A stretch of DNA of 64,000 nucleotides, from positions 124,001-188,000 of the forward strand of contig JAPLFY010000036.1 in NCBI GenBank assembly GCA_026390435.1, read 5' to 3'. Below are positions 1-64,000 of the stretch, piece by piece; within the stretch, counting starts at the first letter, position 1, and every line of letters begins with the position of its first letter. The stretch comes from Pseudomonadota bacterium (GTDB lineage Bacteria > Bdellovibrionota_B > Oligoflexia > Oligoflexales > CAIYRB01). The notes beneath the pieces are model-generated. The model had not been told where the DNA came from. It saw nothing but the letters and a program-made list of their open reading frames with translations, and searched no databases. The position numbers and the translations under genes were made by a program.

Positions 1-37
1 AATCATGGTGTGTCTTGAGGTAGTGTAGGATATCCAT
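1..37 (-). CDS. Start of an unidentified gene running off the window (partial, possibly hemerythrin-like)
   Basis: Reading the minus strand, an ATG at 37-35 opens a frame MDILHYLKTHHD that runs off the left edge after 12 residues. A GGGAG Shine-Dalgarno sequence lies at about 48-52, at a suitable distance. The opening resembles the first helix of HHE/hemerythrin-type cation-binding proteins, which often begin with a short helix followed by a histidine-acid pair. Twelve residues are too few for a firm family call, so treat the function as a guess. It is divergent from mqnC. Confidence 0.4.
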   Translation of the reverse strand, partial: MDILHYLKTHHD

Positions 38-351
38 CGTTCAGACTCTCCCTATTACCAACGGCGTCCGTTGCAAATGCAAAAGGAACTAGCGGTCACA
101 GCAACGTTAAAATGTCTATGTGTACGCTCAGCGCTACCCTTTAGTAAAATTGACCGACCGAGGCAACTAGAGATTTACACTGTCTTTCGCGGATTTGCCG
201 CCTTAGCGTACTTAGACCCACCCCGTGCAAACTAATGCATCTTCAATGAAAAACGGGTAAATCCGCTACCATGGGCTGCTTGGACAGGTTAAAGTGGCTT
301 TTTAGGCCTCAGAAGACTGATTATTATATATAAATAACGAGGAATTACGCC
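38..351. other. Divergent intergenic region upstream of mqnC
   Basis: About 314 bases separate the two divergent genes. No RNA gene and no convincing ORF are visible. It should hold both promoters, but no hexamer pair is convincing. An AT-rich TATTATATATAAATA stretch at 322-336 lies just before the mqnC ribosome site. An 8-base inverted repeat (GCGGATTT at 189-196, AAATCCGC at 259-266) is present; the 62-base spacing makes a simple operator unlikely. Confidence 0.5.
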
Positions 352-1431
352 TTGTCAGACACAGCAATAGCACGCTTGCGCGACAAAATTTTGGACGGGT
401 CACCGATTTCCACGGATGACGCCGCATTGCTCTACATGTCCGCCGATGACCTGACCTTAAGCGATCTAGCCACTCAGGTTCGTAACCGCCTTCACCCAGC
501 AAACCAGTCGACCTATATCGTCATGGCTATCGTCAATTACACTAACATCTGCGTTGCCAAATGCGATTATTGTGCTTTTTACAAATTGCCCCACCAAGCC
601 GGTGGCTACCTTTTAAGTTTCGATGAGGTTTGCGCTAGAATCGACGACTTGGTCGGTTATGGGGGTAAGTTGGTTAGTTTTAATGGAGGCTTCCACCCCA
701 AGCTGAAACTCACTGACTACGCGGAGCTCTTCTCCAAAATTCATCATCGTTACAACGACTCTCTTAGTTTTTTTGAAATGACAGTCGCTGAGTTCATGTT
801 TAGCTGCAAACTTTCTAAGCTCAGTTATGATGAAGGGGCGGAACTCTTACTCGCAGCCGGAACACGTTGGGTGACTGGTGGCGGCGCCGAGATTCTGGAT
901 GACGCCTTTCGCAAAAGACACAGTCCCGGCAAGTATTCCGTCGATGACTACTTCACTGCCCAACGCGCCATCCTAAACGCAGGCCTGGGCTCTACCGCAA
1001 CAATGGTGATTGGGTTTGATGAGACATTAGAGGAGCGCCTGAATCACCTGCAGCGACTCCGCGACTTCCAGGAATCCACTGATCGGCGGCTCACCAGCTT
1101 TCTTTGCTGGACATATAAGCCGTGGAATAACGAACTAGGTGGTGGCGAAATTAGTAATCGCGAGTACCTGCGCTGGCTCGCAATTAGCCGCATCTATTTG
1201 CATAACTTTACTCATGTACGCACTTCAGTACTGACTAAAAACGAAGCCGCACTTGATGGACTTAACTTCGGCGCCAACGATTTTGACCTGCCGACGGAAG
1301 ATGAGGTCACCCAGAAGGCCGGAGCTACCATAAGCCTTGAATTTGCCAAAATTCTGGATGCTGCTCGCCGCGCAGGCCATGAGCCAATTTTGCGAAGCCC
1401 GTTCACTCCGAGCCCGCACCTCGGAGGCTGA
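352..1431 (+). CDS. mqnC: Radical SAM dehypoxanthine futalosine cyclase (MqnC-type)
   Basis: Likely catalyses cyclisation of dehypoxanthine futalosine in the futalosine route to menaquinone, in the cytoplasm. The 359-residue protein has the radical SAM CxxxCxxC motif at Cys67, Cys71 and Cys74, in the context NICVAKCDYCAFY typical of the MqnC/MqnE/CofH group. The later stretch FLCWTYKPWNNELGG (about residue 250) matches the MqnC pattern of a Trp/Pro-rich loop ending LGG better than MqnE. The start is TTG at 352, supported by AGGA at 340-343 with 8 bases spacing. It stands alone; UbiA-type and UbiX-type genes for later steps lie 9 kb away. MqnE is the main alternative assignment. Confidence 0.85.
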   Translation: MSDTAIARLRDKILDGSPISTDDAALLYMSADDLTLSDLATQVRNRLHPANQSTYIVMAIVNYTNICVAKCDYCAFYKLPHQAGGYLLSFDEVCARIDDLVGYGGKLVSFNGGFHPKLKLTDYAELFSKIHHRYNDSLSFFEMTVAEFMFSCKLSKLSYDEGAELLLAAGTRWVTGGGAEILDDAFRKRHSPGKYSVDDYFTAQRAILNAGLGSTATMVIGFDETLEERLNHLQRLRDFQESTDRRLTSFLCWTYKPWNNELGGGEISNREYLRWLAISRIYLHNFTHVRTSVLTKNEAALDGLNFGANDFDLPTEDEVTQKAGATISLEFAKILDAARRAGHEPILRSPFTPSPHLGG

Positions 1432-1450
1432 GCCCTGAATATTGGGTGCG

Positions 1451-1480
1451 TTGACACCTAGGGAGCCTTGTCGCTACGAT
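1451..1480 (+). promoter_or_regulatory. Probable sigma70 promoter for the M14 peptidase gene
   Basis: A perfect TTGACA at 1451-1456 is followed after 18 bases by TACGAT at 1475-1480 (4 of 6 matches to TATAAT). It lies between the mqnC stop and the peptidase start. A 7-base inverted repeat (ATCAGAA 1479-1485, TTCTGAT 1495-1501) sits in the predicted leader and could form a small hairpin or an operator. Confidence 0.5.
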
Positions 1481-1550
1481 CAGAAGATACCTGATTCTGA
1501 TTGAACCTCGCCCAATTACGCACTCACATCCGACTAGGAGACCATGAGCA

Positions 1551-2504
1551 ATGGTGCGTCCGCTCATTTGCCTAGTGTTTTGGCTTATCACGACTTCTTC
1601 AGAGGCCTTCGGCATTTCGTTCCACGCTTACCATGGCCAAGAAGAAATTCGCGCTAGCCTGCTTCAACTCGCCCGACAAAATCCGAATCTCGTGCATTTT
1701 CATACCCTAGGGTATTCGGAACAAGGGCGAAACATCGACTATGTGGTGGTCAGCCACGGAGAACCAGAGTCTTTACCAGCCATCTACATTAATGGCACCC
1801 ATCACGGAGACGAGAAAGCCAGTACTGAGGGCGTCCTTGGACTAATTGACTATCTAGTCAAATCCCGGCAGTTGCCTGTAGTCCGAGAACTCCTCTCAAA
1901 TTATGCAATTTATCTGCAGCCTCTAGTAAATCCTGACGGGCATGCAGCCAACAGACGCTTTGATGCCAGAGGCCTAGACCCCAACAGGGACTATGCCTAT
2001 CCCGGCCGCAGAGACCAAGACTCCTTTAAAACACCAGCAATTCGATTGGTAAGGGACTTAACTAATAAAGTGCGCTTTCGTGCTGCTCTGGCACTCCACT
2101 CAGGAATGGAGGGGGTACTCTGGGCCTGGGCGCATTCCGCGGAGCGACCTGCGGATTTCGATGTATTCTTTACTCTGGCTAAACTGACGGCGCAGGCAAT
2201 GGGGATGAGCCAGTATCGCCAATCCTATTCGGACTATCCGGCACTTGGTGAGTTCATTGACTATGCTTACATGACTCATGGAACTCTCGCGATGACTGTC
2301 GAAGTAGCGAACAATCCGACACCGCCTGCTGAAGATTTAGATGCTGTGGTCAAACGTGCGGTAGCAGGTTCCGTTTCCTTCATGCTGGGCATCATGGACC
2401 TGGACCGAGGGGAACTGAGCATTATTCGCAACTCTTCGACAAGAAAGGATATAATACCTTGGGCACGGACAAATGAGCGAGCTACTCGCCAGGGACTCCA
2501 ATGA
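1551..2504 (+). CDS. Secreted M14-family zinc carboxypeptidase
   Basis: A zinc metallopeptidase of the carboxypeptidase A/DD- or DL-carboxypeptidase type, probably exported to act on peptides or peptidoglycan fragments. The first 20 residues form a signal peptide. Zinc ligands are visible as HGDE (His85, Glu88) and His183 in LALHSG. The catalytic glutamate is Glu251 in TMTVEVANNP. NPDG (127-130) and DPNRDY (143-148) are also family hallmarks. The length of 317 residues fits a single catalytic domain. The start is ATG 1551, with AGGAG at 1536-1540 ten bases upstream; an ATG at 1544 is out of frame. The substrate cannot be read from the sequence. Confidence 0.85.
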   Translation: MVRPLICLVFWLITTSSEAFGISFHAYHGQEEIRASLLQLARQNPNLVHFHTLGYSEQGRNIDYVVVSHGEPESLPAIYINGTHHGDEKASTEGVLGLIDYLVKSRQLPVVRELLSNYAIYLQPLVNPDGHAANRRFDARGLDPNRDYAYPGRRDQDSFKTPAIRLVRDLTNKVRFRAALALHSGMEGVLWAWAHSAERPADFDVFFTLAKLTAQAMGMSQYRQSYSDYPALGEFIDYAYMTHGTLAMTVEVANNPTPPAEDLDAVVKRAVAGSVSFMLGIMDLDRGELSIIRNSSTRKDIIPWARTNERATRQGLQ

Positions 2505-2566
2505 TCGGAGCCGAGGGCACAGTTCGTTTGAAGATCCAACGTAACCAAGGGGGAGGGTGGATAGGT

Positions 2567-2803
2567 ATGAACGATTTATTAAAATGGGCAGGTAAGCTGA
2601 CTCTTCAGGCCATTTTTTGGGTTTTTATACTATCAATTAAGTATCATGGGCGGCCGGTTTTTAATTATGCCAATGATACTCTGGTGCAAAACTCCATGGT
2701 ACAAACTGTCGATGAAAGTCTCGCCGATCTTTGGCAAAGATTAGCTCGCGCAACAAAAGTTGCGTTCGCTAAGAACGCGCCCGAGGACGCCCAGGCTCTC
2801 TGA
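2567..2803 (+). CDS. Small single-pass membrane protein, function unknown
   Basis: A 78-residue protein with one hydrophobic segment (about residues 9-24, LTLQAIFWVFILSI) followed by a short charged tail. An upstream ATG at 2501 overlaps the peptidase stop as ATGA and would add 22 residues. The internal ATG at 2567 is preferred because it has a strong GGGGAGGG Shine-Dalgarno sequence just before it. The tail (VDESLADLWQRLARAT) could be an amphipathic helix. It is probably cotranscribed with the peptidase. No family is recognised. Confidence 0.55.
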   Translation: MNDLLKWAGKLTLQAIFWVFILSIKYHGRPVFNYANDTLVQNSMVQTVDESLADLWQRLARATKVAFAKNAPEDAQAL

Positions 2804-2848
2804 TAGCCACAGGCTTTGAACTCGCCATAAGCTGCCCTACATGCTAGC

Positions 2849-2874
2849 ATTCGCGGCCGAGGAATCGGCCGAAT
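2849..2874. other. Strong GC-rich hairpin upstream of def
   Basis: ATTCG-CG-GCCGA, loop GGAA, TCGGCCGAAT forms a 7-bp perfect core (CGGCCGA/TCGGCCG) that can extend to about 10 bp with a 2-base bulge. No T-run follows on either strand, so it is not a canonical intrinsic terminator. It may be a weak terminator or processing site between the upstream gene and def-rpe. Confidence 0.4.
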
Positions 2875-2924
2875 GACGTTCGGTCGGCAACTAAACCAGC
2901 AATCAGAATTTGAGGTACTGAGTC

Positions 2925-3476
2925 GTGGCAGTTCTGGACGTCGTCTTGTGGCCTGCACAGGTCCTGGAGACTCGCGCTATCGAAGTGAGTGAATTTGACG
3001 AAAGCTTACGTCGATTCGTTGCAGACATGTATGAGACCATGCATGACTCAAACGGGATCGGATTAGCTGCAAACCAAGTCGGTGATCTACGCCGAGTCAT
3101 CACCATGGAGATACCATGGGCAGCCATTGATGCGGAACAAGATGAAGAACAGTTTGCCGAGCCCAAAGAATGGTGGCACGACAAAAAGTTTACGTTCATC
3201 AACCCAGTCATAACTAAAAAGGCTGGTAAGTTTCGCTATCAAGAGGGCTGTCTGAGCTTTCCCGAAATCTTCGAATTTATTGATCGAGCAGCGGAAGTTT
3301 GGGTGTCTGCGCAGGACGAATACGGGAAGTCATTCGAAATTCACGCTACAGGGCTGCTCTCGGTGTGCATCCAGCATGAACTCGATCACATCGATGGTGT
3401 CGTCTTTATCAACCGAATGAGTCGACTGAAAGCTAACCTCGCCCGCAAAAAGCTCAGTCGAGCAGTACCCATATGA
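2925..3476 (+). CDS. def: Peptide deformylase
   Basis: Removes the N-formyl group from nascent proteins at the ribosome. All three family motifs are present: GIGLAANQ at 44-51, EGCLS at 107-111 (metal-ligand Cys109) and the HELDH zinc site at 151-155. The 183-residue length is slightly above the usual 165-175 because of an acidic insertion around residues 65-90. The start is GTG 2925 with TGAGGT at 2911-2916. Its last four bases overlap the rpe start as ATGA, so the pair is translationally coupled. The common partner fmt is not next to it here. Confidence 0.95.
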   Translation: MAVLDVVLWPAQVLETRAIEVSEFDESLRRFVADMYETMHDSNGIGLAANQVGDLRRVITMEIPWAAIDAEQDEEQFAEPKEWWHDKKFTFINPVITKKAGKFRYQEGCLSFPEIFEFIDRAAEVWVSAQDEYGKSFEIHATGLLSVCIQHELDHIDGVVFINRMSRLKANLARKKLSRAVPI

Positions 3477-4138
3477 CCAAAGTCTTAGTGGCTCCGTCCT
3501 TGTTAGCATCTGACCCGATGCGATTCGGTGATGAAGTCAAAAACGTGGAAGCAGCAGGTGCGGACTGGCATCACGTTGATGTCATGGATGGTCATTTTGT
3601 ACCCAATCTCACCTACGGCCTGCCTTTCATACAAGCCCTCAAGAAATATGCGAATATCCCACTGGATGTGCACATCATGGTGAGCAATCCAGATGCCGTT
3701 GCTCTTGATTACGTGAAGGCAGGAGCAGACCGCCTCACATTCCACGTCGAAGCAGCTACTCATGCGCATCGCCTTGCCCAGTCGATACGTGCAGCAGGGG
3801 CGAAGGTCGGCCTCGCAGCAAATCCTGGGACCCCGCTAGAGAGCGTTTTCCCTTTGCTCGAAGATGTCGATAGCATCATGTTAATGTCCGTAAATCCTGG
3901 CTACGGCGGTCAGCATTACATTAAGCAAACCGCGGGCCGCATTAAACTGCTTGCTGATAAATTAAAACAATACGGACTTCAAAATAGGGTGCTCATTGAA
4001 GTCGACGGCGGGATTAACGCTGAGACCGGAGCCCAAGTTGTGGCAGCAGGTGCGCGCGTGCTTGTCGCGGGCACCTTCATATTTGGTGCAACTGATCGCG
4101 CCGTTCCGATTGGTCAACTACATAGTCTGCTACCATAA
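3473..4138 (+). CDS. rpe: Ribulose-phosphate 3-epimerase
   Basis: Interconverts ribulose 5-phosphate and xylulose 5-phosphate in the pentose phosphate pathway. The 221-residue TIM barrel shows the N-terminal APSLLASD, the metal-site histidines in HHVDVMDGHFVPN and DVHIMV, the catalytic aspartate in VDGGI and the phosphate loop AGTFIFG. Length and motifs are fully typical. The ATG at 3473 overlaps the def stop, indicating an operon. Confidence 0.95.
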   Translation: MTKVLVAPSLLASDPMRFGDEVKNVEAAGADWHHVDVMDGHFVPNLTYGLPFIQALKKYANIPLDVHIMVSNPDAVALDYVKAGADRLTFHVEAATHAHRLAQSIRAAGAKVGLAANPGTPLESVFPLLEDVDSIMLMSVNPGYGGQHYIKQTAGRIKLLADKLKQYGLQNRVLIEVDGGINAETGAQVVAAGARVLVAGTFIFGATDRAVPIGQLHSLLP

Positions 4139-4180
4139 GTTATGGCTTACGGCATTGAATACCAGTCATCCGAGGTCGCT

Positions 4181-4624
4181 ATGAGTAAACTTAATGGATA
4201 TCTAAAACTAGTATTACTGCTTAGCATTTCGCTTTGGTCACAGTCCAAAGCCTCTGCGGAGCCTAAAGGCCAACTACTTAAAGTAGGCGGCGATTATGAA
4301 GTGACAGCAATTGAACACCTAAACGACAGTGAATTTCGTGTTGATTTCAAAGCAGTTACACCCACAGGTAAATTTGACAACCTGAGCTTGCACAGTGATC
4401 ACGTACATGTGGCTGTGCGCATCGGACAAAAGTTAAGATTATCGGCAGAGATTTTGAACAGTAATGGCCACAGTGCAGAGGTGGCTCAGATGGTAATTTT
4501 TATTGCAAATCCTCAAGGCCCGATTCCAGTTTGGTTACTATCAAATAGAGCGGGTCACCAAGATCTGCGCGCCATCAAATACATTGATATGCACAGCCCC
4601 CTTACCGACTACATCGTGATGTAA
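4181..4624 (+). CDS. Secreted protein of unknown function
   Basis: A 147-residue protein whose first 22 residues are a signal peptide ending in SKASA before a probable cleavage site. The mature part looks like a small all-beta domain (alternating hydrophobic strands such as YEVTAIEHL, EFRVDFKAV, HVHVAVRI). The ATG at 4181 is preferred over one at 4142 because GAGGT precedes it at 4172-4176 and the protein then begins with the signal sequence. It sits between rpe and the rhomboid gene on the same strand. No family is recognised. Confidence 0.7.
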   Translation: MSKLNGYLKLVLLLSISLWSQSKASAEPKGQLLKVGGDYEVTAIEHLNDSEFRVDFKAVTPTGKFDNLSLHSDHVHVAVRIGQKLRLSAEILNSNGHSAEVAQMVIFIANPQGPIPVWLLSNRAGHQDLRAIKYIDMHSPLTDYIVM

Positions 4625-4639
4625 AGCCGAGAGGGTTCT

Positions 4640-5692
4640 GTGCAAAATCTTGACTCAACCGAAGAAAACCCGCTGCAGGCGGGCGCGATGCAACCTAAAG
4701 GACTAAGGTATTTATTTGGCACTTGGTCCGGCCGAATTTTGCTCATCAACGGATTAGTTTTTCTCTATATCTGCTATCTTAGTGGCAATATTTTCACACC
4801 CGACACAACGACGTTACTGGCACTGGGTGCCAAAGACTCGGTTAAGTTAGCTCAGGGTGAACTGTGGCGCTTGATAGCACCAATCTTTATTCATGTCGGA
4901 ATCATCCACTTCGCCTTCAATAGTTATTTCCTTTACGTCGTGGGCTTCCAACTCGAACGTTTGCTTGGTGGCCCATGGTTCTTGGCGATTTACCTCATTT
5001 CAGGAATTGCCGGAAATATTGCCAGTGCCACCTTTAGCGTGAACATGAGTGCCGGGGCTTCAGGCTCCCTGTTTGGTTTGCTGGGTGCCGGATTCTTGCT
5101 TGAGCGCACGATTGGCACACACATTAAAAAACTGACCGGTCGCCGCCCACGCAATAGGGCCTATGCTATGACCGTAGTGATCAACTTGGGATTCGGACTT
5201 CTAATCCCCTTTATCGACAATTCCGCGCATATCGGGGGGTTGGTGGCTGGAGTACTTCTAACTGCCGCTATGATTAGCCTTCGACCTAATAACTTACATA
5301 AACGAATCCCAGCCTTAGGAATCAGCTTCTTACTGATACTTACTTCGATATGCTGTGGAGGCATCTACGTTTCAACCTCTCCACAATTAGTAATAAATCG
5401 ACTGGTAATCGCTGGCGACAGCAGTGACGATAGTGGGCAGAAAATCTACCATTATAGCCAAGCATTAGCCTTAGATCCGGATATCGCCACTATCAGAATT
5501 AAACGTGCTCGCGCTCTGTTCGCGGAGGGGACACCTAATTATGCCTTCAATGATTTGCGAGCTGTTATCATTAAAGGCGGCCACGAAGTCGAGCTTACCA
5601 AATTTGCCGACGAGCTAGACAGAAAGAGACAACACGCTGAGGCATGGGAGCTACGCCAGATGTTGGCACATCACATGGAATCACAGCGTTAG
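4640..5692 (+). CDS. Rhomboid-family intramembrane serine protease with C-terminal soluble tail
   Basis: Cleaves membrane proteins within or near their transmembrane segments. The 350-residue protein has six or seven hydrophobic helices, the catalytic GASG motif at 139-142 (Ser141), the partner His197 in SAHIGG, and the oxyanion-region HFAFN at 90-94. After the membrane domain (to about residue 255) comes a soluble tail of about 95 residues that looks like degenerate TPR helices (YHYSQALALDPD). The start is GTG 4640, with GAGGG at 4631-4635. Substrates are unknown. Confidence 0.88.
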   Translation: MQNLDSTEENPLQAGAMQPKGLRYLFGTWSGRILLINGLVFLYICYLSGNIFTPDTTTLLALGAKDSVKLAQGELWRLIAPIFIHVGIIHFAFNSYFLYVVGFQLERLLGGPWFLAIYLISGIAGNIASATFSVNMSAGASGSLFGLLGAGFLLERTIGTHIKKLTGRRPRNRAYAMTVVINLGFGLLIPFIDNSAHIGGLVAGVLLTAAMISLRPNNLHKRIPALGISFLLILTSICCGGIYVSTSPQLVINRLVIAGDSSDDSGQKIYHYSQALALDPDIATIRIKRARALFAEGTPNYAFNDLRAVIIKGGHEVELTKFADELDRKRQHAEAWELRQMLAHHMESQR

Positions 5693-5720
5693 GTTGATGT
5701 TTACTGAAAGTAAGTTGCCC

Positions 5721-6395
5721 TTAGCCTGCCCTCATTTTTAGGGAAAGAGGCGCATAGTAATGGTCACGCAGGGCATCTCTTAACTCCGGTCCAATCGTAT
5801 TGCTATGTCGCAATTCGGCAAACCAAAATCTCGCCGCACGCTTTGTCGCCTGCCAGTAAAGCTCTCGGTCCAACCCTACAATTTCAGCCTGATCATAAAG
5901 TTTGCGCGCCAGTGGCAATATATGGCTATCACCACATTGACGAGCCAGCGTGAGTGCAGCCACTAACAGTTTATCGATCTCGCCCTGCCATTCTAGCTCC
6001 AACTTTGACACGATCTGCTCATTGGACGCTCGGTTCAGAATAAGGTGAAAATGGCTCACCTCCTCCACAACGATACAAAACTGATCCAAATTGTCGTCCG
6101 CTAAGCGAGTTAGTGGGTTAGTAACGTTAAGTTGCGCTGAGATCGATTCCGAAAAATGAATGCCAATAAATAATTCCTGGGTGTTGGTATCTGACGAAAA
6201 GAATACGGCCGCGCGGGCACCATACTCAGGTAAACTTGTCACCTGGTTACCCAACACCGTCCGTAATTCATCTAAATCTATTAGATGCTCAGCAGCGTGG
6301 CACAACGGCTCGAAACCGTAAAATTCCGCCAATTCGACTTCAACCCTCTCGACCACAGCCTTCAGGGTGTTCCGCTGAACGGAAAAGGTGCTCAC
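5721..6395 (-). CDS. Conserved-looking hypothetical protein (downstream partner)
   Basis: A 224-residue cytoplasmic protein with no signal peptide or membrane segment and no recognised domain. The N-terminal half is mixed alpha/beta (VELAEFYGFEP, ARAAVFFSSD, LFIGIHFSE). The C-terminal half is helical and rich in Arg/Tyr (YWQATKRAARFWFAEL). It begins with GTG at 6395, overlapping the stop of the preceding gene by four bases (GTGA), so the two are almost certainly coupled and may form a complex. Confidence 0.7.
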   Translation of the reverse strand: MSTFSVQRNTLKAVVERVEVELAEFYGFEPLCHAAEHLIDLDELRTVLGNQVTSLPEYGARAAVFFSSDTNTQELFIGIHFSESISAQLNVTNPLTRLADDNLDQFCIVVEEVSHFHLILNRASNEQIVSKLELEWQGEIDKLLVAALTLARQCGDSHILPLARKLYDQAEIVGLDRELYWQATKRAARFWFAELRHSNTIGPELRDALRDHYYAPLSLKMRAG

Positions 6396-7009
6396 TGACG
6401 TTCTCGCCAGGGAGTTTGAATGGGCGTGATCCCGACCCTGTGCAAAATCCGCCGTAGACGATCAGTGTTATTGCGCGTCCACCTGTCATACACAGCGAGA
6501 ATATCGACTGGCTTGGTGCAACCTGGGGTTTCTGAGACCTCTGCTACCACTTCCACTAGATCGCGAAACTTCTCGGCAAGATCCGCATACATACTGGTAA
6601 AGTGCTCATCTCCCTGATGCACTCGAGACAAAGCGGACACATTGTTGTAAGCGGACGACCCTAGCGAAATATAATAGTTAAGATCGTATGCCTTGCGATT
6701 GAAATAATCCTGGAAAAAGCCCGCAACATAAAGGCTACTATCCCCTAAGTATTTAAAAATTTTGAGCTTATGTGCAGGTGGTGCATCAATAGCCTCTTTG
6801 AGCATTAGGGCCAGCGGAGTCTCAAATGCGTCTAGTTGGCCTGAAATGGTTTCTAATTTGCTCGGAGCAATAAACTCACATAAAAGATTCACCACATAAA
6901 ACTCAACATCATCACCGAGCTCGATGCGCTGATTAGCCAGAGCTTCCGTAACCTTCTCTCGAAAAAACTCGTGCGGTTTAACCATCAGCTCTAGCTGCGG
7001 TGCGCCCAT
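6392..7009 (-). CDS. Conserved-looking hypothetical protein (upstream partner)
   Basis: A 205-residue soluble, mostly helical protein. ATG 7009 is chosen because a perfect AAGGAGG lies at 7021-7015, five bases upstream; the longer frame starting at 7024 would begin inside this site. The central stretch KYLGDSSLYVAGFFQDYF followed by YYISLGSSAYNNVS resembles a helical protein family often seen as a hypothetical gene in myxobacteria and related groups, as far as memory goes; I cannot name it. It is the first gene of a two-gene operon with the 5721-6395 gene. Confidence 0.75.
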   Translation of the reverse strand: MGAPQLELMVKPHEFFREKVTEALANQRIELGDDVEFYVVNLLCEFIAPSKLETISGQLDAFETPLALMLKEAIDAPPAHKLKIFKYLGDSSLYVAGFFQDYFNRKAYDLNYYISLGSSAYNNVSALSRVHQGDEHFTSMYADLAEKFRDLVEVVAEVSETPGCTKPVDILAVYDRWTRNNTDRLRRILHRVGITPIQTPWRERQ

Positions 7010-7044
7010 GGACCCCTCCTTCACGATGTCAAACGTGAGGTAGA

Positions 7045-7073
7045 TTTAAACTTATTCATATTTATATCTTCAA
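7045..7073 (-). promoter_or_regulatory. Probable promoter of the 7009/6395 gene pair
   Basis: On the minus strand TTGAAG (7073-7068) is followed after exactly 17 AT-rich bases by TTTAAA (7050-7045), about 35 bases before the start codon at 7009. Both hexamers match the sigma70 consensus at four of six positions. Confidence 0.45.
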
Positions 7074-7244
7074 CCTTAGTTGGCCAGCCAGTCAATACCC
7101 TCCCTCTGGCCTTACTTTGGAGTTATCGGCATTTTTCTCCGTAATCTTTAGGAAAAAATCTTAGACTTTACGAACCACAAATACTAAGACCCTTCAGATA
7201 GTTATCCAGGAATTGACGGACACACGTATTGAGGGGGGCGGCAA

Positions 7245-7628
7245 TTGGCAGAGGGACGCGAACATAAGAATGGCCGCACGGACTCAACACCACCAGCTGA
7301 CAAGCTAGGCCTTGAAGAAATAGTCCACGTAGCCAATAGGATTGGTCTAGAGTACGCCAACGCAAAGCGAGAGGCAGAGCGACTAGAGTTACTCAAGCCT
7401 ACAGTGCGAGCCCGTATTGCAATCCGGCTAGACGACGCCTCGATTAGCGAAGCCAAGTTGCGTCGGCTTACCGAAACTGATCCTGAGTATATCGAATTTA
7501 TTGAAAAGCTTGTTGTGGCTAAAGGCGAGAGCGACAAACTTCGTATTCGATACGAGTCTTACAAAAATTTATTTGAAGCTAAACGCAGCTTACTCAGCTA
7601 CCAAAAAGCTGAAATGAAGTTAATTTAA
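7245..7628 (+). CDS. Small helical coiled-coil protein, function unknown
   Basis: A 127-residue, highly charged, all-helical protein. After a disordered N-terminus of about 20 residues there is a long heptad-rich region (ANAKREAERLELLKP and on through KGESDKLRIRYESYKN). The start is TTG 7245, supported by GAGGGGGG at 7231-7238. The style (short, helical, ending in a Lys-rich SYQKAEMK segment) is reminiscent of phage or recombination accessory proteins, but no neighbouring phage gene supports that. It converges with the TPR lipoprotein, overlapping by four bases. Confidence 0.65.
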   Translation: MAEGREHKNGRTDSTPPADKLGLEEIVHVANRIGLEYANAKREAERLELLKPTVRARIAIRLDDASISEAKLRRLTETDPEYIEFIEKLVVAKGESDKLRIRYESYKNLFEAKRSLLSYQKAEMKLI

Positions 7629-8617
7629 CGTTTGAACTCTTTTTGCCCGACCTGCAAAGCACTGATCCGTTGCTTAACCTCGTTCAGACGAGCAATAAAC
7701 TCTGGATCTGCGGACGCCTGCTTGCGAAAATTCCGGTAATAGCGCAACGACTTCTCTTTATCGATATTTTCGTAGGCTTTGCCGAGTAGATAATGACCTT
7801 CGGTAAGTCTAGGTCGAATACGCACAGCTCGCTCCATATACGTCACCGCCTGCTGCGGCTTACCTTTATCCAGCGAGTAGCGCCCAAGGCCCAAAAGCGC
7901 GCCGGCAAGAAGCGGTTGTTCCTTTAGTGCCTCGCGATATGCACGGGCAGCACCCTCGTAATCATTTAAATCGTAAAGAATGTCACCTTCAACGCTATTA
8001 TAGAAAGGCTTAGAAGCGACCGCGATCTGCTTCTTCGCACTGGTAACTATGGTCAACGCCTCTTTCGGACGCTTCAACTTAAGCAGTGTGCGAGCAGCTA
8101 TAATTGCGGTTTGATCATCATCCGGAGCAATTTTCTGCAAATCGCGCGCTATCGACAGAGCTTCGCTGTAATAGCGGATTTTAAAGTAACTCCATGCCAA
8201 TGGCTTTAACGCTCGAGTATCACCGTCTTTTAACTTAAGCGCCCGCTTGTAGTGAAATATCGCTTCAGCGTACTTATCCTGAGCCCGGTAACCCTCACCC
8301 AAGTAGTAATTTGCATCAAAATCTTTCTCAAACTTGGGCATTGCCTTTTCGAGATGCCGCACCGCACCCTTATAATCACCCATCTTAACCAGCACCATCC
8401 CAAGGTTCCGGTGCGCAGTAAAATTATTCGGTTTCACCGAGATAGCTTTCTTGTATGAATCAGCTGCCTCTCGCAGCAGACCGTCTTTGGCATACTGGTT
8501 ACCCTGTGTTACCAGGGTGATCTTCGGATTTGTCGCACAGCCAGATACTATCGCTAATAGCCCGAGCAGTGCGGCCAAACACCCACTCAAAACTGTCATT
8601 TTCAGGATGTTTTTCAT
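7625..8617 (-). CDS. TPR-repeat lipoprotein
   Basis: A 330-residue envelope protein beginning with a lipoprotein signal peptide and the lipobox VSGC (Cys at about position 26). The remainder is about seven tandem TPR units (for example KYAEAIFHYKRALKL and DYEGAARAYREALKE), of the PilF/NlpI/BamD-like scaffold type. ATG 8617 is preferred over 8626 because the GGAG site is ten bases from 8617 and only one base from 8626. TPR lipoproteins usually assemble envelope complexes; the partner is not evident here. Confidence 0.85.
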   Translation of the reverse strand: MKNILKMTVLSGCLAALLGLLAIVSGCATNPKITLVTQGNQYAKDGLLREAADSYKKAISVKPNNFTAHRNLGMVLVKMGDYKGAVRHLEKAMPKFEKDFDANYYLGEGYRAQDKYAEAIFHYKRALKLKDGDTRALKPLAWSYFKIRYYSEALSIARDLQKIAPDDDQTAIIAARTLLKLKRPKEALTIVTSAKKQIAVASKPFYNSVEGDILYDLNDYEGAARAYREALKEQPLLAGALLGLGRYSLDKGKPQQAVTYMERAVRIRPRLTEGHYLLGKAYENIDKEKSLRYYRNFRKQASADPEFIARLNEVKQRISALQVGQKEFKR

Positions 8618-8719
8618 AGGACCCATACTCCATCAGATCGGAAGTAAACAACAGTATTGGGCTATCTATGTAGTGTACCTGATTTTCTATTCTGACGTGT
8701 GCAAAGCCTTCAGCGAGCT

Positions 8720-9049
8720 TCACTCAGCGATATAGTACTCTTCGAATAGCGACCAGCAGCGTCCGTTTCTTGAGTAAAAAGAAAGCATAATCGCTTTCAT
8801 CGACCATTCCTTATAGTTGGCGGTCTTGTAGCTATAATAACGCAGATCTAAGGAGCCAGATTTACCGGTCACCAAACCATCTGGAACAGGCATAAAATCA
8901 TCAAGATAATAACATTCATTCGGAGAATTACGGAGAAACGGCAAATAGGTTGGGTCGACCACACCGGTCGCCACCATAGTCTTGCAGCCTATCGTGAACG
9001 CCAGAGCAATGGGGAGTAAGGCTCCTACGATTGCGATGTTGAGTTTCAT
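8720..9049 (-). CDS. Small lipoprotein, function unknown
   Basis: A 109-residue protein with a signal peptide and lipobox TIGC at about residues 19-22. The longer frame starting at 9121 would put 24 charged residues before the signal peptide and is rejected. The mature part is short and aromatic-rich (ECYYLDD, RYYSYKTANYKEW). The Shine-Dalgarno sequence is weak (GTGGGG). It is divergent from the 9145 lipoprotein gene; their control regions share about 95 bases. Confidence 0.7.
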   Translation of the reverse strand: MKLNIAIVGALLPIALAFTIGCKTMVATGVVDPTYLPFLRNSPNECYYLDDFMPVPDGLVTGKSGSLDLRYYSYKTANYKEWSMKAIMLSFYSRNGRCWSLFEEYYIAE

Positions 9050-9144
9050 TGTACGCCCCACGGTCTCAAGGCTAAACTTCTCCTTAAACCGAATCGTCAC
9101 CAATGATCGAAACTTTAGCAAAAAAGCCTTGGCAAGGAACCAAC

Positions 9145-10296
9145 ATGAAGCAGTATTTATATTTCATACTGGTAGCTTGCACTGTGTCCTGCCAAACTTC
9201 CGGAAGCCAGAAAAGCGCCTCAAATTGGTATCCGCTGTCGCAATCCGAACAAGTAAATTGCAGGCTTTGGCCGCTTAGAGATGGCGAGCTTCAAATTGAT
9301 GAGATCAACGTTGTTAAAGGAAGCAAGGGCGGCTTCCTTGTCTCAGGGTTAAAGAGAAACGGTGGGCGGTTTCACTATTATTCGCCACTGAATTCAGATT
9401 CACCGACAATCGAAAACTTCGCCACCCTCAGCTTGGGAAGTTCAGCAATCGTGCTTGGTGGTATTCAGTACGGTTCCGGCCTATATGCTGTGGTAGTGCG
9501 CAATGAAGAGAACAACGTCGCAATAGAGTTGCGGACAGTGCCCGGTAATATTCTTTCGTTCAGCAAATATACTGGCATAAAACCAATCGTCGATGGGGAG
9601 GCTATTTTAGCTCGAAACGGAATTTGGCTAAGTTACAAAACCGACGACAATCTTTACCATTTAATTTTCTTTAACACTCGTGAAGCAAAAAAAATTACAG
9701 CTCATCCGATCACGAATCTCACACTTACAAACCCTCCGACGCTGATCCCTAGTGGAGCGGAATCAACCGCCCTGATCGTCTGGCATGAAGACGAGAGAGA
9801 TCGCCCGTTCAAAACACAGGTGATCCGCGAGGACGGCACTAGCGACGCTGCCACAGACCTTGGTGGTAGATACAGTCAGGTGGAGAGTTGGACTGCGCGA
9901 GCGCTGAATCGCCATCTATACCTCGCCACAATTGAGGGAGACACGATGATAGGGCAGGCTGATCTGAAGGTCACGGAGTTCAATTTAACTCAAGCAGGCT
10001 TCAAGCCCGAGCCCTCCAATGCATATGCTCTCACAGATATCCATACCACTGAGCCAGTGTTCTTTCATGGCCGCAACGGCTTAGAGGTCCTCTTATTGAA
10101 TTGGATTGACGAAGAAAGCACTCTTGCGCGATATCATGTGAATAGCAGTCGTCCCAGTAAGCCGACTTATTCGGGGATTTTTCAAAAAGGCACTCGAATC
10201 ATCGGGACCTCTCAGGCACCTGCACACGATGCTGAATATCTAGTAACTAGGCACCGAGATGGGACGCGCTGGGCATTTCAACTCTGCCGCCTATGA
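9145..10296 (+). CDS. Lipoprotein with probable beta-propeller-like repeats, function unknown
   Basis: A 383-residue protein. ATG 9145 has AAGGA at 9134-9138 and starts directly with a short signal peptide whose lipobox is LVAC (Cys at about position 11). An upstream ATG at 9103 would bury the signal. The mature protein is a series of beta-strand-rich segments with alternating patterns (GGFLVSGLKRNG, YGSGLYAVVVRNEENN, NGIWLSYKTDDN), suggestive of a propeller fold. No catalytic motif was seen. It precedes the UbiA gene by 15 bases and may be cotranscribed with it. Confidence 0.75.
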   Translation: MKQYLYFILVACTVSCQTSGSQKSASNWYPLSQSEQVNCRLWPLRDGELQIDEINVVKGSKGGFLVSGLKRNGGRFHYYSPLNSDSPTIENFATLSLGSSAIVLGGIQYGSGLYAVVVRNEENNVAIELRTVPGNILSFSKYTGIKPIVDGEAILARNGIWLSYKTDDNLYHLIFFNTREAKKITAHPITNLTLTNPPTLIPSGAESTALIVWHEDERDRPFKTQVIREDGTSDAATDLGGRYSQVESWTARALNRHLYLATIEGDTMIGQADLKVTEFNLTQAGFKPEPSNAYALTDIHTTEPVFFHGRNGLEVLLLNWIDEESTLARYHVNSSRPSKPTYSGIFQKGTRIIGTSQAPAHDAEYLVTRHRDGTRWAFQLCRL

Positions 10297-10311
10297 TTTC
10301 AAGGTCGATCA

Positions 10312-11211
10312 TTGAACTACGCTGAACACCCTAGTAAACAAAATATCCTGCAATCTTTTCGGCACTTTGCCCTCGACATAAAGATCGCTCACAGCGTCTT
10401 TGCTTTGCCATTTGCTGTCGCAGCCTTTATTATCGGGGCCCTTCCGAGACCGACTACTCGTCAAATTTTGCTGTTGCTGGTCTGCATGGTGACTGCACGT
10501 AGCTTTGCTATGGGAATGAATCGGTATTTAGATCGGCACATTGATGGGTCCAATCCGAGAACAAGGGCGCGCAAAATTCCGGCAGGTGAGCTAGATGCAA
10601 ATGCTGGGCTGGGATGGTCCATAACCGCAGGCGTCTTGTTCGTCGCAAGTGCCTTCGGCTTGAGCCCGCTTGCAGGGTACTGCTCAGCGCCTTTACTAGC
10701 AATTCTAGCAATGTACTCAATGATGAAACACTTGTCTTGGCTGACTCATTGGTACCTCGGGATTTGTTTGGGACTGGCTCCCATCGGCGTAGCCATGGCC
10801 ATGACGGGTAGGGCAGATTGGCCAGTAATCTTTGTGGGCATCGCCGTCTGCCTATGGACCGCTGGTTTTGACATCCTATATTCGCTACAAGATCGGACTT
10901 TTGACATCGGGCAAAGGCTTAAGAGTGTGCCAAGCCGTTTTGGACCAGCCGGATCGCTTGCGATCAGCAAAGTCTGCTTCCTTGCGATGATCATTTTTCT
11001 ATCCCTAGCTGGTTGGTATAGCGAACGTGGTCTAGTGTACTTTTTAGGCGTAATCGCCATAGCGGTGCTTTTGGCTTACGAGCAATTCTTGGTTAGAGAT
11101 GCCCGAGTTACTGGTCACTCCCGCCACCTGAATATCGCCTTTTTTAATATGAATGCTTATGTAAGCATTATTTATTTGGCGTTCAGTGGTCTCGACTGTG
11201 TCTCGTTTTGA
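10312..11211 (+). CDS. UbiA-family prenyltransferase (probable menaquinone-pathway MqnP type)
   Basis: An integral membrane enzyme of 299 residues that attaches a polyprenyl chain to an aromatic acceptor. The two Mg-diphosphate motifs are clear: NRYLDRHID at 70-78 and DILYSLQDRTFD at 187-198. The second form is typical of the UbiA/MqnP branch. About eight hydrophobic helices are visible. The start is TTG 10312, with AAGG about ten bases upstream. Next to a UbiX-type gene and in the same genome segment as mqnC, a menaquinone role is more likely than 4-hydroxybenzoate/ubiquinone, but this is inference. The start of the next gene lies 11 bases downstream. Confidence 0.85.
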   Translation: MNYAEHPSKQNILQSFRHFALDIKIAHSVFALPFAVAAFIIGALPRPTTRQILLLLVCMVTARSFAMGMNRYLDRHIDGSNPRTRARKIPAGELDANAGLGWSITAGVLFVASAFGLSPLAGYCSAPLLAILAMYSMMKHLSWLTHWYLGICLGLAPIGVAMAMTGRADWPVIFVGIAVCLWTAGFDILYSLQDRTFDIGQRLKSVPSRFGPAGSLAISKVCFLAMIIFLSLAGWYSERGLVYFLGVIAIAVLLAYEQFLVRDARVTGHSRHLNIAFFNMNAYVSIIYLAFSGLDCVSF

Positions 11212-11222
11212 TGGAGTCGATC

Positions 11223-11831
11223 ATGGAACATAGGATTCTAGTTGCTGTAACGGGCGCGTCTGGCTCAATTTATGCAGAGCGCCTAGTAGACATTCTACGA
11301 ACCCGCGTGAAGCGCGTGTATCTGCTATTTTCCGAAACTGGTGCTAAGGTAGTCCGGCATGAACTTCCTCTTAAAACAGAGGGATTCTCCCTGGCACGAG
11401 CATCACTCGGCGAGGTCGACACCTCCGATCGCGAAGTGCTACGAATTTTGAAAAACGACGACCTATTTGCACCGGTGGCCAGCGGATCTTCGGCACCAAC
11501 TGCCATGGTCATTGTGCCAGCCTCAATGGGCACTCTGGGTCGCCTTTGTCATGGCATCTCGAGTAACCTGATCGAGCGCTCTGCAGATGTCTGCCTGAAA
11601 CAGAAGAAACCCCTATTGATCTTGCCGCGTGAGACCCCTCTAAATTCGATCCACCTGCGGAACATGCTGACTTTGTCCGAACTCGGATGTCACATCATCC
11701 CGGCCATGCCAGCCTTTTATCAGCATCCGAAATCCATAAATGATCTCGTTGACTTTATGGTCGGGCGCGTCCTTGAGGGACTTAATTTAGAGCACGACCT
11801 CTACCCGGCGTGGAACCCTCGTATGCGATAA
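11223..11831 (+). CDS. ubiX: UbiX-family flavin prenyltransferase
   Basis: Makes the prenylated FMN cofactor used by UbiD-type decarboxylases, including the one in the futalosine menaquinone route. The 202-residue protein has the N-terminal FMN-binding VAVTGASGSIYAERL, the central loop PASMGTLGRLCHGISSNLIERSADV, the family motif LPRETPL and the C-terminal PAFYQHP. ATG 11223 follows GGAG with a 6-base gap; earlier in-frame TTG 11208 and ATG 11211 lack one. The cognate UbiD-type gene is not in this window. Confidence 0.92.
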   Translation: MEHRILVAVTGASGSIYAERLVDILRTRVKRVYLLFSETGAKVVRHELPLKTEGFSLARASLGEVDTSDREVLRILKNDDLFAPVASGSSAPTAMVIVPASMGTLGRLCHGISSNLIERSADVCLKQKKPLLILPRETPLNSIHLRNMLTLSELGCHIIPAMPAFYQHPKSINDLVDFMVGRVLEGLNLEHDLYPAWNPRMR

Positions 11832-11943
11832 TTCCTAGGAATTCCCGTAAACACTAGTTTTTTTAGGCACAGCTACCGGTCGCTTTGGATTTGTGGCAGT
11901 GTCCCCGAATCAACCACCGGTTTCACAACGGAGGACCCTGTAT

Positions 11944-12288
11944 ATGTTACATTTTTTTGCACTCTGGCTACTTACGGCTTTATCTTTCATCATCACTGCT
12001 TATGTGGTGCCAGGCTTCCAATTAACGGGACTACTTCCCGCAATGGCCGCGGCCGCAGTTTTCGGGTTTATAAACGCACTAGTCCGCCCCATACTGTTTT
12101 TACTTACATTTCCAATTACCGTAGTAACGCTCGGTCTTTTTCTACTTGTCTTAAATGCTGTATGCCTGCTGTTAGCTAGTGCCTTAACACCGGGTTTTGA
12201 AATCAAAGGGTTTGGATCAGCCGTACTTGGCTGGATTGTGCTGTCAGTAGTATCTTGGAGTCTAAATCGCTTGGCTTTAGCCATATAA
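11944..12288 (+). CDS. Small membrane protein of the phage-holin-4/YvlD superfamily
   Basis: A 114-residue protein with four hydrophobic helices. The pattern AYVVPGFQLTG, then FGFINALVRPILFLLTFPI, then NAVCLLLASALTPGFEIKGF is the signature of the widespread YvlD/COG1950 family. Despite the name this is a chromosomal family and no phage is implied. ATG 11944 with GGAGG at 11930-11934 is preferred over GTG 11893. Its role is not established; some members affect envelope stress. Confidence 0.88.
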   Translation: MLHFFALWLLTALSFIITAYVVPGFQLTGLLPAMAAAAVFGFINALVRPILFLLTFPITVVTLGLFLLVLNAVCLLLASALTPGFEIKGFGSAVLGWIVLSVVSWSLNRLALAI

Positions 12289-12289
12289 C

Positions 12290-12784
12290 CTAGGGATTGT
12301 CGAGTTCTTCGAACTCTCCTAACTTTCTGTTTTTCATGACATTTTTCCAGGAAAACACGCGGCCGTTCATAGCAATATAGACCCCGTGAGGCAGTGCTTG
12401 CACGAAGGCAACTGCACTGCCCATGTTGAAAAGTCCGTCTGAACTACCAAACGTGAACGGGATCATTGCACCGGTGAGAACAATAGTCTTGTCGCTCACC
12501 TGTTCTCCGAGGCGCTGCGCGGTATCCACCATCGTGTCCGTACCGTGCGTAATCACAATCATTTCTTCGCGGCAGCTGATGCAATTCTCGACAATGCTCT
12601 GACGATCAGCCTCTGTCATTTCAAGACTATCAATCATCATCAGAGTTCTGACTTTGATTTGAACCTTGCATCGGCCTAGCTTAAGAAGCTCCGAGACATG
12701 CGTATCTCCAAATACAAGAGTCCCGTCGATCTCATTGTAATTTTTGTCAAATGTGCCACCGGTGACAAAAACTCGAATACTCAT
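12290..12784 (-). CDS. Single-domain asparaginase-like protein
   Basis: A 164-residue protein corresponding to only the N-terminal catalytic domain of L-asparaginase I/II enzymes, which are normally about 330 residues. The two catalytic-threonine motifs are present: VTGGTFDKNY near residue 7 and ITHGTDTM near residue 79. LTGAMIPF follows. ATG 12784 has AGAGG five bases upstream and gives the correct N-terminus. Stand-alone short versions occur in many bacteria, so it may be functional or bind a ligand; it need not be an asparaginase. Confidence 0.82.
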   Translation of the reverse strand: MSIRVFVTGGTFDKNYNEIDGTLVFGDTHVSELLKLGRCKVQIKVRTLMMIDSLEMTEADRQSIVENCISCREEMIVITHGTDTMVDTAQRLGEQVSDKTIVLTGAMIPFTFGSSDGLFNMGSAVAFVQALPHGVYIAMNGRVFSWKNVMKNRKLGEFEELDNP

Positions 12785-12882
12785 AATTGCCTCTAAAAAG
12801 TGCGTCACCTCAGATTACGGAGTCGACCTTGACGGGTCAAGGATGGTTATGTATGTTCCGCCCGCACCGAAGGGGGCCCGCC

Positions 12883-13170
12883 ATGACTCAGTCAGCCAAA
12901 GTACGACAACACGATCTCGAAGCAAAAATCAGAAAAATTCGCGGCCAACTGGACGCGATGAAGGAATACAAGCGCCTAATAGCAGCGGATGGCATCAGTC
13001 CAGACACTGACGATAAAGCACGTGAAAGCGAACTGATTGTCCGATTGCTCTATTTTGAAAAGCAGCTCGCCGGCCCTAAAAATGGAACCGTCCAGTCTAA
13101 ATCACCTGCGCGACGGGCGCCTGCTGCTCGACCCAATCGGCGTGGTAATCGCAAAGATAAAAAGGACTGA
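12883..13170 (+). CDS. Small basic protein, function unknown
   Basis: A 95-residue protein with a helical N-terminal half (HDLEAKIRKIRGQLDAMKEYK), a short linker and a very basic, Arg/Lys/Pro-rich tail (PARRAPAARPNRRG), which could bind nucleic acid. The start at ATG 12883 has AGGGGG at 12871-12876. It lies immediately before recN on the same strand. No family is recognised. Confidence 0.65.
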   Translation: MTQSAKVRQHDLEAKIRKIRGQLDAMKEYKRLIAADGISPDTDDKARESELIVRLLYFEKQLAGPKNGTVQSKSPARRAPAARPNRRGNRKDKKD

Positions 13171-13172
13171 AA

Positions 13173-13195
13173 CTCCGCACCATCTATGTGCGGAG
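13173..13195 (+). other. Perfect 8-bp hairpin between the small basic gene and recN
   Basis: CTCCGCAC (13173-13180), a 7-base loop, then GTGCGGAG (13188-13195) begin two bases after the stop codon at 13170. There is no following T-run, so it may be an attenuator, RNA-stabilising hairpin or weak terminator. Confidence 0.5.
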
Positions 13196-13267
13196 CCCGA
13201 TGTCACTTGCCGAGAGGGGCGGATTTACTGCATCATCTGAGCATCACTGCTCTAGAGGTCCGCACTC

Positions 13268-15046
13268 TTGCTTACCCAATTGACTATTCAAGGTTTAGCA
13301 ATCATCGACAGCTTGTCGATTGAGTTTTCTCACGGTTTCAATGTCATTACTGGCGAAACTGGTGCCGGGAAGTCGATACTTATTAAAGCTCTTGGCTTTC
13401 TTCTCGGAGCTAAAGCCAGCGCGGAAACCGTACGCCACGGCCGCGATCAGGCAACAGTCTCAGGTCTATTTGACGTACCACATGGACACCCATGTGGCCG
13501 CGTCCTTGAGACTTATGGAATCGATTCAGAACATGAGGCGAGTAGTTTTGCCATCCTCGTGCGCCGAACAGTCAATAGCAAGGGCCGGTCACTAGCTTGG
13601 ATCAATGACATGCCCGTAACGGCGACTGTGCTGCGGGAGCTTGCCCTCACACTCATCGATGTCTTTGGGCAGCATGAGAATCTCCGTTTATTAGACTCTG
13701 TCCAACATATATCTTGCCTTGACCAATTCTTGAGAGATCGCACTCTACCCACCACCTACACCGAAGAATACAGAGCCGTGCACAAGCAAGTGCAGAGCTT
13801 GATCGGGATGATAGATGGATTTAGGACCAAACAACGAGACGCCGACTATTTACTTTATCGATGTAACGAGCTGAGGACATTTTCCGCTAGTCGAGAAGAT
13901 TATGCCGCCACCCATGATTTGTGTCTTCGCGCTGGTCACACTATGACTTTAGCGAAAGGCCTTGAAGAGGCGCAAGCATGTATAGATCAGGGTGCCAATG
14001 GAGAGTCCCTGAGCCATCCTCTTTGGGAAGCAAGTCGGATACTCGGACGCATCAGCACGATTGCGCCTGACCTAGGCACTATGGCCGAACTAGCCAGTCT
14101 GCTAGCCCATCAAGTCGATGACCTTGGCTTTCAACTTGGAAAATCCTTCGAACGCCTTGAAATCAATGATGATGATATCGAGATGGCCCAAGCTCGCCTC
14201 GCCGGTTATCAAGAATTATTCCGCAAATTGGCCGTCACTGATATCGACTGTTTAATTAGCGAGCACGAACGGCTGGAGGCAGAGCTAACTTTTCTGGAAT
14301 CTGCCTCAGTCGATGTATCCAGGCGTCTATCGGAACTTGAGATTAGCAGTAAGCAACTAGCAATCACTGCAAATGAATTATCAGTGGCACGAAGGTCTGC
14401 AAAAGGCGCAGTCAAGCGACGCATCGAGGCCGAGCTGCACGCGCTGGCGATGCCGGGAGCTAAGATTGACGTCGATTTAAGCGCGGTGCATAAGCCACTT
14501 GTGTCGACTGAGTTCTCCACCTTCGGACCGGAAGCGGAAGCGGTTTGGGCTCGGGTTTCGGAGGTACTTTCAGGCCTTGGAGAGCACGGAGCAGAGAAGG
14601 CGCAGCTCCTACTTGCTGCAAATCCAGGAGAGCCATTGTTGCCTCTTCAGAAGATCGCCTCGGGCGGTGAAATTTCTCGGATTATGCTGGCCCTAAAAAA
14701 GGCACTTGCGGCAGGAGCCGATACTTGCATTTTGGTTTTCGATGAAATCGACACTGGTATCTCTGGCCGCATCGCAGCTGTTGTGGGCCGTAAAATGCAG
14801 GAACTATCCAATGAGTTTCAAGTCATTTGCATCTCGCATTTGGCACAAGTTGCCGCTCATGCAGATGCACATTTCCTGGTGCACAAACTAAGTCGAGATA
14901 AACGCACTGAATCGACGATATCTAGATTATCTCCTCGCTCAAGCGAAGAGGAACTGGCTCGCCTATTATCGGGAGAGGAGCTCACTCCATCTAGCCTTGC
15001 AAATGCTAGAGCTCTCGTAAAAAAGGCGAAAGAGAAAACGGTATGA
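13268..15046 (+). CDS. recN: DNA repair protein RecN
   Basis: An SMC-like ATPase that acts in double-strand break repair. Residues 29-36 form Walker A (GETGAGKS). The ABC signature SGGEISR is at 465-471, followed by Walker B ILVFDEIDTGISG from about 488 and the switch histidine in ISHLAQVAAHAD. The middle is the long helical coiled-coil arm. The 592-residue length is a little above the usual 550-560. The start is TTG 13268, with AGAGG about ten bases upstream. It converges with the gene at 15059-16630. Confidence 0.96.
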   Translation: MLTQLTIQGLAIIDSLSIEFSHGFNVITGETGAGKSILIKALGFLLGAKASAETVRHGRDQATVSGLFDVPHGHPCGRVLETYGIDSEHEASSFAILVRRTVNSKGRSLAWINDMPVTATVLRELALTLIDVFGQHENLRLLDSVQHISCLDQFLRDRTLPTTYTEEYRAVHKQVQSLIGMIDGFRTKQRDADYLLYRCNELRTFSASREDYAATHDLCLRAGHTMTLAKGLEEAQACIDQGANGESLSHPLWEASRILGRISTIAPDLGTMAELASLLAHQVDDLGFQLGKSFERLEINDDDIEMAQARLAGYQELFRKLAVTDIDCLISEHERLEAELTFLESASVDVSRRLSELEISSKQLAITANELSVARRSAKGAVKRRIEAELHALAMPGAKIDVDLSAVHKPLVSTEFSTFGPEAEAVWARVSEVLSGLGEHGAEKAQLLLAANPGEPLLPLQKIASGGEISRIMLALKKALAAGADTCILVFDEIDTGISGRIAAVVGRKMQELSNEFQVICISHLAQVAAHADAHFLVHKLSRDKRTESTISRLSPRSSEEELARLLSGEELTPSSLANARALVKKAKEKTV

Positions 15047-15058
15047 ATCCGACTAGAT

Positions 15059-16630
15059 CTAGATAGGCTTCACCCTCATAGGCTGCTTTGGAGGGGTAGC
15101 CTCACTCGCTTTGATGTCAGCAGCGGGCGGGTGCTTCTTCTTGAAAGCCAAATACTTTTTCTCAGAAACAAAGACCGGAAATTCCGTCTCGAACGTCTTA
15201 CCAGCCTCAATTTGAAAGTGGCGGGTGCTACTTTGCCTAGTGCTGCTCTCACCTGCCATCACTGTAATATAGTGATCCAGCCTGTAAGAGCCCACTATGA
15301 GTGGCATCACCGTAGATCTCTCTAAATTGATATCCAAGGTGTGACCCGTGAAGGGGGCAGTAATAGTGTCAACTCGGACTAAGTCTGTGATTTGCCCTGG
15401 ACGATGCTGTGGGAGCGGCGACAACTTCATGTAGCCAAGTGATAGGCTCTTATCACGGACAGTGGCTGGAACCTCATACAAAATATCGCGTGAGCCATCT
15501 ACGCCCACGAATATAGGGGTATCTTGATCGATAAATAAAATAGGAATGTCAGATACGCTCTCAATAAATGGATATGGTTCATCGGGCGCATAGAGTGACA
15601 CACTGCGCTCACCCAAGCAGGGGTTGACTGCTGAAGGCAGAATTTTTTGACACCCACTATCAACGGTAATACTGCGCGTCTGGAGATCTTTTTTCTCACC
15701 CTCAGCAAGCTGCACTTCGACTGACTTAGTTGAGCCGCTAATGGCCAAAGTCGCAGTACCAGGAAGCACGGGATATATTTCATTGAAATTAAGCCAATGC
15801 CCTCCATTAATTGATACTAACCAAGGGCTCCCTTTTATCTTCGCGGGCTGCTCCAAATCCACAGCATCCGAGGTCTTGACCCGCAACAGAGCGGGTCGAA
15901 TGCGCCGCTCTTCCCCCTCCGCCAACTCAACATGCATTTGAGTGCCATTGACCTCAACCAAATATCGTCCCTTTAGCAAAAACTCCCAAAATCCAAACTG
16001 CTGATAATTGGTCGCCGAAATTCGCTCATCTAAAGGCGAAATAAAATAGGAAAGCTCCTGCCTGTTGCCGTCAAAGTCGGCAACTTGCAAAGCCGAAAGA
16101 CGATAAGTCATGACTTGCGGCTTATCGTTGCCGGGTATCTTACTAAAGTCGATGCGCATGGGTACCATGCCCACCAATAAATCCTGCTGACCCCCGATAA
16201 TATTTAGGTCATATCGACCGGTCAGCATCTGCCGGGATTTTGTTTTGTCAGAACGACTACATTGAATCGAAAAACTATCGTTCACAGTTGGTTGATGCGG
16301 CGGCAAAAACTCAACTCGATGCGCAACTAGCGTAGCCCTCTGCCCAGGATAAATTATCAGAGTCTCACTTGAGCAGTCGGCCAGCACCAGATAACTTCCG
16401 GGGACAAGCGGCACGTCTTCATTGAACCGACCGGCTTCCTCTGAGACAAATTGCAGAGGTGACTCGTTAGCAATCCTGTAAATCTCGAAAGCACCACCGG
16501 TACTCGAAGCTCGGACATTTAAGTAACCAACTTTGGGCCTACGATCGCAACCGCTCACTAAAAAGCTAGCTACGCTGACAAGACCAAGGAGTAACGCTAC
16601 AAGTCGATAGGCGGCTATTTTCGTGCTCAT
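15059..16630 (-). CDS. Large lipoprotein of unknown function
   Basis: A 523-residue envelope protein. The N-terminus is a signal peptide with lipobox LVSGC (Cys at about position 28). The mature part seems to repeat a beta-rich unit that alternates sequence like VPGSYLVLADC, LKGRYLVEVNG and VLPGTATLAISG with phrases such as LAEGEERRI and LAEGEKKDL, suggesting several Ig-like or PEGA-like carbohydrate-binding domains. No Shine-Dalgarno sequence precedes the ATG, while a TATAAT lies five bases before it (see the promoter entry). It is downstream of two outer-membrane candidates on the same strand. Confidence 0.75.
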   Translation of the reverse strand: MSTKIAAYRLVALLLGLVSVASFLVSGCDRRPKVGYLNVRASSTGGAFEIYRIANESPLQFVSEEAGRFNEDVPLVPGSYLVLADCSSETLIIYPGQRATLVAHRVEFLPPHQPTVNDSFSIQCSRSDKTKSRQMLTGRYDLNIIGGQQDLLVGMVPMRIDFSKIPGNDKPQVMTYRLSALQVADFDGNRQELSYFISPLDERISATNYQQFGFWEFLLKGRYLVEVNGTQMHVELAEGEERRIRPALLRVKTSDAVDLEQPAKIKGSPWLVSINGGHWLNFNEIYPVLPGTATLAISGSTKSVEVQLAEGEKKDLQTRSITVDSGCQKILPSAVNPCLGERSVSLYAPDEPYPFIESVSDIPILFIDQDTPIFVGVDGSRDILYEVPATVRDKSLSLGYMKLSPLPQHRPGQITDLVRVDTITAPFTGHTLDINLERSTVMPLIVGSYRLDHYITVMAGESSTRQSSTRHFQIEAGKTFETEFPVFVSEKKYLAFKKKHPPAADIKASEATPPKQPMRVKPI

Positions 16631-16635
16631 AACCG

Positions 16636-16641
16636 ATTATA
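16636..16641 (-). promoter_or_regulatory. -10 element immediately before the 16630 start (possible leaderless promoter)
   Basis: On the minus strand TATAAT at 16641-16636, preceded by TGG two bases further upstream (an extended -10), is only five bases from the ATG at 16630-16628. The expected transcription start is the A of the start codon. There is no Shine-Dalgarno sequence. Confidence 0.4.
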
Positions 16642-16683
16642 TACCACGAATAATACTCGAAGCCGAAGAGCAAAAAGTGCCCA

Positions 16684-17424
16684 TCAAAAGCCGAACCCAC
16701 AGGACAGTGATAGCTGTAACTGACTGGCAGCCCCGAGCCCTAAATATAGACGGGGACCAATTGTAAATTCGGACCTATTTAAAACCCAATAATCCATACC
16801 GCCACCCAGCGCAAAAACGGCGCCCCCCTTGCTTGCTGCGCCCTCTGCGGCCAGTCCATCTGTCGGATGCAAGTGGGACTTTAAGAACCCTAGCTCCCCT
16901 GAGCCTATAGCGACCGTTTTTAGCGAAGTCTTTAGCTTTACCTGGCCACCGATATTATGCGTTTCCCACACACCACGGTAGCTATGACCATTAACCAGGC
17001 CGCTTACTACGACCGGAACGAAGCGGTAAGAAACCCAGAATTTCGTGGCCTCATTTATAGCAGATATTTGGTAATTCAGGCCAAAGTCACTATAGCCACT
17101 TGATTTCCAGGCACCTCCAGGTTGGGAGACTTTCGCCCAACCGACGCTAGAGGCAAGTAACACTTTTCCACTCAGCATTTTGGAGAAGCCACTAACAACG
17201 GGGGTTACTTTATCAGATTCTTCACTATCCTTCGCAGCATCCCCTTGGCCCCCGCCCTCCAACTGGGTAACCGGTGGCGCCTCGACATGACTATCAGATT
17301 CCCCATTATCATCTGCTTCTGGGTTTTTTTCCGAAAGTTCGCCTAGCCCCTTAGCCAAGAGCTCGGGAGCACCAGAAGTTAAAACCCACAACAATAAGAC
17401 AAACAGAGCGGCTGCCTTCCGCAT
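16684..17424 (-). CDS. Secreted protein, probable outer-membrane beta-barrel
   Basis: A 246-residue protein. It has a signal peptide (to about residue 24), then an acidic, low-complexity stretch of about 50 residues (EKNPEADDNGESDS), then a domain of alternating amphipathic strands (SSGYSDFGLNYQIS, KFWVSYRFVPVVVSG). It ends in the aromatic-terminated strand LSLSCGFGF, as expected for a barrel inserted by BAM. GGGGAG lies seven bases before ATG 17424. It is 16 bases downstream of the FadL-like gene and probably in its operon. Confidence 0.7.
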   Translation of the reverse strand: MRKAAALFVLLLWVLTSGAPELLAKGLGELSEKNPEADDNGESDSHVEAPPVTQLEGGGQGDAAKDSEESDKVTPVVSGFSKMLSGKVLLASSVGWAKVSQPGGAWKSSGYSDFGLNYQISAINEATKFWVSYRFVPVVVSGLVNGHSYRGVWETHNIGGQVKLKTSLKTVAIGSGELGFLKSHLHPTDGLAAEGAASKGGAVFALGGGMDYWVLNRSEFTIGPRLYLGLGAASQLQLSLSCGFGF

Positions 17425-17440
17425 ACGACACTCCCCGAAT

Positions 17441-18586
17441 TTAGATTAGAAGCTTCAATTGAAGTGCGTATCTACGGTCTTGAAGATTGGGGTCTTGACC
17501 AGCGATCGTGCCCACTTGTTCGGTATAAGTCACGAATCTGAGGGTCAGCAAAAAGACGTCTAACTGTAGTCCGCCGCTCAGCGAACCCTGGTGTAAGCCG
17601 GTTTGTACCTTCAGAACCGATCCCCAACCCCACTCAGCGCCGACATTGAATTTTTTAGAGTAATGAATCGGCTGATTAATGGCATGAGCATCGACTGTCG
17701 TGAGTAGGTACATCCCATGTGATTCCCATGGGCGAAGACTAAACCCAGCATTCATCGACGGTAGACGAGTACTTGGTGCTGCTAGGGCTTCACCCTGTAC
17801 ATCGGCTTTTTTAAATGGCGTACCACCTAAGTCCGTCACACTTAAGCCGAGGGTAGGTTGCATCGTTTTTATCGGTGTAAATAGTAGACCTATATCACTG
17901 CCTACCCCGTACCCTCCCTCAATAAAGTCCTTCAGCTTAGGCCCTGAGGTCGATGCCGACTTCCCAGTAAATGCGCTGATGTCGTTGATTCCAAAGCTGT
18001 GATTGACTCCACCTTGCGCGACTAACTTTACGCTGAAGCCTAAACTCAATCGGTCTTCAAGAAAGTTTTTAGCAAATGAAAATGGAGCGATCAACCTGGG
18101 CCCAACCTGGACGTCTGCTGATATGTCTCGGTGCACAACTAAACTTCCACCGGCATCCAGACCTAGTCCGAAACCAAAACCCGGGAACACTAAGTGCGGG
18201 GTATAAGACAAATTAAAGTACTGTGTCTTGCCTGTATTCTGCTGAAGAATCTCTAAGGCCTTATCCTCAGCTTCCGTCGACGACGAGCCCGCAGGAGAGG
18301 GCGTTGCTAAATTTTTAATTCCATTAATAGCGCTAACTGTGTTGCTTGAAATAGCAATTGAGGGATTCAGCAGCTCACCGGACCACGTTTTTAATCGCGC
18401 CAGACCTGCTGGATTATAAAAGATTGCGTTGAAATCATCGGCTACTGCGACGAACGCATTCCCCATGGCTAGCGGCCTGATACCATAGTGGGTCCAGGTT
18501 AACTCTTCAGCATTTGCAATAGCTGCAGAGAAAAACAAGCAAATGACTGCGACGTATCTGACGAGCCTACGAGTGTAGTGACCCAT
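17441..18586 (-). CDS. FadL/OmpP1-like outer-membrane protein
   Basis: A 381-residue outer-membrane channel candidate for hydrophobic compounds such as fatty acids. It has a signal peptide ending in ANA, followed at once by the family N-terminal block GIRPLAMGNAFVAVADD and YNPAGLA, which in FadL-type proteins forms the plug and first strands. The remainder consists of alternating amphipathic strands. ATG 18586 follows GGAGAAG with seven bases spacing; the 13 residues before it in the longer frame would precede the signal. PorV/UPF0164-type barrels share this block, so the substrate is uncertain. The divergent gene is a TetR regulator. Confidence 0.78.
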   Translation of the reverse strand: MGHYTRRLVRYVAVICLFFSAAIANAEELTWTHYGIRPLAMGNAFVAVADDFNAIFYNPAGLARLKTWSGELLNPSIAISSNTVSAINGIKNLATPSPAGSSSTEAEDKALEILQQNTGKTQYFNLSYTPHLVFPGFGFGLGLDAGGSLVVHRDISADVQVGPRLIAPFSFAKNFLEDRLSLGFSVKLVAQGGVNHSFGINDISAFTGKSASTSGPKLKDFIEGGYGVGSDIGLLFTPIKTMQPTLGLSVTDLGGTPFKKADVQGEALAAPSTRLPSMNAGFSLRPWESHGMYLLTTVDAHAINQPIHYSKKFNVGAEWGWGSVLKVQTGLHQGSLSGGLQLDVFLLTLRFVTYTEQVGTIAGQDPNLQDRRYALQLKLLI

Positions 18587-18731
18587 AATTCTTCTCCACG
18601 ACGAAGCGGCTGCGCCTTGGGCCAAAAATGATGCTTATTGAGAGCTAATGGTTAAGCGTAACACATATTTAAAATGACAACCAAGCGATTGCCCCCCGGT
18701 CTCACAGATGCTACGATCAAATTTATGGTTA

Positions 18732-18763
18732 TTACTCGGGGGTTAAGCGGCTCTTTAGAGTAA
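18732..18763. promoter_or_regulatory. Candidate operator between the FadL-like and TetR genes
   Basis: TTACTC at 18732-18737 and GAGTAA at 18758-18763 form an inverted repeat with a 20-base spacer, about 50 bases before the tetR start in the 226-base divergent region. The placement suits self-regulation by the TetR protein, but half-sites this short could occur by chance. Confidence 0.25.
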
Positions 18764-18812
18764 CTAGCTCAACCGACTTTGGTAACTCACCCCCACTCAT
18801 ACGGAGACAGGC

Positions 18813-19409
18813 ATGTCCAAAGCGGACGTAGCGGCTGAGCGGAAGGACCAAATTGTCCGAGCCACCGTAGATTGCATTACCAAGTATGGTTACCATAATT
18901 TCTCGATGCAGGACGTGGCTCGCACTGCAGGAGTTAGTAAGGGCATCATCCATTACTACTTCCTGAACAAAGATGAGCTCATGATGTCTGTGCTAGACAA
19001 AGTCGCTGGCGACATAGAAAGAGTCCTAGCTTCTGAAATGAGTTCCATCACTGACTCTAAGCGTAAGTTGGAAGTATTTATCGAAGTCTGCTTCGACATA
19101 GTCCGCAGCACGAAAGAATACTACCAAGTCAACATGGACTTCTGGACACAGATAAATCAAAAAGACGAAGTTAAGAAAGTTATAGCCAGGCATTATCTGA
19201 AATTTCGTGAAGCTGCTGCCGCCGTTATTCGAGAAGGGATTTCTGCTGGCGCATTTCGTCCAGTCGATGTCAAAGATTATGCATCCTATATCATCGCGGT
19301 GATTGACGGCTTAAGTCTACAATGGCTGTTTGACGAGGCCTCCTTCGAGTACGACAGAATCATAAAGAAAGCGGGCCAGCTCCTAGTGGAAGGACTGCTC
19401 AAAAGGTAA
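18813..19409 (+). CDS. TetR-family transcriptional regulator
   Basis: A 198-residue dimeric repressor. The N-terminal helix-turn-helix is clear: MQDVARTAGVSKGIIHYYF at about residues 36-54, preceded by IVRATVDCITKYGYHNFS. The C-terminal ligand domain is a helical bundle of the BetI-like type. It is divergent from a FadL-like porin and upstream of thiolase-like and FadB-like genes. A lipid or acyl-CoA ligand is therefore a reasonable inference, similar to FadR/PsrA-type TetR proteins that control fatty acid genes. Confidence 0.92.
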   Translation: MSKADVAAERKDQIVRATVDCITKYGYHNFSMQDVARTAGVSKGIIHYYFLNKDELMMSVLDKVAGDIERVLASEMSSITDSKRKLEVFIEVCFDIVRSTKEYYQVNMDFWTQINQKDEVKKVIARHYLKFREAAAAVIREGISAGAFRPVDVKDYASYIIAVIDGLSLQWLFDEASFEYDRIIKKAGQLLVEGLLKR

Positions 19410-19432
19410 CCTCTTAGCTCTTGGACGCACCA

Positions 19433-20536
19433 ATGGCATCTACCTTAGCGCTGGACGGCGACCGGATCCGTAGCCTAGTTGCAAAGGCTGACTCTGGAGG
19501 CGTGACCGAAACCGCAGAACGACTTCGAATCTTAGATGTCCTTGAGCAGCACGAATGCTGGGGACCATTTTTCAGGCTTTTGGGCAACACAATTGCAGAG
19601 AGCCCAAAACATGCAAATGAGTATTTTGTGCGCCTTGCGCGCGTGCAAAATAAATATCTTGAGGATGCATTTGCAGCAGCCGAGACTTGCGCAAATTTGG
19701 TTGCCGAATTACAGGTGAGTTATCTTCAGTTCAGCGTCGATATGCTACCTCAGGTCATCGACTTTGAAGATTTTAATGCCGAGGGAACAGTTCTTTCTGC
19801 GATTTGTGACTTTTTACCAACAGCAGCGGATCAAATCTCATGTCTTGAGCGTCTATGCATGTTGTATGAAAAAAAGATCCACAACGAGAGTAGGCTGGTG
19901 GCAACCTACGAAAAATTGTTGCAGGTCGACCCAAGCAATGTTCGCGCTCTTAGATATTTTAAACTCACCTTCACCCAAAGTAACGATTGGGATCAGGTTG
20001 TAGATACTTTGAAGAAGTTATTAGTCGCTGTCAGAAAACCGCAAGAGCTTTTTCGCGTCGCACAAGAGCTTGCTGCAATATATTTATATCAACTGGACAT
20101 GCCGTCTGAAGCGATCCAAACCCTTGAAATATACTGTTCTGACAGCCCGCTAGACACCTCGACAATTTTATTCGATGCATACCAGCGCCTTGCGGACTGG
20201 CAAGGATGCCTCCGAGTGTTAAGGCAATGCCTACTTAACGTTGAAGCCGAGGGTGCGCGCGCGATCCTCCATCAAAAAATTGCCGTCTTGAACGCTCAAA
20301 TAGGCGCCACTGGCGAAGCCTTGGACAACTTCACAAAGGCGGTGAAAATCTCACCGCCTTTCCTCGATGCAATTGAAGGCATCGTCAACCTAGCCATTCA
20401 GCGAAAAGATTGGCCTCTGGTAGAGCAATGGCTCGGACACCTTGCCGATGCGATCATTGATGATAGACTCCGCATCCAAGTCCAACAGGCGCAAGGCCGC
20501 CTCCGCGATGGGCTAGCGCATGCTAACCAACAATGA
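19433..20536 (+). CDS. TPR-like helical repeat protein
   Basis: A 367-residue soluble protein of helical repeats. The clearest TPR-like units are SRLVATYEKLLQVDPSNVRAL, MPSEAIQTLEIYC and GEALDNFTKAVKISP. Neither ATG 19433 nor TTG 19421 has a good ribosome site; ATG is taken. Its 3' end overlaps the next gene by 17 bases, which suggests cotranscription with the thiolase-like and FadB-like genes. It may scaffold them, but nothing in the sequence proves this. Confidence 0.72.
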   Translation: MASTLALDGDRIRSLVAKADSGGVTETAERLRILDVLEQHECWGPFFRLLGNTIAESPKHANEYFVRLARVQNKYLEDAFAAAETCANLVAELQVSYLQFSVDMLPQVIDFEDFNAEGTVLSAICDFLPTAADQISCLERLCMLYEKKIHNESRLVATYEKLLQVDPSNVRALRYFKLTFTQSNDWDQVVDTLKKLLVAVRKPQELFRVAQELAAIYLYQLDMPSEAIQTLEIYCSDSPLDTSTILFDAYQRLADWQGCLRVLRQCLLNVEAEGARAILHQKIAVLNAQIGATGEALDNFTKAVKISPPFLDAIEGIVNLAIQRKDWPLVEQWLGHLADAIIDDRLRIQVQQAQGRLRDGLAHANQQ

Positions 20537-21581
20537 CGACTTCATCTGCCTTCGCGATTATGGAACTACCGAACTAAATCTTGAAGTCAGTGGCATCCTT
20601 CATCGCGGACTGGCGGAGAGTAAGCCAAGGCGTATTAGCTACGCTAAATTAGTCTCGACAGTTGTGCGTCAGATGCTAAATACAAGCTCACATTCGAATA
20701 CTGCAACTTCCGTGCTGATGCACAGCACGGTTAATGAAGCGATAGAAACAAGCAGACAACTTGTCGATGTGCCATGTCTCCGTATTAATCCACCAATTAT
20801 GCCAGCATTCCTCGATCAGTTACACGCAGGAACCGGCAGTCGAATTATCGCGGTGCTTGGTGAAAGCGAAAAATCTCGACCAGAGGCTCACGCCCAACTG
20901 GCGCGAGTTTTCGCCGCCCAGAGCCCCCAGCGCGAGCGTCAAATATCTCGGGAATTTAATGAAGCCCTGACCAAGGTACATGGTGAAATTTCTATTACTG
21001 GAGCGGATCGTAGGCGCCTAGTGACTGAGGAGCGCCCTGGAAAGGCCGGATTACTCAATCTCTCTGAACCGACATTTCGTCTGACAACCAAAAGGTGGCA
21101 AGCCCTAGCCGCAAGGGACACCCCAAGTATAATTAGGTCACCGATAGAGACTGCCGAAGGCTGGGGAGTCGGCGCCATAAGATTTGGTCAGAGCAATCCC
21201 ATTATCCGGGGCAAAGACCATAGATCTCTCCAACTAAGTTCCCTGAGTCTGCGAATGGCGCCAGAACTTATTAATCTCGATACAGGACAGGTTCTGCGTA
21301 GGATTACTCGCACCTGGCTTAAAGAAAAAAATGGCTTTGATTTCGACAACCTTCGACGGGTTGTAGTGTGCACGCCTTGGTTAGGAGTGGCGGCTAAGCT
21401 GGCAAGCGCATTTGATCAAGTTCAGTTAAAATCACCCTTATTGACCTTTCCAGATTTTGTGCATGGCTGGCAGCCATGCTTGACTGCAATGGAGTTTCTA
21501 CTACACCCAGAGGTTCCGGCTTTGTTTATTTATACGGGCCGATTTCCTGACGTGCATCTCATGGCAGTGTGGCAACAATGA
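20520..21581 (+). CDS. Degenerate thiolase-fold protein (FadA/FadI-like, catalytic cysteines lost)
   Basis: This 353-residue protein has no intact enzyme motif, but its order of features follows that of a thiolase. Around residues 83-121, VPCLRIN..., then LHAGTGSRIIAVLGESEKSRP, parallels the thiolase block that ends GGxExMSxxP; where the nucleophilic Cys should be there is PPIMP. Residues 145-158 (EFNEALTKVHGEIS) parallel the Sxx(A)xxAxxxGxFxxEI helix, and 214-222 (GWGVGAIRF) parallels the SDGAAAL strand. VHGWQP at 314-319 sits where GHP occurs, and the C-terminal CxG is absent. It is next to a FadB-like gene, as fadA normally is. The call is a by-eye alignment and could be wrong. Confidence 0.5.
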   Translation: MLTNNDDFICLRDYGTTELNLEVSGILHRGLAESKPRRISYAKLVSTVVRQMLNTSSHSNTATSVLMHSTVNEAIETSRQLVDVPCLRINPPIMPAFLDQLHAGTGSRIIAVLGESEKSRPEAHAQLARVFAAQSPQRERQISREFNEALTKVHGEISITGADRRRLVTEERPGKAGLLNLSEPTFRLTTKRWQALAARDTPSIIRSPIETAEGWGVGAIRFGQSNPIIRGKDHRSLQLSSLSLRMAPELINLDTGQVLRRITRTWLKEKNGFDFDNLRRVVVCTPWLGVAAKLASAFDQVQLKSPLLTFPDFVHGWQPCLTAMEFLLHPEVPALFIYTGRFPDVHLMAVWQQ

Positions 21582-23500
21582 TTGAACGCGCTGGAGATAT
21601 AGTAGTTGTAAAACTACCAAAGGATATTTGCTTTTATGAAAGCAAAGCACTTACGACAATTGATAAACTGGGTAAGTTGGCCGAAGAATTACACAAGACG
21701 AATGGCGGCAAGATAAAGGGAGTGCTTCTTTTACAAGAGGGAACCGCCAGCGATTGGCATCGTGACTGGGTTGCGGAGCTAGCCGAAACCTGCATGTTTA
21801 ATGACCTGGTATATCGAATTGATACGTGGCGGTGGGTGTTATCACTGATAAGGAATTCGCCAATTGCGTGGACATACGCCGCGGCTGCTGATTGTCGCGG
21901 GAGTTCCTGGGAGTTAGCTCTATGCTGTCAGCATCGGTACTGGTTTAAGGCCAACGCTCTGTTAGGCTTCCCAGAAATCAACATAGGAGTTTTCCCACCC
22001 GGGGGAGTCCTCGAGTCGCTCAACAAGAGAACTGGTCGGACACGAGAACGATGGCAATCAAGCCCTTTCTGTACAGCAAGTGAAGCACTTGACGACGGAT
22101 TGATAGATTTTTGCTCCGAAGCGATTGATTGGCAGGTGGAAGCTACAAGCATTTTCGCTGACATATTGGCGCTGAGTCCAAACTCTGGAGTTCGCGAACA
22201 ACGGAGAAAAAGGGCTAAGAATGACTTTATTTCTGTCGACTCGCAGTCTAGACGAGCAGCTTATGAAGAAATTGAAAATGTTTGGCGACAGGAAAAATTT
22301 GGAGTCGCAAGCGGCCCCACTGCCTGGGACTATTGTTGGCAGTTGGTAAAAGAACGAGCAAAACTGAAGAATCCTGGCGACCTGGGACGGTTGATCAGCC
22401 TAATCGCTAGTCGCTATCTACTCTCTCCAGCCTATCTAATTTGGCTCCAAAGTCGGCAGGTGGCCCATGCCCGTAGCGGGGCTTTATCCACAAAGAGAAG
22501 CTGCCTTCTCCCAATTATAATCGACCTCAGTCAAGCAGCGCCTCCAAACTCAATACTAGTGCGGCTACTTCAAGCTCCGATTCAAATTATATTCGCTGCA
22601 ACAGATGGTCGAGACCTAGTGGCGGCGCTTAATCTGCAGTTCAGTCGACTTGAAAGCGCGCTCGGGAATATTGCGGCACAGTATCTATGGGAACGCGGGG
22701 TGACCTGGTATCAAGGACAGGCTAAAAATAGCCATAGCACTGTGCTTAGCTGGACCCATGACGATTGCTTCACCATCACAATTAATAGCTCTGACTACCG
22801 CTTTTTGCGACTCGACGGTAACGCACCCATGGCGGAGCCGGGATTGATGGAATTTTTCGGGATAGATGACCATTTACCAACTTCTGCTCAGGCAATTGTT
22901 GAGTTGGTGTCCGACGGCTTACTAAGAACTCAAGCTAACTCTACCGAAATCCCTCTTACCGCCCAAATTCGCTCAATTTTCCTCGATGAGATGCTGCGCA
23001 TTAGCCAGTATACCGATGGCGATCTAACCACTGTCGCCTCGCACCTCAAAAATTCTGGTTGGCGCTTCGCGGGCGATGGAGAAGGCTGGGATCGCTTCCT
23101 GCGAACTAGGCACTCATCTCTGTCATCTACTAAAGGGGAGACTACCGGAAGCCGGCTCCCTTCATATAATTCAGACATTACGACGTGGCGCTTCGCTAAA
23201 GTTCAAGCTAAACGGTCTAATACAGTAGCAGAAACCAGATGGAACGAAACGGCAGTGAGCCAGCATTTCGCTTTATTTCTTGGTCGGCTGGCCGAATTAA
23301 CTTTAACTCAAGACATTCGACGGGACCGGAGCGCCACAGACTTCCTCTGCGCTTCGGCTTTGGGACTTCCTAACAATTATGGAACCCCTCTGACTTTTCT
23401 AAGCCAGCGGGGTAAACGACGCGTTGAACACTACACCGCGATCCATTGGCCGCATTTTCAGCTGACAGGGAACAGCAACCATGGCGACATCAAAACCTAG
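21578..23500 (+). CDS. FadB/FadJ-like protein: crotonase domain plus degenerate dehydrogenase region
   Basis: A 640-residue protein. The N-terminal 180 residues are an enoyl-CoA hydratase (crotonase) domain: WELALCCQHRY (Glu about 112) and LGFPEINIGVFPPGG (Glu about 133) keep the two catalytic glutamates of FadB, and ASEALDDGLIDF follows. The rest has the size of the 3-hydroxyacyl-CoA dehydrogenase part, and its C-terminus (ASALGLPNNYGTPLTFL, about 590-608) recalls the FadB ending. However, no GxGxxG NAD-binding loop and no HFFNP catalytic-histidine motif can be found. ATG 21578 overlaps the previous stop as ATGA; GTG 21569 is the alternative. Its own 3' end overlaps pyrF by 20 bases. Confidence 0.6.
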   Translation: MIERAGDIVVVKLPKDICFYESKALTTIDKLGKLAEELHKTNGGKIKGVLLLQEGTASDWHRDWVAELAETCMFNDLVYRIDTWRWVLSLIRNSPIAWTYAAAADCRGSSWELALCCQHRYWFKANALLGFPEINIGVFPPGGVLESLNKRTGRTRERWQSSPFCTASEALDDGLIDFCSEAIDWQVEATSIFADILALSPNSGVREQRRKRAKNDFISVDSQSRRAAYEEIENVWRQEKFGVASGPTAWDYCWQLVKERAKLKNPGDLGRLISLIASRYLLSPAYLIWLQSRQVAHARSGALSTKRSCLLPIIIDLSQAAPPNSILVRLLQAPIQIIFAATDGRDLVAALNLQFSRLESALGNIAAQYLWERGVTWYQGQAKNSHSTVLSWTHDDCFTITINSSDYRFLRLDGNAPMAEPGLMEFFGIDDHLPTSAQAIVELVSDGLLRTQANSTEIPLTAQIRSIFLDEMLRISQYTDGDLTTVASHLKNSGWRFAGDGEGWDRFLRTRHSSLSSTKGETTGSRLPSYNSDITTWRFAKVQAKRSNTVAETRWNETAVSQHFALFLGRLAELTLTQDIRRDRSATDFLCASALGLPNNYGTPLTFLSQRGKRRVEHYTAIHWPHFQLTGNSNHGDIKT

Positions 23501-24356
23501 CTATATTTCGCGTCTTTCCCACATGATAGATGATACGGGCACCTCACTTTGTGTCGGGTGCGACCCACACGTCGATCGGCTACCCCCGTTTATGTCTGAT
23601 GCCATCAGCCGGGACGGGGCCTTATTATTCTTGGAACCTTTTACTAGGACTTTGATCGATGCCAGCGTTGGACTGGCTCCAGTAATTAAGTTTCAAAGTG
23701 CATTCTACGAGGCCTTCGGTGCATCAGGATATAGAGTCCTCGAAAATATGGTTTCGTATGCGCGCAGCCGCGGCCTGCTTACGATTCTTGATGCAAAAAG
23801 GGGAGATATCTCATCAACAATGAGCGCATATGGCCGGATGGCATTCGAAACTTTAGGTGCTGATGCTTTAACCGTCACACCGTATATGGGGTTAGATACC
23901 GTTGAACCCCTTATACCTTGGCTGCGTAAAGGCCATGGAATCTACTTGGTATGGATTAGCTCCAATCCTAGCGGGGGATTGATTCAGGACACAGTAGTCG
24001 CAGAAACTGCAGAACCTTTATCGTGCCTGCTATTCAATGTTTTTCATGATTTTTTTGCCAGAAATGCTTTGCTCGATGCCTTTGGGCTAGTGCTTGGCGC
24101 CACTAGAGTCGCAGCGATTCCCGATTCTATTCTGGGTAGACTAGAGGAGGTCGCGCTGCTCATGCCCGGCATTGGCGCGCAAGGAGGGGAAATAACCCCG
24201 ACTATCAGTAGACTCTTGGCTGGGGGCAAGTCCCTTATCCCACAATCGCGCGCGCTGAGTGCCTGCCCAGATGAGGTGGGTAGCTGGGGCGATTATTTTG
24301 ATCTAGTTCGCGATAGAATCAAAAAAGCCGCAAGCGAAGCAGCCTTTACTGTCTAA
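23481..24356 (+). CDS. pyrF: Orotidine 5'-phosphate decarboxylase, group 2
   Basis: Catalyses the last step of UMP synthesis. The 291-residue protein is of the longer second PyrF class. It has CVGCDPHVDRLP near the start, VIKFQSAFYE (Lys70), the catalytic DAKRGDI at 104-110 (Lys106, Asp109), TVTPYMG and the phosphate-loop region MPGIGAQGG. AGGGA lies about nine bases before ATG 23481, inside the FadB-like gene. No other pyrimidine gene is nearby. It converges with a TPR gene, overlapping by four bases. Confidence 0.95.
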   Translation: MATSKPSYISRLSHMIDDTGTSLCVGCDPHVDRLPPFMSDAISRDGALLFLEPFTRTLIDASVGLAPVIKFQSAFYEAFGASGYRVLENMVSYARSRGLLTILDAKRGDISSTMSAYGRMAFETLGADALTVTPYMGLDTVEPLIPWLRKGHGIYLVWISSNPSGGLIQDTVVAETAEPLSCLLFNVFHDFFARNALLDAFGLVLGATRVAAIPDSILGRLEEVALLMPGIGAQGGEITPTISRLLAGGKSLIPQSRALSACPDEVGSWGDYFDLVRDRIKKAASEAAFTV

Positions 24357-25327
24357 GTCGCTGGAGCGATGCCACTAAGCAACTTCGCTGCTAGGTCCAA
24401 CCATCCCGCATCGTGGAATCCCCTCAGTACTGGAGGTAGAAGGCGAACAATATCGCTTTTTATGGCCATTTGTTGCCACTGAGCCCCACCTAATATCTCG
24501 TCGGCCTGTCTCCGGTCACCCAGACGACACGAAAGCTTCAGCAAGGTGAAAACCACTACCGGATTAGCTGAAAAATTGCTCAACAAGGGCCTTAGTACTT
24601 TAAGCGCCTCCCCAGCATATGACTCCGAAGACTTCATGTCCAAAGCTACTAGCCCCATGTACAGACACACTTCTTCACTATTCGGGAGAATCTGCCTGCA
24701 TTGGCGTAATGCTGTGAATGCTTGATCATGCCTTCCAAGAACATGATTCACTTTTGCCAACTGGAACCAAGCCAGAGGTTCAGAAGGTGACAACTTCACT
24801 GCTATTTCGAGTACTTCTGCAGCATCGGAAACTCTCCCGAGTTCTAACAAAGCCTGCCCTTGCAGGGTAAACAGCGCGGCAAAAGGTTCATCGACTTTTT
24901 CACACTCTGCAATGCATTGTTCCAGTCGACCTGTATTCAAAGATGCCCATGCCGCCAGAAATCGCAGCACGACCAGGCGAGTGGCGTCAGCGCCTGATTG
25001 CATCACCTGGAAGAAGTGATCACCTTGATCACTGCGGACAGCTACTTCACCAAGCAGGCCCATAAGATCTAGTATTTGTGCGTTACAGCCATCACAAATA
25101 GCCTCTGCAGCCAGGAAATCCGCCAAAGGTTGGCGAGAAGTACCCAGGAAAACTCTGAACCCATCAATCCACTTGCGCACCCCGCCAATCTGACCAGAAG
25201 ACAGGGCTTCGCAAAGACGCCAAACCAATAGAGCTGCCGGCTGAGTTGTACCAGGGGGAGCGGTAAATTGGTCATGGTACCAGGCCATTAAGCCAGGATA
25301 ATCCGATAATTTTCCCAATTCTTGCAA
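24353..25327 (-). CDS. TPR-repeat protein
   Basis: A 324-residue cytoplasmic protein without a signal peptide. The central part contains canonical TPR units (ALFTLQGQALLELGRVSDA, then EPLAWFQLAKVNHVLGRHDQA), flanked by less regular helices. The start is TTG 25327, with GAGG five bases upstream. It converges with pyrF and is divergent from comEC. It is probably a protein-protein adaptor; the partner is unknown. Confidence 0.8.
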   Translation of the reverse strand: MQELGKLSDYPGLMAWYHDQFTAPPGTTQPAALLVWRLCEALSSGQIGGVRKWIDGFRVFLGTSRQPLADFLAAEAICDGCNAQILDLMGLLGEVAVRSDQGDHFFQVMQSGADATRLVVLRFLAAWASLNTGRLEQCIAECEKVDEPFAALFTLQGQALLELGRVSDAAEVLEIAVKLSPSEPLAWFQLAKVNHVLGRHDQAFTALRQCRQILPNSEEVCLYMGLVALDMKSSESYAGEALKVLRPLLSNFSANPVVVFTLLKLSCRLGDRRQADEILGGAQWQQMAIKSDIVRLLPPVLRGFHDAGWLDLAAKLLSGIAPAT

Positions 25328-25463
25328 AAGATCCTCAGCTGCATGGCGAGCGTTAAATTTAATCTCTAGACAAGTTTATCATGCTCACGGTGCCACCTCG
25401 AATCTTGCTAAGTCACACTATGTCCGTGGCATCGGGCAATCCGCTTCGCTTACACTAAAAAAG

Positions 25464-26855
25464 ATGATTAACTTTTGGCTTTTATTTTTTGTGCTGGGAA
25501 GTCTAATTGGCCGCTGTTACGGGGTCAGAGTAAATGTTTCGTGGTTTGATTCCGAGTGGCTTAGCTCTACCCTCGTATTAGCATCACTCAGCCTTTTCGT
25601 ACCCTTCAAGGCCAAAACGGGCCGATTTATAAAGCATATATTGGTAGCCATCCTCGCTATTATTTGGGGCGTAAAACATAACGCGCCACCAGCAGACCAG
25701 GGGCTATTAGGTTCTTATGCTGTCGCTGAGCCATCTGCTTGGGACAATCTCAGTAATGGTCCATTATTAATAAAAAGTGATAGCAATACCTATCTCGCTT
25801 ACGGCCAGCGAACACCTTTCGCAGTAGGCAAATTGAATATCATTAGCAGTCCAGCGTTGTTTACGCGACATCGTGCATTCTTCCACGCAGAAGCTAGCCA
25901 AGCACCTGTCCGTGGCTGGTTTGATCATCTGGCATTTAAATTTCGCGACAATTTCAATCAACGACTTGAACGCCTGCCTATTCAGCATCGACGCTGGCTG
26001 CAGGCGACCATTTTAGGTGACCTAAGTAAATTGCCTACAAATATTCAGATTGCTGTTAAAGAAACCGGATTACACCATTTACTAGTCATCAGCGGACTTC
26101 ATCTCGTTATCGTAACGCGCATGACAGATTTCTTACTGCGGCTAATTCCGCAACTTGCGTACGCTATGCGAGTTATTTCCGCAAACACCTGGATTTATTG
26201 TTCAGCAGCGATTCGGATCTTGGTTGCAACCACCGGTATCATTTACTTTATCGCCGTCGGGGGGCCGCCAAATGCACAGCGCGCCATCCTGCTTTCAGGC
26301 TTGTGGCAATTCAGCACGGTTTTCTCTGGAATCATCCCGGCATTACTGCGCCTTAGGCTATTGCTTTTATTCCATACAATACTCTTTCCAATAGGATTTC
26401 TTAGCGAGACTACATTTTTAGGCTGGGGTGCTTATGCGATAATTTTAGACATTTCAAATTTTCAAGGTTGGAGTCACCTGCGCACCCTTTCAGGTACGTT
26501 TAAAATGCAGAGTCGAATGCTTATTCTTGCTGCTGGTATATTTGGCGAATTAAACATTATACCAGCCTTACTAATGCCCTGTTTGATCCCAATATTTACG
26601 CTCATCTTAGGTATTTCGGTCATCATAATCTGCACTTCGACTTCTGCCACATTGCAAATGTTTATGTTGGCATTACACTCTGCATTAAAATGGTTCTTAC
26701 TTAAATCAGCCGATCTGGTCGCGGTTGCTCCTTGGCTAAGTTTTAAGCATGATTTGATACCAGAATGGCTCCATCCAGCAGCATTAATTCTCACGACTGT
26801 GATGATGCTTAATATTTGTCAACGCATGAAAGTTGCGCAATTCGTGCGGCGATAA
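25464..26855 (+). CDS. ComEC/Rec2-type competence membrane protein (channel domain only)
   Basis: ComEC forms the inner-membrane channel for DNA uptake in natural transformation. This 463-residue version has the N-terminal membrane/OB-like region (a beta-rich stretch at about 95-150) and the core competence domain. The hallmark HHLLVISGLHLVIV is at 204-217 and GGPPNAQRAILL lies further on. Full-length ComEC has a C-terminal metallo-beta-lactamase domain (total about 700-800 residues); it is absent and the frame ends cleanly in a stop. No Shine-Dalgarno sequence precedes ATG 25464. A TACACT -10-like element at 25451-25456 makes a very short or absent leader possible. Confidence 0.85.
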   Translation: MINFWLLFFVLGSLIGRCYGVRVNVSWFDSEWLSSTLVLASLSLFVPFKAKTGRFIKHILVAILAIIWGVKHNAPPADQGLLGSYAVAEPSAWDNLSNGPLLIKSDSNTYLAYGQRTPFAVGKLNIISSPALFTRHRAFFHAEASQAPVRGWFDHLAFKFRDNFNQRLERLPIQHRRWLQATILGDLSKLPTNIQIAVKETGLHHLLVISGLHLVIVTRMTDFLLRLIPQLAYAMRVISANTWIYCSAAIRILVATTGIIYFIAVGGPPNAQRAILLSGLWQFSTVFSGIIPALLRLRLLLLFHTILFPIGFLSETTFLGWGAYAIILDISNFQGWSHLRTLSGTFKMQSRMLILAAGIFGELNIIPALLMPCLIPIFTLILGISVIIICTSTSATLQMFMLALHSALKWFLLKSADLVAVAPWLSFKHDLIPEWLHPAALILTTVMMLNICQRMKVAQFVRR

Positions 26856-26864
26856 AAACAGCAT

Positions 26865-26878
26865 TAAGTCATGACTTA
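26865..26878. repeat. Perfect 14-bp palindrome in the comEC-response regulator gap
   Basis: TAAGTCATGACTTA is its own reverse complement and is flanked by GCA on the left and TGC on the right, extending the symmetry with one unpaired base. It lies 10 bases after the comEC stop in a gap of about 180 bases ahead of the CheY-like gene. This could be a dimeric regulator's binding site. Confidence 0.4.
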
Positions 26879-27036
26879 TGCTCCCTCCCACTATTAAAAA
26901 CAGCCTCGCATACTTCCCTAAATACATTTAACTCATCAATTATTGCAGACCCTTATCTACCGGACTCAAGATATGCATTAAACTTAGCAGTTGATCCTGG
27001 CGATAACATAGCGGGCGTTACCTCGGAGGTATGGCA

Positions 27037-27525
27037 ATGGCAAAAAATTCATGGTTTGGTCAAACTGTTGTAATAATCGACGACTCTGGCGTTGTTCGCG
27101 AGGAGTTACGTCAAAAATTTGAAGCCTGCGGCTTAAAGGTTATTGCAGTCGCAGTGAATGGACTACATGGTCTAGAACTGGTGAAGCAGCATCGCCCTGA
27201 CCTCGTTAGCATCGATATAATCATGCCTGAAATGGACGGTATTGAATGCTACAAGAAAATCCGCGCTTTTGATCCCAACATGAAGTGCGTGATCATCTCT
27301 TGGCTAGCAGGTGATGCAAAGATAATCGACAAACTAAGCGCTGTCGTTCCGAAGTACATACTCCAGGCTAAGCCTCTGTCGCAGTCTGACCTTGAATCAA
27401 GAATACAGCGAATTTATCATCCCGAATCGCGTCCAGAGGAAGCCAAGGACAGCGAAAAACCACTACCAGATGACATCGACAACGATGACATCTTTGGCGA
27501 CCTGGGCGTAACCACTGTGTCCTAA
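27037..27525 (+). CDS. CheY-like single-domain response regulator with acidic tail
   Basis: A 162-residue protein. The receiver domain covers residues 9-125: acidic pair Asp15-Asp16 in VVIIDDSG, phospho-acceptor Asp60 in SIDIIMPEMDG, and the conserved lysine in LQAKPLS. The last 35 residues are acidic and probably disordered (DDIDNDDIFGDLG). There is no output domain, so it should act by protein binding, as CheY does. GGAGGT at 27025-27030 supports ATG 27037 (6-base gap) rather than the ATG at 27031. No histidine kinase is adjacent. Confidence 0.9.
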   Translation: MAKNSWFGQTVVIIDDSGVVREELRQKFEACGLKVIAVAVNGLHGLELVKQHRPDLVSIDIIMPEMDGIECYKKIRAFDPNMKCVIISWLAGDAKIIDKLSAVVPKYILQAKPLSQSDLESRIQRIYHPESRPEEAKDSEKPLPDDIDNDDIFGDLGVTTVS

Positions 27526-27533
27526 AATCTGAA

Positions 27534-28652
27534 CTACACCACCTTGGCCAAGTCGGCTTCGTCGATCTGTCCATTTGCTTCTGACGTAACAGCACCAGAA
27601 TCTTGCTTAGCAGCAATATTCAAGTAAGCGCTAATCCCGGCGACAACCAAACTAAACAATGCCACGAGAAGGAATGCCTTGTGCAAAACAAGACCAAATA
27701 CAAGGAATACAACAGTAGCGATTGCACAAATCGTGGCGTTTACACCAATCTTGTCAGCCTGATGAATTGGTAGTTGGCCGATAAGTACGCCGCTATTGTA
27801 GCCCTCAAGAATGAGCTTCTTTTCCTTCGGTTTATAAAAATGCCGGAGCATAGTCTGCGGCTTGTAGACGTAAGAGGCATACCAGAACGGCAGATGAATC
27901 AGCTGAATCCCGGCAATTTCGATCTCGGTACGGAAATCAGTGAGATAATCAACATTCAACTTTGCCAGCTCTAAATGATATTGCTCAACGTGAAGCTTAG
28001 CCCGACGCATAGCCTCTTCTTCAGATACCTGGACTCCCAATATGGCGAGGCCATTGCTGAATTTAAAATCGAAGAACTCGCGAGACTCATAAGCCGCCTT
28101 TTCAGACTTGGCGTCTTGCAGCTGACCGCGGGAAAAAGTTGAATCGAGCGGAAATCCATCCCATCCTACTGAGACAGGCTCCTTAGGCTCGTGTAGGCGG
28201 GTCATGCCCCAGGACTCGCAAATATTGTGACGTCCCGACACAGCCCAACGGTAGTTCCTTTTGAACTGACCCTGCTCTATCAGATAATCCGAACCAAATT
28301 TGGCCTCAATTTGGCGCCGCTTCTGCCGTTGCACGAGGCCTTTCCAAACTGTATGCGCCTCAACCGAGACGACCCAAAATGGGGCACTTAAACCACTGAT
28401 ATCAGATATAAAAAACTCGCTGTCGACGGAGTCTTGTCGATGATTCAAGCGGCGTAGCCACTCTAGAACCAAAGCCTTGACCTGGACTGGATTCGAGCTG
28501 TTGGCAACAATGAAGTGGTCGTTGTAGACCTCCTTGTGACCAGTCTCACGCTCGAGGCTAAAAGTGGCCGAGCAGAGAGGGCACATCAAGAGGTAATCAC
28601 TGACATCATATTGCGACGAAGAGTTACAAGCCGGGCATGCTAACTCGTACAT
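27534..28652 (-). CDS. Zinc-ribbon membrane protein, function unknown
   Basis: A 372-residue protein. It starts with a zinc ribbon, CPAC at 6-9 and CPLC at 24-27. A long soluble region of about 260 residues follows, with no recognised domain; it is rich in Trp/Tyr (KRNYRWAVSGRHN, LIHLPFWYASYVYKPQ). Near the C-terminus are two adjacent hydrophobic helices (about 305-350), then a short polar tail. GGAGG lies nine bases before ATG 28652. It is divergent from dnaK. Proteins of this layout are sometimes labelled primosome- or helicase-like because of the zinc ribbon alone; I see no support for that. Confidence 0.75.
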   Translation of the reverse strand: MYELACPACNSSSQYDVSDYLLMCPLCSATFSLERETGHKEVYNDHFIVANSSNPVQVKALVLEWLRRLNHRQDSVDSEFFISDISGLSAPFWVVSVEAHTVWKGLVQRQKRRQIEAKFGSDYLIEQGQFKRNYRWAVSGRHNICESWGMTRLHEPKEPVSVGWDGFPLDSTFSRGQLQDAKSEKAAYESREFFDFKFSNGLAILGVQVSEEEAMRRAKLHVEQYHLELAKLNVDYLTDFRTEIEIAGIQLIHLPFWYASYVYKPQTMLRHFYKPKEKKLILEGYNSGVLIGQLPIHQADKIGVNATICAIATVVFLVFGLVLHKAFLLVALFSLVVAGISAYLNIAAKQDSGAVTSEANGQIDEADLAKVV

Positions 28653-28691
28653 GTATTGGTACCTCCACTTTTTATGGTATCACGGTAGGCC

Positions 28692-28719
28692 TTGACACTG
28701 GGCGGGCGGGCCTTAACTT
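28692..28719 (+). promoter_or_regulatory. Probable promoter of dnaK
   Basis: A perfect TTGACA at 28692-28697, a 16-base spacer, then TAACTT at 28714-28719, about 65 bases before the dnaK start. No CIRCE element and no good sigma32 match are visible, so the nature of heat regulation is unclear. Confidence 0.4.
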
Positions 28720-28785
28720 CATGAGAGGCGCCACCTGCGCCCAGAACAAGCAAAGTCACATCAATTCGATAATACAGGAGACATC

Positions 28786-30696
28786 ATGGGCAAGATCATC
28801 GGCATCGACCTGGGGACCACCAACTCGGTGGTGGCGATTATGGAGGGTAACCAGCCCAAGGTTATCGCCAATGCCGAAGGCCATCGCACGACTCCCAGCG
28901 TCGTAGGTTTCACTAAAGATGGGGAAATTCTCGTTGGTGCTGCAGCGCGTCGTCAGGCTGTTACCAACCCCACCCGGACAATTTTTTCATCGAAGCGCTT
29001 TATTGGATGCAATTTTGATGAGCGCTCGGATGAGGCGACTCGCATGCCTTTCAAGGTTGCGAAGGGTAAAAATGGAATGGCTGTCATCGAGCTCGATGGC
29101 AAACAGTATACCCCCCAAGAGATCAGTGCGAAAGTTCTTGGAAAGCTGAAACAAGCAGCTGAGGACTATTTGGGCGAAAAAGTGACTGAAGCGGTCATTA
29201 CTGTCCCTGCTTACTTCAACGACAGTCAACGCCAAGCGACCAAAGATGCCGGCAAGATCGCTGGGTTAGATGTGAAAAGGATCGTGGCTGAACCAACCGC
29301 GGCAGCCTTGGCCTACGGCTTGGACAAGAAGAAGAGCGAAAAGATCGCAGTATACGACTTCGGCGGCGGTACGTTTGACATCTCAATTCTGGAAGTGGGC
29401 GATAATGTTGTCGAAGTATTGGCAACCAATGGCGACACCCACCTCGGTGGCGACAATATTGATGAACTGCTGATCGACTGGTTGGTAAATAAGTTCAAGT
29501 CCGACACCGGCATCGATGTTTCTAGAGATCCGATGGCAATGCAACGACTGAAAGAAGCCGCTGAAAAGGCAAAAATCGAACTGTCTTCAGCGCAGGCGAC
29601 TGAAGTTAACTTGCCGTTCCTCACCGCTGACCAATCTGGACCAAAGCATCTCAACGTCAGTATCAATCGCTCAGAGTTTGAGAAGATGATCCACGACGTG
29701 ATCGAGAAAACGATGGTGCCATGCCAGAAGGTGATGCAGGATTCGGGGCTAAATATCAGTGAGATCAACGAAGTTCTGCTAGTTGGTGGATCGACAAGGA
29801 TTCCACTAGTGCAGAAGCGAGTTAAAGATTTCTTTGGAAAAGAACCGAACAAGTCGGTTAACCCAGACGAGGTGGTCGCCGTCGGCGCTGCTGTCCAAGC
29901 AGGGATCTTGGGCGGTGAAGTTAAAGATGTGTTACTTCTCGACGTGACCCCGCTTTCCCTTGGTATCGAGACTCTGGGTGGAGTCATGACCAAGTTGATC
30001 GAACGCAACACGACGATCCCGACCAGGAAAAGTCAGGTTTTCTCGACAGCCGCCGACAACCAAAGCTCTGTACAGATCAACGTGTTGCAGGGTGAGCGAG
30101 AAATGGCCAAAGGTAACAGGGGCTTAGCTGTTTTCAGCCTGGACAATTTGCCGCCAGCGCCGCGCGGAGTGCCTCAGGTTGAAGTAACCTTTGATATCGA
30201 CGCCAACGGAATCGTGTCGGTTTTTGCAAAGGACCTCGGCACTGGACGGGAGCAAAAAGTAACCATCCAGGCATCGACTCGACTGAGTGACGACGAAATC
30301 AAAAACATGGTCCGCGATGCTGAATCACACGCTGAGGAAGATAAAAAGCGTCGTGAAGCGATCGAAGCGCGCAACTCGCTCGACTCTTTGGTCTTCCAGT
30401 GCGAAAAAACACTGAAGGAGAGCGGAGACAAGGTGCCTGCGGCGGTGAAATCTGACATTGAATCTGCGGTGGCTGCAGCCAAGACCAAGTTGGATAGCGA
30501 AGATAAAGATGTACTCACAGCTGCACGCGAAGACCTTGAGAAGCGCTTCCACAAGCTTGCTGAAGAGCTCTACAAGACTGCCGGTGCGACTGCTGGAGAT
30601 GCATCAGGTGCTGAAGGATCGGCAAGCTCTGCTGGAGCAAAGAGCAGCAAAGATGATGTTGTAGATGCTGAGTATGAAGAAGGCTCGCCGAGCTAA
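28786..30696 (+). CDS. dnaK: Chaperone DnaK (Hsp70)
   Basis: An ATP-driven chaperone that binds unfolded segments. The 636 residues cover the actin-like ATPase domain ([16 protein letters not shown] at 4-19, [14 protein letters not shown] around 190, LVGGSTRIP), the linker with [14 protein letters not shown], the substrate domain, the helical lid and the C-terminal EEVD-like DAEYEE preceded by a Gly/Ser/Ala-rich linker. AGGAG precedes ATG 28786. Neither dnaJ nor grpE is beside it: grpE lies about 27 kb away on the other strand with a DnaJ-like fragment. It is monocistronic and converges with rmuC. Confidence 0.98.
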
Positions 30697-30708
30697 TTAT
30701 ACGGCCCC

Positions 30709-31929
30709 TTAAGTTTCTAACTCTGTTGCCTCGCTATCTGGCACTCCCAGCAGCGAGGCAACTTTGTCATTTGGGATTTCTTGTACTTGCCTCAGCTTGC
30801 GCGTGATCACGCGGCTACGACTATGAACGCTCTCGATGACGTGTCCGGCCTCAAGCAACTTCTTCTCCACCTTCTTCAAGACGTCCTCGAATTTGCCAAA
30901 CTCAGCTTTCACTGCGGCGAGAATTTCCCAGACCTCGCTCGATCGCTTTTGGATAGCCAGACTACGGAACCCCATCTGCAAGCTATTCAAAAGAGCGGCG
31001 AGCGTCGTCGGACCAGCTATAATCACTCTATGGTCTCGTTGAATCTGATCGACCAGGCCGGTACGCCTAGCAACCTCCGCAAACAAGCCCTCCGTAGGCA
31101 AATATAAGACCCCAAAATCAGTAGTATTTGGTGGGTCTATATATTTATCGGCAATATCTTTTGCCGAAGCCTTAATAAATGTTTCAAGCTGCCGGTAAGC
31201 CAACTCGGCTGCCTCCGGGTCAGCATGCTCCTGCGCTTCAACCAGCCTATGGTAGCTCTCTAAGGGGAACTTGGCATCGATAGGAAGCCAAACACTGCCC
31301 TCAGCAGCATCTCGACCAGGCATTTTGATAGCGAACTCAACGCGCCCGCTGCTACCGGCTTTTGTCTGGACATTGCTGCCGAACTGCTCAGGTGTCAAAA
31401 TCTGATCTAAAAGACTGCCGAGCAAAACCTCACCCCAAAGTCCACGGGACTTTACATTCACCATTACCTTTTTGAGATCGCCAACACCTATGGCCAACGA
31501 CTGCATCTCCCCCAGACCTTTATGAACTAGCTCTAAACGTTCGCTAACGAGCTTGAATGAATCACCAAGCCGACGTTCCAAAGTTCCTTCCAATTTTTCC
31601 GCCACCGTTTGACGCATTTCTTCCAGCTTGCGACTATTTTCGGTTTTAAGGTTGGTGAGCTGTTGATCCACCAACTGTCTAATCTCAGCAAAACTGCTGG
31701 CACTTTCCTGGCGAGCATTTTTCGCTTCAACCGCCACCTGTCCCCGTAATGCCTCAATTCGTGCAGAAATTTCATTTCGAAGGTCGCGCGCAGCCTCCGC
31801 TGCCTCGCGTCTAGCGAGTGACAATTCAGATGCTAGGTCAAGTCGCGATCGACCGAAGGTCGAAAACGCCACCATTAATAGGGTGGCAAGGCAACAAACG
31901 CACAGCAACCCGAGCAAGATCTGACTCAT
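30709..31929 (-). CDS. rmuC: DNA recombination protein RmuC
   Basis: A membrane-anchored protein that limits recombination between inverted repeats; the domain is nuclease-related. The 406 residues hold an N-terminal transmembrane helix (about 4-24), a coiled coil (about 30-150) and the RmuC domain with the core GRVEFAIKMPG, LPIDAKFPLESY and GVLYLPTEGLFAEV followed by VIIAGPTTLAALLNSLQMGF. Length is normal. It lies 11 bases downstream of the slipin gene on the same strand, so the two are probably cotranscribed. Confidence 0.93.
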   Translation of the reverse strand: MSQILLGLLCVCCLATLLMVAFSTFGRSRLDLASELSLARREAAEAARDLRNEISARIEALRGQVAVEAKNARQESASSFAEIRQLVDQQLTNLKTENSRKLEEMRQTVAEKLEGTLERRLGDSFKLVSERLELVHKGLGEMQSLAIGVGDLKKVMVNVKSRGLWGEVLLGSLLDQILTPEQFGSNVQTKAGSSGRVEFAIKMPGRDAAEGSVWLPIDAKFPLESYHRLVEAQEHADPEAAELAYRQLETFIKASAKDIADKYIDPPNTTDFGVLYLPTEGLFAEVARRTGLVDQIQRDHRVIIAGPTTLAALLNSLQMGFRSLAIQKRSSEVWEILAAVKAEFGKFEDVLKKVEKKLLEAGHVIESVHSRSRVITRKLRQVQEIPNDKVASLLGVPDSEATELET

Positions 31930-31940
31930 CGCTAAGATTC

Positions 31941-32696
31941 CTACTTTGTCTGATTTGGACGCACCAATGAGCTAATCAGCTCCATTGGTAGTGGCAAAAT
32001 AATGGTGTTGGTTGATTCTGAAGAAATATCAAATAGCGTCTGCAAATAGCGAAGTTGCAAAGCAATCTGGTTACCTGCCATTAAATCTGCTGCCTCACGC
32101 AATTTGCCCGCAGATTGCATTTCGCCCTCGGCCGAGATCACTTTTGCCCGACGCTCGCGTTCACTTTCCGCCTCACGAGCCATAGCTCGCAGCATCTCTG
32201 GAGGTAAATCCAGCTGCTTCATTTCCACAGCTTCAACCTTAACACCCCAGGGATCAGTATTTTGATCTAGAATGCGCTGCAGCTGGGTATTGATCCTATC
32301 TCGGGCAGTCAATAGCTCATCAAGAGTGTGTTCACCTACAATCGTGCGTAGGTGTGTTTGTGCCACCTGACTGGTGGCGTAAAGAAAATTCTCGACGTTT
32401 ACGATAGCTTTAATTGGCTGCACTACACGAAAATAAAGAACTGCATTCACCTTTAGACTGACGTTATCACGGCTGATCACATCCTGCGGCTCGATATCCA
32501 TAGTTACGACCCGCACCGAGACACGGACCATTTTATCAATGGCTGGGATCAAAAAAATGAGCCCTGGCCCTTTTGGCTCGTGTAATACCCGACCTAAGCG
32601 AAAGATTACCGCACGCTCATATTCCGCAATGACCCGAACGGACATAACCAGGACGCCAATTATTCCGCCAATTATAAATACTAGAATCGCTGTCAT
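31941..32696 (-). CDS. Slipin/stomatin-type SPFH membrane protein
   Basis: A 251-residue membrane scaffold of the prohibitin/stomatin superfamily. It has an N-terminal hydrophobic hairpin (about 3-22), then the SPFH domain with [26 protein letters not shown] and [14 protein letters not shown], then the Ala/Glu-rich helix ([24 protein letters not shown]) that drives oligomerisation. Slipins usually sit beside an NfeD protease-like gene. Here no NfeD gene is adjacent; the neighbours are rmuC and a UDG-like gene. Confidence 0.93.
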
Positions 32697-32723
32697 CGTG
32701 CTGAAGCCTCCAAAGCATAGGAA

Positions 32724-33161
32724 TCAACGTAAACCGAGTACGCGCATACCTTCCTGCAGTTCATTCCAAGCTTGGCGTTTTTGGTTTGGATTCTGCAACA
32801 AATCTCGAGGATGAAAGGTTAACAGAATCTTTGTACCTAGCCTTGGTACAAATACTGCTTGCCCACGATGGTCGGACCAATGCTCTCCGGTCGCCTCCAT
32901 GGCTTGGGATGCCTCCTCACCTAAGAGAATCAGTAGCTCGATATTCCGTAGACTCTGCTGATCCAACTTCTCACAGATCCCTACCGATTCACTTGGTAGT
33001 TTCATGGCCGTAACCATCTTTGCGAGCAGACCTGCCTCTTCGGGAGAGAGCTTGGACCCACTAACAAACACAACACGGATCTGCGGGGGACGCATAACAG
33101 GATAGGTAAATCCCCGCTCTAACTGCCATATAGCATGAGCATTTAAGCTTTCATTTCGCAT
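32724..33161 (-). CDS. Truncated uracil-DNA-glycosylase-fold protein
   Basis: A 145-residue protein. Its C-terminal half fits the family 4/5 uracil-DNA glycosylase pattern: IELLILLGEEASQAM, a RGQAVFVPRLGTKILLTFHPRDLL segment matching the v.pTyHPayLL motif, and KRQAWNELQ at the end. The N-terminal catalytic GEAPG-type motif and the four Fe-S cysteines of family 4 enzymes are absent. ATG 33161 has GGAG six bases upstream; the longer frame from 33224 adds 21 residues without restoring motifs. It is either a shortened relative with a binding role or a decayed gene; it is probably not an active glycosylase. Confidence 0.6.
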   Translation of the reverse strand: MRNESLNAHAIWQLERGFTYPVMRPPQIRVVFVSGSKLSPEEAGLLAKMVTAMKLPSESVGICEKLDQQSLRNIELLILLGEEASQAMEATGEHWSDHRGQAVFVPRLGTKILLTFHPRDLLQNPNQKRQAWNELQEGMRVLGLR

Positions 33162-33250
33162 AGTTGCTCCAGATAGCCACTTGGCTCTTCCGGCTTTTAT
33201 AGCAGCTGCGCAACGGCGAATCAAAGTCGAGCGTAAGAATTTGTATTACC

Positions 33251-34756
33251 TTATGCTGACTGGCGCCCTCTCCTAGCTACAAGTCTCTGTGAACACTCGT
33301 GAATATTAACAACGAGCGAGTCTCGACTAGCCCCCAATTGGACTGCGCGACGAAACAAGAAGTTGGCTTTCAGCCATTGCTGGGTCATTACATGCACCTC
33401 AGCCATTCGCAAAAAGGTATTCGAATTATTAGGATCCATTTTTAAAGATAGGCTCAACATATCTAAGCTCTCAGGGATGCGTCGCATTAGAATGAGTAAC
33501 TCGGCGATATTGTTGTAAGCCTCTGCTGTCGGCAGCAGCTCAACAACACGCTGGAGGACTGGGAGCGCATCGTTATAGTCAGCCTTCTTGAGCAGAATTG
33601 TGCCTGATATACGCAACGCATGCGGATGATTAGGATCCTTTGCGAGGATCTCCCTCAGTACCGCCAGCGCCTCTTCGTCCCGCTGCTGCTGCAGGTAAAA
33701 CATAGCTAGAAGTACCGAGACCTCATGCTTGTCCTGACTAAGCTTGCGGATATCTTTCAAGAGCATCTCAGCCTTGCGTAGCTCGCCAGCAGTCACAGCA
33801 TGCTGCACAGCCGCTTCCAACGGCCTAATGTCTGTGGGGTTGTGGCGCCTAACCCGCCTGAAATAATAGATAGATTTATCAAGATCACCCGCGGCAGCGA
33901 ATGCATGACCCAAGCCCATAAGAGCAGAAATTTGCTTGGGCGCTTCCCGAAGTGCCGCGCGAAAATGCGGAATCGCCACCTCTGGCCTTTTAAGTTTTAA
34001 TAACAACTTCGCCAGCTGAATTTGACGGCCTAATTGCTTGGGATTTATCTTCAGCTCGTTTTCCATGGCGGCAACTGCTTCGAGCAGTTTACGCTGCTCC
34101 AATAGAATGTCCGCAAGCGCCCGATATGCTTTATGATAGCGGGGATTTGCCTGTAAACACAGCTGTAACGAAGCAATCGCCTCGTCACTTCGCTGCATCT
34201 TAAATAACGTCAAGGCTCGGCCCACTAATGCTCTCGGACTCTGGCGTTCTAACTCTAACGTCTGGTCGAAGGCCTTCAAAGCCTCTTCATAATTCGCTGC
34301 CGTATAAAAACGCTCAGCAGCATGAATTGCCTGAACTAACGGAATTGGCGCATGGTAACGATTAAGTGCCTTAACAATTTTTTTCTCGAGATCCTGAGCT
34401 TGAAATGGCTTCAACAAATAGTCTTCTGCCCCGAGACCTGCGACCTTGACGATGTCCTCTTTACTGGCTTCTCCCGTCACCACAATGACTGGAATATCAT
34501 TCGCGACGCTACGGTGACTAATATGTTCCAAGACCTCGAATCCACTAACATGCCGCATGTATAAATCTAGAATGATTAGATCTACTGGGGTACTTTTCAA
34601 AATCTTAAGAGCTTCAGCGCCATCAAAGCATTCGATTACGTTACCGAAGCCGTATTGACTCACCACACGCCTGATGGCTTTACGAATGGGATCTTGGTCA
34701 TCAACTATGACGACTGTAAGATTTTCTGGTTCAAAGATTCGGTCGTGACTAGCCAC
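33251..34756 (-). CDS. Response regulator with receiver domain and long TPR array
   Basis: A 501-residue protein. Residues 13-128 form a receiver with Asp19-Asp20, phospho-acceptor Asp64 in LIILDLYM and Lys116 in YLLKPF. The remainder is an array of roughly ten TPR units (such as NYEEALKAFDQTLEL and RDEEALAVLREILAK). No DNA-binding or enzymatic output is present, so the TPR array is probably the output surface. The start is GTG 34756, with GGAGG six bases upstream. It follows the TPR gene and RNase Y homologue on the same strand. Confidence 0.9.
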   Translation of the reverse strand: MASHDRIFEPENLTVVIVDDQDPIRKAIRRVVSQYGFGNVIECFDGAEALKILKSTPVDLIILDLYMRHVSGFEVLEHISHRSVANDIPVIVVTGEASKEDIVKVAGLGAEDYLLKPFQAQDLEKKIVKALNRYHAPIPLVQAIHAAERFYTAANYEEALKAFDQTLELERQSPRALVGRALTLFKMQRSDEAIASLQLCLQANPRYHKAYRALADILLEQRKLLEAVAAMENELKINPKQLGRQIQLAKLLLKLKRPEVAIPHFRAALREAPKQISALMGLGHAFAAAGDLDKSIYYFRRVRRHNPTDIRPLEAAVQHAVTAGELRKAEMLLKDIRKLSQDKHEVSVLLAMFYLQQQRDEEALAVLREILAKDPNHPHALRISGTILLKKADYNDALPVLQRVVELLPTAEAYNNIAELLILMRRIPESLDMLSLSLKMDPNNSNTFLRMAEVHVMTQQWLKANFLFRRAVQLGASRDSLVVNIHECSQRLVARRGRQSA

Positions 34757-34818
34757 TTTAGGCCTCCAGCTCTCGCTATCGGCATGTCCCCAACCAGACC
34801 TTAGTTATTTCAGGATTT

Positions 34819-35553
34819 TTAATCTCCTACACGCCCATCTTGACCAGTCCAAGAGCGTGCCAAATGGAGATAAGCCCGCGCCGTTGAATTCTCTGGCGAC
34901 GATTCTTGGGCTTTTTCCCAATGTCTCTTGGCTAAATCCCTTTGCCCAAGCTTGTACTGCAAGATACCAAGCCAAGTGTGGGCATCTGCGAGTCCCGGGT
35001 TTTGTACTATGAGTTCCTCAAATTCTTTTTTTGCCTTTTCATGCTGTCCAACTCGTACATAGAGTTTCGCGAGTACAAGTTTGACGTCTGGCATCTTGTC
35101 ATAAAGGGCAAGGCCCTTACGATATTCCTGGATAGCTTCTGGCCACATTCCAGATTCTTCGTAAGCCTGACCACTGAGAACATGCAGATTGGCCAGCCTC
35201 CCCAACACCAATCCCGGCTGCTTCTGTTTTTCACCGACGTGCTCTTCGAGCTTGATGAAAACTTGATGCGCCTCTTCATAGCGGCTTAAATCACATAAAG
35301 TGGCGGCTAGGTTAAGCGCAGCTTCAATATACTCAGGATTTACCGCCAGAGCATGATTAAATTCCCGAATCGCATCCATAAACTTTGATTGCTTATGGAA
35401 GGTCAACCCCAGCATGTTGTGGATGTTCGCTAGTGAACCATAATCGGCCAGGGTAGCCTTCAGCAACTTCTCGGCGGCGTCAAAACGACCTAGACCTAAG
35501 TAGAGATCCACTTTCTTTTTAACGTCAAGTAGCTCTGCACGCTGGGCTGACAT
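34819..35553 (-). CDS. TPR-repeat protein coupled to the RNase Y homologue
   Basis: A 244-residue cytoplasmic protein with about five TPR units covering nearly the whole length (SLANIHNMLGLTFHKQSKF, then YIEAALNLAATLCDLSRYEE, then WPEAIQEYRKGLALYD). The ATG at 35553 overlaps the stop of the preceding gene as TAATG, so translation is coupled. That coupling suggests a working relation with the RNase Y homologue and the receiver-TPR protein, perhaps as adaptors. Confidence 0.88.
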   Translation of the reverse strand: MSAQRAELLDVKKKVDLYLGLGRFDAAEKLLKATLADYGSLANIHNMLGLTFHKQSKFMDAIREFNHALAVNPEYIEAALNLAATLCDLSRYEEAHQVFIKLEEHVGEKQKQPGLVLGRLANLHVLSGQAYEESGMWPEAIQEYRKGLALYDKMPDVKLVLAKLYVRVGQHEKAKKEFEELIVQNPGLADAHTWLGILQYKLGQRDLAKRHWEKAQESSPENSTARAYLHLARSWTGQDGRVGD

Positions 35554-37115
35554 TAGGCCACCGCCGTCGCTTCAAAGCGCCTGGACACTAGTATTTTTAT
35601 CTCACCCGGAAAAGCCACCTCTGTCTCAATCTTGCGCGCAATACTTTGAGATAAACGCTCAAGATCCTGTTCTTGTACTCGTTTATTATTTACTTCCACG
35701 TGAACCTCACGCGCCCCATTCATGATAGACAAGCTCACAACTCCAGGGAAACTGCGGACACATGCCTCAATGCCAGACATACGCATTTGGTAACCTTCCT
35801 CGAGATTGACCCGCGCACCTGGACGAGCGCCTGACAACGTGTCTGCTGCCCTCAGGACATAAGCTAAAGGAGTTTCAATCACCAAATCGTTGTGATGAGA
35901 CATCACGGTGTCACAGATTAGCCTGTTCTCTCCGAATCGGTCCGCATAATCACCACTGATTACAGCATGACTACCCTCAATCCGATAGTCAATCGCCTTA
36001 CCAATGTCGTGCAAGAGCCCACAACGCTTGGCAGCATCGGCATCAACCCCTAGTTCGCTAGCAATGAGGCCCGCCAGTTTGGCCACCTCAACTGTGTGAT
36101 ACCACTGGTTTTGCCGATAACTAGTCCGCCAGTTCAAATACCCGACTAACTTTTGTATCTCCGGATGAATGCCGCTTAGCTTCACTTCCCGAACAGCTGC
36201 TCGGCCCAACTTAACTGCCTGCTGCTCAAGTAATGCTCGATGTTTGTCAAAAGTAGAAGCAGCCTTAGACCAACCGCCTTGACCTTTCGGAAGAAGTTCG
36301 AGAAGGGTAAGTCTTACAGCTTCGCGATCAACCCCTGCACCTCCAGCTAGCTTCAACATCGGTACTGGAAACTCAGCACTCGCCAAGAGTTCGATTTCGA
36401 TTTGGGCCTTTTCTTTTAAGTCGGTTACTATAGTTATCCCTTCGGCTGATAGGCGCTCGACTAACTTAGGATCGACCAACTCAACCGAATTGATCGACTT
36501 AGGCCAGTAGAAATCCGGTGCGTAGCGTGCCATCACTCGGGCCATGCTTCTTTGAGCTAATCGCTTGTGCGATGAACTTAATTCGTCCTCTAAATTCTTC
36601 AGCGCCTTCTGACATTCCATTTGCCGCGAATCAATTAAGTTTGTCTGAATCGTCTTACTTAGAGTGGCAGCGTCCGCATTAGCAATTCTCTCGAGATCTG
36701 TGATCAGCTCTACCTTTAGGTTCGTTACGTCCTGAACTTTGGTTTCGTAGCTACCCCTTAGAGTCGTCACTTTCGCAGAATGTACTTCCAGCTCCTTGGT
36801 TAACTTTTGGATGCGATTCTCTTCGAGCTGAAGCGAACGCTCTTGCGCCTGGATGTCGTCTTCTGTGATTTTGAGGTCTTCCTGTCGCTCCAACAAATCT
36901 GCTTCGATTTGCTCCGCGATCATTTGCTGCTCCTCCTCGATCCGCTCGATCTCGGTTTGGCGCCGAGCCACGATCTGCTGACGCGCATCATTGATGATGT
37001 CGTCACGCTGGGCTCTGTGATCTGCCCGTAATCTCAAAGGTAGGATTCTGTAAATCCAGAGGAACGCCAAGTAGCCCACGACGACAGAACCAATCCCTAG
37101 CAACACGTATCCCAT
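35553..37115 (-). CDS. RNase Y homologue with degenerate KH domain
   Basis: RNase Y is a membrane-anchored endoribonuclease for mRNA turnover. The 520 residues include an N-terminal transmembrane helix (about 2-23), a long coiled coil (about 35-200), a KH-like region (about 210-290) and the HD domain (LLHDIGKAIDYRIEGSHAVISG, then VMSHHND and AADTLSGARPGAR), ending VAFPGEIKILVSRR as in RNase Y. HD residues are intact. The KH part keeps the surrounding pattern but has no GxxG loop (family IIGREGRN). ATG 37115 follows GGGAG with a 7-base gap and gives the family length; the frame starting at 37226 is too long. Confidence 0.85.
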   Translation of the reverse strand: MGYVLLGIGSVVVGYLAFLWIYRILPLRLRADHRAQRDDIINDARQQIVARRQTEIERIEEEQQMIAEQIEADLLERQEDLKITEDDIQAQERSLQLEENRIQKLTKELEVHSAKVTTLRGSYETKVQDVTNLKVELITDLERIANADAATLSKTIQTNLIDSRQMECQKALKNLEDELSSSHKRLAQRSMARVMARYAPDFYWPKSINSVELVDPKLVERLSAEGITIVTDLKEKAQIEIELLASAEFPVPMLKLAGGAGVDREAVRLTLLELLPKGQGGWSKAASTFDKHRALLEQQAVKLGRAAVREVKLSGIHPEIQKLVGYLNWRTSYRQNQWYHTVEVAKLAGLIASELGVDADAAKRCGLLHDIGKAIDYRIEGSHAVISGDYADRFGENRLICDTVMSHHNDLVIETPLAYVLRAADTLSGARPGARVNLEEGYQMRMSGIEACVRSFPGVVSLSIMNGAREVHVEVNNKRVQEQDLERLSQSIARKIETEVAFPGEIKILVSRRFEATAVA

Positions 37116-37225
37116 GATCCGACTCCCAAAATTCACAGGCTGAGGCCTTAACTTGGCGAGATGGTGGCAGCCCGCGTAATCCCGTAATACAATACCGCAA
37201 ATAGGTTTGTCCCGATGTTGTCTCA

Positions 37226-38080
37226 TTGAGCACCGGTGACCAGATCGCCAACGACCCCACCGCGAGCAAACTAGTGCCTTTAAAATCAGCTACTTACAAT
37301 TTCCTTGCAGAGACAATGACGCTGGCCAGTAACGAACTATCAAAGCGCCGCGGTGAAGTGCTTAAGGTCAGCGTAAAACCTGACTCCAGTATAGTCACAG
37401 AGGCTGACCTAGCCAGCGAAAAGGTAATCATCGACCGAATCCGTCATTTCTATCCAGATGATCACATATATTCTGAGGAGGCCGGCCGGAGTTCCCACCT
37501 CAGAACCCCAGGCAGTTACATTTGGATCATCGATCCGCTAGACGGCACCACCAACTATGCAAATGGCTACCCTTATTACTGCATCTCAATCGGCCGGGGC
37601 CAATTCGGCGCCGACGGGAAGATCCAAATGCGTCAAGGCAGCGTCTTTGACGCAGTACGGCAACGCCACTATTACGCCACCCTGGGCGAAGGAGCTTACG
37701 TTGATGACAAACGCATACATGTCGCGGCGCCCCGAGAGTTAAAGCAGAGCTTCCTTGTCACGGGCTTCTATTACATGCAGGGCAAGGACCTACGGCGGGA
37801 GATCGAGCGATTTGCCCGTATCGCTGAACAGTGCCAAAGTGTGCGGCGCGACGGAGCTGCCGCCCTTGACCTCGCCTTGGTGGCGGAAGGTGTCTTCGAT
37901 GCCTTTTGGGAAATGGGCCTACAGCCATGGGATGTAGCGGCTGGCTCCTTGCTGGTCAGCGAGGCAGGAGGACACAACCGTAACTATGGTACCCAAACGA
38001 CTCAAAGTTACGACCTAGAGTCTGCTGGCATCATATCTGGGGCACCCGGAGTCGTCGCGTCTATCGCCAGCCAATTATGA
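37226..38080 (+). CDS. Inositol monophosphatase family protein (SuhB-like)
   Basis: A Mg-dependent sugar/inositol phosphatase of 284 residues. Metal-site motifs are complete: EEAG at 84-87, DPLDGTTNYANGYP from 103 and WDVAAGSLLVSEAGG near 236. VKPDSSIVTEAD (50-61) is the family N-terminal block. The start is given as TTG 37226; no clear Shine-Dalgarno sequence is present and a slightly later start is possible. It is divergent from the RNase Y homologue. The substrate could be inositol phosphate, NADP or a sugar phosphate; SuhB also affects rRNA transcription in some bacteria. Confidence 0.9.
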   Translation: MSTGDQIANDPTASKLVPLKSATYNFLAETMTLASNELSKRRGEVLKVSVKPDSSIVTEADLASEKVIIDRIRHFYPDDHIYSEEAGRSSHLRTPGSYIWIIDPLDGTTNYANGYPYYCISIGRGQFGADGKIQMRQGSVFDAVRQRHYYATLGEGAYVDDKRIHVAAPRELKQSFLVTGFYYMQGKDLRREIERFARIAEQCQSVRRDGAAALDLALVAEGVFDAFWEMGLQPWDVAAGSLLVSEAGGHNRNYGTQTTQSYDLESAGIISGAPGVVASIASQL

Positions 38081-38140
38081 TAATCTATATGATGAGACAA
38101 ACATGAACGATCATGCGGGTAAAGCGCGGGAGGACCACTG

Positions 38141-38917
38141 ATGGGTCGAACTACTTTGGCATGGCTAGCTAGTTGTGCACTTGGTCTGAGCATGGCCTCA
38201 GCGGCTCAAGGTGCCGCCGTTATTGAGTCTAGCGATCGACTGGAAATAAACTGGACCACTTTGCGGCTGCGATATTATGGCGAAGCAACCATCAGCTCGA
38301 GCTCGGATGATCTCAAAGCTGCTGAGAAAAGGGCATGGCGAGAAGGCCTATCCTATGCAAACGATGCCGTCCGCAACATGAATATAGCGGCGAACGAACC
38401 TTTCGCCTCGACCCCCGAGAAACTTGCTGAAGATGCTAGACAAGCAGCTCATCAAGTGTCGGTCGGTACTTCGTCCTACAGCACGACCTACTTCGCCGAT
38501 GGTACGGTTAGAGTCTATCTGGAAAGTCCTCTAGGCAAAGCCCTCGAAAGCTCGGCGATTCACTTTCGTCAGAAAGAAGCACCTGAGCAAACGATGACCC
38601 AGTTTACTGGCATCGTTCTCAGTGCTGATCATGTGGTCAAACCACGTGCCGCCTATCAGGTGGTCGACGAGGAAGGCAAAATTCTCTTTGATGCCAAGGA
38701 CATGGCTCAGGCATCGTTCAACAAGCGCCTCATGGGGCGGTGGATACGGCGCCCGACTGCCATGGAATTGGCAGATGCCGTCGGTAAAAATCCGCTACAG
38801 ATTCCAGTTTCGATGAAAGATGGCAAGTTCCTGGTTCAACGTGATATTTGGGAAAAAGCAATCGAGGGCCACCGGTCGTTACTTGTTAGCGGAATAATAG
38901 CGATTGCGCTGCCCTGA
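38141..38917 (+). CDS. Secreted protein resembling LPP20-type envelope proteins
   Basis: A 258-residue exported protein with a signal peptide ending near SAAQGA. Mature features are a stretch of [11 protein letters not shown] followed by a charged helix ([18 protein letters not shown]), then [18 protein letters not shown]. This recalls the LPP20/FlgT-N-like fold in which a helix is followed by strands with a GxVRVxVxSPL pattern. A clear GGGAGG sits nine bases before ATG 38141. It lies just before rpmI-rplT, in the place where infC usually lies. Confidence 0.68.
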
Positions 38918-39006
38918 TTTATTATGTTACCTCCTTCCTCCTCAAAGTTGAACGGCTCGGTGGCCGAGTGCGTTTCGCAGTTCCGCTGGAAGTAGAGGCA
39001 GTTGCG

Positions 39007-39207
39007 ATGTCTTATAAAGTGAAAACCAGGAAAGCCGCGGCAAAACGTTTCAAGATCAAGCCATCTGGCAAGGTCAAACGTGCGAAAGCGGGCAAGCGCC
39101 ACATTCTTACAAAAAAGGCGCGTAATCGGAAAAACAAGCTGAAGAAGCCCGGTTACGTCCACCCGTCGAATCTGAGTCGGGTTCTACCCTGTTTGCCGAA
39201 CGGTTAA
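39007..39207 (+). CDS. rpmI: 50S ribosomal protein L35
   Basis: A 66-residue, very basic protein of the large subunit. [20 protein letters not shown] followed by [16 protein letters not shown] is the standard L35 sequence. ATG 39007 with AGAGG upstream gives the normal length; the longer frame from 38968 is not needed. A small hairpin (CTCGG-TGG-CCGAG) lies in the leader and could relate to L20 feedback control, which is known for this operon in other bacteria. Confidence 0.96.
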
Positions 39208-39229
39208 GTTGAGAGGATAGGTTTAAGCC

Positions 39230-39589
39230 ATGACCCGCGCCAAGAGGGGCTTTAAAGCCCGCAGAAGAAGAAAAAAGATCCTAGCCCTAGCCAGTGGCTT
39301 CAGAGGCTCTAGGAAGAATCGCTTTCGCACAGCTATCCATGTAGTGCGACGCGCTTTGACGTTCTCCTACCGCGATCGTCGGGCAAGGAGAGGCGACTTC
39401 CGCCAGCTGTGGATAATACGTATCAACGCTGCAGCTCGCGCTGGCGGCTTGAAGTACTCTGAGTTCATGCACGGCCTCAAAGTTCGTGGGATTACTCTAG
39501 ACCGCAGCGTTCTTGCCGAACTCGCGCTTCACGACGAGTCAGCCTTCACAAAGCTGCTTCAAGAAGCAAAAACAGCGTTGGCACGCTAA
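39230..39589 (+). CDS. rplT: 50S ribosomal protein L20
   Basis: A 119-residue protein essential for early 50S assembly and the usual repressor of its own operon. MTRAKRGFKARRRRKKIL, GFRGSRKNRFRTA and the later LWIIRINAAARAGGLKYSEFM are diagnostic. Shine-Dalgarno GAGAGG precedes ATG 39230 and the gap from rpmI is 22 bases. The operon ends at the terminator at 39614-39656. Confidence 0.98.
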   Translation: MTRAKRGFKARRRRKKILALASGFRGSRKNRFRTAIHVVRRALTFSYRDRRARRGDFRQLWIIRINAAARAGGLKYSEFMHGLKVRGITLDRSVLAELALHDESAFTKLLQEAKTALAR

Positions 39590-39613
39590 AACGTTATAGT
39601 TTAAGTCAGATCC

Positions 39614-39656
39614 AATAGTGTCGGAGCTCTATAAGAGGCCGGCACTATTTCTGTTT
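39614..39656 (+). terminator. Rho-independent terminator of rpmI-rplT
   Basis: AATAGTGTCGG (39614-39624) pairs with CCGGCACTATT (39639-39649) in an 11-bp stem with one G-U pair, and the loop region can pair further (CTCT/AGAG). It is followed by TCTGTTT. The position 24 bases after the rplT stop fits. Confidence 0.8.
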
Positions 39657-39820
39657 GCTCAGCCCGGCAAATGCGGTTGTTCAGCCGGACAAGACCAAAG
39701 ACCTGCTGACTTTACGCTTCAGACAAGTGTAAGCCAGATTCCCGCCGCCAAAGCACCTGCTCCTGTTAGGAGACAGCTTGCTATTCGGCAGTATATGCCC
39801 TGGTAAAAGCATCGTTTTTA

Positions 39821-39895
39821 TGGCGGTCCCGGCAGGAATCGAACCTGCAACACCGCCTTCGGAGGGCGGCATGATATCCTTTTCACCACGGAACC
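39821..39895 (-). tRNA. tRNA-Arg (anticodon CCG)
   Basis: Minus-strand tRNA of 75 bases with CCA encoded. The acceptor GGTTCCG (39895-39889) pairs with CGGGACC, with one G-U pair. The anticodon stem CCGCC/GGCGG encloses loop CTCCGAA, giving anticodon CCG (reads CGG, arginine). The T arm is GCAGG-TTCGATT-CCTGC. It lies between the convergent end of rplT and the divergent methylmalonyl-CoA mutase gene. Confidence 0.96.
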
Positions 39896-39929
39896 TAAAT
39901 CTCATCACAATCGTGAGAGGTGCCGCTAC

Positions 39930-39958
39930 GGTCTACCAGCCCGCACTTGCATTGACAA
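39930..39958 (-). promoter_or_regulatory. Probable promoter of tRNA-Arg
   Basis: On the minus strand TTGTCA (39958-39953), a 17-base spacer, then TAGACC (39935-39930), about 35 bases before the mature 5' end at 39895. The -35 overlaps a TTGACA read on the plus strand, which faces the mutase gene. Confidence 0.45.
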
Positions 39959-40036
39959 GGGCTAAATCTTCTTTTTCCTGTGTTTTCGGCGATTAAGGGG
40001 ATTATGATAGGACTAGTCGAAGCAGAGGGAAGACCC

Positions 40037-42220
40037 ATGGCAAAAGAATTTAAAACTGGTTTATCTAACCTCACCGATTGGCAAGAGCTTGCCGCCAAGG
40101 AGTCGGCAACTGCAAGTGATGCTAAAGCCGAAACGATTACAGCAACTGGGATCCCAATCAAGCAACTATACACTCAAGCGGACCTGGCCGAGGTTAAGCA
40201 CCTCGATACTTTGCCGGGTTTTGCGCCTTTTGCGCGTGGTCCGAAAGCTACGATGTACACGGCGCATCCCTGGACGCTGCGCCAGTATGCGGGCTTCTCA
40301 ACAGCTGAAGAGTCAAACGCATTTTACCGGAAAAATCTGGCTGCCGGCCAAAAGGGCCTAAGTGTCGCCTTCGACCTAGCCACGCATCGCGGTTATGACT
40401 CGGATCACCCTCGAGTCGTAGGTGACGTAGGCAAGGCGGGCGTCGCAATAGATTCCGTAGAGGACATGAAAATCCTTTTTGACGGAATTCCGCTCGGTGA
40501 GATGAGCGTGTCAATGACCATGAATGGCGCGGTGCTGCCAATACTTGCTGCATACATTGTCGCAGCAGAAGAGCAAGGCGTTACCCCGTCGCAACTAAAA
40601 GGGACCATTCAGAACGACATTCTAAAAGAATATATGGTCCGAAATACCTATATTTATCCTCCTGAACCCTCCATTCGAATAGTCGCAGACATCATCGAAT
40701 ATACCAGCCAAAATATGCCTAAGTTCAACAGCATCAGTATTAGCGGCTATCATATGCAAGAAGCCGGGGCTGACTCGGCGTTAGAGCTAGCATTTACGCT
40801 TGCAGATGGGATTGAATACGTAAGGGCAGCACTAGCACGCGGACTACATGTTGATCAGTTTGCACCACGGCTTTCATTTTTCTTCGGCATCGGCATGAAC
40901 TTCTTCATGGAGATCGCGAAGCTTCGTGCCGCGCGAACTCTCTGGTATGAGCTGATGAAAGAGTTCGATCCGAAAGATCCTAAATCATCGATGTTAAGAA
41001 CTCACTGCCAGACTTCGGGTTATACACTTACAGAGCAAGATCCATATAACAACCTAATCCGGACAACGATCGAGGCTATGGCCGCCGTCCTAGGTGGCAC
41101 TCAGTCGCTTCACACCAACGCCTTTGATGAAGCCATCGCCTTGCCCTCCGCATTCTCAGCGCATTTAGCGCGCAACACACAACTTATACTTCAACATGAA
41201 ACTGATATCACTGTGACAGTTGATCCCTTCGGTGGCAGCTATTTCATGGAAAAATTGACGCAGGATCTTATCGACAAAGCTCGCGGCATTATTGATGAAG
41301 TCGAGAGCTTTGGAGGAATGGTTAAAGCTATTAGCTCGGGGATGCCTAAACTTCGGATTGAGGCAGCGGCAGCTAGAAAACAAGCTCGTATTGACAGCGG
41401 GACAGAGGTGATTGTTGGCGTCAATAAGTACACACAGACATCCACCGACCAACAGCAAGCATTTGAAGTGCTAGTGGTCGATAACGCTGAGGTGAGAGAG
41501 CAACAGCTCAGACGCCTTGCCCAGCTCAAGAAAATGCGAAATCAGACTAAAGTGTCTGATGCGCTAAAAGCCCTAAGAGATGCTGCAAAAAATGGTGATG
41601 GCAACCTCTTAGCGATGACGATCGAGGCCATGAGAGTTCGCGCGACATTGGGCGAGGTGTCAGAGGCGCTTGCGGAGGTATTTGGTCGATATCGCGCCCA
41701 AAACCAAACTGTCAGTGCAGTCTATCTTTCCGCCTATGGAAGCGGTCCCGAAGGAGCCAAGGTGCTACATAACGTGCAAAAAGAGGTCGATTCCTTTATC
41801 GCCCGCGAGGGACGACGGCCAAGAATCTTAATCGTTAAATTGGGTCAAGATGGCCATGACAGGGGAGCAAAAGTAATCGCCACAGGCCTAGCTGACCTCG
41901 GCTTTGATGTCGACATAGGACCGCTGTTTCAAACACCAGAAGAGGCAGCTAAACAAGCTATAGAATGCGATGCTCACGTTATCGGCATCTCTTCACAAGC
42001 AGCTGGACATCGAACATTAGTCCCGCAACTAATAGCAGCTTTGCACGAGGCACAGGCTAATGACATCCAAGTGGTCGTGGGAGGAGTTATACCTCAGCAG
42101 GACTACAAGTTTCTCAAAACCTGCGGTGTCAGTGAAATTTTTGGCCCCGGATCACCGATACCTCAATGTGCCACTTCGATTCTGGAAAGCTTGAGCAAAC
42201 CGTCTAGGTCGAAGACATGA
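40037..42220 (+). CDS. Methylmalonyl-CoA mutase, large subunit
   Basis: An adenosylcobalamin enzyme converting methylmalonyl-CoA to succinyl-CoA. The single 727-residue chain has the TIM-barrel catalytic domain ([56 protein letters not shown] read as consecutive blocks, then [12 protein letters not shown]) and the C-terminal B12-binding domain with DxHxxG at Asp605, His607, Gly610 (GQDGHDRG). It looks like the catalytic large subunit; no small-subunit gene precedes it. ATG 40037 follows AGAGGGA; the frame from 39980 adds a poor N-terminus. It overlaps meaB by four bases (ATGA). Confidence 0.96.
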
Positions 42221-43188
42221 ACATATCAGTCGAGGCTCTTAAAAGTGGCGTGCTGTCCGGCGACACCAGGGCATTGGCTAAGGCAATTACGTTATTTGAA
42301 AGTGCTCGACTCGATCATACAGAGATGGCAAATGAACTCCTGAGTCAGCTGCTTCCTCATAGTGGGCAGTCGCTGCGACTTGCTGTCAGTGGTTCACCAG
42401 GAGTCGGGAAAAGCACGTTCATTGAGGCCTTTGGCGAGCAACTTCTCAGTGCCGGGCATCGGCTTGCAGTATTAGCGGTCGATCCCTCGTCTCCCATATC
42501 CGGTGGGAGTATCTTGGGTGACCGTATTCGCATGGAGAACCTCTCTCGACATCCGGATGTATTCATCCGCCCATCTCCCGCTGGGAAGATGCTTGGTGGG
42601 ACGGCACGGCGAACTCGGGAGGCGATCATTGCATGTGAGGCTGCTGGATTTGATCGTATTTGCGTCGAGACCGTTGGCGTGGGTCAAAGCGAAACACTTG
42701 CTGCATCGATGACAGATATCTTCGTACTGCTTTACCTTCCGAATTCTGGTGACGATGTCCAAGGAATAAAACGTGGGATACTAGAGCTAGCAGACTTCGT
42801 TGTTATTACCAAAGCTGACGGAGCGCTGACCTCGGCCGCCAACTTGGCCAAGAGCCAGATCGAACAGGCACTTATGCTGACTCGCGGTACCTCTCACTAT
42901 CCACCCCAGGTATTTACAGTAAGCAGCATAACTGGAGAGGGCATCGCGGAACTAGGCGAGGCCTTACTCGCGACGGCCAAAGATAGGCAAGGCTCCGGAT
43001 TTTTTGCCAACAAAAGACGAGAGCAATCCTTGGCATGGTTTAGGTCTGAATTCATTGATCAAATTGTTGCCGATGCAGACCGGAAGCTAGCTGACGAGGC
43101 TGAAACCATTAGGACTGAAGTAGAAAACTCCACCGTGGCTCCGAGCGTTGCGGCTAGAAAGCTGATTAGTAAAATACTAAAGAAGTAG
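42217..43188 (+). CDS. meaB: Mutase-associated GTPase MeaB (ArgK family)
   Basis: A G3E GTPase chaperone that protects methylmalonyl-CoA mutase and gates cofactor loading. The 323-residue protein has Walker [10 protein letters not shown] at 59-67, then [20 protein letters not shown], then [15 protein letters not shown] and the base-specificity VITKADG. It is translationally coupled to the mutase gene (ATGA overlap), the standard arrangement. Older databases call it LAO/AO transport ArgK. Confidence 0.96.
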
Positions 43189-43192
43189 CTGC

Positions 43193-44563
43193 CTATTTAT
43201 GACTAATACGTTGCCAATAGGATTTAAATTCAAATTTAGGCGAGTGCTGCCCATTATGACAGCTGATGCACACGTTGGCCGACGGTTTGTCGGGGCCAGA
43301 ACCTGGCCTGGGATCCCTTGAGTGGGCCAATCGCGGACCGTGACAATTTTCACATTGGACATTTGCAAACTGCGGACTTTTTTCCAATGACACAAAGCCC
43401 CCTGGTTCCGAGGCTCCGAGAGAATGGCATGCGACGCATTCCGGATCCTCACTCTTACTTTTAAGCTGCAGGGTTGCCATGGCCTTTGCGTGTTTACTAT
43501 TTAAATAAACTTTACTCGCCTCAGGATGACAGCCGACACAGACTTGGGCGCCAGCGAACGAAGTCTCTTTCAACTGTTGAAGGCGCTTTTTTCCGGTTTC
43601 GTGAAAGCTTACTTGAGCTGCCTTCGTATAGCTCTCGTAGACCTGGTCCATTAAGCTATTCTGAGAACTGGTTGCTGGGTCAAGCCAAGTAACCAATTTG
43701 GGGTCCTTAAGCCAATTGTCTGACCGCCGCTCCTGCACCACGGTCGTCTTATTGCCAAACAACTCCGACAGCGGCTTGACCTCCTCCAATTGCAGATTGC
43801 CACCACGTAGAAACCCCTGACCCCCAAGCGGCACCATGTAAACCGGGGGCAAATTGCTTCGCAGTAACCGCGACTCTTGATATCGCTCCTCAGAGCCAAG
43901 AACGCGATCTGGCTTTGCCGTATTGGAACTTATGATTACTTCGAAAAGCTTACTCTCGATCGCCTGACGCAAATCTACATCTGAACCTGAAAATAGAAGC
44001 ACGCGAAAATCACTGGCATGCTTTAGCAAGTTGTCACGCCACTGCCGTAACAGTTCGGGGCCCCAGGGTATTACCACATCGCGAATGCTGTCATTGTATA
44101 CGTAGCCAAAGGCAACCCATCCCTTGCCGCTAACAAAGGGGCGAACTAATTTCTTAAAATCTGGCTTATCCCTTAAGTTACTGAGAATATATGGGGGTAC
44201 CATGGTTGCAGACTGACGCAACCAAAGGCTTAGCTGATCAAACCTCTGCATTTCTAGATCGTTAAACAGAATGGCATCAGGAGCCAAGACTGCCTGGGCA
44301 GAGAGCAAAAAGGGAATCTTCAAGTTTGATTCTGATGCCAGCGGCAGGTTATTTCCTAGGTCGAAGAGGAGCAAGCTCGGATGCACAGCTCGCTCCCTGA
44401 CGATCATGCCACCTAAGCGTTTAATCCCACCTAAATCGGTGCTAGGATCGCAACCGCATGGCTCGATGTGACCGCGCAAATCGCCATAAGCTAGATAGCC
44501 ATGTGCGGCAAAAGTCAAATCAGCTTTTAGGCCAAGTAACAGGATGAGCAATCTTAAAATCAC
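43193..44563 (-). CDS. Exported tetraheme c-type cytochrome with 5'-nucleotidase-like N-terminal domain
   Basis: A 456-residue protein with a signal peptide (cleavage near residue 20). Residues 22-300 resemble the UshA/5'-nucleotidase metallophosphoesterase family: YLAYGDLRGHIEPCGCDPS followed by GGIKRLGG. The usual DxH and GNHD metal motifs are altered (LFNDLEMQ in place of GNHE-type). Four heme sites follow: CVGCH 342-346, CVACH 376-380, CENCH 404-408 and CISCH 432-436, like cytochrome c554-type domains. The start is GTG 44563, with GAGG eight bases upstream. It is probably periplasmic electron transfer; the substrate is unknown. Confidence 0.85.
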   Translation of the reverse strand: MILRLLILLLGLKADLTFAAHGYLAYGDLRGHIEPCGCDPSTDLGGIKRLGGMIVRERAVHPSLLLFDLGNNLPLASESNLKIPFLLSAQAVLAPDAILFNDLEMQRFDQLSLWLRQSATMVPPYILSNLRDKPDFKKLVRPFVSGKGWVAFGYVYNDSIRDVVIPWGPELLRQWRDNLLKHASDFRVLLFSGSDVDLRQAIESKLFEVIISSNTAKPDRVLGSEERYQESRLLRSNLPPVYMVPLGGQGFLRGGNLQLEEVKPLSELFGNKTTVVQERRSDNWLKDPKLVTWLDPATSSQNSLMDQVYESYTKAAQVSFHETGKKRLQQLKETSFAGAQVCVGCHPEASKVYLNSKHAKAMATLQLKSKSEDPECVACHSLGASEPGGFVSLEKSPQFANVQCENCHGPRLAHSRDPRPGSGPDKPSANVCISCHNGQHSPKFEFKSYWQRISHK

Positions 44564-44655
44564 GATGCGAACCTCGCGCTGCTCGACACAACTAAGCCGC
44601 TAAGATACTTAGAAAATCTTACGGGATGCCCACCACTAACGCAAAGGACAAGACG

Positions 44656-45024
44656 ATGCCTAATATCACGCTAACCTCAGATGCTTTGATTGCTGCATTA
44701 GAGTTACAGCAGAGTGAGCCCTCATACCATGGATTACCACTACGCCTTTATATTGAGGGTAAAGGCTGTGATGGCTTCTATTATGGCGCCACATTCGCTA
44801 CCCCCGAACCTGATGATGTCGCATTCAGGCAAGCAGACCTAGACATCGTGATCGACCAAAGCTCACTTGAGTTTATCGATGGGTCGACTATCGAATGGGT
44901 CAATGACGAGCGTGGAACTGGATTTTTATTCAACAATCCAAATCACACTCGCTACCGCGGCAAATTTTATAAGCGCAAGTCGTGGCAAGAAAAATTTAGT
45001 TCTTCTTCTCAATTACCAACTTAG
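44656..45024 (+). CDS. IscA/ErpA-like (HesB fold) protein lacking the C-terminal CxC
   Basis: A 122-residue protein of the A-type Fe-S carrier fold. It keeps the first ligand region KGCDGFYYG (Cys38) and the pattern VIDQSSLEFIDGSTIEWV, then GTGFLFNNPN. In active A-type carriers NPN is followed by a CGCG-type pair; here it reads HTRYRGKFYKR, so two of three cysteines are missing. ATG 44656 has AAGGA at 44644-44648. Its end overlaps the gene on the opposite strand by 29 bases. It may be a non-cluster-binding paralogue. Confidence 0.72.
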   Translation: MPNITLTSDALIAALELQQSEPSYHGLPLRLYIEGKGCDGFYYGATFATPEPDDVAFRQADLDIVIDQSSLEFIDGSTIEWVNDERGTGFLFNNPNHTRYRGKFYKRKSWQEKFSSSSQLPT

Positions 45025-45520
45025 TGCCAATAGGGATCGATGTAATTCCTTGTCCCAGGAATACTATATCAAAAATACCAACACCCATCTTAGTTTCACG
45101 CAAAGACAAAAGACCGGCGCCAATTCGTTCATTTGCTTTCAAGACAATCTTAGCCGTCGAGTCATTTACAGCTAGAGCCTGAATCTGCGGAAAAGACATC
45201 GATTTAGAGGTGGATCCTACAAGGAGATAATTGCCTTTTTGATCCAAAACAATTCCGTCCCAGCCTAAACTAATAAATAGCCATTCAATCAAATCTTCGT
45301 TCGCCGTGGACTTGGGAGCTTGACCAGTCGATAGAATCGTTCGCTTGGCGCCATCCGGCCGAATCACCTGCCATTCACCTTTTTCTGGAGCAAGTACAAC
45401 GCAATCTGCTCCAGTAAGCGCCACCACCGCCGCCAAGCGGTCCATGCCCGCAAATTTTCTCTTATTTAACTTAAAATCCCAGTCTGCATTGGTGCTGTTA
45501 GCAGCAGAGATAAAACTCAA
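44996..45520 (-). CDS. Hypothetical protein, last gene of the FecR operon
   Basis: A 174-residue protein with mixed strands and helices (DRLAAVVALTGADCVVLAPE, EDLIEWLFISLGWDGIVLDQKGNYLLVGS). It has no signal peptide and no known motif. The start is TTG 45520, overlapping the previous stop as TTGA with only a weak ribosome site; a later ATG (Met26) is possible. The C-terminal half shares the pattern VLDQKGNYLLVGS/GTKLVIEKK with the C-terminal region of the FecR-domain protein (GDPLWSLISKGQVLYILKRG), perhaps a shared small domain. Confidence 0.6.
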   Translation of the reverse strand: MSFISAANSTNADWDFKLNKRKFAGMDRLAAVVALTGADCVVLAPEKGEWQVIRPDGAKRTILSTGQAPKSTANEDLIEWLFISLGWDGIVLDQKGNYLLVGSTSKSMSFPQIQALAVNDSTAKIVLKANERIGAGLLSLRETKMGVGIFDIVFLGQGITSIPIGTKLVIEKKN

Positions 45521-45783
45521 TTTATTGAAGAATTTGCGACAGGAGCCACTGGCGCACCGGAGTCCACGGGAGCCACTGCACTACCCACACTTGAGGATGG
45601 AACAGCGACACCCCCTGTAGCAGCGGGTGCAACGGCAGTACCCGCAGCAGGTGGCGCACTGCTTTCCACAGCTGGAGGCGCAACGCTGGGATTATCGATC
45701 TGGGCACCCGCAGTACCGGGAGCCGCTAACATAGCGCCACTACCTAAGATCGATAAGATCACTGACTGCCAAATTTTCGCCAT
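45517..45783 (-). CDS. Small secreted Ala/Pro/Val-rich protein
   Basis: An 88-residue protein made of a signal peptide (ending near GTAGA) and a low-complexity tail of repeated PVA, SAP and GVAVP units with no fold-forming core. ATG 45783 is six bases after AGGA, which overlaps the stop codon of the preceding gene, so translation is coupled. It may be a spacer or adhesive peptide. It overlaps the next gene by four bases. Confidence 0.6.
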   Translation of the reverse strand: MAKIWQSVILSILGSGAMLAAPGTAGAQIDNPSVAPPAVESSAPPAAGTAVAPAATGGVAVPSSSVGSAVAPVDSGAPVAPVANSSIN

Positions 45784-45791
45784 CGCATTCC

Positions 45792-47444
45792 TCACCAGGA
45801 TAAAGCCAGCCCGAGTCCTGCATAGCCAACATCGTAAGAGACACCTGAAATTGCTGCCGGCCCAGATGTCGACACAGAATTACTCGTGAGCCCAATCGAC
45901 TCATAGAAATAAAAAGCTAGAAGTGCCGTCTTCAGCCCGACCCCAAAAAACGGGATCTCAGGACCACCAGTAAAATAAGCATCTACGCCGAATCTATTAG
46001 AGGTAACTTTTCCGCCACTCTTCAACAACGAATAACCCGTATTAATCCCGTACCAACCGCGGACAGTGTACCAACTCGACAGCTCCTCTAAACCAACTTC
46101 AAGACCGAGAGAAAAAGTCCGACCGAGGTTAAATTCAGCCATTTCTGCGACATTTTGGTTGTTATCGTAGATCGGCAGTGTGGCATTAAAGGTCCATGCA
46201 CCCAGCTTGGGATCGATAGTCACCCGATCCACCAAAAATCCTGGATTAAAATCCCAGGAAAACCCAACGACGTGCCTTGAAAAGCTAATCGATGCTTCAA
46301 CAGGACCGGTGCTACCCGATAAACTCGCTTTTGTTCGGGGCATTGCATCGTAATAGTAACGCAGACCCTTAAGGGGTCCGCCACGCATCTCAAATAGAAG
46401 ACCAAATATTTTAGTCTTATTTAACAAAGCACCAAGTCCGCCTACTCCTGGCAGAATTTCTTTACCAAAGCGGACACCTAAGTAGCCAGAAGCTGCTGCG
46501 TCAAGAAGCTGCGTTAAAAGATCCTTGCCACCCGTAAAAAAATCGTTTAAGGCACCATTTTTTCCCGCCAGATCTAGATCTAGATGCGCACCGTTGATAG
46601 TTTTTTGCAATTCTGATTTATGCGCTCCAGGTCCCTCAGACGACTGCGCCCAAAGGGGACCAGCCGCAAGCGCGGCATCTACGGCGGGAGTAATCTCATA
46701 CAAGACATCCCCACCCACTAGGCTTGATTGCTTGCCCTTCTTCTTCTTCTTCTTTGGAAGATTCACTTTACTGCGAGTAGCTGCCCCGACAACTTGGCTT
46801 CGCCACTGCTTCTGATCTTCGTCCCACGCCAACCTATATAAAACCAAATAGCGTGGGGCCTCCGGTACTTGGTATTTAAACTTCCTCGCTTTTCCGGATC
46901 GCCAATAGCGACTTGAGAAACTAGGTGGACTGCCCTTAATCCGACCTTTAGTAACCAGCATACCCATTGGACTACTGTCCAATAGCGAATAGGCCACGAG
47001 ATCGGAGTACTCCTCGTCCTTGAAAAACTTAAGGAAGTATTCGGATGGAGGTGCAATATACTCGCCGATCACGCTCGTCGCTGCCCCATCCTGATGAACT
47101 AGCTGAAATTTTATTTCCTTTAACCCATCTGAAACGATCACGCTCCACCGGCTTGGTTTATCGGGACCAGAGACCGTCTTGCCGCCCTGATAGCAGCTGT
47201 ATGAGCCAAAGGCCCCGAATCCGTAGGGGCCTTTTCCAACGCTCAGCGCGGACCCCAGATTCTTACAAGCGCGTTTCCAATCTTTAAGATATTGCTTGGC
47301 CTCCGCCTTATCCTTTGGAACCTTACGGCTAGACTTAAGGTCTAAAACAATACGCAAATGATCTACTTTTATCTCTTCGCCAAAGGCTTTAGACGCCCCC
47401 GCAAGAATCAACAACATTAGCAATTTGCGTACAATCAGATGCAC
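45792..47444 (-). CDS. Large secreted protein with a probable outer-membrane beta-barrel half
   Basis: A 550-residue protein. It has a signal peptide (to about residue 22), an N-terminal domain of about 220 residues with conserved-looking KDWKRACKNLGSAL and YGFGAFGSYSC, and a poly-lysine segment (about 229-240; KKKKKKGKQ). From about residue 310 come many amphipathic strands (WYTVRGWYGINTGYSLL, FGVGLKTALLAFYFYESIGL), ending in YDVGYAGLGLALSW with a terminal Trp, as barrels do. The start is GTG 47444. It is the second gene of the FecR operon, 42 bases downstream of the FecR gene. Confidence 0.7.
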   Translation of the reverse strand: MHLIVRKLLMLLILAGASKAFGEEIKVDHLRIVLDLKSSRKVPKDKAEAKQYLKDWKRACKNLGSALSVGKGPYGFGAFGSYSCYQGGKTVSGPDKPSRWSVIVSDGLKEIKFQLVHQDGAATSVIGEYIAPPSEYFLKFFKDEEYSDLVAYSLLDSSPMGMLVTKGRIKGSPPSFSSRYWRSGKARKFKYQVPEAPRYLVLYRLAWDEDQKQWRSQVVGAATRSKVNLPKKKKKKGKQSSLVGGDVLYEITPAVDAALAAGPLWAQSSEGPGAHKSELQKTINGAHLDLDLAGKNGALNDFFTGGKDLLTQLLDAAASGYLGVRFGKEILPGVGGLGALLNKTKIFGLLFEMRGGPLKGLRYYYDAMPRTKASLSGSTGPVEASISFSRHVVGFSWDFNPGFLVDRVTIDPKLGAWTFNATLPIYDNNQNVAEMAEFNLGRTFSLGLEVGLEELSSWYTVRGWYGINTGYSLLKSGGKVTSNRFGVDAYFTGGPEIPFFGVGLKTALLAFYFYESIGLTSNSVSTSGPAAISGVSYDVGYAGLGLALSW

Positions 47445-47486
47445 AGGTTGCCCACCAATAATTTAGACACAATGATTATCAACGTC

Positions 47487-49172
47487 TCAATTGTGCGACA
47501 CAATTTCGACTTTTTTCACAAAAATTGCTTGAGCTTGATTGCCAATGAAAGATGTCAATTCTGCGCTGGACTTCAGGAATTCCTGACTGACTGGATAAAG
47601 AGTACCTCTCTTTAAAATATACAAAACTTGACCCTTACTAATCAAGGACCACAAGGGATCTCCCGAGTTATGTTGACCAAAACCTTGAACATCGCGATAT
47701 GCCGTGCGCTGGCCTTTAAACACAAAATCACCACCAAGCAACGCCATAATCTTATCAATATTCTGTTTATTCATATTTAGACCATACATTTGCGCCACCA
47801 CTTCATCATCACGGACGACGAACATGCCGTCAGTCCCAATCGGACGTCTCCGATCGAGTGCCAACTTGGAGGTGCCGCGGACTAGAGACGCTAATTTGGA
47901 AAAGTCAGAACTTTTAAAAATAAAAATAGAAATTTTAGCATCGACAAGATCGATTTCAGCTTTCTTTGCCAGCCATACGGACGACAGATTCACTACCGTA
48001 GGATTAAAGTCACCCAGGCCTACATTAAGCTGTCCCTCCGGAACCTCACCAATGGAAATTATTTGAGTACCGACAATCCCCTCGCTTACAAATTTTGAAT
48101 GAGCAGATCCACGCACTATCTCGACGCCGGTGCGGGCATTGAACAGATATTTTTTTATTCCCCCAGACATTTTGGATGTGCTAACAATTTTAATAGATTT
48201 TAGAGGGACTCTTATCGTCAAATCTGTCGCCTGATTGGCAAATATCTGCTCGGTTTTACCGTTTCCTGAGATTTCTATAAACGGCCGCAAAGCCAAACTT
48301 GAATCCGTCCTCAAACTATCGGGCATAGATACGGGGAAATCGATGTGCTGATCCAAAATGGATTCAAAAGGACCCATGGTCCAGTATTCCACCCCATTCT
48401 CAGCTGGCTTTGCCTCCATCTTCACTGCCTCGATTGGCGGCAATGCAGGAGCCGGTGCAGGAGCAGGAGCCGGTGCAGGACGCGGGACCTGGGAAGCAGC
48501 GGGAGGTGGCCGCTGTGCCGGTTCAGGGTGCAAAAATACCGTTGTGAGTGCCACATCCTGGGGCGGAGGAGGGGGAGGAGGCGCGATTGCTGCCACAGCA
48601 GGCTTTATGGCTGCCACAATTTCTTGAAAATCAGCATTGCTTGCAATTGATTGGGTTTGAAATTTCTTTACCTCTTTACTGCCCTGAGCTTTAAAAACCG
48701 CGACCTTTTTTCCCGCGGAAATAGTGAAGCTTTCCTCGCCCGCGCGGAGAATCAACGGCGGGCACTGAGTACATTTATCATTAATTTGGGGCACGGCAGA
48801 TCCACGCAAAAGCTTAATGACAAACGCGGTGCCTTTCTCAGATCCAATCGCAGTGATTTTTACTTGAGTATCTTCGCCCAAAAATACTGCGCGTTCCTTA
48901 TCGAAACGTACGCGTGCACTGGATGACTCGCCAGTAGACAACATGTCGCCATCGTGAATCCCCTGTTTATCAATTAACTCGCGCCATCGCACCAAGCCTT
49001 CAGAGCGCGATAAAACTGGCCCATTGCGGTCGTCCAAATACGCAACATATTTATTCTCAATCAAAAGAAATCGATCTTGGAAATAAATAGCAAGGCTTAC
49101 AGCGCTGACTAGAGTCAGCCAAACACCTATGAGAACGTACTTTATTAGTGACCCACGCCGCAAATTGCACAC
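47487..49172 (-). CDS. FecR-domain membrane protein with Pro/Ala-rich linker
   Basis: A 561-residue protein. It has one transmembrane helix near the N-terminus (about 11-29), a FecR-like beta domain (about 55-165: IHDGDMLSTGESSSARVRF, AGEESFTISAGKKVAVFK), a Pro/Ala-rich linker (about 190-245) with a run of eight prolines and PAPAPAPA repeats, and two further beta-rich regions. The start is GTG 49172 with a weak ribosome site. It heads the operon of 49172-44996 and is divergent from the RsbU-type phosphatase gene across 200 bases. In Gram-negatives FecR domains pair with ECF sigma factors, but no sigma gene is here. Confidence 0.78.
   Translation of the reverse strand: MCNLRRGSLIKYVLIGVWLTLVSAVSLAIYFQDRFLLIENKYVAYLDDRNGPVLSRSEGLVRWRELIDKQGIHDGDMLSTGESSSARVRFDKERAVFLGEDTQVKITAIGSEKGTAFVIKLLRGSAVPQINDKCTQCPPLILRAGEESFTISAGKKVAVFKAQGSKEVKKFQTQSIASNADFQEIVAAIKPAVAAIAPPPPPPPQDVALTTVFLHPEPAQRPPPAASQVPRPAPAPAPAPAPALPPIEAVKMEAKPAENGVEYWTMGPFESILDQHIDFPVSMPDSLRTDSSLALRPFIEISGNGKTEQIFANQATDLTIRVPLKSIKIVSTSKMSGGIKKYLFNARTGVEIVRGSAHSKFVSEGIVGTQIISIGEVPEGQLNVGLGDFNPTVVNLSSVWLAKKAEIDLVDAKISIFIFKSSDFSKLASLVRGTSKLALDRRRPIGTDGMFVVRDDEVVAQMYGLNMNKQNIDKIMALLGGDFVFKGQRTAYRDVQGFGQHNSGDPLWSLISKGQVLYILKRGTLYPVSQEFLKSSAELTSFIGNQAQAIFVKKVEIVSHN
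48445..48480 (-). repeat. Pro-Ala coding repeat in the FecR-domain gene
   Basis: A short imperfect tandem repeat (units of GCAGGAGCCGGT type on the plus strand) encodes the PAPAPAPA linker. Repeat length could vary by slippage between strains; the frame would be kept only by steps of three bases. Confidence 0.6.
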
Positions 49173-49374
49173 CTATCTTCCGCTAATTAGCTACCGGAAT
49201 CTCTCGAACAAAGTTGATTCAGTAAGTTGCCGGTCCATAGGACATAGTATCGGGAGCTCGACCAGTCAGCTTTAGCCACCCTTAGCGATCGCCCCTCTTC
49301 CCGGAACGTGAACTTCAGTTTTCAATCGAATATCCGATGGGCTAGATGACTAGAGACCTTGAAAGGCAGTTAAG

Positions 49375-51648
49375 TTGAAACTAGTGACGTTAAAATCTTT
49401 AGGAGCCAAGCTCTTCTATGTCATGAGCACACTGGTGTTAATCACAGTTGCGGGGAACTCATGGCAGTTTTTCCGAACTTTCCGCACGCAGATGCTCGAA
49501 CAAATTCAAGACTCGCTACAAAGCCAAGCGGAGCGATCGAAAGATCAGATCGAAACCACAATTGACACATGGAGATCGCAGGTCGCTATAGCTTTACCGA
49601 CCATGCGGCCCACTAAAGGTGACAAGTCAAAAAATGAAAACAGTGTTCTTCAACGATTTGTCGACGCTAATCCCGATTTTTTTCTGATTCAAATACTTTC
49701 AGCCCCGTCCACAACGAGCTCGGACTTCTCTCTGATTGACGAGGCGCTGACCTCGCACATAAACGATAAAAACTTTGAAGACAAAGACGCTCATGCGGTG
49801 GCTGAACTAATTAAGACGAGCTCTATTAATTGGTTAAAGGGAGTACCAGGTAAAACAAAATCGAATTCGGCTATTGAGAGTCAGGCAAAAATCTCGAAAT
49901 TGCCCCTAGTGACTCTGGCCATTCGCTTTGAGGTTACAAATTCGCAGGGCGTAGTTTGGGCTGTGTTAACGGCTTGGCAGACACCGCTCAACAAGGCGCT
50001 ATCGAAATCTACGTTTATAAAAAGCAGCATTATCGACCGAAGCGGTAAAATATTTGCGTCGTTAGACCCTTTAGAAACGATAAATCGCCCGACAATAAAT
50101 AGCCGATCTCTACTAAAAAGCGCTCTGTCCAGCGACAGCCCCTCTGGCTTTGAACAAGTTTATAAAGATGGTAAAGGAAAAGATAAAGTCGGAGCGTACG
50201 CACGACTACAAAGGTACCCGCTCATACTTGTGATTGAGCAGGACGCAAATGCTGCCACTCAAGCCGTCAAAAAGACACTTCTTTCAACCAGCTTATGGGC
50301 TGGCCTCTTTATTCTGATGGCAGTAATGTTTAGTTTTTTGGCCTCATCACAGATCACAAAAGGTCTCAGAGCCGTCACATATGCGACTGGCCGAATTGCT
50401 GCCGGAGACTTCGCACACAAAGTACCACCAGGTAGCCAGGACGAAGTAGGTGCGCTTGGCAGTGCTGTAAACAACATGTCCCGGAAAATCGTTGACCTGA
50501 TGGCTTCACAAGTCGATAAAGCGCGCGTCGAAAAAGAACTCGAAACGGCAAAAATGGTTCAGAGTACCTTCTTTCCTCGCGCTGCTATTAATCTACCGAA
50601 TGTCCGAGTTGCTGGATTTTATACTCCAGCCTCAGAATGCGGTGGCGATCTTTGGGGACATTATACAATTTCAGATGGACTAGAATTCATTTTCATTGCC
50701 GACGCTATGGGCCATGGTGCCCCCGCAGCTTTAGTAACAGCAATGGCTTATTCAACTACAATGACTGTAGCCGACATTATAAAGCACGAACCGTCGTTTA
50801 GAGATTCGCCAAGCTCAATTCTAGAGCGCCTAAATCGAATCATCTACGAAGCCGTTCAGGGCACTATAAGTATGACTTTTTTTGCATCGATCGTTGACAC
50901 TAATAAAGGGATTCTGACCTATGCGAATGCTGGACACAATTTCCCTGTTATTGTTCCAACAAGCCCTACCGACTCTCGGCTTGGTAAGGCGGCAAAAGAG
51001 CCCAGTAAGAGCGGGACTATTCAACCAATTTCGCTGAAACTAATGGGGACTCCTTTGGGAATGGACCGCGATTCCCAATACAAAGAGCGGACCATCGATC
51101 TCGTTGCTGGAGACAAAATCTTCTATTTCACCGATGGTTTAATCGAGTGCACCTCACCGAAAGGTGACGCGATAGGCCGCAAACATCTGTTGGCAGATGT
51201 TTCTACATTTGCCAATTTAGCTCCTGAAGCGATGATTTCGGCAATTAAAAAACGCGCCTTCGAGTTCTTTGCGAGCCAGCCGCTTGCTGATGACATTACA
51301 ATTGTCGTCGCAGAAATTGACAAAGTGAGACAGCACCAAACAGAACCAATATCAGAACATCCCCATACCCCTCAGGATCGCAGTATAGTCACCCCAGAGT
51401 CGGCCTCTGTGACTCTCGACCTCTCAACAGCGTCACCGGCGCAGCCTGAAGTCGCTTTATTACAGGCCGCAATGGCGGGTCCTAAATTACCTTCAGTTGA
51501 AACACACACAACTCACACAGCTGTGGTGAAAAGTGAGGGAGCAGCCAACCCGAGTGCGCCCGGCAGAACAACTATTGACTCCGGGGCTTGGCCAAAAGTT
51601 TCATCTGGTGGTGGCAAATATAAGCTCAAATTGCCGAGTGTAAGCTGA
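49375..51648 (+). CDS. Membrane-bound PP2C/SpoIIE-type serine phosphatase with sensor and HAMP domains (RsbU-like)
   Basis: A 757-residue signalling protein. It has a transmembrane helix at about 10-30, an extracytoplasmic Cache-like sensor (about 31-300), a second helix (about 302-325), a HAMP domain (about 325-380, ITKGLRAVTYATGRIAAGDFAHKV), a coiled linker and a SpoIIE phosphatase domain (about 400-645). The metal motifs ECGGDLWG and ADAMGHG, then YANAGHNFP and FYFTDGLIE, are intact. The last 110 residues are disordered. The start is TTG 49375, with AAAGG about nine bases upstream. Targets are usually STAS anti-anti-sigma proteins; none is in the window. Confidence 0.92.
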   Translation: MKLVTLKSLGAKLFYVMSTLVLITVAGNSWQFFRTFRTQMLEQIQDSLQSQAERSKDQIETTIDTWRSQVAIALPTMRPTKGDKSKNENSVLQRFVDANPDFFLIQILSAPSTTSSDFSLIDEALTSHINDKNFEDKDAHAVAELIKTSSINWLKGVPGKTKSNSAIESQAKISKLPLVTLAIRFEVTNSQGVVWAVLTAWQTPLNKALSKSTFIKSSIIDRSGKIFASLDPLETINRPTINSRSLLKSALSSDSPSGFEQVYKDGKGKDKVGAYARLQRYPLILVIEQDANAATQAVKKTLLSTSLWAGLFILMAVMFSFLASSQITKGLRAVTYATGRIAAGDFAHKVPPGSQDEVGALGSAVNNMSRKIVDLMASQVDKARVEKELETAKMVQSTFFPRAAINLPNVRVAGFYTPASECGGDLWGHYTISDGLEFIFIADAMGHGAPAALVTAMAYSTTMTVADIIKHEPSFRDSPSSILERLNRIIYEAVQGTISMTFFASIVDTNKGILTYANAGHNFPVIVPTSPTDSRLGKAAKEPSKSGTIQPISLKLMGTPLGMDRDSQYKERTIDLVAGDKIFYFTDGLIECTSPKGDAIGRKHLLADVSTFANLAPEAMISAIKKRAFEFFASQPLADDITIVVAEIDKVRQHQTEPISEHPHTPQDRSIVTPESASVTLDLSTASPAQPEVALLQAAMAGPKLPSVETHTTHTAVVKSEGAANPSAPGRTTIDSGAWPKVSSGGGKYKLKLPSVS

Positions 51649-51661
51649 GCCTCCCTAGCCA

Positions 51662-52324
51662 TTATTTAAGTACGTAGCCACCACCATAGACACTGACAAT
51701 GGTCACTTCAAATTGCCCAAGCTTGGTGCGCAACCTGGAGATATGACTATCGATAGTGCGGGGTGTGAGCTTTATTTCAGGCCAAATGGACATTTGGATC
51801 TCCGCTCGAGATACCGCTTGTCCCCGACGGGCTAGAAGTAGTCGCAGGAGCTGCGCTTCCTTCTGAGGCAATGGCACTGATTCCTTAGACAAAGTGGAAC
51901 TGCAGCGCATTTTTTCGAACTCCAACACTAAATCCCTGTATCTAATTACAGAGCCCTGCGCGGGCGATGGCACTGTTTGCAGGGAATCGGCGATAAACCT
52001 CGAGAAAGACAAACTTTCAAAACCTGGACCATAATGACGCGTAGTCACTTCAGCATCGACGCCGTCCACTGGCTTACTGCCTACCGTCACCAATAGAGTA
52101 CTCACCAAATTGCTTCTTGCAATTGTGTTGATTTGGGGGATAGACCATCGATTAGAACGACAGTCAACGATGAGTGCACTAGGCAGCCGATCACCACTAA
52201 GGCGAGCGAGTTTGCCAAGAGAGTCTAGCGACGCGAAGGCTCTGACAGCAAAATCTCCCATGAGAATGGTAGCTAATCTGGGCGCTGTTTGCTGCGCCTG
52301 TTCGAGGATCCATAAAATGCTCAA
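51662..52324 (-). CDS. OmpR-type winged-helix regulator with degenerate receiver domain
   Basis: A 220-residue protein. The C-terminal 95 residues are a winged-helix DNA-binding domain (LPQKEAQLLRLLLARRGQAVSRAEI, then TIDSHISRLRTKLG and VYGGGYVLK), as in OmpR/PhoB. The N-terminal 115 residues have the size of a receiver, but no aspartate pair at the start and no DxxMPxxDG core; the place of the phospho-Asp reads LIVDCRSNRW. Phosphorylation-independent control is inferred. The start is TTG 52324, with GGAGGG five bases upstream. It converges with the SpoIIE-type gene. Confidence 0.85.
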   Translation of the reverse strand: MSILWILEQAQQTAPRLATILMGDFAVRAFASLDSLGKLARLSGDRLPSALIVDCRSNRWSIPQINTIARSNLVSTLLVTVGSKPVDGVDAEVTTRHYGPGFESLSFSRFIADSLQTVPSPAQGSVIRYRDLVLEFEKMRCSSTLSKESVPLPQKEAQLLRLLLARRGQAVSRAEIQMSIWPEIKLTPRTIDSHISRLRTKLGQFEVTIVSVYGGGYVLK

Positions 52325-52456
52325 GAAATCCCTCCGCAGCGCAGCAGAAAAATTGAATGCAGAAGACCTAAAATTACTTTGGATACTTAATTATAACCGA
52401 TTAATTGCCGATTACGTGATGCTAGCTGGTTTTTTGATCAGAAAGTAAAGCAAACA

Positions 52457-53683
52457 ATGAGCCTTATAAATCTAAAAGATATCCAAGACGCACTGCAACG
52501 CATTAGACCTTTCGTGCCGTGTTCCCCAATAAAGCACTCCATTAACCTTTCAAAGAGGCTTGGGGTTCCGGTTTACCTAAAACTCGAGAATTTAAACCTA
52601 TCAGGCTCATTTAAGATACGAGGGGCCATGAACGCCCTGCTTCAAGTTGATAGCAGCCAGTTGACCCAGGGCGTTATCGCTGCTAGCGCGGGAAATCATG
52701 CTCAGGGAGTAGCTCACACATGTCGCCTTCTAGGAGCCAAGGCCACGATTTTTATGCCAATTCGCTCCCCTCTAGTGAAGGCGGCGGCAACCCGCGAGCT
52801 GGGCGCAGATGTGCGACTTGTGGGAATGACTTATGAGGAAGCTTACAGTGCCGCTGTCGATTGGCAAAAAAATAGCGGAGGGCTGTTGCTACATGGCTTT
52901 AATGACGAGAGAGTCATCGCAGGTCAGGGAACGATCGGATTAGAGCTTTTAGATCAGATTCCCGATCTTGGAATGGTGGTGGCTAGCATAGGTGGCGGTG
53001 GCTTAGCCGCCGGTGTTGCGATAGCCTTAAAATCTGTGCGAGCCGATGTGCAGGTTATTGGAGTTCAATCTACCGCTTACCCCGCAATGCATCAGTCGGT
53101 ACGTAGTCACAGCCTCATCGGAGCTGCAGCCGGATACACCATCGCCGACGGGATCGCAATTAAGGTGCCTAGTGCCACCACCTTCGAGATCATCGAAAAG
53201 CACTGCGACGAGATTGTTTTGGTCGATGAGGATGAAATAGCCTCATCTGTAATGAATCTGATGGAGTGGGAGCACATGCTTGCAGAGGGCGCAGGAGCCG
53301 CTGCTGTTGCAGCACTCTGGAAATTAGATCCACAAGTTATCCACAGTCTTAATAATCGCGCTGTAGTTTGCATAATTTCGGGCGGTAACATAGACGTAAA
53401 TCTTCTCAAACGAATCATTCCAATCGGCCTAAAGCACTCCGGGCGTCTTTTTAGATTGGCAGTGCGAATTCAAGATAGGCCCGGCCGCCTCGCTGAATTA
53501 CTAAATGTAGTCAGCAAAGCGGGAGCAAACCTTCAGGAAGTTAGTCACAACAGATTATTCAATGCAATCGGGTTCGATGATGTCGAGGTCATACTTGACC
53601 TCGAAACCATCGATTCTCTGCATCAAGACACCGTCATGAAAACTTTAACAAACCATCAATTTAAATTTAAAAAGCTCGATTAG
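52457..53683 (+). CDS. Threonine ammonia-lyase with C-terminal ACT domain
   Basis: A PLP enzyme making 2-oxobutanoate from threonine, for isoleucine synthesis or threonine breakdown. The 408 residues include SGSFKIRGA with the PLP Lys53, SAGNHAQG, and GGGGLAAGVA for phosphate binding. The C-terminal 75 residues (RLAVRIQDRPGRLAELLNVVSKAGANL) are an ACT-like regulatory domain. This single-ACT layout matches the 400-residue IlvA/TdcB-like group rather than E. coli IlvA with two ACT-like domains. 2-oxobutanoate also feeds propionyl-CoA, which would link to the mutase here. No clear Shine-Dalgarno sequence precedes ATG 52457. Confidence 0.92.
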   Translation: MSLINLKDIQDALQRIRPFVPCSPIKHSINLSKRLGVPVYLKLENLNLSGSFKIRGAMNALLQVDSSQLTQGVIAASAGNHAQGVAHTCRLLGAKATIFMPIRSPLVKAAATRELGADVRLVGMTYEEAYSAAVDWQKNSGGLLLHGFNDERVIAGQGTIGLELLDQIPDLGMVVASIGGGGLAAGVAIALKSVRADVQVIGVQSTAYPAMHQSVRSHSLIGAAAGYTIADGIAIKVPSATTFEIIEKHCDEIVLVDEDEIASSVMNLMEWEHMLAEGAGAAAVAALWKLDPQVIHSLNNRAVVCIISGGNIDVNLLKRIIPIGLKHSGRLFRLAVRIQDRPGRLAELLNVVSKAGANLQEVSHNRLFNAIGFDDVEVILDLETIDSLHQDTVMKTLTNHQFKFKKLD

Positions 53684-53701
53684 AAAAGGCGCTTTCGCGC
53701 C
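53682..53701 (-). terminator. Rho-independent terminator downstream of lon
   Basis: On the minus strand GGCGC, a GAAA tetraloop and GCGCC (53701-53688) are followed by TTTTCTA. The compact GNRA-capped stem lies six bases past the end of lon. On the plus strand the same stem is followed by ATTCTTC and may also slow transcription leaving ilvA. Confidence 0.75.
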
Positions 53702-53706
53702 ATTCT

Positions 53707-56160
53707 TCAACTTGCTAAGTTCTTGCCCCCGGGAATTGACACGGGTAAACCAATGTCGGTTGCGGAGTTAAAATCTTCACCAGCTAGGCCAAACATGATG
53801 CCGGCAACTTCAGGATAAGTTTTCACGAAACTGATTTTTATTCGCTTTTTAACGTTAAGCGGCAACTGCTCAAACGCAGAGCGATTTTTTTCTGGCAGCA
53901 ATACATGTTCTACACCCTCACGTTGCGCTGCAAGAACCTTCTCCTTTAACCCGCCGATCGGCAATATTTTACCGTGCAATGTAATTTCACCTGTCATAGC
54001 GATACGCTCTCGGGGAGCACGGCCTAGCAGGGCAGACAGTATTGACGTGGCGAGCGCAATCCCTGCAGATGGACCATCCTTGGGCACTGCCCCTGCGGGC
54101 AAATGAATGTGAATTTCATTTTCCATTAAGTTTTTTGCATCGACACCAAACTCAACAGCCTTAGATCTTATGTAACTTAAAGCAGTCTGAGCCGACTCCT
54201 TCATTACATCTCCTAACTGACCAGTGAGGACCAGTTTGGCGCGAGACCCAGGTAATAAATTGGTCTCAATGGCAAGAACCTCACCACCATAACTAGTGTA
54301 GGCTAGACCAAGGGAGACCCCGGTCAATGGTTCCAGGTGATAGAAGTCGTCATCAAACCGCTTAGCTCCCAAGTGCTTCTCTACAAGCTGAGGGGTCATT
54401 TTGATAGTTAGGCGCCGAGTAGGTGTCGCCTCCTCCTCTGCGTATTGCCTAGCTATCTTTCGGCAGACAGAAGCAATTTGCTTTTCGAGTCCCCGAAGTC
54501 CACTTTCTCGGGTGTAACTATTAATTATAGTTGTGATGGAATTGCGGGAGAACACTACATCGGCATCGCTTAACCCGGACTCTTTCAACTGTTTTGGCAC
54601 GAGGTACTGATTCGCAATAATCAGCTTTTCCTCTTCTGAGTATCCGGACACTTCGATGATCTCGAGCCTATCGCGCAGGGGAGCTGGGATCGTATCAAGG
54701 GTGTTACAGTTAGCGATGAAGAATACATCTGATAGATCAAATGCCACCCCGAGATAATGATCCACAAAATTCTTATTTTGCTCCGGATCCAAAACTTCTA
54801 GAAGAGCAGATGAGGGATCACCCCTGTGGTCGGCCCCCATCTTATCAATCTCGTCCAACATTATAAGTGGGTTACAGCTTTTCGCCTGTTTCAAACTCGT
54901 GATGAGACGGCCCGGGTATGCACCTACGTAAGTTTTACGGTGTCCCCGTATGTCAGCCTCGTCTCGCACTCCTCCGAGTGAAATGCGCGAGAAGTGACGT
55001 CCCATGGCACGGGCTATCGATTTTCCCAGGCTGGTCTTTCCGACACCCGGCGGCCCCACAAAGCAAATAATAGGGCTCTTCGCACCCGGATTTAATTTTT
55101 TAACAGCGAGATACTCGATGATCCGGTCTTTGACCTGATCCAGCCCATGATGATCCAAATCAAGAACGCTTTTTACATCTTTAAGGTTCAACTTGTCATC
55201 GGTCCGAACATCCCAAGGGAGCGCTAGAATAGTCTCTACGTGGGTACGAGTAAGCGCAGCCTCACTAGTATCTGAATGCATTCTTTCAAGTCTTCTCAGC
55301 TGTCTTGAGGTCTCGTCTTTTGCCTCTGCGGTCAACTTGACCTCTTCCAACTTCTTCCACAGAGCATCAATTTCTTCTTTACCGTCAGCATCACCAAGTT
55401 CGCTTTTTATTGCCCGCATTTGCTCACGGAGATAGTGCTCCCGCTGCATACGACTAATTTCTTCTTTCGCCTGCGACTGAATGCGGACCTGCATTTGATA
55501 TACTTCGATTTCCCGAGACAAATACCGATGGACGGTACGTAAGCGCTCAGAGGGATTGTAAACAGATAATATCCCTTGAGCTTCCTGAACCTTCAGCCCA
55601 AGATTCGCTGCCACTAAGTCTGACAAGCGGCCAGGGTCCGTGACATCCTCAAGTACCATCAAAATATCAGGTGATAAAACCTTCCCGAGACTCACTACTT
55701 TTTCAAGGTTTTCGCGAGTCGCCCGGATCATCGCCTCAATTTCAGGAGTATTCTTAACGATCACGGGCTCTTCGATAATTTTGACACGGACAGATGGAAA
55801 TGGGTCACTGGACAAAAGCTGCCCAATCTCAGCCTTTGAGAGGCCCTGCACCAAAACTTTCATACGGCCATCGGGCAACTTCCGAGTCCGCATGATCGAA
55901 CAGACTGTACCGACATCGTAAACATCGAATGGGGGCTCCAGACTGCAGCCAAGCCCTTCTCCCTTATCGCCAGCCACCTTGAAGGCTGACAGGAAGATTT
56001 TTCGATGATGAGCAAGCGCATGCTCAACTGCATTAATGCAGAGATCCTCATTGATAAAAACCGGAACAATCATGTGTGGAAAGACAACTATGTCTTTCAA
56101 TGGGAGTAACGGCATTTCGGTGTTGGCATCGGTGAGCTGGTTAATGCTTTGTCCGGTCAT
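53707..56160 (-). CDS. lon: ATP-dependent protease Lon
   Basis: Degrades misfolded and regulatory proteins in the cytoplasm. The 817 residues cover the LON N-terminal substrate domain (LPLLPLKDIVVFPHMIVPVF), a coiled region, the AAA+ module (Walker A GPPGVGKTS, Walker B PLIMLDEIDKMG) and the protease domain with the Ser-Lys dyad (Ser698 in KDGPSAGIAL, Lys741 in GGLKEK). ATG 56160 with AAGGAGAGG upstream is preferred over TTG 56163. The C-terminal tail extends some 20 residues past the usual end. Confidence 0.97.
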   Translation of the reverse strand: MTGQSINQLTDANTEMPLLPLKDIVVFPHMIVPVFINEDLCINAVEHALAHHRKIFLSAFKVAGDKGEGLGCSLEPPFDVYDVGTVCSIMRTRKLPDGRMKVLVQGLSKAEIGQLLSSDPFPSVRVKIIEEPVIVKNTPEIEAMIRATRENLEKVVSLGKVLSPDILMVLEDVTDPGRLSDLVAANLGLKVQEAQGILSVYNPSERLRTVHRYLSREIEVYQMQVRIQSQAKEEISRMQREHYLREQMRAIKSELGDADGKEEIDALWKKLEEVKLTAEAKDETSRQLRRLERMHSDTSEAALTRTHVETILALPWDVRTDDKLNLKDVKSVLDLDHHGLDQVKDRIIEYLAVKKLNPGAKSPIICFVGPPGVGKTSLGKSIARAMGRHFSRISLGGVRDEADIRGHRKTYVGAYPGRLITSLKQAKSCNPLIMLDEIDKMGADHRGDPSSALLEVLDPEQNKNFVDHYLGVAFDLSDVFFIANCNTLDTIPAPLRDRLEIIEVSGYSEEEKLIIANQYLVPKQLKESGLSDADVVFSRNSITTIINSYTRESGLRGLEKQIASVCRKIARQYAEEEATPTRRLTIKMTPQLVEKHLGAKRFDDDFYHLEPLTGVSLGLAYTSYGGEVLAIETNLLPGSRAKLVLTGQLGDVMKESAQTALSYIRSKAVEFGVDAKNLMENEIHIHLPAGAVPKDGPSAGIALATSILSALLGRAPRERIAMTGEITLHGKILPIGGLKEKVLAAQREGVEHVLLPEKNRSAFEQLPLNVKKRIKISFVKTYPEVAGIMFGLAGEDFNSATDIGLPVSIPGGKNLAS

Positions 56161-56234
56161 CAAAGCCTCTCCTTGCGAGTATCGGTCTAGTTGTCGGGTC
56201 GGGGATGTCTAAAAATGTATCGGCGTTGCTAAGT

Positions 56235-56257
56235 CTGAGCTTGAGGACCAAGCTCAG
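56235..56257. other. Perfect 9-bp hairpin between lon and the DnaJ-like gene
   Basis: CTGAGCTTG (56235-56243), loop AGGAC, CAAGCTCAG (56249-56257). No T-run follows in either direction. It lies after the stop of the DnaJ-like gene (minus strand) and before lon, so it may end the grpE transcript or mark an RNA processing point. Confidence 0.55.
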
Positions 56258-56307
56258 CACTAATCAGGAAGGTGAACATCTGTCTGGCAAAAGCTAAATC
56301 TAAATTT

Positions 56308-56727
56308 CTATTTAAACCTGATTATAATTATTAGGTCCCCAGCTTTATCCGCAAGGCGATCACCCTGTGCTGAGTATACGAAAATATCACCCTGTTGGGT
56401 TGCACCAGGCAGAGTGAATGCGTAAGACACTGGCTCTCTAATACCTGCCAACTTGTGACTTTTGCGCACATTACGATGAAATCGGACCACATTTTCCCCG
56501 CCACGTGAGGCCAGTTCAGGAGATACCCATAGGGGTACGACCAGATCGAGGTCATCGAGAGTCTTTTGCCAGGATTCAAAAGAGATTTCCTCATAATTCA
56601 AACCGTTGCAAAATAAGTTTAGGACTGAAATATCGGCACTTGAGAGGTCGGGGGATTGTGATGCGGCTGGCTTAGGGGAGGTCTTTTTGGGGCGCAGCCG
56701 CCGTGGAGAAGATTTGGGGTCATCCAT
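56308..56727 (-). CDS. Small protein resembling the DnaJ C-terminal substrate-binding domain
   Basis: A 139-residue protein. The first 30 residues are basic and disordered (Lys/Arg/Pro/Ser-rich). The C-terminal part reads YAFTLPGATQQGDIFVYSAQGDRLADKAGDLIIIIRF in blocks, matching the DnaJ CTD pattern of iPaGvq-G-i-g-G-GDLiv-i. There is no J domain (no HPD), no G/F region and no CxxCxGxG zinc repeats. It begins 17 bases downstream of grpE on the same strand, where dnaJ could be expected. It may be a DnaJ-derived or CbpA-like remnant that still binds clients; the similarity rests on about 45 residues. Confidence 0.5.
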   Translation of the reverse strand: MDDPKSSPRRLRPKKTSPKPAASQSPDLSSADISVLNLFCNGLNYEEISFESWQKTLDDLDLVVPLWVSPELASRGGENVVRFHRNVRKSHKLAGIREPVSYAFTLPGATQQGDIFVYSAQGDRLADKAGDLIIIIRFK

Positions 56728-56744
56728 AAAAAGGAACCCGAAGT

Positions 56745-57335
56745 TTAGCTACCTACGGGTGTTAGCACACTAACCATTGCGGGACGCAACAAGCGACCAT
56801 GAAGCTGGTAGCCTCGCGCAAATTCATTCGCTACCGTATCGACATTCACTTCACTAGATTCTAGGCGCTGAATCGCTTGATGTAAGTTCGGATCGAATGG
56901 AGCATTGGCAGCTTCGACGGCTTCTAGCCCGTGCTTCCTGCAAACTTCTAGGAGCTGTCTTTTAACCATCATCATCCCGTCATAGTAAGCAGCCGCATTA
57001 CTTTGATCTGCCACTCGATCAGCACCTTCAGGCAAAGCCTTCTCTAAACTATCAAGAACCGGCAATAAATCCTTAAATACGTTTTCAAGTCCGTATTTCA
57101 AAAGGTCAGCGCGCTCGCGCTCCTGACGACGCCGCATATTTTCCATTTCGGCGTGGACCCTAACATATTTGTCCTTTAACTCTGTAATTTCTTGCTCCAA
57201 CTGCCGAGATCCCGTAATTCCATCCATCGCAACTTGCGCTTCCGTAGTATTGATTTCAGAATTAGCCCCCACTGCTTCCTTTGAAACATCATGGTCTGAA
57301 TTTAAACTTTGATTTTGTGTCTGATCACCTTGCAT
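56745..57335 (-). CDS. grpE: Nucleotide exchange factor GrpE
   Basis: Releases ADP from DnaK. The 196-residue protein has an acidic, disordered N-terminus, the long dimerising helix (KDKYVRVHAEMENMRRRQERER) and the C-terminal beta domain (FDPNLHQAIQ, then GYQLHGRLLRPAMVSV). ATG 57335 is chosen, with AGGGA eight bases upstream; an ATG at 57365 would add ten residues. A TATAAG -10-like element on this strand at 57439-57434 may belong to its promoter. grpE is followed by a DnaJ-like fragment; dnaK is elsewhere. Confidence 0.96.
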   Translation of the reverse strand: MQGDQTQNQSLNSDHDVSKEAVGANSEINTTEAQVAMDGITGSRQLEQEITELKDKYVRVHAEMENMRRRQERERADLLKYGLENVFKDLLPVLDSLEKALPEGADRVADQSNAAAYYDGMMMVKRQLLEVCRKHGLEAVEAANAPFDPNLHQAIQRLESSEVNVDTVANEFARGYQLHGRLLRPAMVSVLTPVGS

Positions 57336-57511
57336 TACTTTTTCCCTGAACTCGACTCGCATCATTGCTCAGGAATTAATAAGCCATTGCGAAGGACTCG
57401 GCAAGACTAAGAGAGGCTGGATTGAAGACTATACTTATATGGTAGCACGTCTGCGCAGAAGAAAAAGGGACTCAGGCACTCCGAAGGTAAAAAAATAATT
57501 TCGCTAGAATA

Positions 57512-57540
57512 TTGACACTCTGTGCAAGCGCCTGTTAAAA
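57512..57540 (+). promoter_or_regulatory. Candidate promoter of the Fis-type gene
   Basis: TTGACA at 57512-57517, a 17-base spacer, then TTAAAA at 57535-57540, 76 bases before the GTG start at 57617. A second AT-rich TATATA (57585-57590) is nearer the start but has no good -35. The region of 250 bases is shared with divergent grpE. Confidence 0.35.
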
Positions 57541-57616
57541 AAATCCTCTCTAAATTGAGTGCCGTCAGTTAGCGCCCATAAGAGTATATAAGCGGCGGAA
57601 ATCTTGGAGTGACCCC

Positions 57617-57997
57617 GTGGATCCCTTTGTTGCCTCCTCCCAGAATCCGACTCTCACTGAGAAGCAAGAGACTTCAAAAGATGTCTCTGAGATTCATGGG
57701 GCCGTTTCCGCTCTGCGCGGAGATCAGAATTCGCAGATTGATCAAGAGCTAGCCAATCGCCTAGACAGGCATTCTCTTGAAGCTATAGTGGAACTCAAAA
57801 TTTCTCGTTTTCTGGATCAGATCGGCAGCTTCTACCCCGAAGACCTGCATGCTTTGATCATGAAAAAAGTGGAAAAACCACTGCTTAGTCAGATACTTCG
57901 TCGCACCGGTGGAAACCAGGTGCACGCGTCAAAAATCCTTGGGATTAATCGTAATACCCTGCGCAAGAAAATGAAGCTCTATGGCTTCAACGTCTAA
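57617..57997 (+). CDS. Fis-type helix-turn-helix DNA-binding protein
   Basis: A 126-residue protein. The last 45 residues are the Fis-family HTH: EKPLLSQILRRTGGNQVHASKILGINRNTLRKKM in consecutive blocks, the pattern also found at the end of NtrC-type activators and in Fis. The N-terminal 60 residues are polar and variable. Stand-alone, it probably acts as a nucleoid-associated or regulatory factor. The start is GTG 57617, with GGAG seven bases upstream. It converges with dnaB, nine bases between stops. Confidence 0.88.
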   Translation: MDPFVASSQNPTLTEKQETSKDVSEIHGAVSALRGDQNSQIDQELANRLDRHSLEAIVELKISRFLDQIGSFYPEDLHALIMKKVEKPLLSQILRRTGGNQVHASKILGINRNTLRKKMKLYGFNV

Positions 57998-58005
57998 CAG
58001 GGTAT

Positions 58006-59340
58006 TTATGACTGCTGAAGATTAGTGAATTTCAAGAAATTTGGTGCGAACGCTAAATAGATGTCTTGTAACGAGCCGTGTCGGTTTTTAGCAATCCGCA
58101 GCATGGCCTTTCCGGCATCTTCTGAGTTCGGGTTGTAGTACTCGTCCCTATAGATGAACAGGATCATATCCGCATCCTGCTCCATAGATCCGGATTCCCG
58201 TAGATCGCTCAGTTTAGGCACCTTATCTGGCCTGCCCTCAACACCTCGGTTTAACTGAGCTAAGGCAATCACAGGTACATTCAGTTCTTTAGCCAGCGCC
58301 TTAAGGCCGCCCGAGATCTCTGAAATTTCGCGCTCTCTACTTTCGTATTTTTTTGTACCGGACGGCCCCATCAACTGCAAATAGTCGATGACGATTAGAT
58401 CTAAACCGTACTCTTTTTTGAATCTCCGGCATCGAGATCTCAATTCAAGCAAAGAGATGCTCGGAGTCTCGTCTATGCCTAGCATAGCCGGCATGGTGCC
58501 GATCCCCCTGATCCCATGCATCAAGCGATCTTGCTCTTCTTCATTGAGATCACCCTTCCGCATTTTTGATGAATCAATGCGCGCCTCACTCGAGATAATA
58601 CGCTCCATTAACTGCGTCTTAGACATCTCAAGAGTAAATATTACCGTGTGTTTACCTGCCTTGACCGAATTAACTACACAGTTCAAGGCAAAGGCTGTTT
58701 TACCCATACCTGGGCGAGCAGCAATAATCACCAAGTCGCTACGCTGCCAACCACCTGTATTTCGATCTAGATCAGAAAACTGCGATGGTACGCCCGTCAT
58801 GGCCCCATCACTATTTAAGCGAGCCTCAATCTCCGCAATGGTCTTATCCAGGACTTCATGAGTTGTTGCTATGCCACCACTATCTTGTTGATTAGCGATA
58901 GCGATGAACTCTTTCTCAATGTCCTCTATGAAGCCCGCAACTTCCCCGTCATAAGACATGGCTTTTTTGACGGTGCTTTGACAGGCATTGATAATGCGAC
59001 GGAGAAAATAGTATTCGCTGACTACGCGAGCGTAATACTCTATGTTCTGCGTAAATGGGGAGTTTTCGGTAAGTTCAACTAGGTACGCGGGACCCAGGAA
59101 GTCATTATCGGCATGCTGACGTCGCAGCTTTTCCGCCACGGTAAGAATATCCGTCGGCTCGTTCAGCTGATACAGCTCGCACATCGCCTGAAAAATATCG
59201 CGATGAGCATCGAGATAAAACTGCTCAGCCTTAAGCTTGTCAGCTATCAGGTTGAACGCATCCGCATCCCGTAAAACCGCACCCAAGACTGCCTTCTCGG
59301 CGTCAAGGGAATGCGGAGGCGCCAAAACCTGTGCTGTCAT
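58006..59340 (-). CDS. dnaB: Replicative DNA helicase DnaB
   Basis: Hexameric 5'-3' helicase at the replication fork. The 444 residues have the N-terminal helical primase-contact domain (PPHSLDAEKAVLGAVLRD), the linker and the RecA-like motor with Walker A ARPGMGKTAFALN, Walker B LIVIDYLQLM, and LSDLRESGSMEQDADMILFIYRDEYY near the end. No intein is present. It is the last gene of the rpsF-rplI-dnaB string, 23 bases after rplI. Confidence 0.97.
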   Translation of the reverse strand: MTAQVLAPPHSLDAEKAVLGAVLRDADAFNLIADKLKAEQFYLDAHRDIFQAMCELYQLNEPTDILTVAEKLRRQHADNDFLGPAYLVELTENSPFTQNIEYYARVVSEYYFLRRIINACQSTVKKAMSYDGEVAGFIEDIEKEFIAIANQQDSGGIATTHEVLDKTIAEIEARLNSDGAMTGVPSQFSDLDRNTGGWQRSDLVIIAARPGMGKTAFALNCVVNSVKAGKHTVIFTLEMSKTQLMERIISSEARIDSSKMRKGDLNEEEQDRLMHGIRGIGTMPAMLGIDETPSISLLELRSRCRRFKKEYGLDLIVIDYLQLMGPSGTKKYESREREISEISGGLKALAKELNVPVIALAQLNRGVEGRPDKVPKLSDLRESGSMEQDADMILFIYRDEYYNPNSEDAGKAMLRIAKNRHGSLQDIYLAFAPNFLKFTNLQQS

Positions 59341-59363
59341 AACTTTTCTTTACTCAAGGTCAC

Positions 59364-59810
59364 TTACTGCGCAGCAACGACCCAAACTTTAAATTTGGGC
59401 ACTACTTCACTGTGTAGCTTAACCTGAGCTGTATACACACCAACTTTTTTAATCTCTTCAAGAATCGTAATGTCTTTCTTGGAGACGTTCAGGCCTTCCG
59501 CCTGTAGTTGGGCTTCTAACTCAGCAACAGTTACGGTACCAAAAATCTTTTCGTCTTCGCCGACTTGCTTAGTCACAGTGACGGAGGTTTTCTCGATTTT
59601 TGCACCGAGCTCTTTAGCTGCGGCTAACAGTAGTTCGCGCTTCTTGTCCAAAATGCGCTTCTGGTGAGCCAATGCCGCCTTGTTTTCTTCGTTAGCCACA
59701 GCCGCGAGGCCGCGAGGTAAAAGAAAATTGCGTGCATAGCCGTTGCGCACATTGACGATATCGCCAATGGAACCGAGACTCGACACTTCGTGGGTCAAAA
59801 TAAGTTTCAT
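59364..59810 (-). CDS. rplI: 50S ribosomal protein L9
   Basis: The 148-residue L9 has the N-terminal globular domain (VSSLGSIGDIVNVRNGYARNFLLPRGLA in blocks), the long central helix and the C-terminal domain ending KFKVWVVAAQ. GAGG lies eight bases before ATG 59810. It follows rpsF after only 26 bases, leaving no room for rpsR, which usually lies between. Confidence 0.97.
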   Translation of the reverse strand: MKLILTHEVSSLGSIGDIVNVRNGYARNFLLPRGLAAVANEENKAALAHQKRILDKKRELLLAAAKELGAKIEKTSVTVTKQVGEDEKIFGTVTVAELEAQLQAEGLNVSKKDITILEEIKKVGVYTAQVKLHSEVVPKFKVWVVAAQ

Positions 59811-59836
59811 GGTTGGATCCTCAAACGGCTTTCTGA

Positions 59837-60226
59837 TTATTCCTTACGGCGCTTCTGCTCAAGGTCTCGCTCGCGAGCTTCTCGCTCTTGCTTAGCTAGA
59901 TCAGCCTTGCGTGCTTCAACGTCGATGTCGCCATCACCGCTCTCTAGACGTACGACTAAATGGCGAAGGACGTTGTCGTCGATTCGCATCAAGCGCTCCA
60001 TCTCAGCCAAATTCTCTGGAGTGCCAACGAAATCGTAATTGACGTAGTTGCCCCGGAAACTTTTCTTAATCGGGAAAACCAATTTCTTGTTGCCCCAGGG
60101 ATCCTTTTTCAGAATCTCGCCGCCGTCTTTGGTCATCAATGCTTCGTAGCCTTCAAGTACTTTGAGGGCTTCGACTTCGGGCAACTCGCCTTTGGTGATG
60201 ATGGTAAAATCGTATTCTCGTAACAA
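59837..60226 (-). CDS. rpsF: 30S ribosomal protein S6
   Basis: A 129-residue protein of the small-subunit platform. YDFTIITKGELPE, WGNKKLVFPIKKSFRGNYVNYDF in blocks, and VLRHLVVRLESG follow the S6 family. The C-terminal 30 residues are charged and helical, longer than the core. The start is TTG 60226, with AAGGGAG seven bases upstream; TTG is unusual for a highly expressed ribosomal gene. The normal partner gene rpsR (S18) is absent from the operon. Confidence 0.95.
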   Translation of the reverse strand: MLREYDFTIITKGELPEVEALKVLEGYEALMTKDGGEILKKDPWGNKKLVFPIKKSFRGNYVNYDFVGTPENLAEMERLMRIDDNVLRHLVVRLESGDGDIDVEARKADLAKQEREARERDLEQKRRKE

Positions 60227-60285
60227 CTCAAATCTCCCTTATGGATTAAAGCAGCCAGCGAACCGTTCGCCAGCAAGAGAGTCAC

Positions 60286-60828
60286 TCACTTTTGATGATC
60301 GAAGATCTGCTTAAGTCGGACATTGACGTCTTTTAGCATATCTCCCTGAAGATTCATCAACTCAGCATCTGTCATCGCACCCAATACCCAATCCGCAGTA
60401 TCGCGACCATCTGGTGGCCGCCCCACACCCAGCTTTATCCGATGAAACTCACTAATACCGGTCTCATCAATAATGCTTCGAACACCATTATGGCCTCCGT
60501 GGCCACCGCCCTCGCGGGCCTTCACTTTACCGAGCGGAACATCAACATCATCAAAGCACACGATGACGTCTTTTGCTTCTAACTTGAAGAACCGTAAAGC
60601 AGCACCTACAGCTCGGCCACTTAAGTTCATAAAAGTCATCGGTTTCAGGAATACACAGCTTTGGCCTAACAAGGAGCCCTTCGCTATGTCCCCATGAAAC
60701 CGCGACCGCCCATTCTCCCAGTCCGCTCCAGCCGCCTCCGCAAGTAAGTCCAACAAGAGAAACCCCGCATTGTGACGCGTTGTTTCATATTTTGGACCAG
60801 GATTCCCGAGGCCTACTAAGAGCTTCAT
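60286..60828 (-). CDS. pth: Peptidyl-tRNA hydrolase
   Basis: Recycles peptidyl-tRNAs that drop off the ribosome. The 180-residue protein has LVGLGNPGPKYETTRHNAGF with Asn9 and catalytic His19, FLKPMTFMNLSGRAV, CFDDVDVPLGK with the catalytic-site aspartate, and GGGHGGHNGVRSI. ATG 60828 has no Shine-Dalgarno sequence and is 12 bases after the rplY stop, so translation may depend on the upstream gene. Confidence 0.96.
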   Translation of the reverse strand: MKLLVGLGNPGPKYETTRHNAGFLLLDLLAEAAGADWENGRSRFHGDIAKGSLLGQSCVFLKPMTFMNLSGRAVGAALRFFKLEAKDVIVCFDDVDVPLGKVKAREGGGHGGHNGVRSIIDETGISEFHRIKLGVGRPPDGRDTADWVLGAMTDAELMNLQGDMLKDVNVRLKQIFDHQK

Positions 60829-60840
60829 AGAATGCGCGGT

Positions 60841-61131
60841 TTAAGCAACAGGGGCCAGATCCACATGCAAGCAGAGGCGCTTGACCGGATCCAACTGAAG
60901 CTCCTTGATCTCAACCCGCTGAGTACGACCCTCTAAAACCAGATCGAACTGCTTCCCACCATCACGCCAAGCGCGCGGTAGCAGCTTTGGATCCAGCTCA
61001 AGCATGGTCGATTGGCCCTTACTATTTAGCACAGCAGGGACCTTACCATTGCGGCGCAACTTACGAGTGTAGCTTTTGCCTATTCCCGTACGAACAGTTG
61101 CCTCAATAGTCACATCATTCTTATTCGACAT
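60841..61131 (-). CDS. rplY: 50S ribosomal protein L25 (short form)
   Basis: A 96-residue 5S-rRNA-binding protein. RTGIGKSYTRKLRRNGKVPAVLNSKG in blocks and VEIKELQLDPVKRLCLHVDL match the L25 core. This is the short form without the C-terminal CTC/TL5 extension of about 100 residues found in many relatives, although it sits in the usual prs-rplY-pth order. ATG 61131 with GGAG seven bases upstream is preferred over GTG 61134. Confidence 0.92.
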   Translation of the reverse strand: MSNKNDVTIEATVRTGIGKSYTRKLRRNGKVPAVLNSKGQSTMLELDPKLLPRAWRDGGKQFDLVLEGRTQRVEIKELQLDPVKRLCLHVDLAPVA

Positions 61132-61232
61132 CACACATCTCCAACAGTATAGAGCCTGGTCTTATAGCGGGAAGCGGGGAAGCTTTCAACCAAGATCCCA
61201 TGATCTACATAATTTCATTTAAAATCAGATGG

Positions 61233-62168
61233 TTATATAAATAAAGCGCTAATGGAATCATCGTTGTGAATACGACGTATCGCCTTCCCCAACAGCTCCG
61301 CGATACTTAATTGAGTTATTTTTGAGCATTTTCTGGCCTCTGGCGATAACTGAATCGAATCGGTAACCACCATCTCTTCAAGTTTAGATTTCTCCAGGTT
61401 TTCAATAGCTGCGCCACTAAGAACAGGATGGCTAATGGCAGCCCTTACCGACAGCCCGCCTGCACTCAATAAAGCCTCGCAGGCCTTCGTAAGAGAACCG
61501 GCTGTGTCGACTATGTCGTCAACTATCAAACAGTTCTTGCCTTTGACGTCCCCAATGATATTCATCACCGCGCTCTCATTTGGTTTATCGCGGCGTTTAT
61601 CAACAATCGCTAGGCCGCAGTTAAAGTGCTTTGCCATGGCCCGCGCTCGCTCCACGCCCCCAGCATCGGGGGATACGACCACAAGATTATCAAGGCGTTG
61701 AAAGTATGTGCTAAAAATAGGCTTAGCATATAAATGATCGACCGCAATGTTAAAGAAACCCTGAATTGCTGATGTGTGCAGCTCTAAAGTGAGCACCCGA
61801 TTAAAATGAGCCGTTTGCAGTAGATCAGCAACGAGCTTGGCCGAAATTGGCGTCCTGGGAGCACTTTTGCGCTCTTGCCGGGCATAGCCAAAATATGGCG
61901 CAACAAGCGTTATGCGGGCGGCAGAGGCGCGATGCGCAGCATCCGCCATGATCATCGCTTCCATTAGATGCTGGTTCGTTGGTTTGGATAGGGACTGGAT
62001 GATAAAAACATCCCTACCACGAACGTTGCTGTTAAGCTCAACACGAGTCTCGCCATCGGAAAACTGCGAGACCACAGCTTCTCCCAGAGGCATGTCTAGC
62101 CAGTCGCAAATTCTCTCAGCTAACGCCCTATTAGCATTGCCGGAAAACACGATTAACTCGGCGTCCAT
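61233..62168 (-). CDS. prs: Ribose-phosphate pyrophosphokinase
   Basis: Makes PRPP from ribose 5-phosphate and ATP for purine, pyrimidine, histidine, tryptophan and NAD synthesis. The 311 residues show FSDGETRVELNSNVRGRDVFIIQS in blocks, YFGYARQERKSAPRTPISAKL with the flexible catalytic loop, VVSPDAGGVERAR and the PRPP-binding VDDIVDTAGSL. AGGAG lies six bases before ATG 62168. The tRNA-Gln gene lies 65 bases upstream in the same direction. Confidence 0.97.
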   Translation of the reverse strand: MDAELIVFSGNANRALAERICDWLDMPLGEAVVSQFSDGETRVELNSNVRGRDVFIIQSLSKPTNQHLMEAMIMADAAHRASAARITLVAPYFGYARQERKSAPRTPISAKLVADLLQTAHFNRVLTLELHTSAIQGFFNIAVDHLYAKPIFSTYFQRLDNLVVVSPDAGGVERARAMAKHFNCGLAIVDKRRDKPNESAVMNIIGDVKGKNCLIVDDIVDTAGSLTKACEALLSAGGLSVRAAISHPVLSGAAIENLEKSKLEEMVVTDSIQLSPEARKCSKITQLSIAELLGKAIRRIHNDDSISALFI

Positions 62169-62232
62169 GACTGACTCCTGAGAAGGTAAAGGCGGACCTA
62201 TTTTTTATTGATATTCAATGCAGGAAAAATTA

Positions 62233-62307
62233 TGGCTGGGGCGGAAGGGATCGAACCTTCGAATGCCGGAATCAAAATCCGGTGCCTTACCGCTTGGCGA
62301 CGCCCCA
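62233..62307 (-). tRNA. tRNA-Gln (anticodon TTG)
   Basis: Minus-strand tRNA of 75 bases with encoded CCA. The acceptor TGGGGCG/CGCCCCA pairs perfectly and the discriminator is G. The anticodon stem CCGGA/TCCGG encloses TTTTGAT, giving anticodon TTG (reads CAA, glutamine). The T arm is GAAGG-TTCGATC-CCTTC. It lies between clpB and prs on the same strand. Confidence 0.97.
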
Positions 62308-62334
62308 AGATCAGGAAAAAATGAATAATCCTTC

Positions 62335-62367
62335 CCCGTAGATGGATTAAATATATTGCACTACGGG
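62335..62367 (-). terminator. Possible weak terminator after clpB
   Basis: CCCGTAG (62335-62341) and CTACGGG (62361-62367) form a 7-bp stem with a 19-base AT-rich loop just past the clpB stop. On the minus strand a T-rich TTCATTTTTTCC follows about ten bases later. The large loop and the gap to the T-run make it doubtful. Confidence 0.35.
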
Positions 62368-62373
62368 CAGGTG

Positions 62374-64000
62374 TCAACTGCGATGAGACTTTTCTCTACT
62401 CGAAGGGGGTAGATAATACCCAACTCGGTGCTCGTAGAACCACCGAAAGCCATCGGAACGGTCCAACTCTAGCTGCCACGCACCAATTGCGAGGCCAGGA
62501 TGTGAAAGGATACGCTCTGATACGGCATCAACTACGAAACTGACGAAATCCCGCTTTATGGCCCGTCCGCCCATTGTGTCAACAGCACTGTTCGCGAGAA
62601 GTCGGGACCGCAAGCGAGGGCCAAGCGAAATACAGAACTGTCGATCACTCAAGCGCTCATTAAGACCTCGCACCAACCTCTCCAAGACACGCTCGAGCTG
62701 CCTCTTGCCGAGACGGCGAAAGACCACTACCTCGTCGATTCTATTGACGAACTCTGGTCGCAATTTCTGAGACAAGTTCTCTCGAATGGTTCGATCAGCC
62801 GCATTTTCTGGGTCGGCAATCCGATCTAAAGAGATGTTTGAGGTCATTATTATCAAGGTGTTGCGAAAGTCGACCAGTCGACTGCGGCCATCTGTGAGTC
62901 GACCATCATCAAAGGTCTGGAGTAATAGATCGAGGACTCGCGGATGCGCCTTTTCAATTTCATCTAGCAGCACGACAGAATATGGCCTTTGCTTTACCGC
63001 CTCTGTCAGTTCCCCTCCGTCACCGAATCCAACGTAACCAGGAGGAGCCCCAATGAGCCTCGCTATCTGATGCTGCTCCATAAACTCAGACATATCCAAG
63101 CGAACAATTTTAGATTCCTCTGCGAACAGTTCCTCCGCCAAAGCCTTGGCTGTTTCAGTCTTGCCGACCCCCGTTGGACCGAGAAATAGAAAAACACCAA
63201 GTGGGCGTCGAGGATCGTTCACGCCGACTCGAGCACGCTTCAAGGTCTGCGCAATCCGACGCAAGGCGTCATCCTGGCCAAAAATCCGCTTACCGAGCCT
63301 AGCCTCAAGAGCAAGCAGTTTACGCCCGTCACCTTCTAACAGGCGACCAACTGGAATCCGTGTCCAAAACGACACAATCTCTGCAATTTCACGATTCCCC
63401 ACTACCCGACGAAGAAACGGATGATGTTTTTGCAAAGCATCGAGCTCAATCTTAATTTTATCAGTTTCACGGTTCAATTTTGGTAGCTCGCCGTACTGTA
63501 GTCGCGCGGCGAACTCGAATTCAGCATTAGACTTGGCGCTTCGATACAGCGCATCGCCCTCAATGCGATTTTTTTCAGCCAGTTTTAAACGCTGCAACAA
63601 GGCCTGATGCTGTCGCCAGATTTGATCAATGCGGCCGTGTTCAGCGCGGGCCTTCTCGAGTCGAACTTCCAATTTGGCAAGCGCTGATTTCTGACCAGGA
63701 TCCTGCGGACCGATAGCCTTACGCTCGATTTCGATCTGACTAATTTCGGAGCCCCATTGATCCAAAATCGCTGGAACACTGTCAATTTGCAGACGCAGCC
63801 TACTGGCAGCCTCGTCTATCAAATCTATTGCCTTGTCGGGTAACTTGCGCTGAGGCAAGTAGCGGACCGATAAATTGACTGCTGCCGAAAGTGCTTCGTC
63901 GTCAATTTGCACACCATGGTGCACCTCATAATGACCCTTGATGCCCCGAAGTATCGCCAGAGCAGCGCTTAAGGACGGCTCTTCAACAGTTATTGGTTGA
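62374..64000 (-). CDS. clpB: Chaperone ClpB (disaggregase), N-terminal part outside the window
   Basis: The frame continues without a stop to the window edge; the GTG at 63924 is internal (in-frame upstream sequence reads ITVEEPSLSAALAILRGIKG, as in ClpB). About 541 C-terminal residues are visible: the end of AAA-1 (YEVHHGVQIDDEAL, RYLPQRKLPDKAIDLIDEAASRLR in blocks), the coiled M domain (DALYRSAKSNAEFEFAARLQYGELPKL in blocks), and AAA-2 with Walker A GPTGVGKT, Walker B VVLLDEIEKAH and sensor-2 GGRAIKR. The extreme C-terminus (SDGFRWFYEHRVGYY) is unlike typical ClpB. The M domain separates it from ClpA/ClpC. Confidence 0.93.
   Translation of the reverse strand, partial: QPITVEEPSLSAALAILRGIKGHYEVHHGVQIDDEALSAAVNLSVRYLPQRKLPDKAIDLIDEAASRLRLQIDSVPAILDQWGSEISQIEIERKAIGPQDPGQKSALAKLEVRLEKARAEHGRIDQIWRQHQALLQRLKLAEKNRIEGDALYRSAKSNAEFEFAARLQYGELPKLNRETDKIKIELDALQKHHPFLRRVVGNREIAEIVSFWTRIPVGRLLEGDGRKLLALEARLGKRIFGQDDALRRIAQTLKRARVGVNDPRRPLGVFLFLGPTGVGKTETAKALAEELFAEESKIVRLDMSEFMEQHQIARLIGAPPGYVGFGDGGELTEAVKQRPYSVVLLDEIEKAHPRVLDLLLQTFDDGRLTDGRSRLVDFRNTLIIMTSNISLDRIADPENAADRTIRENLSQKLRPEFVNRIDEVVVFRRLGKRQLERVLERLVRGLNERLSDRQFCISLGPRLRSRLLANSAVDTMGGRAIKRDFVSFVVDAVSERILSHPGLAIGAWQLELDRSDGFRWFYEHRVGYYLPPSSREKSHRS

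Follow-up and report, generated by a model that had tools for sequence, protein, structure and literature searches.

The rnyB gene and its neighbourhood

The window, i.e. the whole stretch of 64 000 nucleotides that was analysed, carries on its minus strand, at 35553..37115, a full-length reading frame for a protein of 520 amino acids (P0001); the plus strand across the same interval contains many stop codons. The gene, here called rnyB, encodes a paralogue of RNase Y (rny/ymdA of Bacillus subtilis, Staphylococcus aureus and Helicobacter pylori), which it resembles in the membrane helix, the coiled coil, the position of the KH domain, the HD motif and the C-terminal region. The original prediction of a full-length RNase Y homologue, with coiled coil, HD residues and C-terminal region in place, is thereby borne out.

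The N-terminal membrane helix and coiled coil (residues 1-195; 36531..37115, minus strand) are indicated by a Pfam RNase_Y_N match of 36.1 bits (cut-off 32), by the hydrophobic character of the first 25 or so residues and by the model of the full-length protein, in which helices at residues 2-145 and 149-181 correspond to the anchor and coiled coil of RNase Y. The HD domain (residues 325-445; 35781..36143, minus strand; Pfam, 58.7 bits) contains SYRQN, H340, H369-D370, H383, H407-H408 and D425, the latter being the last ligand of the H..HD..D motif (codon at 35841..35843, minus strand). H340, H369-D370 and D425 are present in all 53 RnyB proteins, as in the HD domain of RNase Y. RNase Y acts as a metal-dependent endonuclease on 5'-monophosphorylated RNA, and RnyB may do so too.

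With the NCBIfam RNase_Y model (TIGR03319), residues 8-518 of RnyB align to positions 5-511 of the 514 in the model, at 290.5 bits. This is 164 bits below the equivalog cut-off of 454.35 and sets RnyB apart from RNase Y, as do the lack of GxxG and the pairing with a copy damaged in its HD domain. The 49 RnyB copies scored as one stretch reach 263.4 to 329.3 bits, all below the cut-off, those of G006 and G023, which matched the model in two pieces, being kept apart. The Pfam scan gave no KH match in RnyB of the window, and KH_1 was missing from all 21 family members scanned, in one of which a sub-threshold match to CinA_KH (E 0.015) was recorded.

In the Oligoflexales rnyB is followed by genes in an operon-like row, the order of which is conserved. 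The next gene downstream (34819..35553, minus strand), whose start shares one base with the rnyB stop codon, encodes a tetratricopeptide repeat (TPR) protein of 244 amino acids; among the 37 stretches compared, the window and L032-L067, 31 have it after rnyB. The third gene (33251..34756, minus strand; 26/37 stretches) encodes a protein of 501 amino acids with a response-regulator receiver and TPR. The phospho-accepting Asp is kept in most of the 26 receiver domains; one (MNLYY) has Asn there and is without the usual Lys, and another is without the first aligned block. The TPR pair was not found near rnyB in stretches of the Silvanigrella type or in several others examined, all of which keep rnyB, and was therefore probably gained in one order; the idea that the TPR and receiver-TPR proteins were an ancestral substitute for the KH loop was set aside on account of the Silvanigrella-type stretches.

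On the other side, the divergent neighbour of rnyB (37226..38080, plus strand) is a gene of the inositol-monophosphatase family, which also adjoins rnyB in Silvanigrella-type genomes and is common to both orders of the class. A link with RNA metabolism, as for SuhB and CysQ, may exist here too. Between it and the gene for ribosomal protein L20 lies a gene (38141-38917, plus strand) for an exported-looking protein of 258 amino acids without a Pfam match, a relative of which is present in 28 of the 37 stretches.

The KH segment of RnyB

Residues 207-277 (36285..36497, minus strand) form a degenerate KH domain with a predicted beta-alpha-alpha-beta-beta-alpha order, in which a one-residue turn replaces GxxG. 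In the models, helices alpha1 (216-225) and alpha2 (227-237) are separated by that single residue. Within the alpha1-alpha2 zone (P0001 207-245), GxxG was found in none of the 53 RnyB proteins, versus all 54 proteins of the second, RnyA, family and all 44 outgroup proteins; the same counts are obtained for the aligned GxxG in one alignment of the three sets. Shuffled RnyB zones contain GxxG in only 4% of cases, so that its absence alone says little; as far as the aligned sequences go, the telling point is the replacement of an otherwise invariant loop. The loss of GxxG from the KH segment had been predicted, together with the proviso that a displaced copy of the loop would speak against it; the alignment yielded no such copy in any of the 53 proteins.

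The segment has also gained motifs of its own. RYxPxFxWPK (residues 197-206; 36498..36527, minus strand), just before beta1, is new to the RnyB family, its WP being found in 53/53 RnyB, 0/54 RnyA and 0/44 outgroup proteins; GGxG (residues 258-261; 36333..36344, minus strand), which is distinct from the GxxG of KH domains, is found at the beta3-alpha3 junction in 52/53 RnyB proteins and is likewise not present in RnyA or the outgroup. GGxG was considered as a displaced GxxG and rejected, as its site is that junction instead of the space between alpha1 and alpha2. With RYxPxFxWP and GGxG nearly invariant, the sequences argue that the RnyB KH segment is not free to drift.

The full-length model, built from 21 sequences, has a mean pLDDT of 78, with values below 50 at residues 183-205, 377-386 and 432-440, and gave no useful match in the PDB. 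Because the long coiled coil dominated that comparison, the KH segment was modelled alone (47 sequences; pLDDT 87.8). Its elements, in segment numbering, are E15-17, H21-30, H32-42, E45-49, E58-62 and H66-82, i.e. those of a KH type I fold. With this model, Foldseek returned no match at E below 0.001, KH domains and designed proteins appearing at E 0.03 and above; in a second structural comparison the best matches were KH proteins, with Z up to 10.2, and the tighter rows had an rmsd of 2.1-2.8 A over 76-79 residues. The retention of the KH fold in RnyB is, on these models, supported rather than proven, and the prediction that the structure would lack an intact KH loop is upheld in that the modelled fold has a tight turn in its place. 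By sequence, neither RnyA nor RnyB retrieved a solved RNase Y from the PDB.

Among the best matches is 6fai_h, which we take to be Dim2/Pno1 (Z 10.2, rmsd 2.8 over 79; matched chain range 93-176), and Krr1 is also found (4qmf_B; Z 8.7, rmsd 2.5 over 77; matched chain range 38-118). The matched ranges fall on the first KH of each protein. A KH fold without GxxG is shared by RnyB with KH1 of Dim2/Pno1 and Krr1 and with KHa of archaeal MTH1203; unlike RnyB, these proteins carry the loop-less and the RNA-binding KH in one chain, and their identity to RnyB KH is about 10%. The comparison is, as such, one of fold and loss, kinship not being implied. KH1 of Dim2 and of Krr1 is described as lacking GXXG and binding proteins, that of Dim2 being the site for the endonuclease Nob1 (PMC5738357), and KHa of MTH1203 is thought not to bind RNA (PMC3095777). 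By analogy with Dim2 and Krr1, the RnyB KH segment may bind a protein partner.

A second copy with the opposite lesion

The genome to which the window belongs (4.28 Mb in 153 contigs, 95% complete) encodes a second RNase Y, RnyA, on another contig (G000:C25), and rnyA and rnyB are not neighbouring genes. RnyA shares 26% identity with RnyB, carries a canonical KGRIIGREGRNIR loop, and scores 634 bits with TIGR03319 and 30.1 bits with Pfam KH_1 (cut-off 21.5). Directly after rnyA lies a gene that we presume to be ymdB-like from the usual RNase Y-YmdB order. The existence of a canonical rny elsewhere in the genome, which the original prediction had put forward for checking, is confirmed as far as the GxxG loop is concerned, with the qualification that this copy has D425N and no SYxQ.

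Both changes extend to the whole family. Asn occupies the D425 column in 54/54 RnyA proteins, and Asp is found there in 53/53 RnyB and 44/44 outgroup proteins; SYxQ, searched as [ST][YFH]xQ just ahead of the first His, is present in 0/54 RnyA, 53/53 RnyB and 44/44 outgroup proteins. The 44 outgroup proteins, from which those of two-copy genomes are excluded, all carry both functions in one chain, as is the rule in ordinary RNase Y. Judged by the HD superfamily at large, a fourth ligand changed to Asn would stop or cripple the HD enzyme of RnyA. The remaining HD residues H340, H369 and D370 are still in place in 53/54 RnyA proteins. The exception (L109, G022:C74) shows the strongest HD decay in the class, with loss of D370, K373 and H407/H408 and Lys replacing the Asp of HD.

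Distribution and crossed constraint in the class

Searches for RnyB used the full sequence across the order (43 genomes) and a KH-region profile across the class (58 genomes), and a phylum-wide profile search returned the same 58 genomes. Named relatives in a genome collection include Oligoflexales, Oligoflexus, Pseudobacteriovorax and a Silvanigrella, and it is from these and from the lineage of Oligoflexales that the class is taken to be Oligoflexia. A full or nearly full RnyB is encoded in 53 of the 58 genomes and a short piece in two more (G002, G025); it was not found in the remaining three (G030, G046, G055). RnyA was read in 54/58 genomes and both copies in 51/58, and a separate count with TIGR03319 gave another RNase Y copy above the cut-off in 52/56 genomes. 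When only genomes with a completeness of 90% or more and a contamination of 5% or less are considered (n=39), RnyB is present in 39/39 and a full RnyA in 38/39, the remaining one (G011) having only a C-terminal RnyA piece, so that the pair is fixed across the class. Two genomes show a single copy and no remnant of its partner, G030 (RnyA only; 72% complete) and G043 (RnyB only; 74% complete). The RnyB of the latter (L128, G043:C1) is a shorter form, in an open frame of 465 amino acids, in a genome of 1.2 Mb; if that genome is truly small, RnyB may stand alone there. Outside the class, the KH-region profile scored at most 54.6 bits (133 genomes), versus at least 91.6 bits for full RnyB inside it, and the first 21 outside proteins read all had a GxxG loop. 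No relative of RnyB was found on viral contigs.

The two copies are constrained in opposite domains. Among the 49 genomes with both copies complete, a comparison from which G033 and G037 are omitted for their partial copies, the mean pairwise identity of RnyA is.839 in the KH domain and.600 in the HD domain, and that of RnyB is.327 and.754, respectively, the values for the 44 outgroup proteins being.675 and.587. The KH domain is more conserved in RnyA in 1175 of 1176 genome pairs and the HD domain more conserved in RnyB in 1141 of 1176; the pairs are non-independent, and the direction is the same nearly throughout. From the sequences, it is nearly certain that two RNase Y paralogues are maintained in the class, one having lost the KH loop and the other the HD Asp.

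Two-copy genomes outside the class

A second copy was searched for in 80 of the 83 outside genomes with a weak KH-profile match, and at least two RNase Y genes were found in six (G075, G108, G110, G131, G148 and G169); G091 was discarded as a two-copy genome, its two rows being adjoining pieces of one gene. After addition of G191, of the family of G075, and of eight more genomes of the phylum of G110, both copies were fully readable in 12 genomes. Here, the copy with the canonical KGRIIG KH is called A. D425N is found in the A copy in 8/12 genomes and the HD motif is intact in the other copy in 12/12, of which three (G075, G191, G148) have lost GxxG in this second copy. In the G110 group, G108 and G131, the second copy keeps the loop, with the Arg before IIG or VIG replaced.

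The extreme case is that of G075 and G191, in which the A copy combines HD to HA, H383Y, H408N and D425N, and the other copy is without GxxG. Milder damage is seen in the A copies of G148 and G169, which keep D425 and have lost SYxQ, that of G169 being also without H407; the A copy of G193 keeps D425 and a T-Y-x-Q version of SYxQ, and that of G131 has no HD damage at the columns examined. Besides its GxxG-less copy, G148 contains two nearly identical KH-intact copies near contig ends (L167 and L168, on C51 and C107), which may be an assembly duplicate, the genome being 5% contaminated.

In trees built from the HD and C-terminal regions, RnyA and RnyB of the class are each split off by a single branch (support 98 and 100, respectively). 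The A copy of G148 groups with RnyA (fork support 88), which implies that loss of SYxQ would precede the change from Asp to Asn, and the A copy of G169 also falls inside. The GxxG-less copies lie on one side of a branch (support 90) in a tree of 68 rows and not in that of 98 rows, the two trees differing in their weak parts; two AU tests rejected nothing, this grouping included. The trees and tests are compatible with one or more duplications, and with duplication either within the class or before it.

A proposed division of RNase Y between two proteins

In many bacteria, mRNA decay begins with RNase Y, and the pair bears on how the KH and HD domains cooperate within its dimer. A full-text search, outside which most subscription journals and preprints lie, retrieved no paper describing in its title or abstract RNase Y paralogues with divided domains or an Oligoflexia RNase Y. 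As described in one study (PMC9775385), RNase Y dimerises through the N-terminal coiled coil, models add a second interface at the C-terminal strand and show, close to the KH domains, a hole proposed to accommodate RNA, and earlier two-hybrid work in B. subtilis is reported there to have shown no C-terminal contact. In H. pylori, a His-to-Ala mutant of the HD couplet of RNase Y is described as resembling the knock-out (PMC11821409).

As the enzyme is dimeric and both copies, with their opposite lesions, are retained, the simplest account is joint action, i.e. a division of labour within one heteromeric RNase Y in which RnyA binds the RNA and RnyB cuts it, to which we assign a probability of about 0.6. 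An ancient duplicate pair would have split the functions of RNase Y, RnyA keeping the RNA-binding KH with a damaged HD centre and RnyB keeping the catalytic HD with the RNA-binding loop lost. The two proteins would associate by their coiled coils and C-terminal strands, the presumed contacts of the RNase Y dimer, so that RNA gripped by the KH domain of RnyA could be cut in trans by the HD domain of RnyB, while the KH of RnyB, remade with its invariant WP and GGxG, would offer a protein-docking surface like the GxxG-less KH1 of Dim2 and Krr1. In Oligoflexales, the TPR and receiver-TPR proteins of the same operon may regulate the complex. Paralogous nuclease subunits with one main catalyst are found in RNase J1/J2 of Bacillus and in Rrp41/Rrp42 of the exosome, which differ in having other folds and no reciprocal exchange of RNA-binding and catalytic domains.

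Some observations weigh against such a division. Nearly all RnyA proteins retain H340, H369 and D370, so that some residual activity of RnyA is possible. The C-terminal contact comes from models, rnyA and rnyB lie apart in the genome, and G030 and G043 show one copy each. Outside the class, the A copy of G148 lost only SYxQ, that of G193 keeps D425 and T-Y-x-Q and that of G131 is undamaged at the columns examined, and the second copy of the G110 group keeps GxxG, only the Arg of KGRIIG being changed. A fuller proposition, that of an obligate heteromer whose only RNA-binding KH and only working HD lie in different subunits, a division fixed in the class, with more than one origin or more than one progression to catalytic loss, and with the cutting subunit wired to a phosphorylatable receiver-TPR regulator in Oligoflexales, stands at even odds.

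It is also conceivable, if rather unlikely, that the paralogues are two separate proteins with no need of a shared complex. RnyA would then bind RNA at the membrane without cutting it, and RnyB would be an endonuclease in its own right, finding RNA without the KH loop, by its HD domain or through operon partners. The operon-like row with TPR and receiver-TPR genes in most Oligoflexales stretches would fit such an arrangement, as would the location of rnyA elsewhere, ahead of the ymdB-like gene, and the strong constraint on each copy in one domain only. However, rnyB is retained where the TPR partners are missing, in Silvanigrella-type and several other stretches, and the occurrence of the KH and HD lesions in opposite copies in several groups would be left unexplained.

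Appreciably less probable is a switch of RnyB to a nucleotide or second messenger, with the KH remnant serving a regulatory or structural role. Nucleotide hydrolysis is carried out by HD domains in many families, and the HD domain of RnyB is more uniform than that of the outgroup, a weak argument as the outgroup is more diverse; yet nearly all residues conserved in the HD domain of ordinary RNase Y are kept, along with anchor, coiled coil and C-terminal region, the catalytic loss in the sister would go unexplained, and, the HD domain of the sister being damaged, no functional RNase Y would remain in the class. Both access to RNA through a partner and action on a nucleotide second messenger had been proposed originally; the former has become the favoured reading and the latter found no support. 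Finally, neutral decay of a duplicate towards a pseudogene, or an artefact, to which the 33% identity of RnyB KH might point, is refuted by 53 copies open without stops, an HD domain more conserved than in RnyA and the new invariant WP and GGxG, retained across the whole class.

If labour is indeed divided between RnyA and RnyB, the label ‘ribonuclease Y’ given to every RNase Y homologue of these bacteria would conceal a pair of proteins, each of which may fall short of being an RNase Y alone. The pair would show which residues, such as the last HD Asp and SYxQ, can be lost once a partner provides them. With each protomer lacking one function, it would amount to a ready-made complementation experiment of nature, which predicts cleavage in trans.
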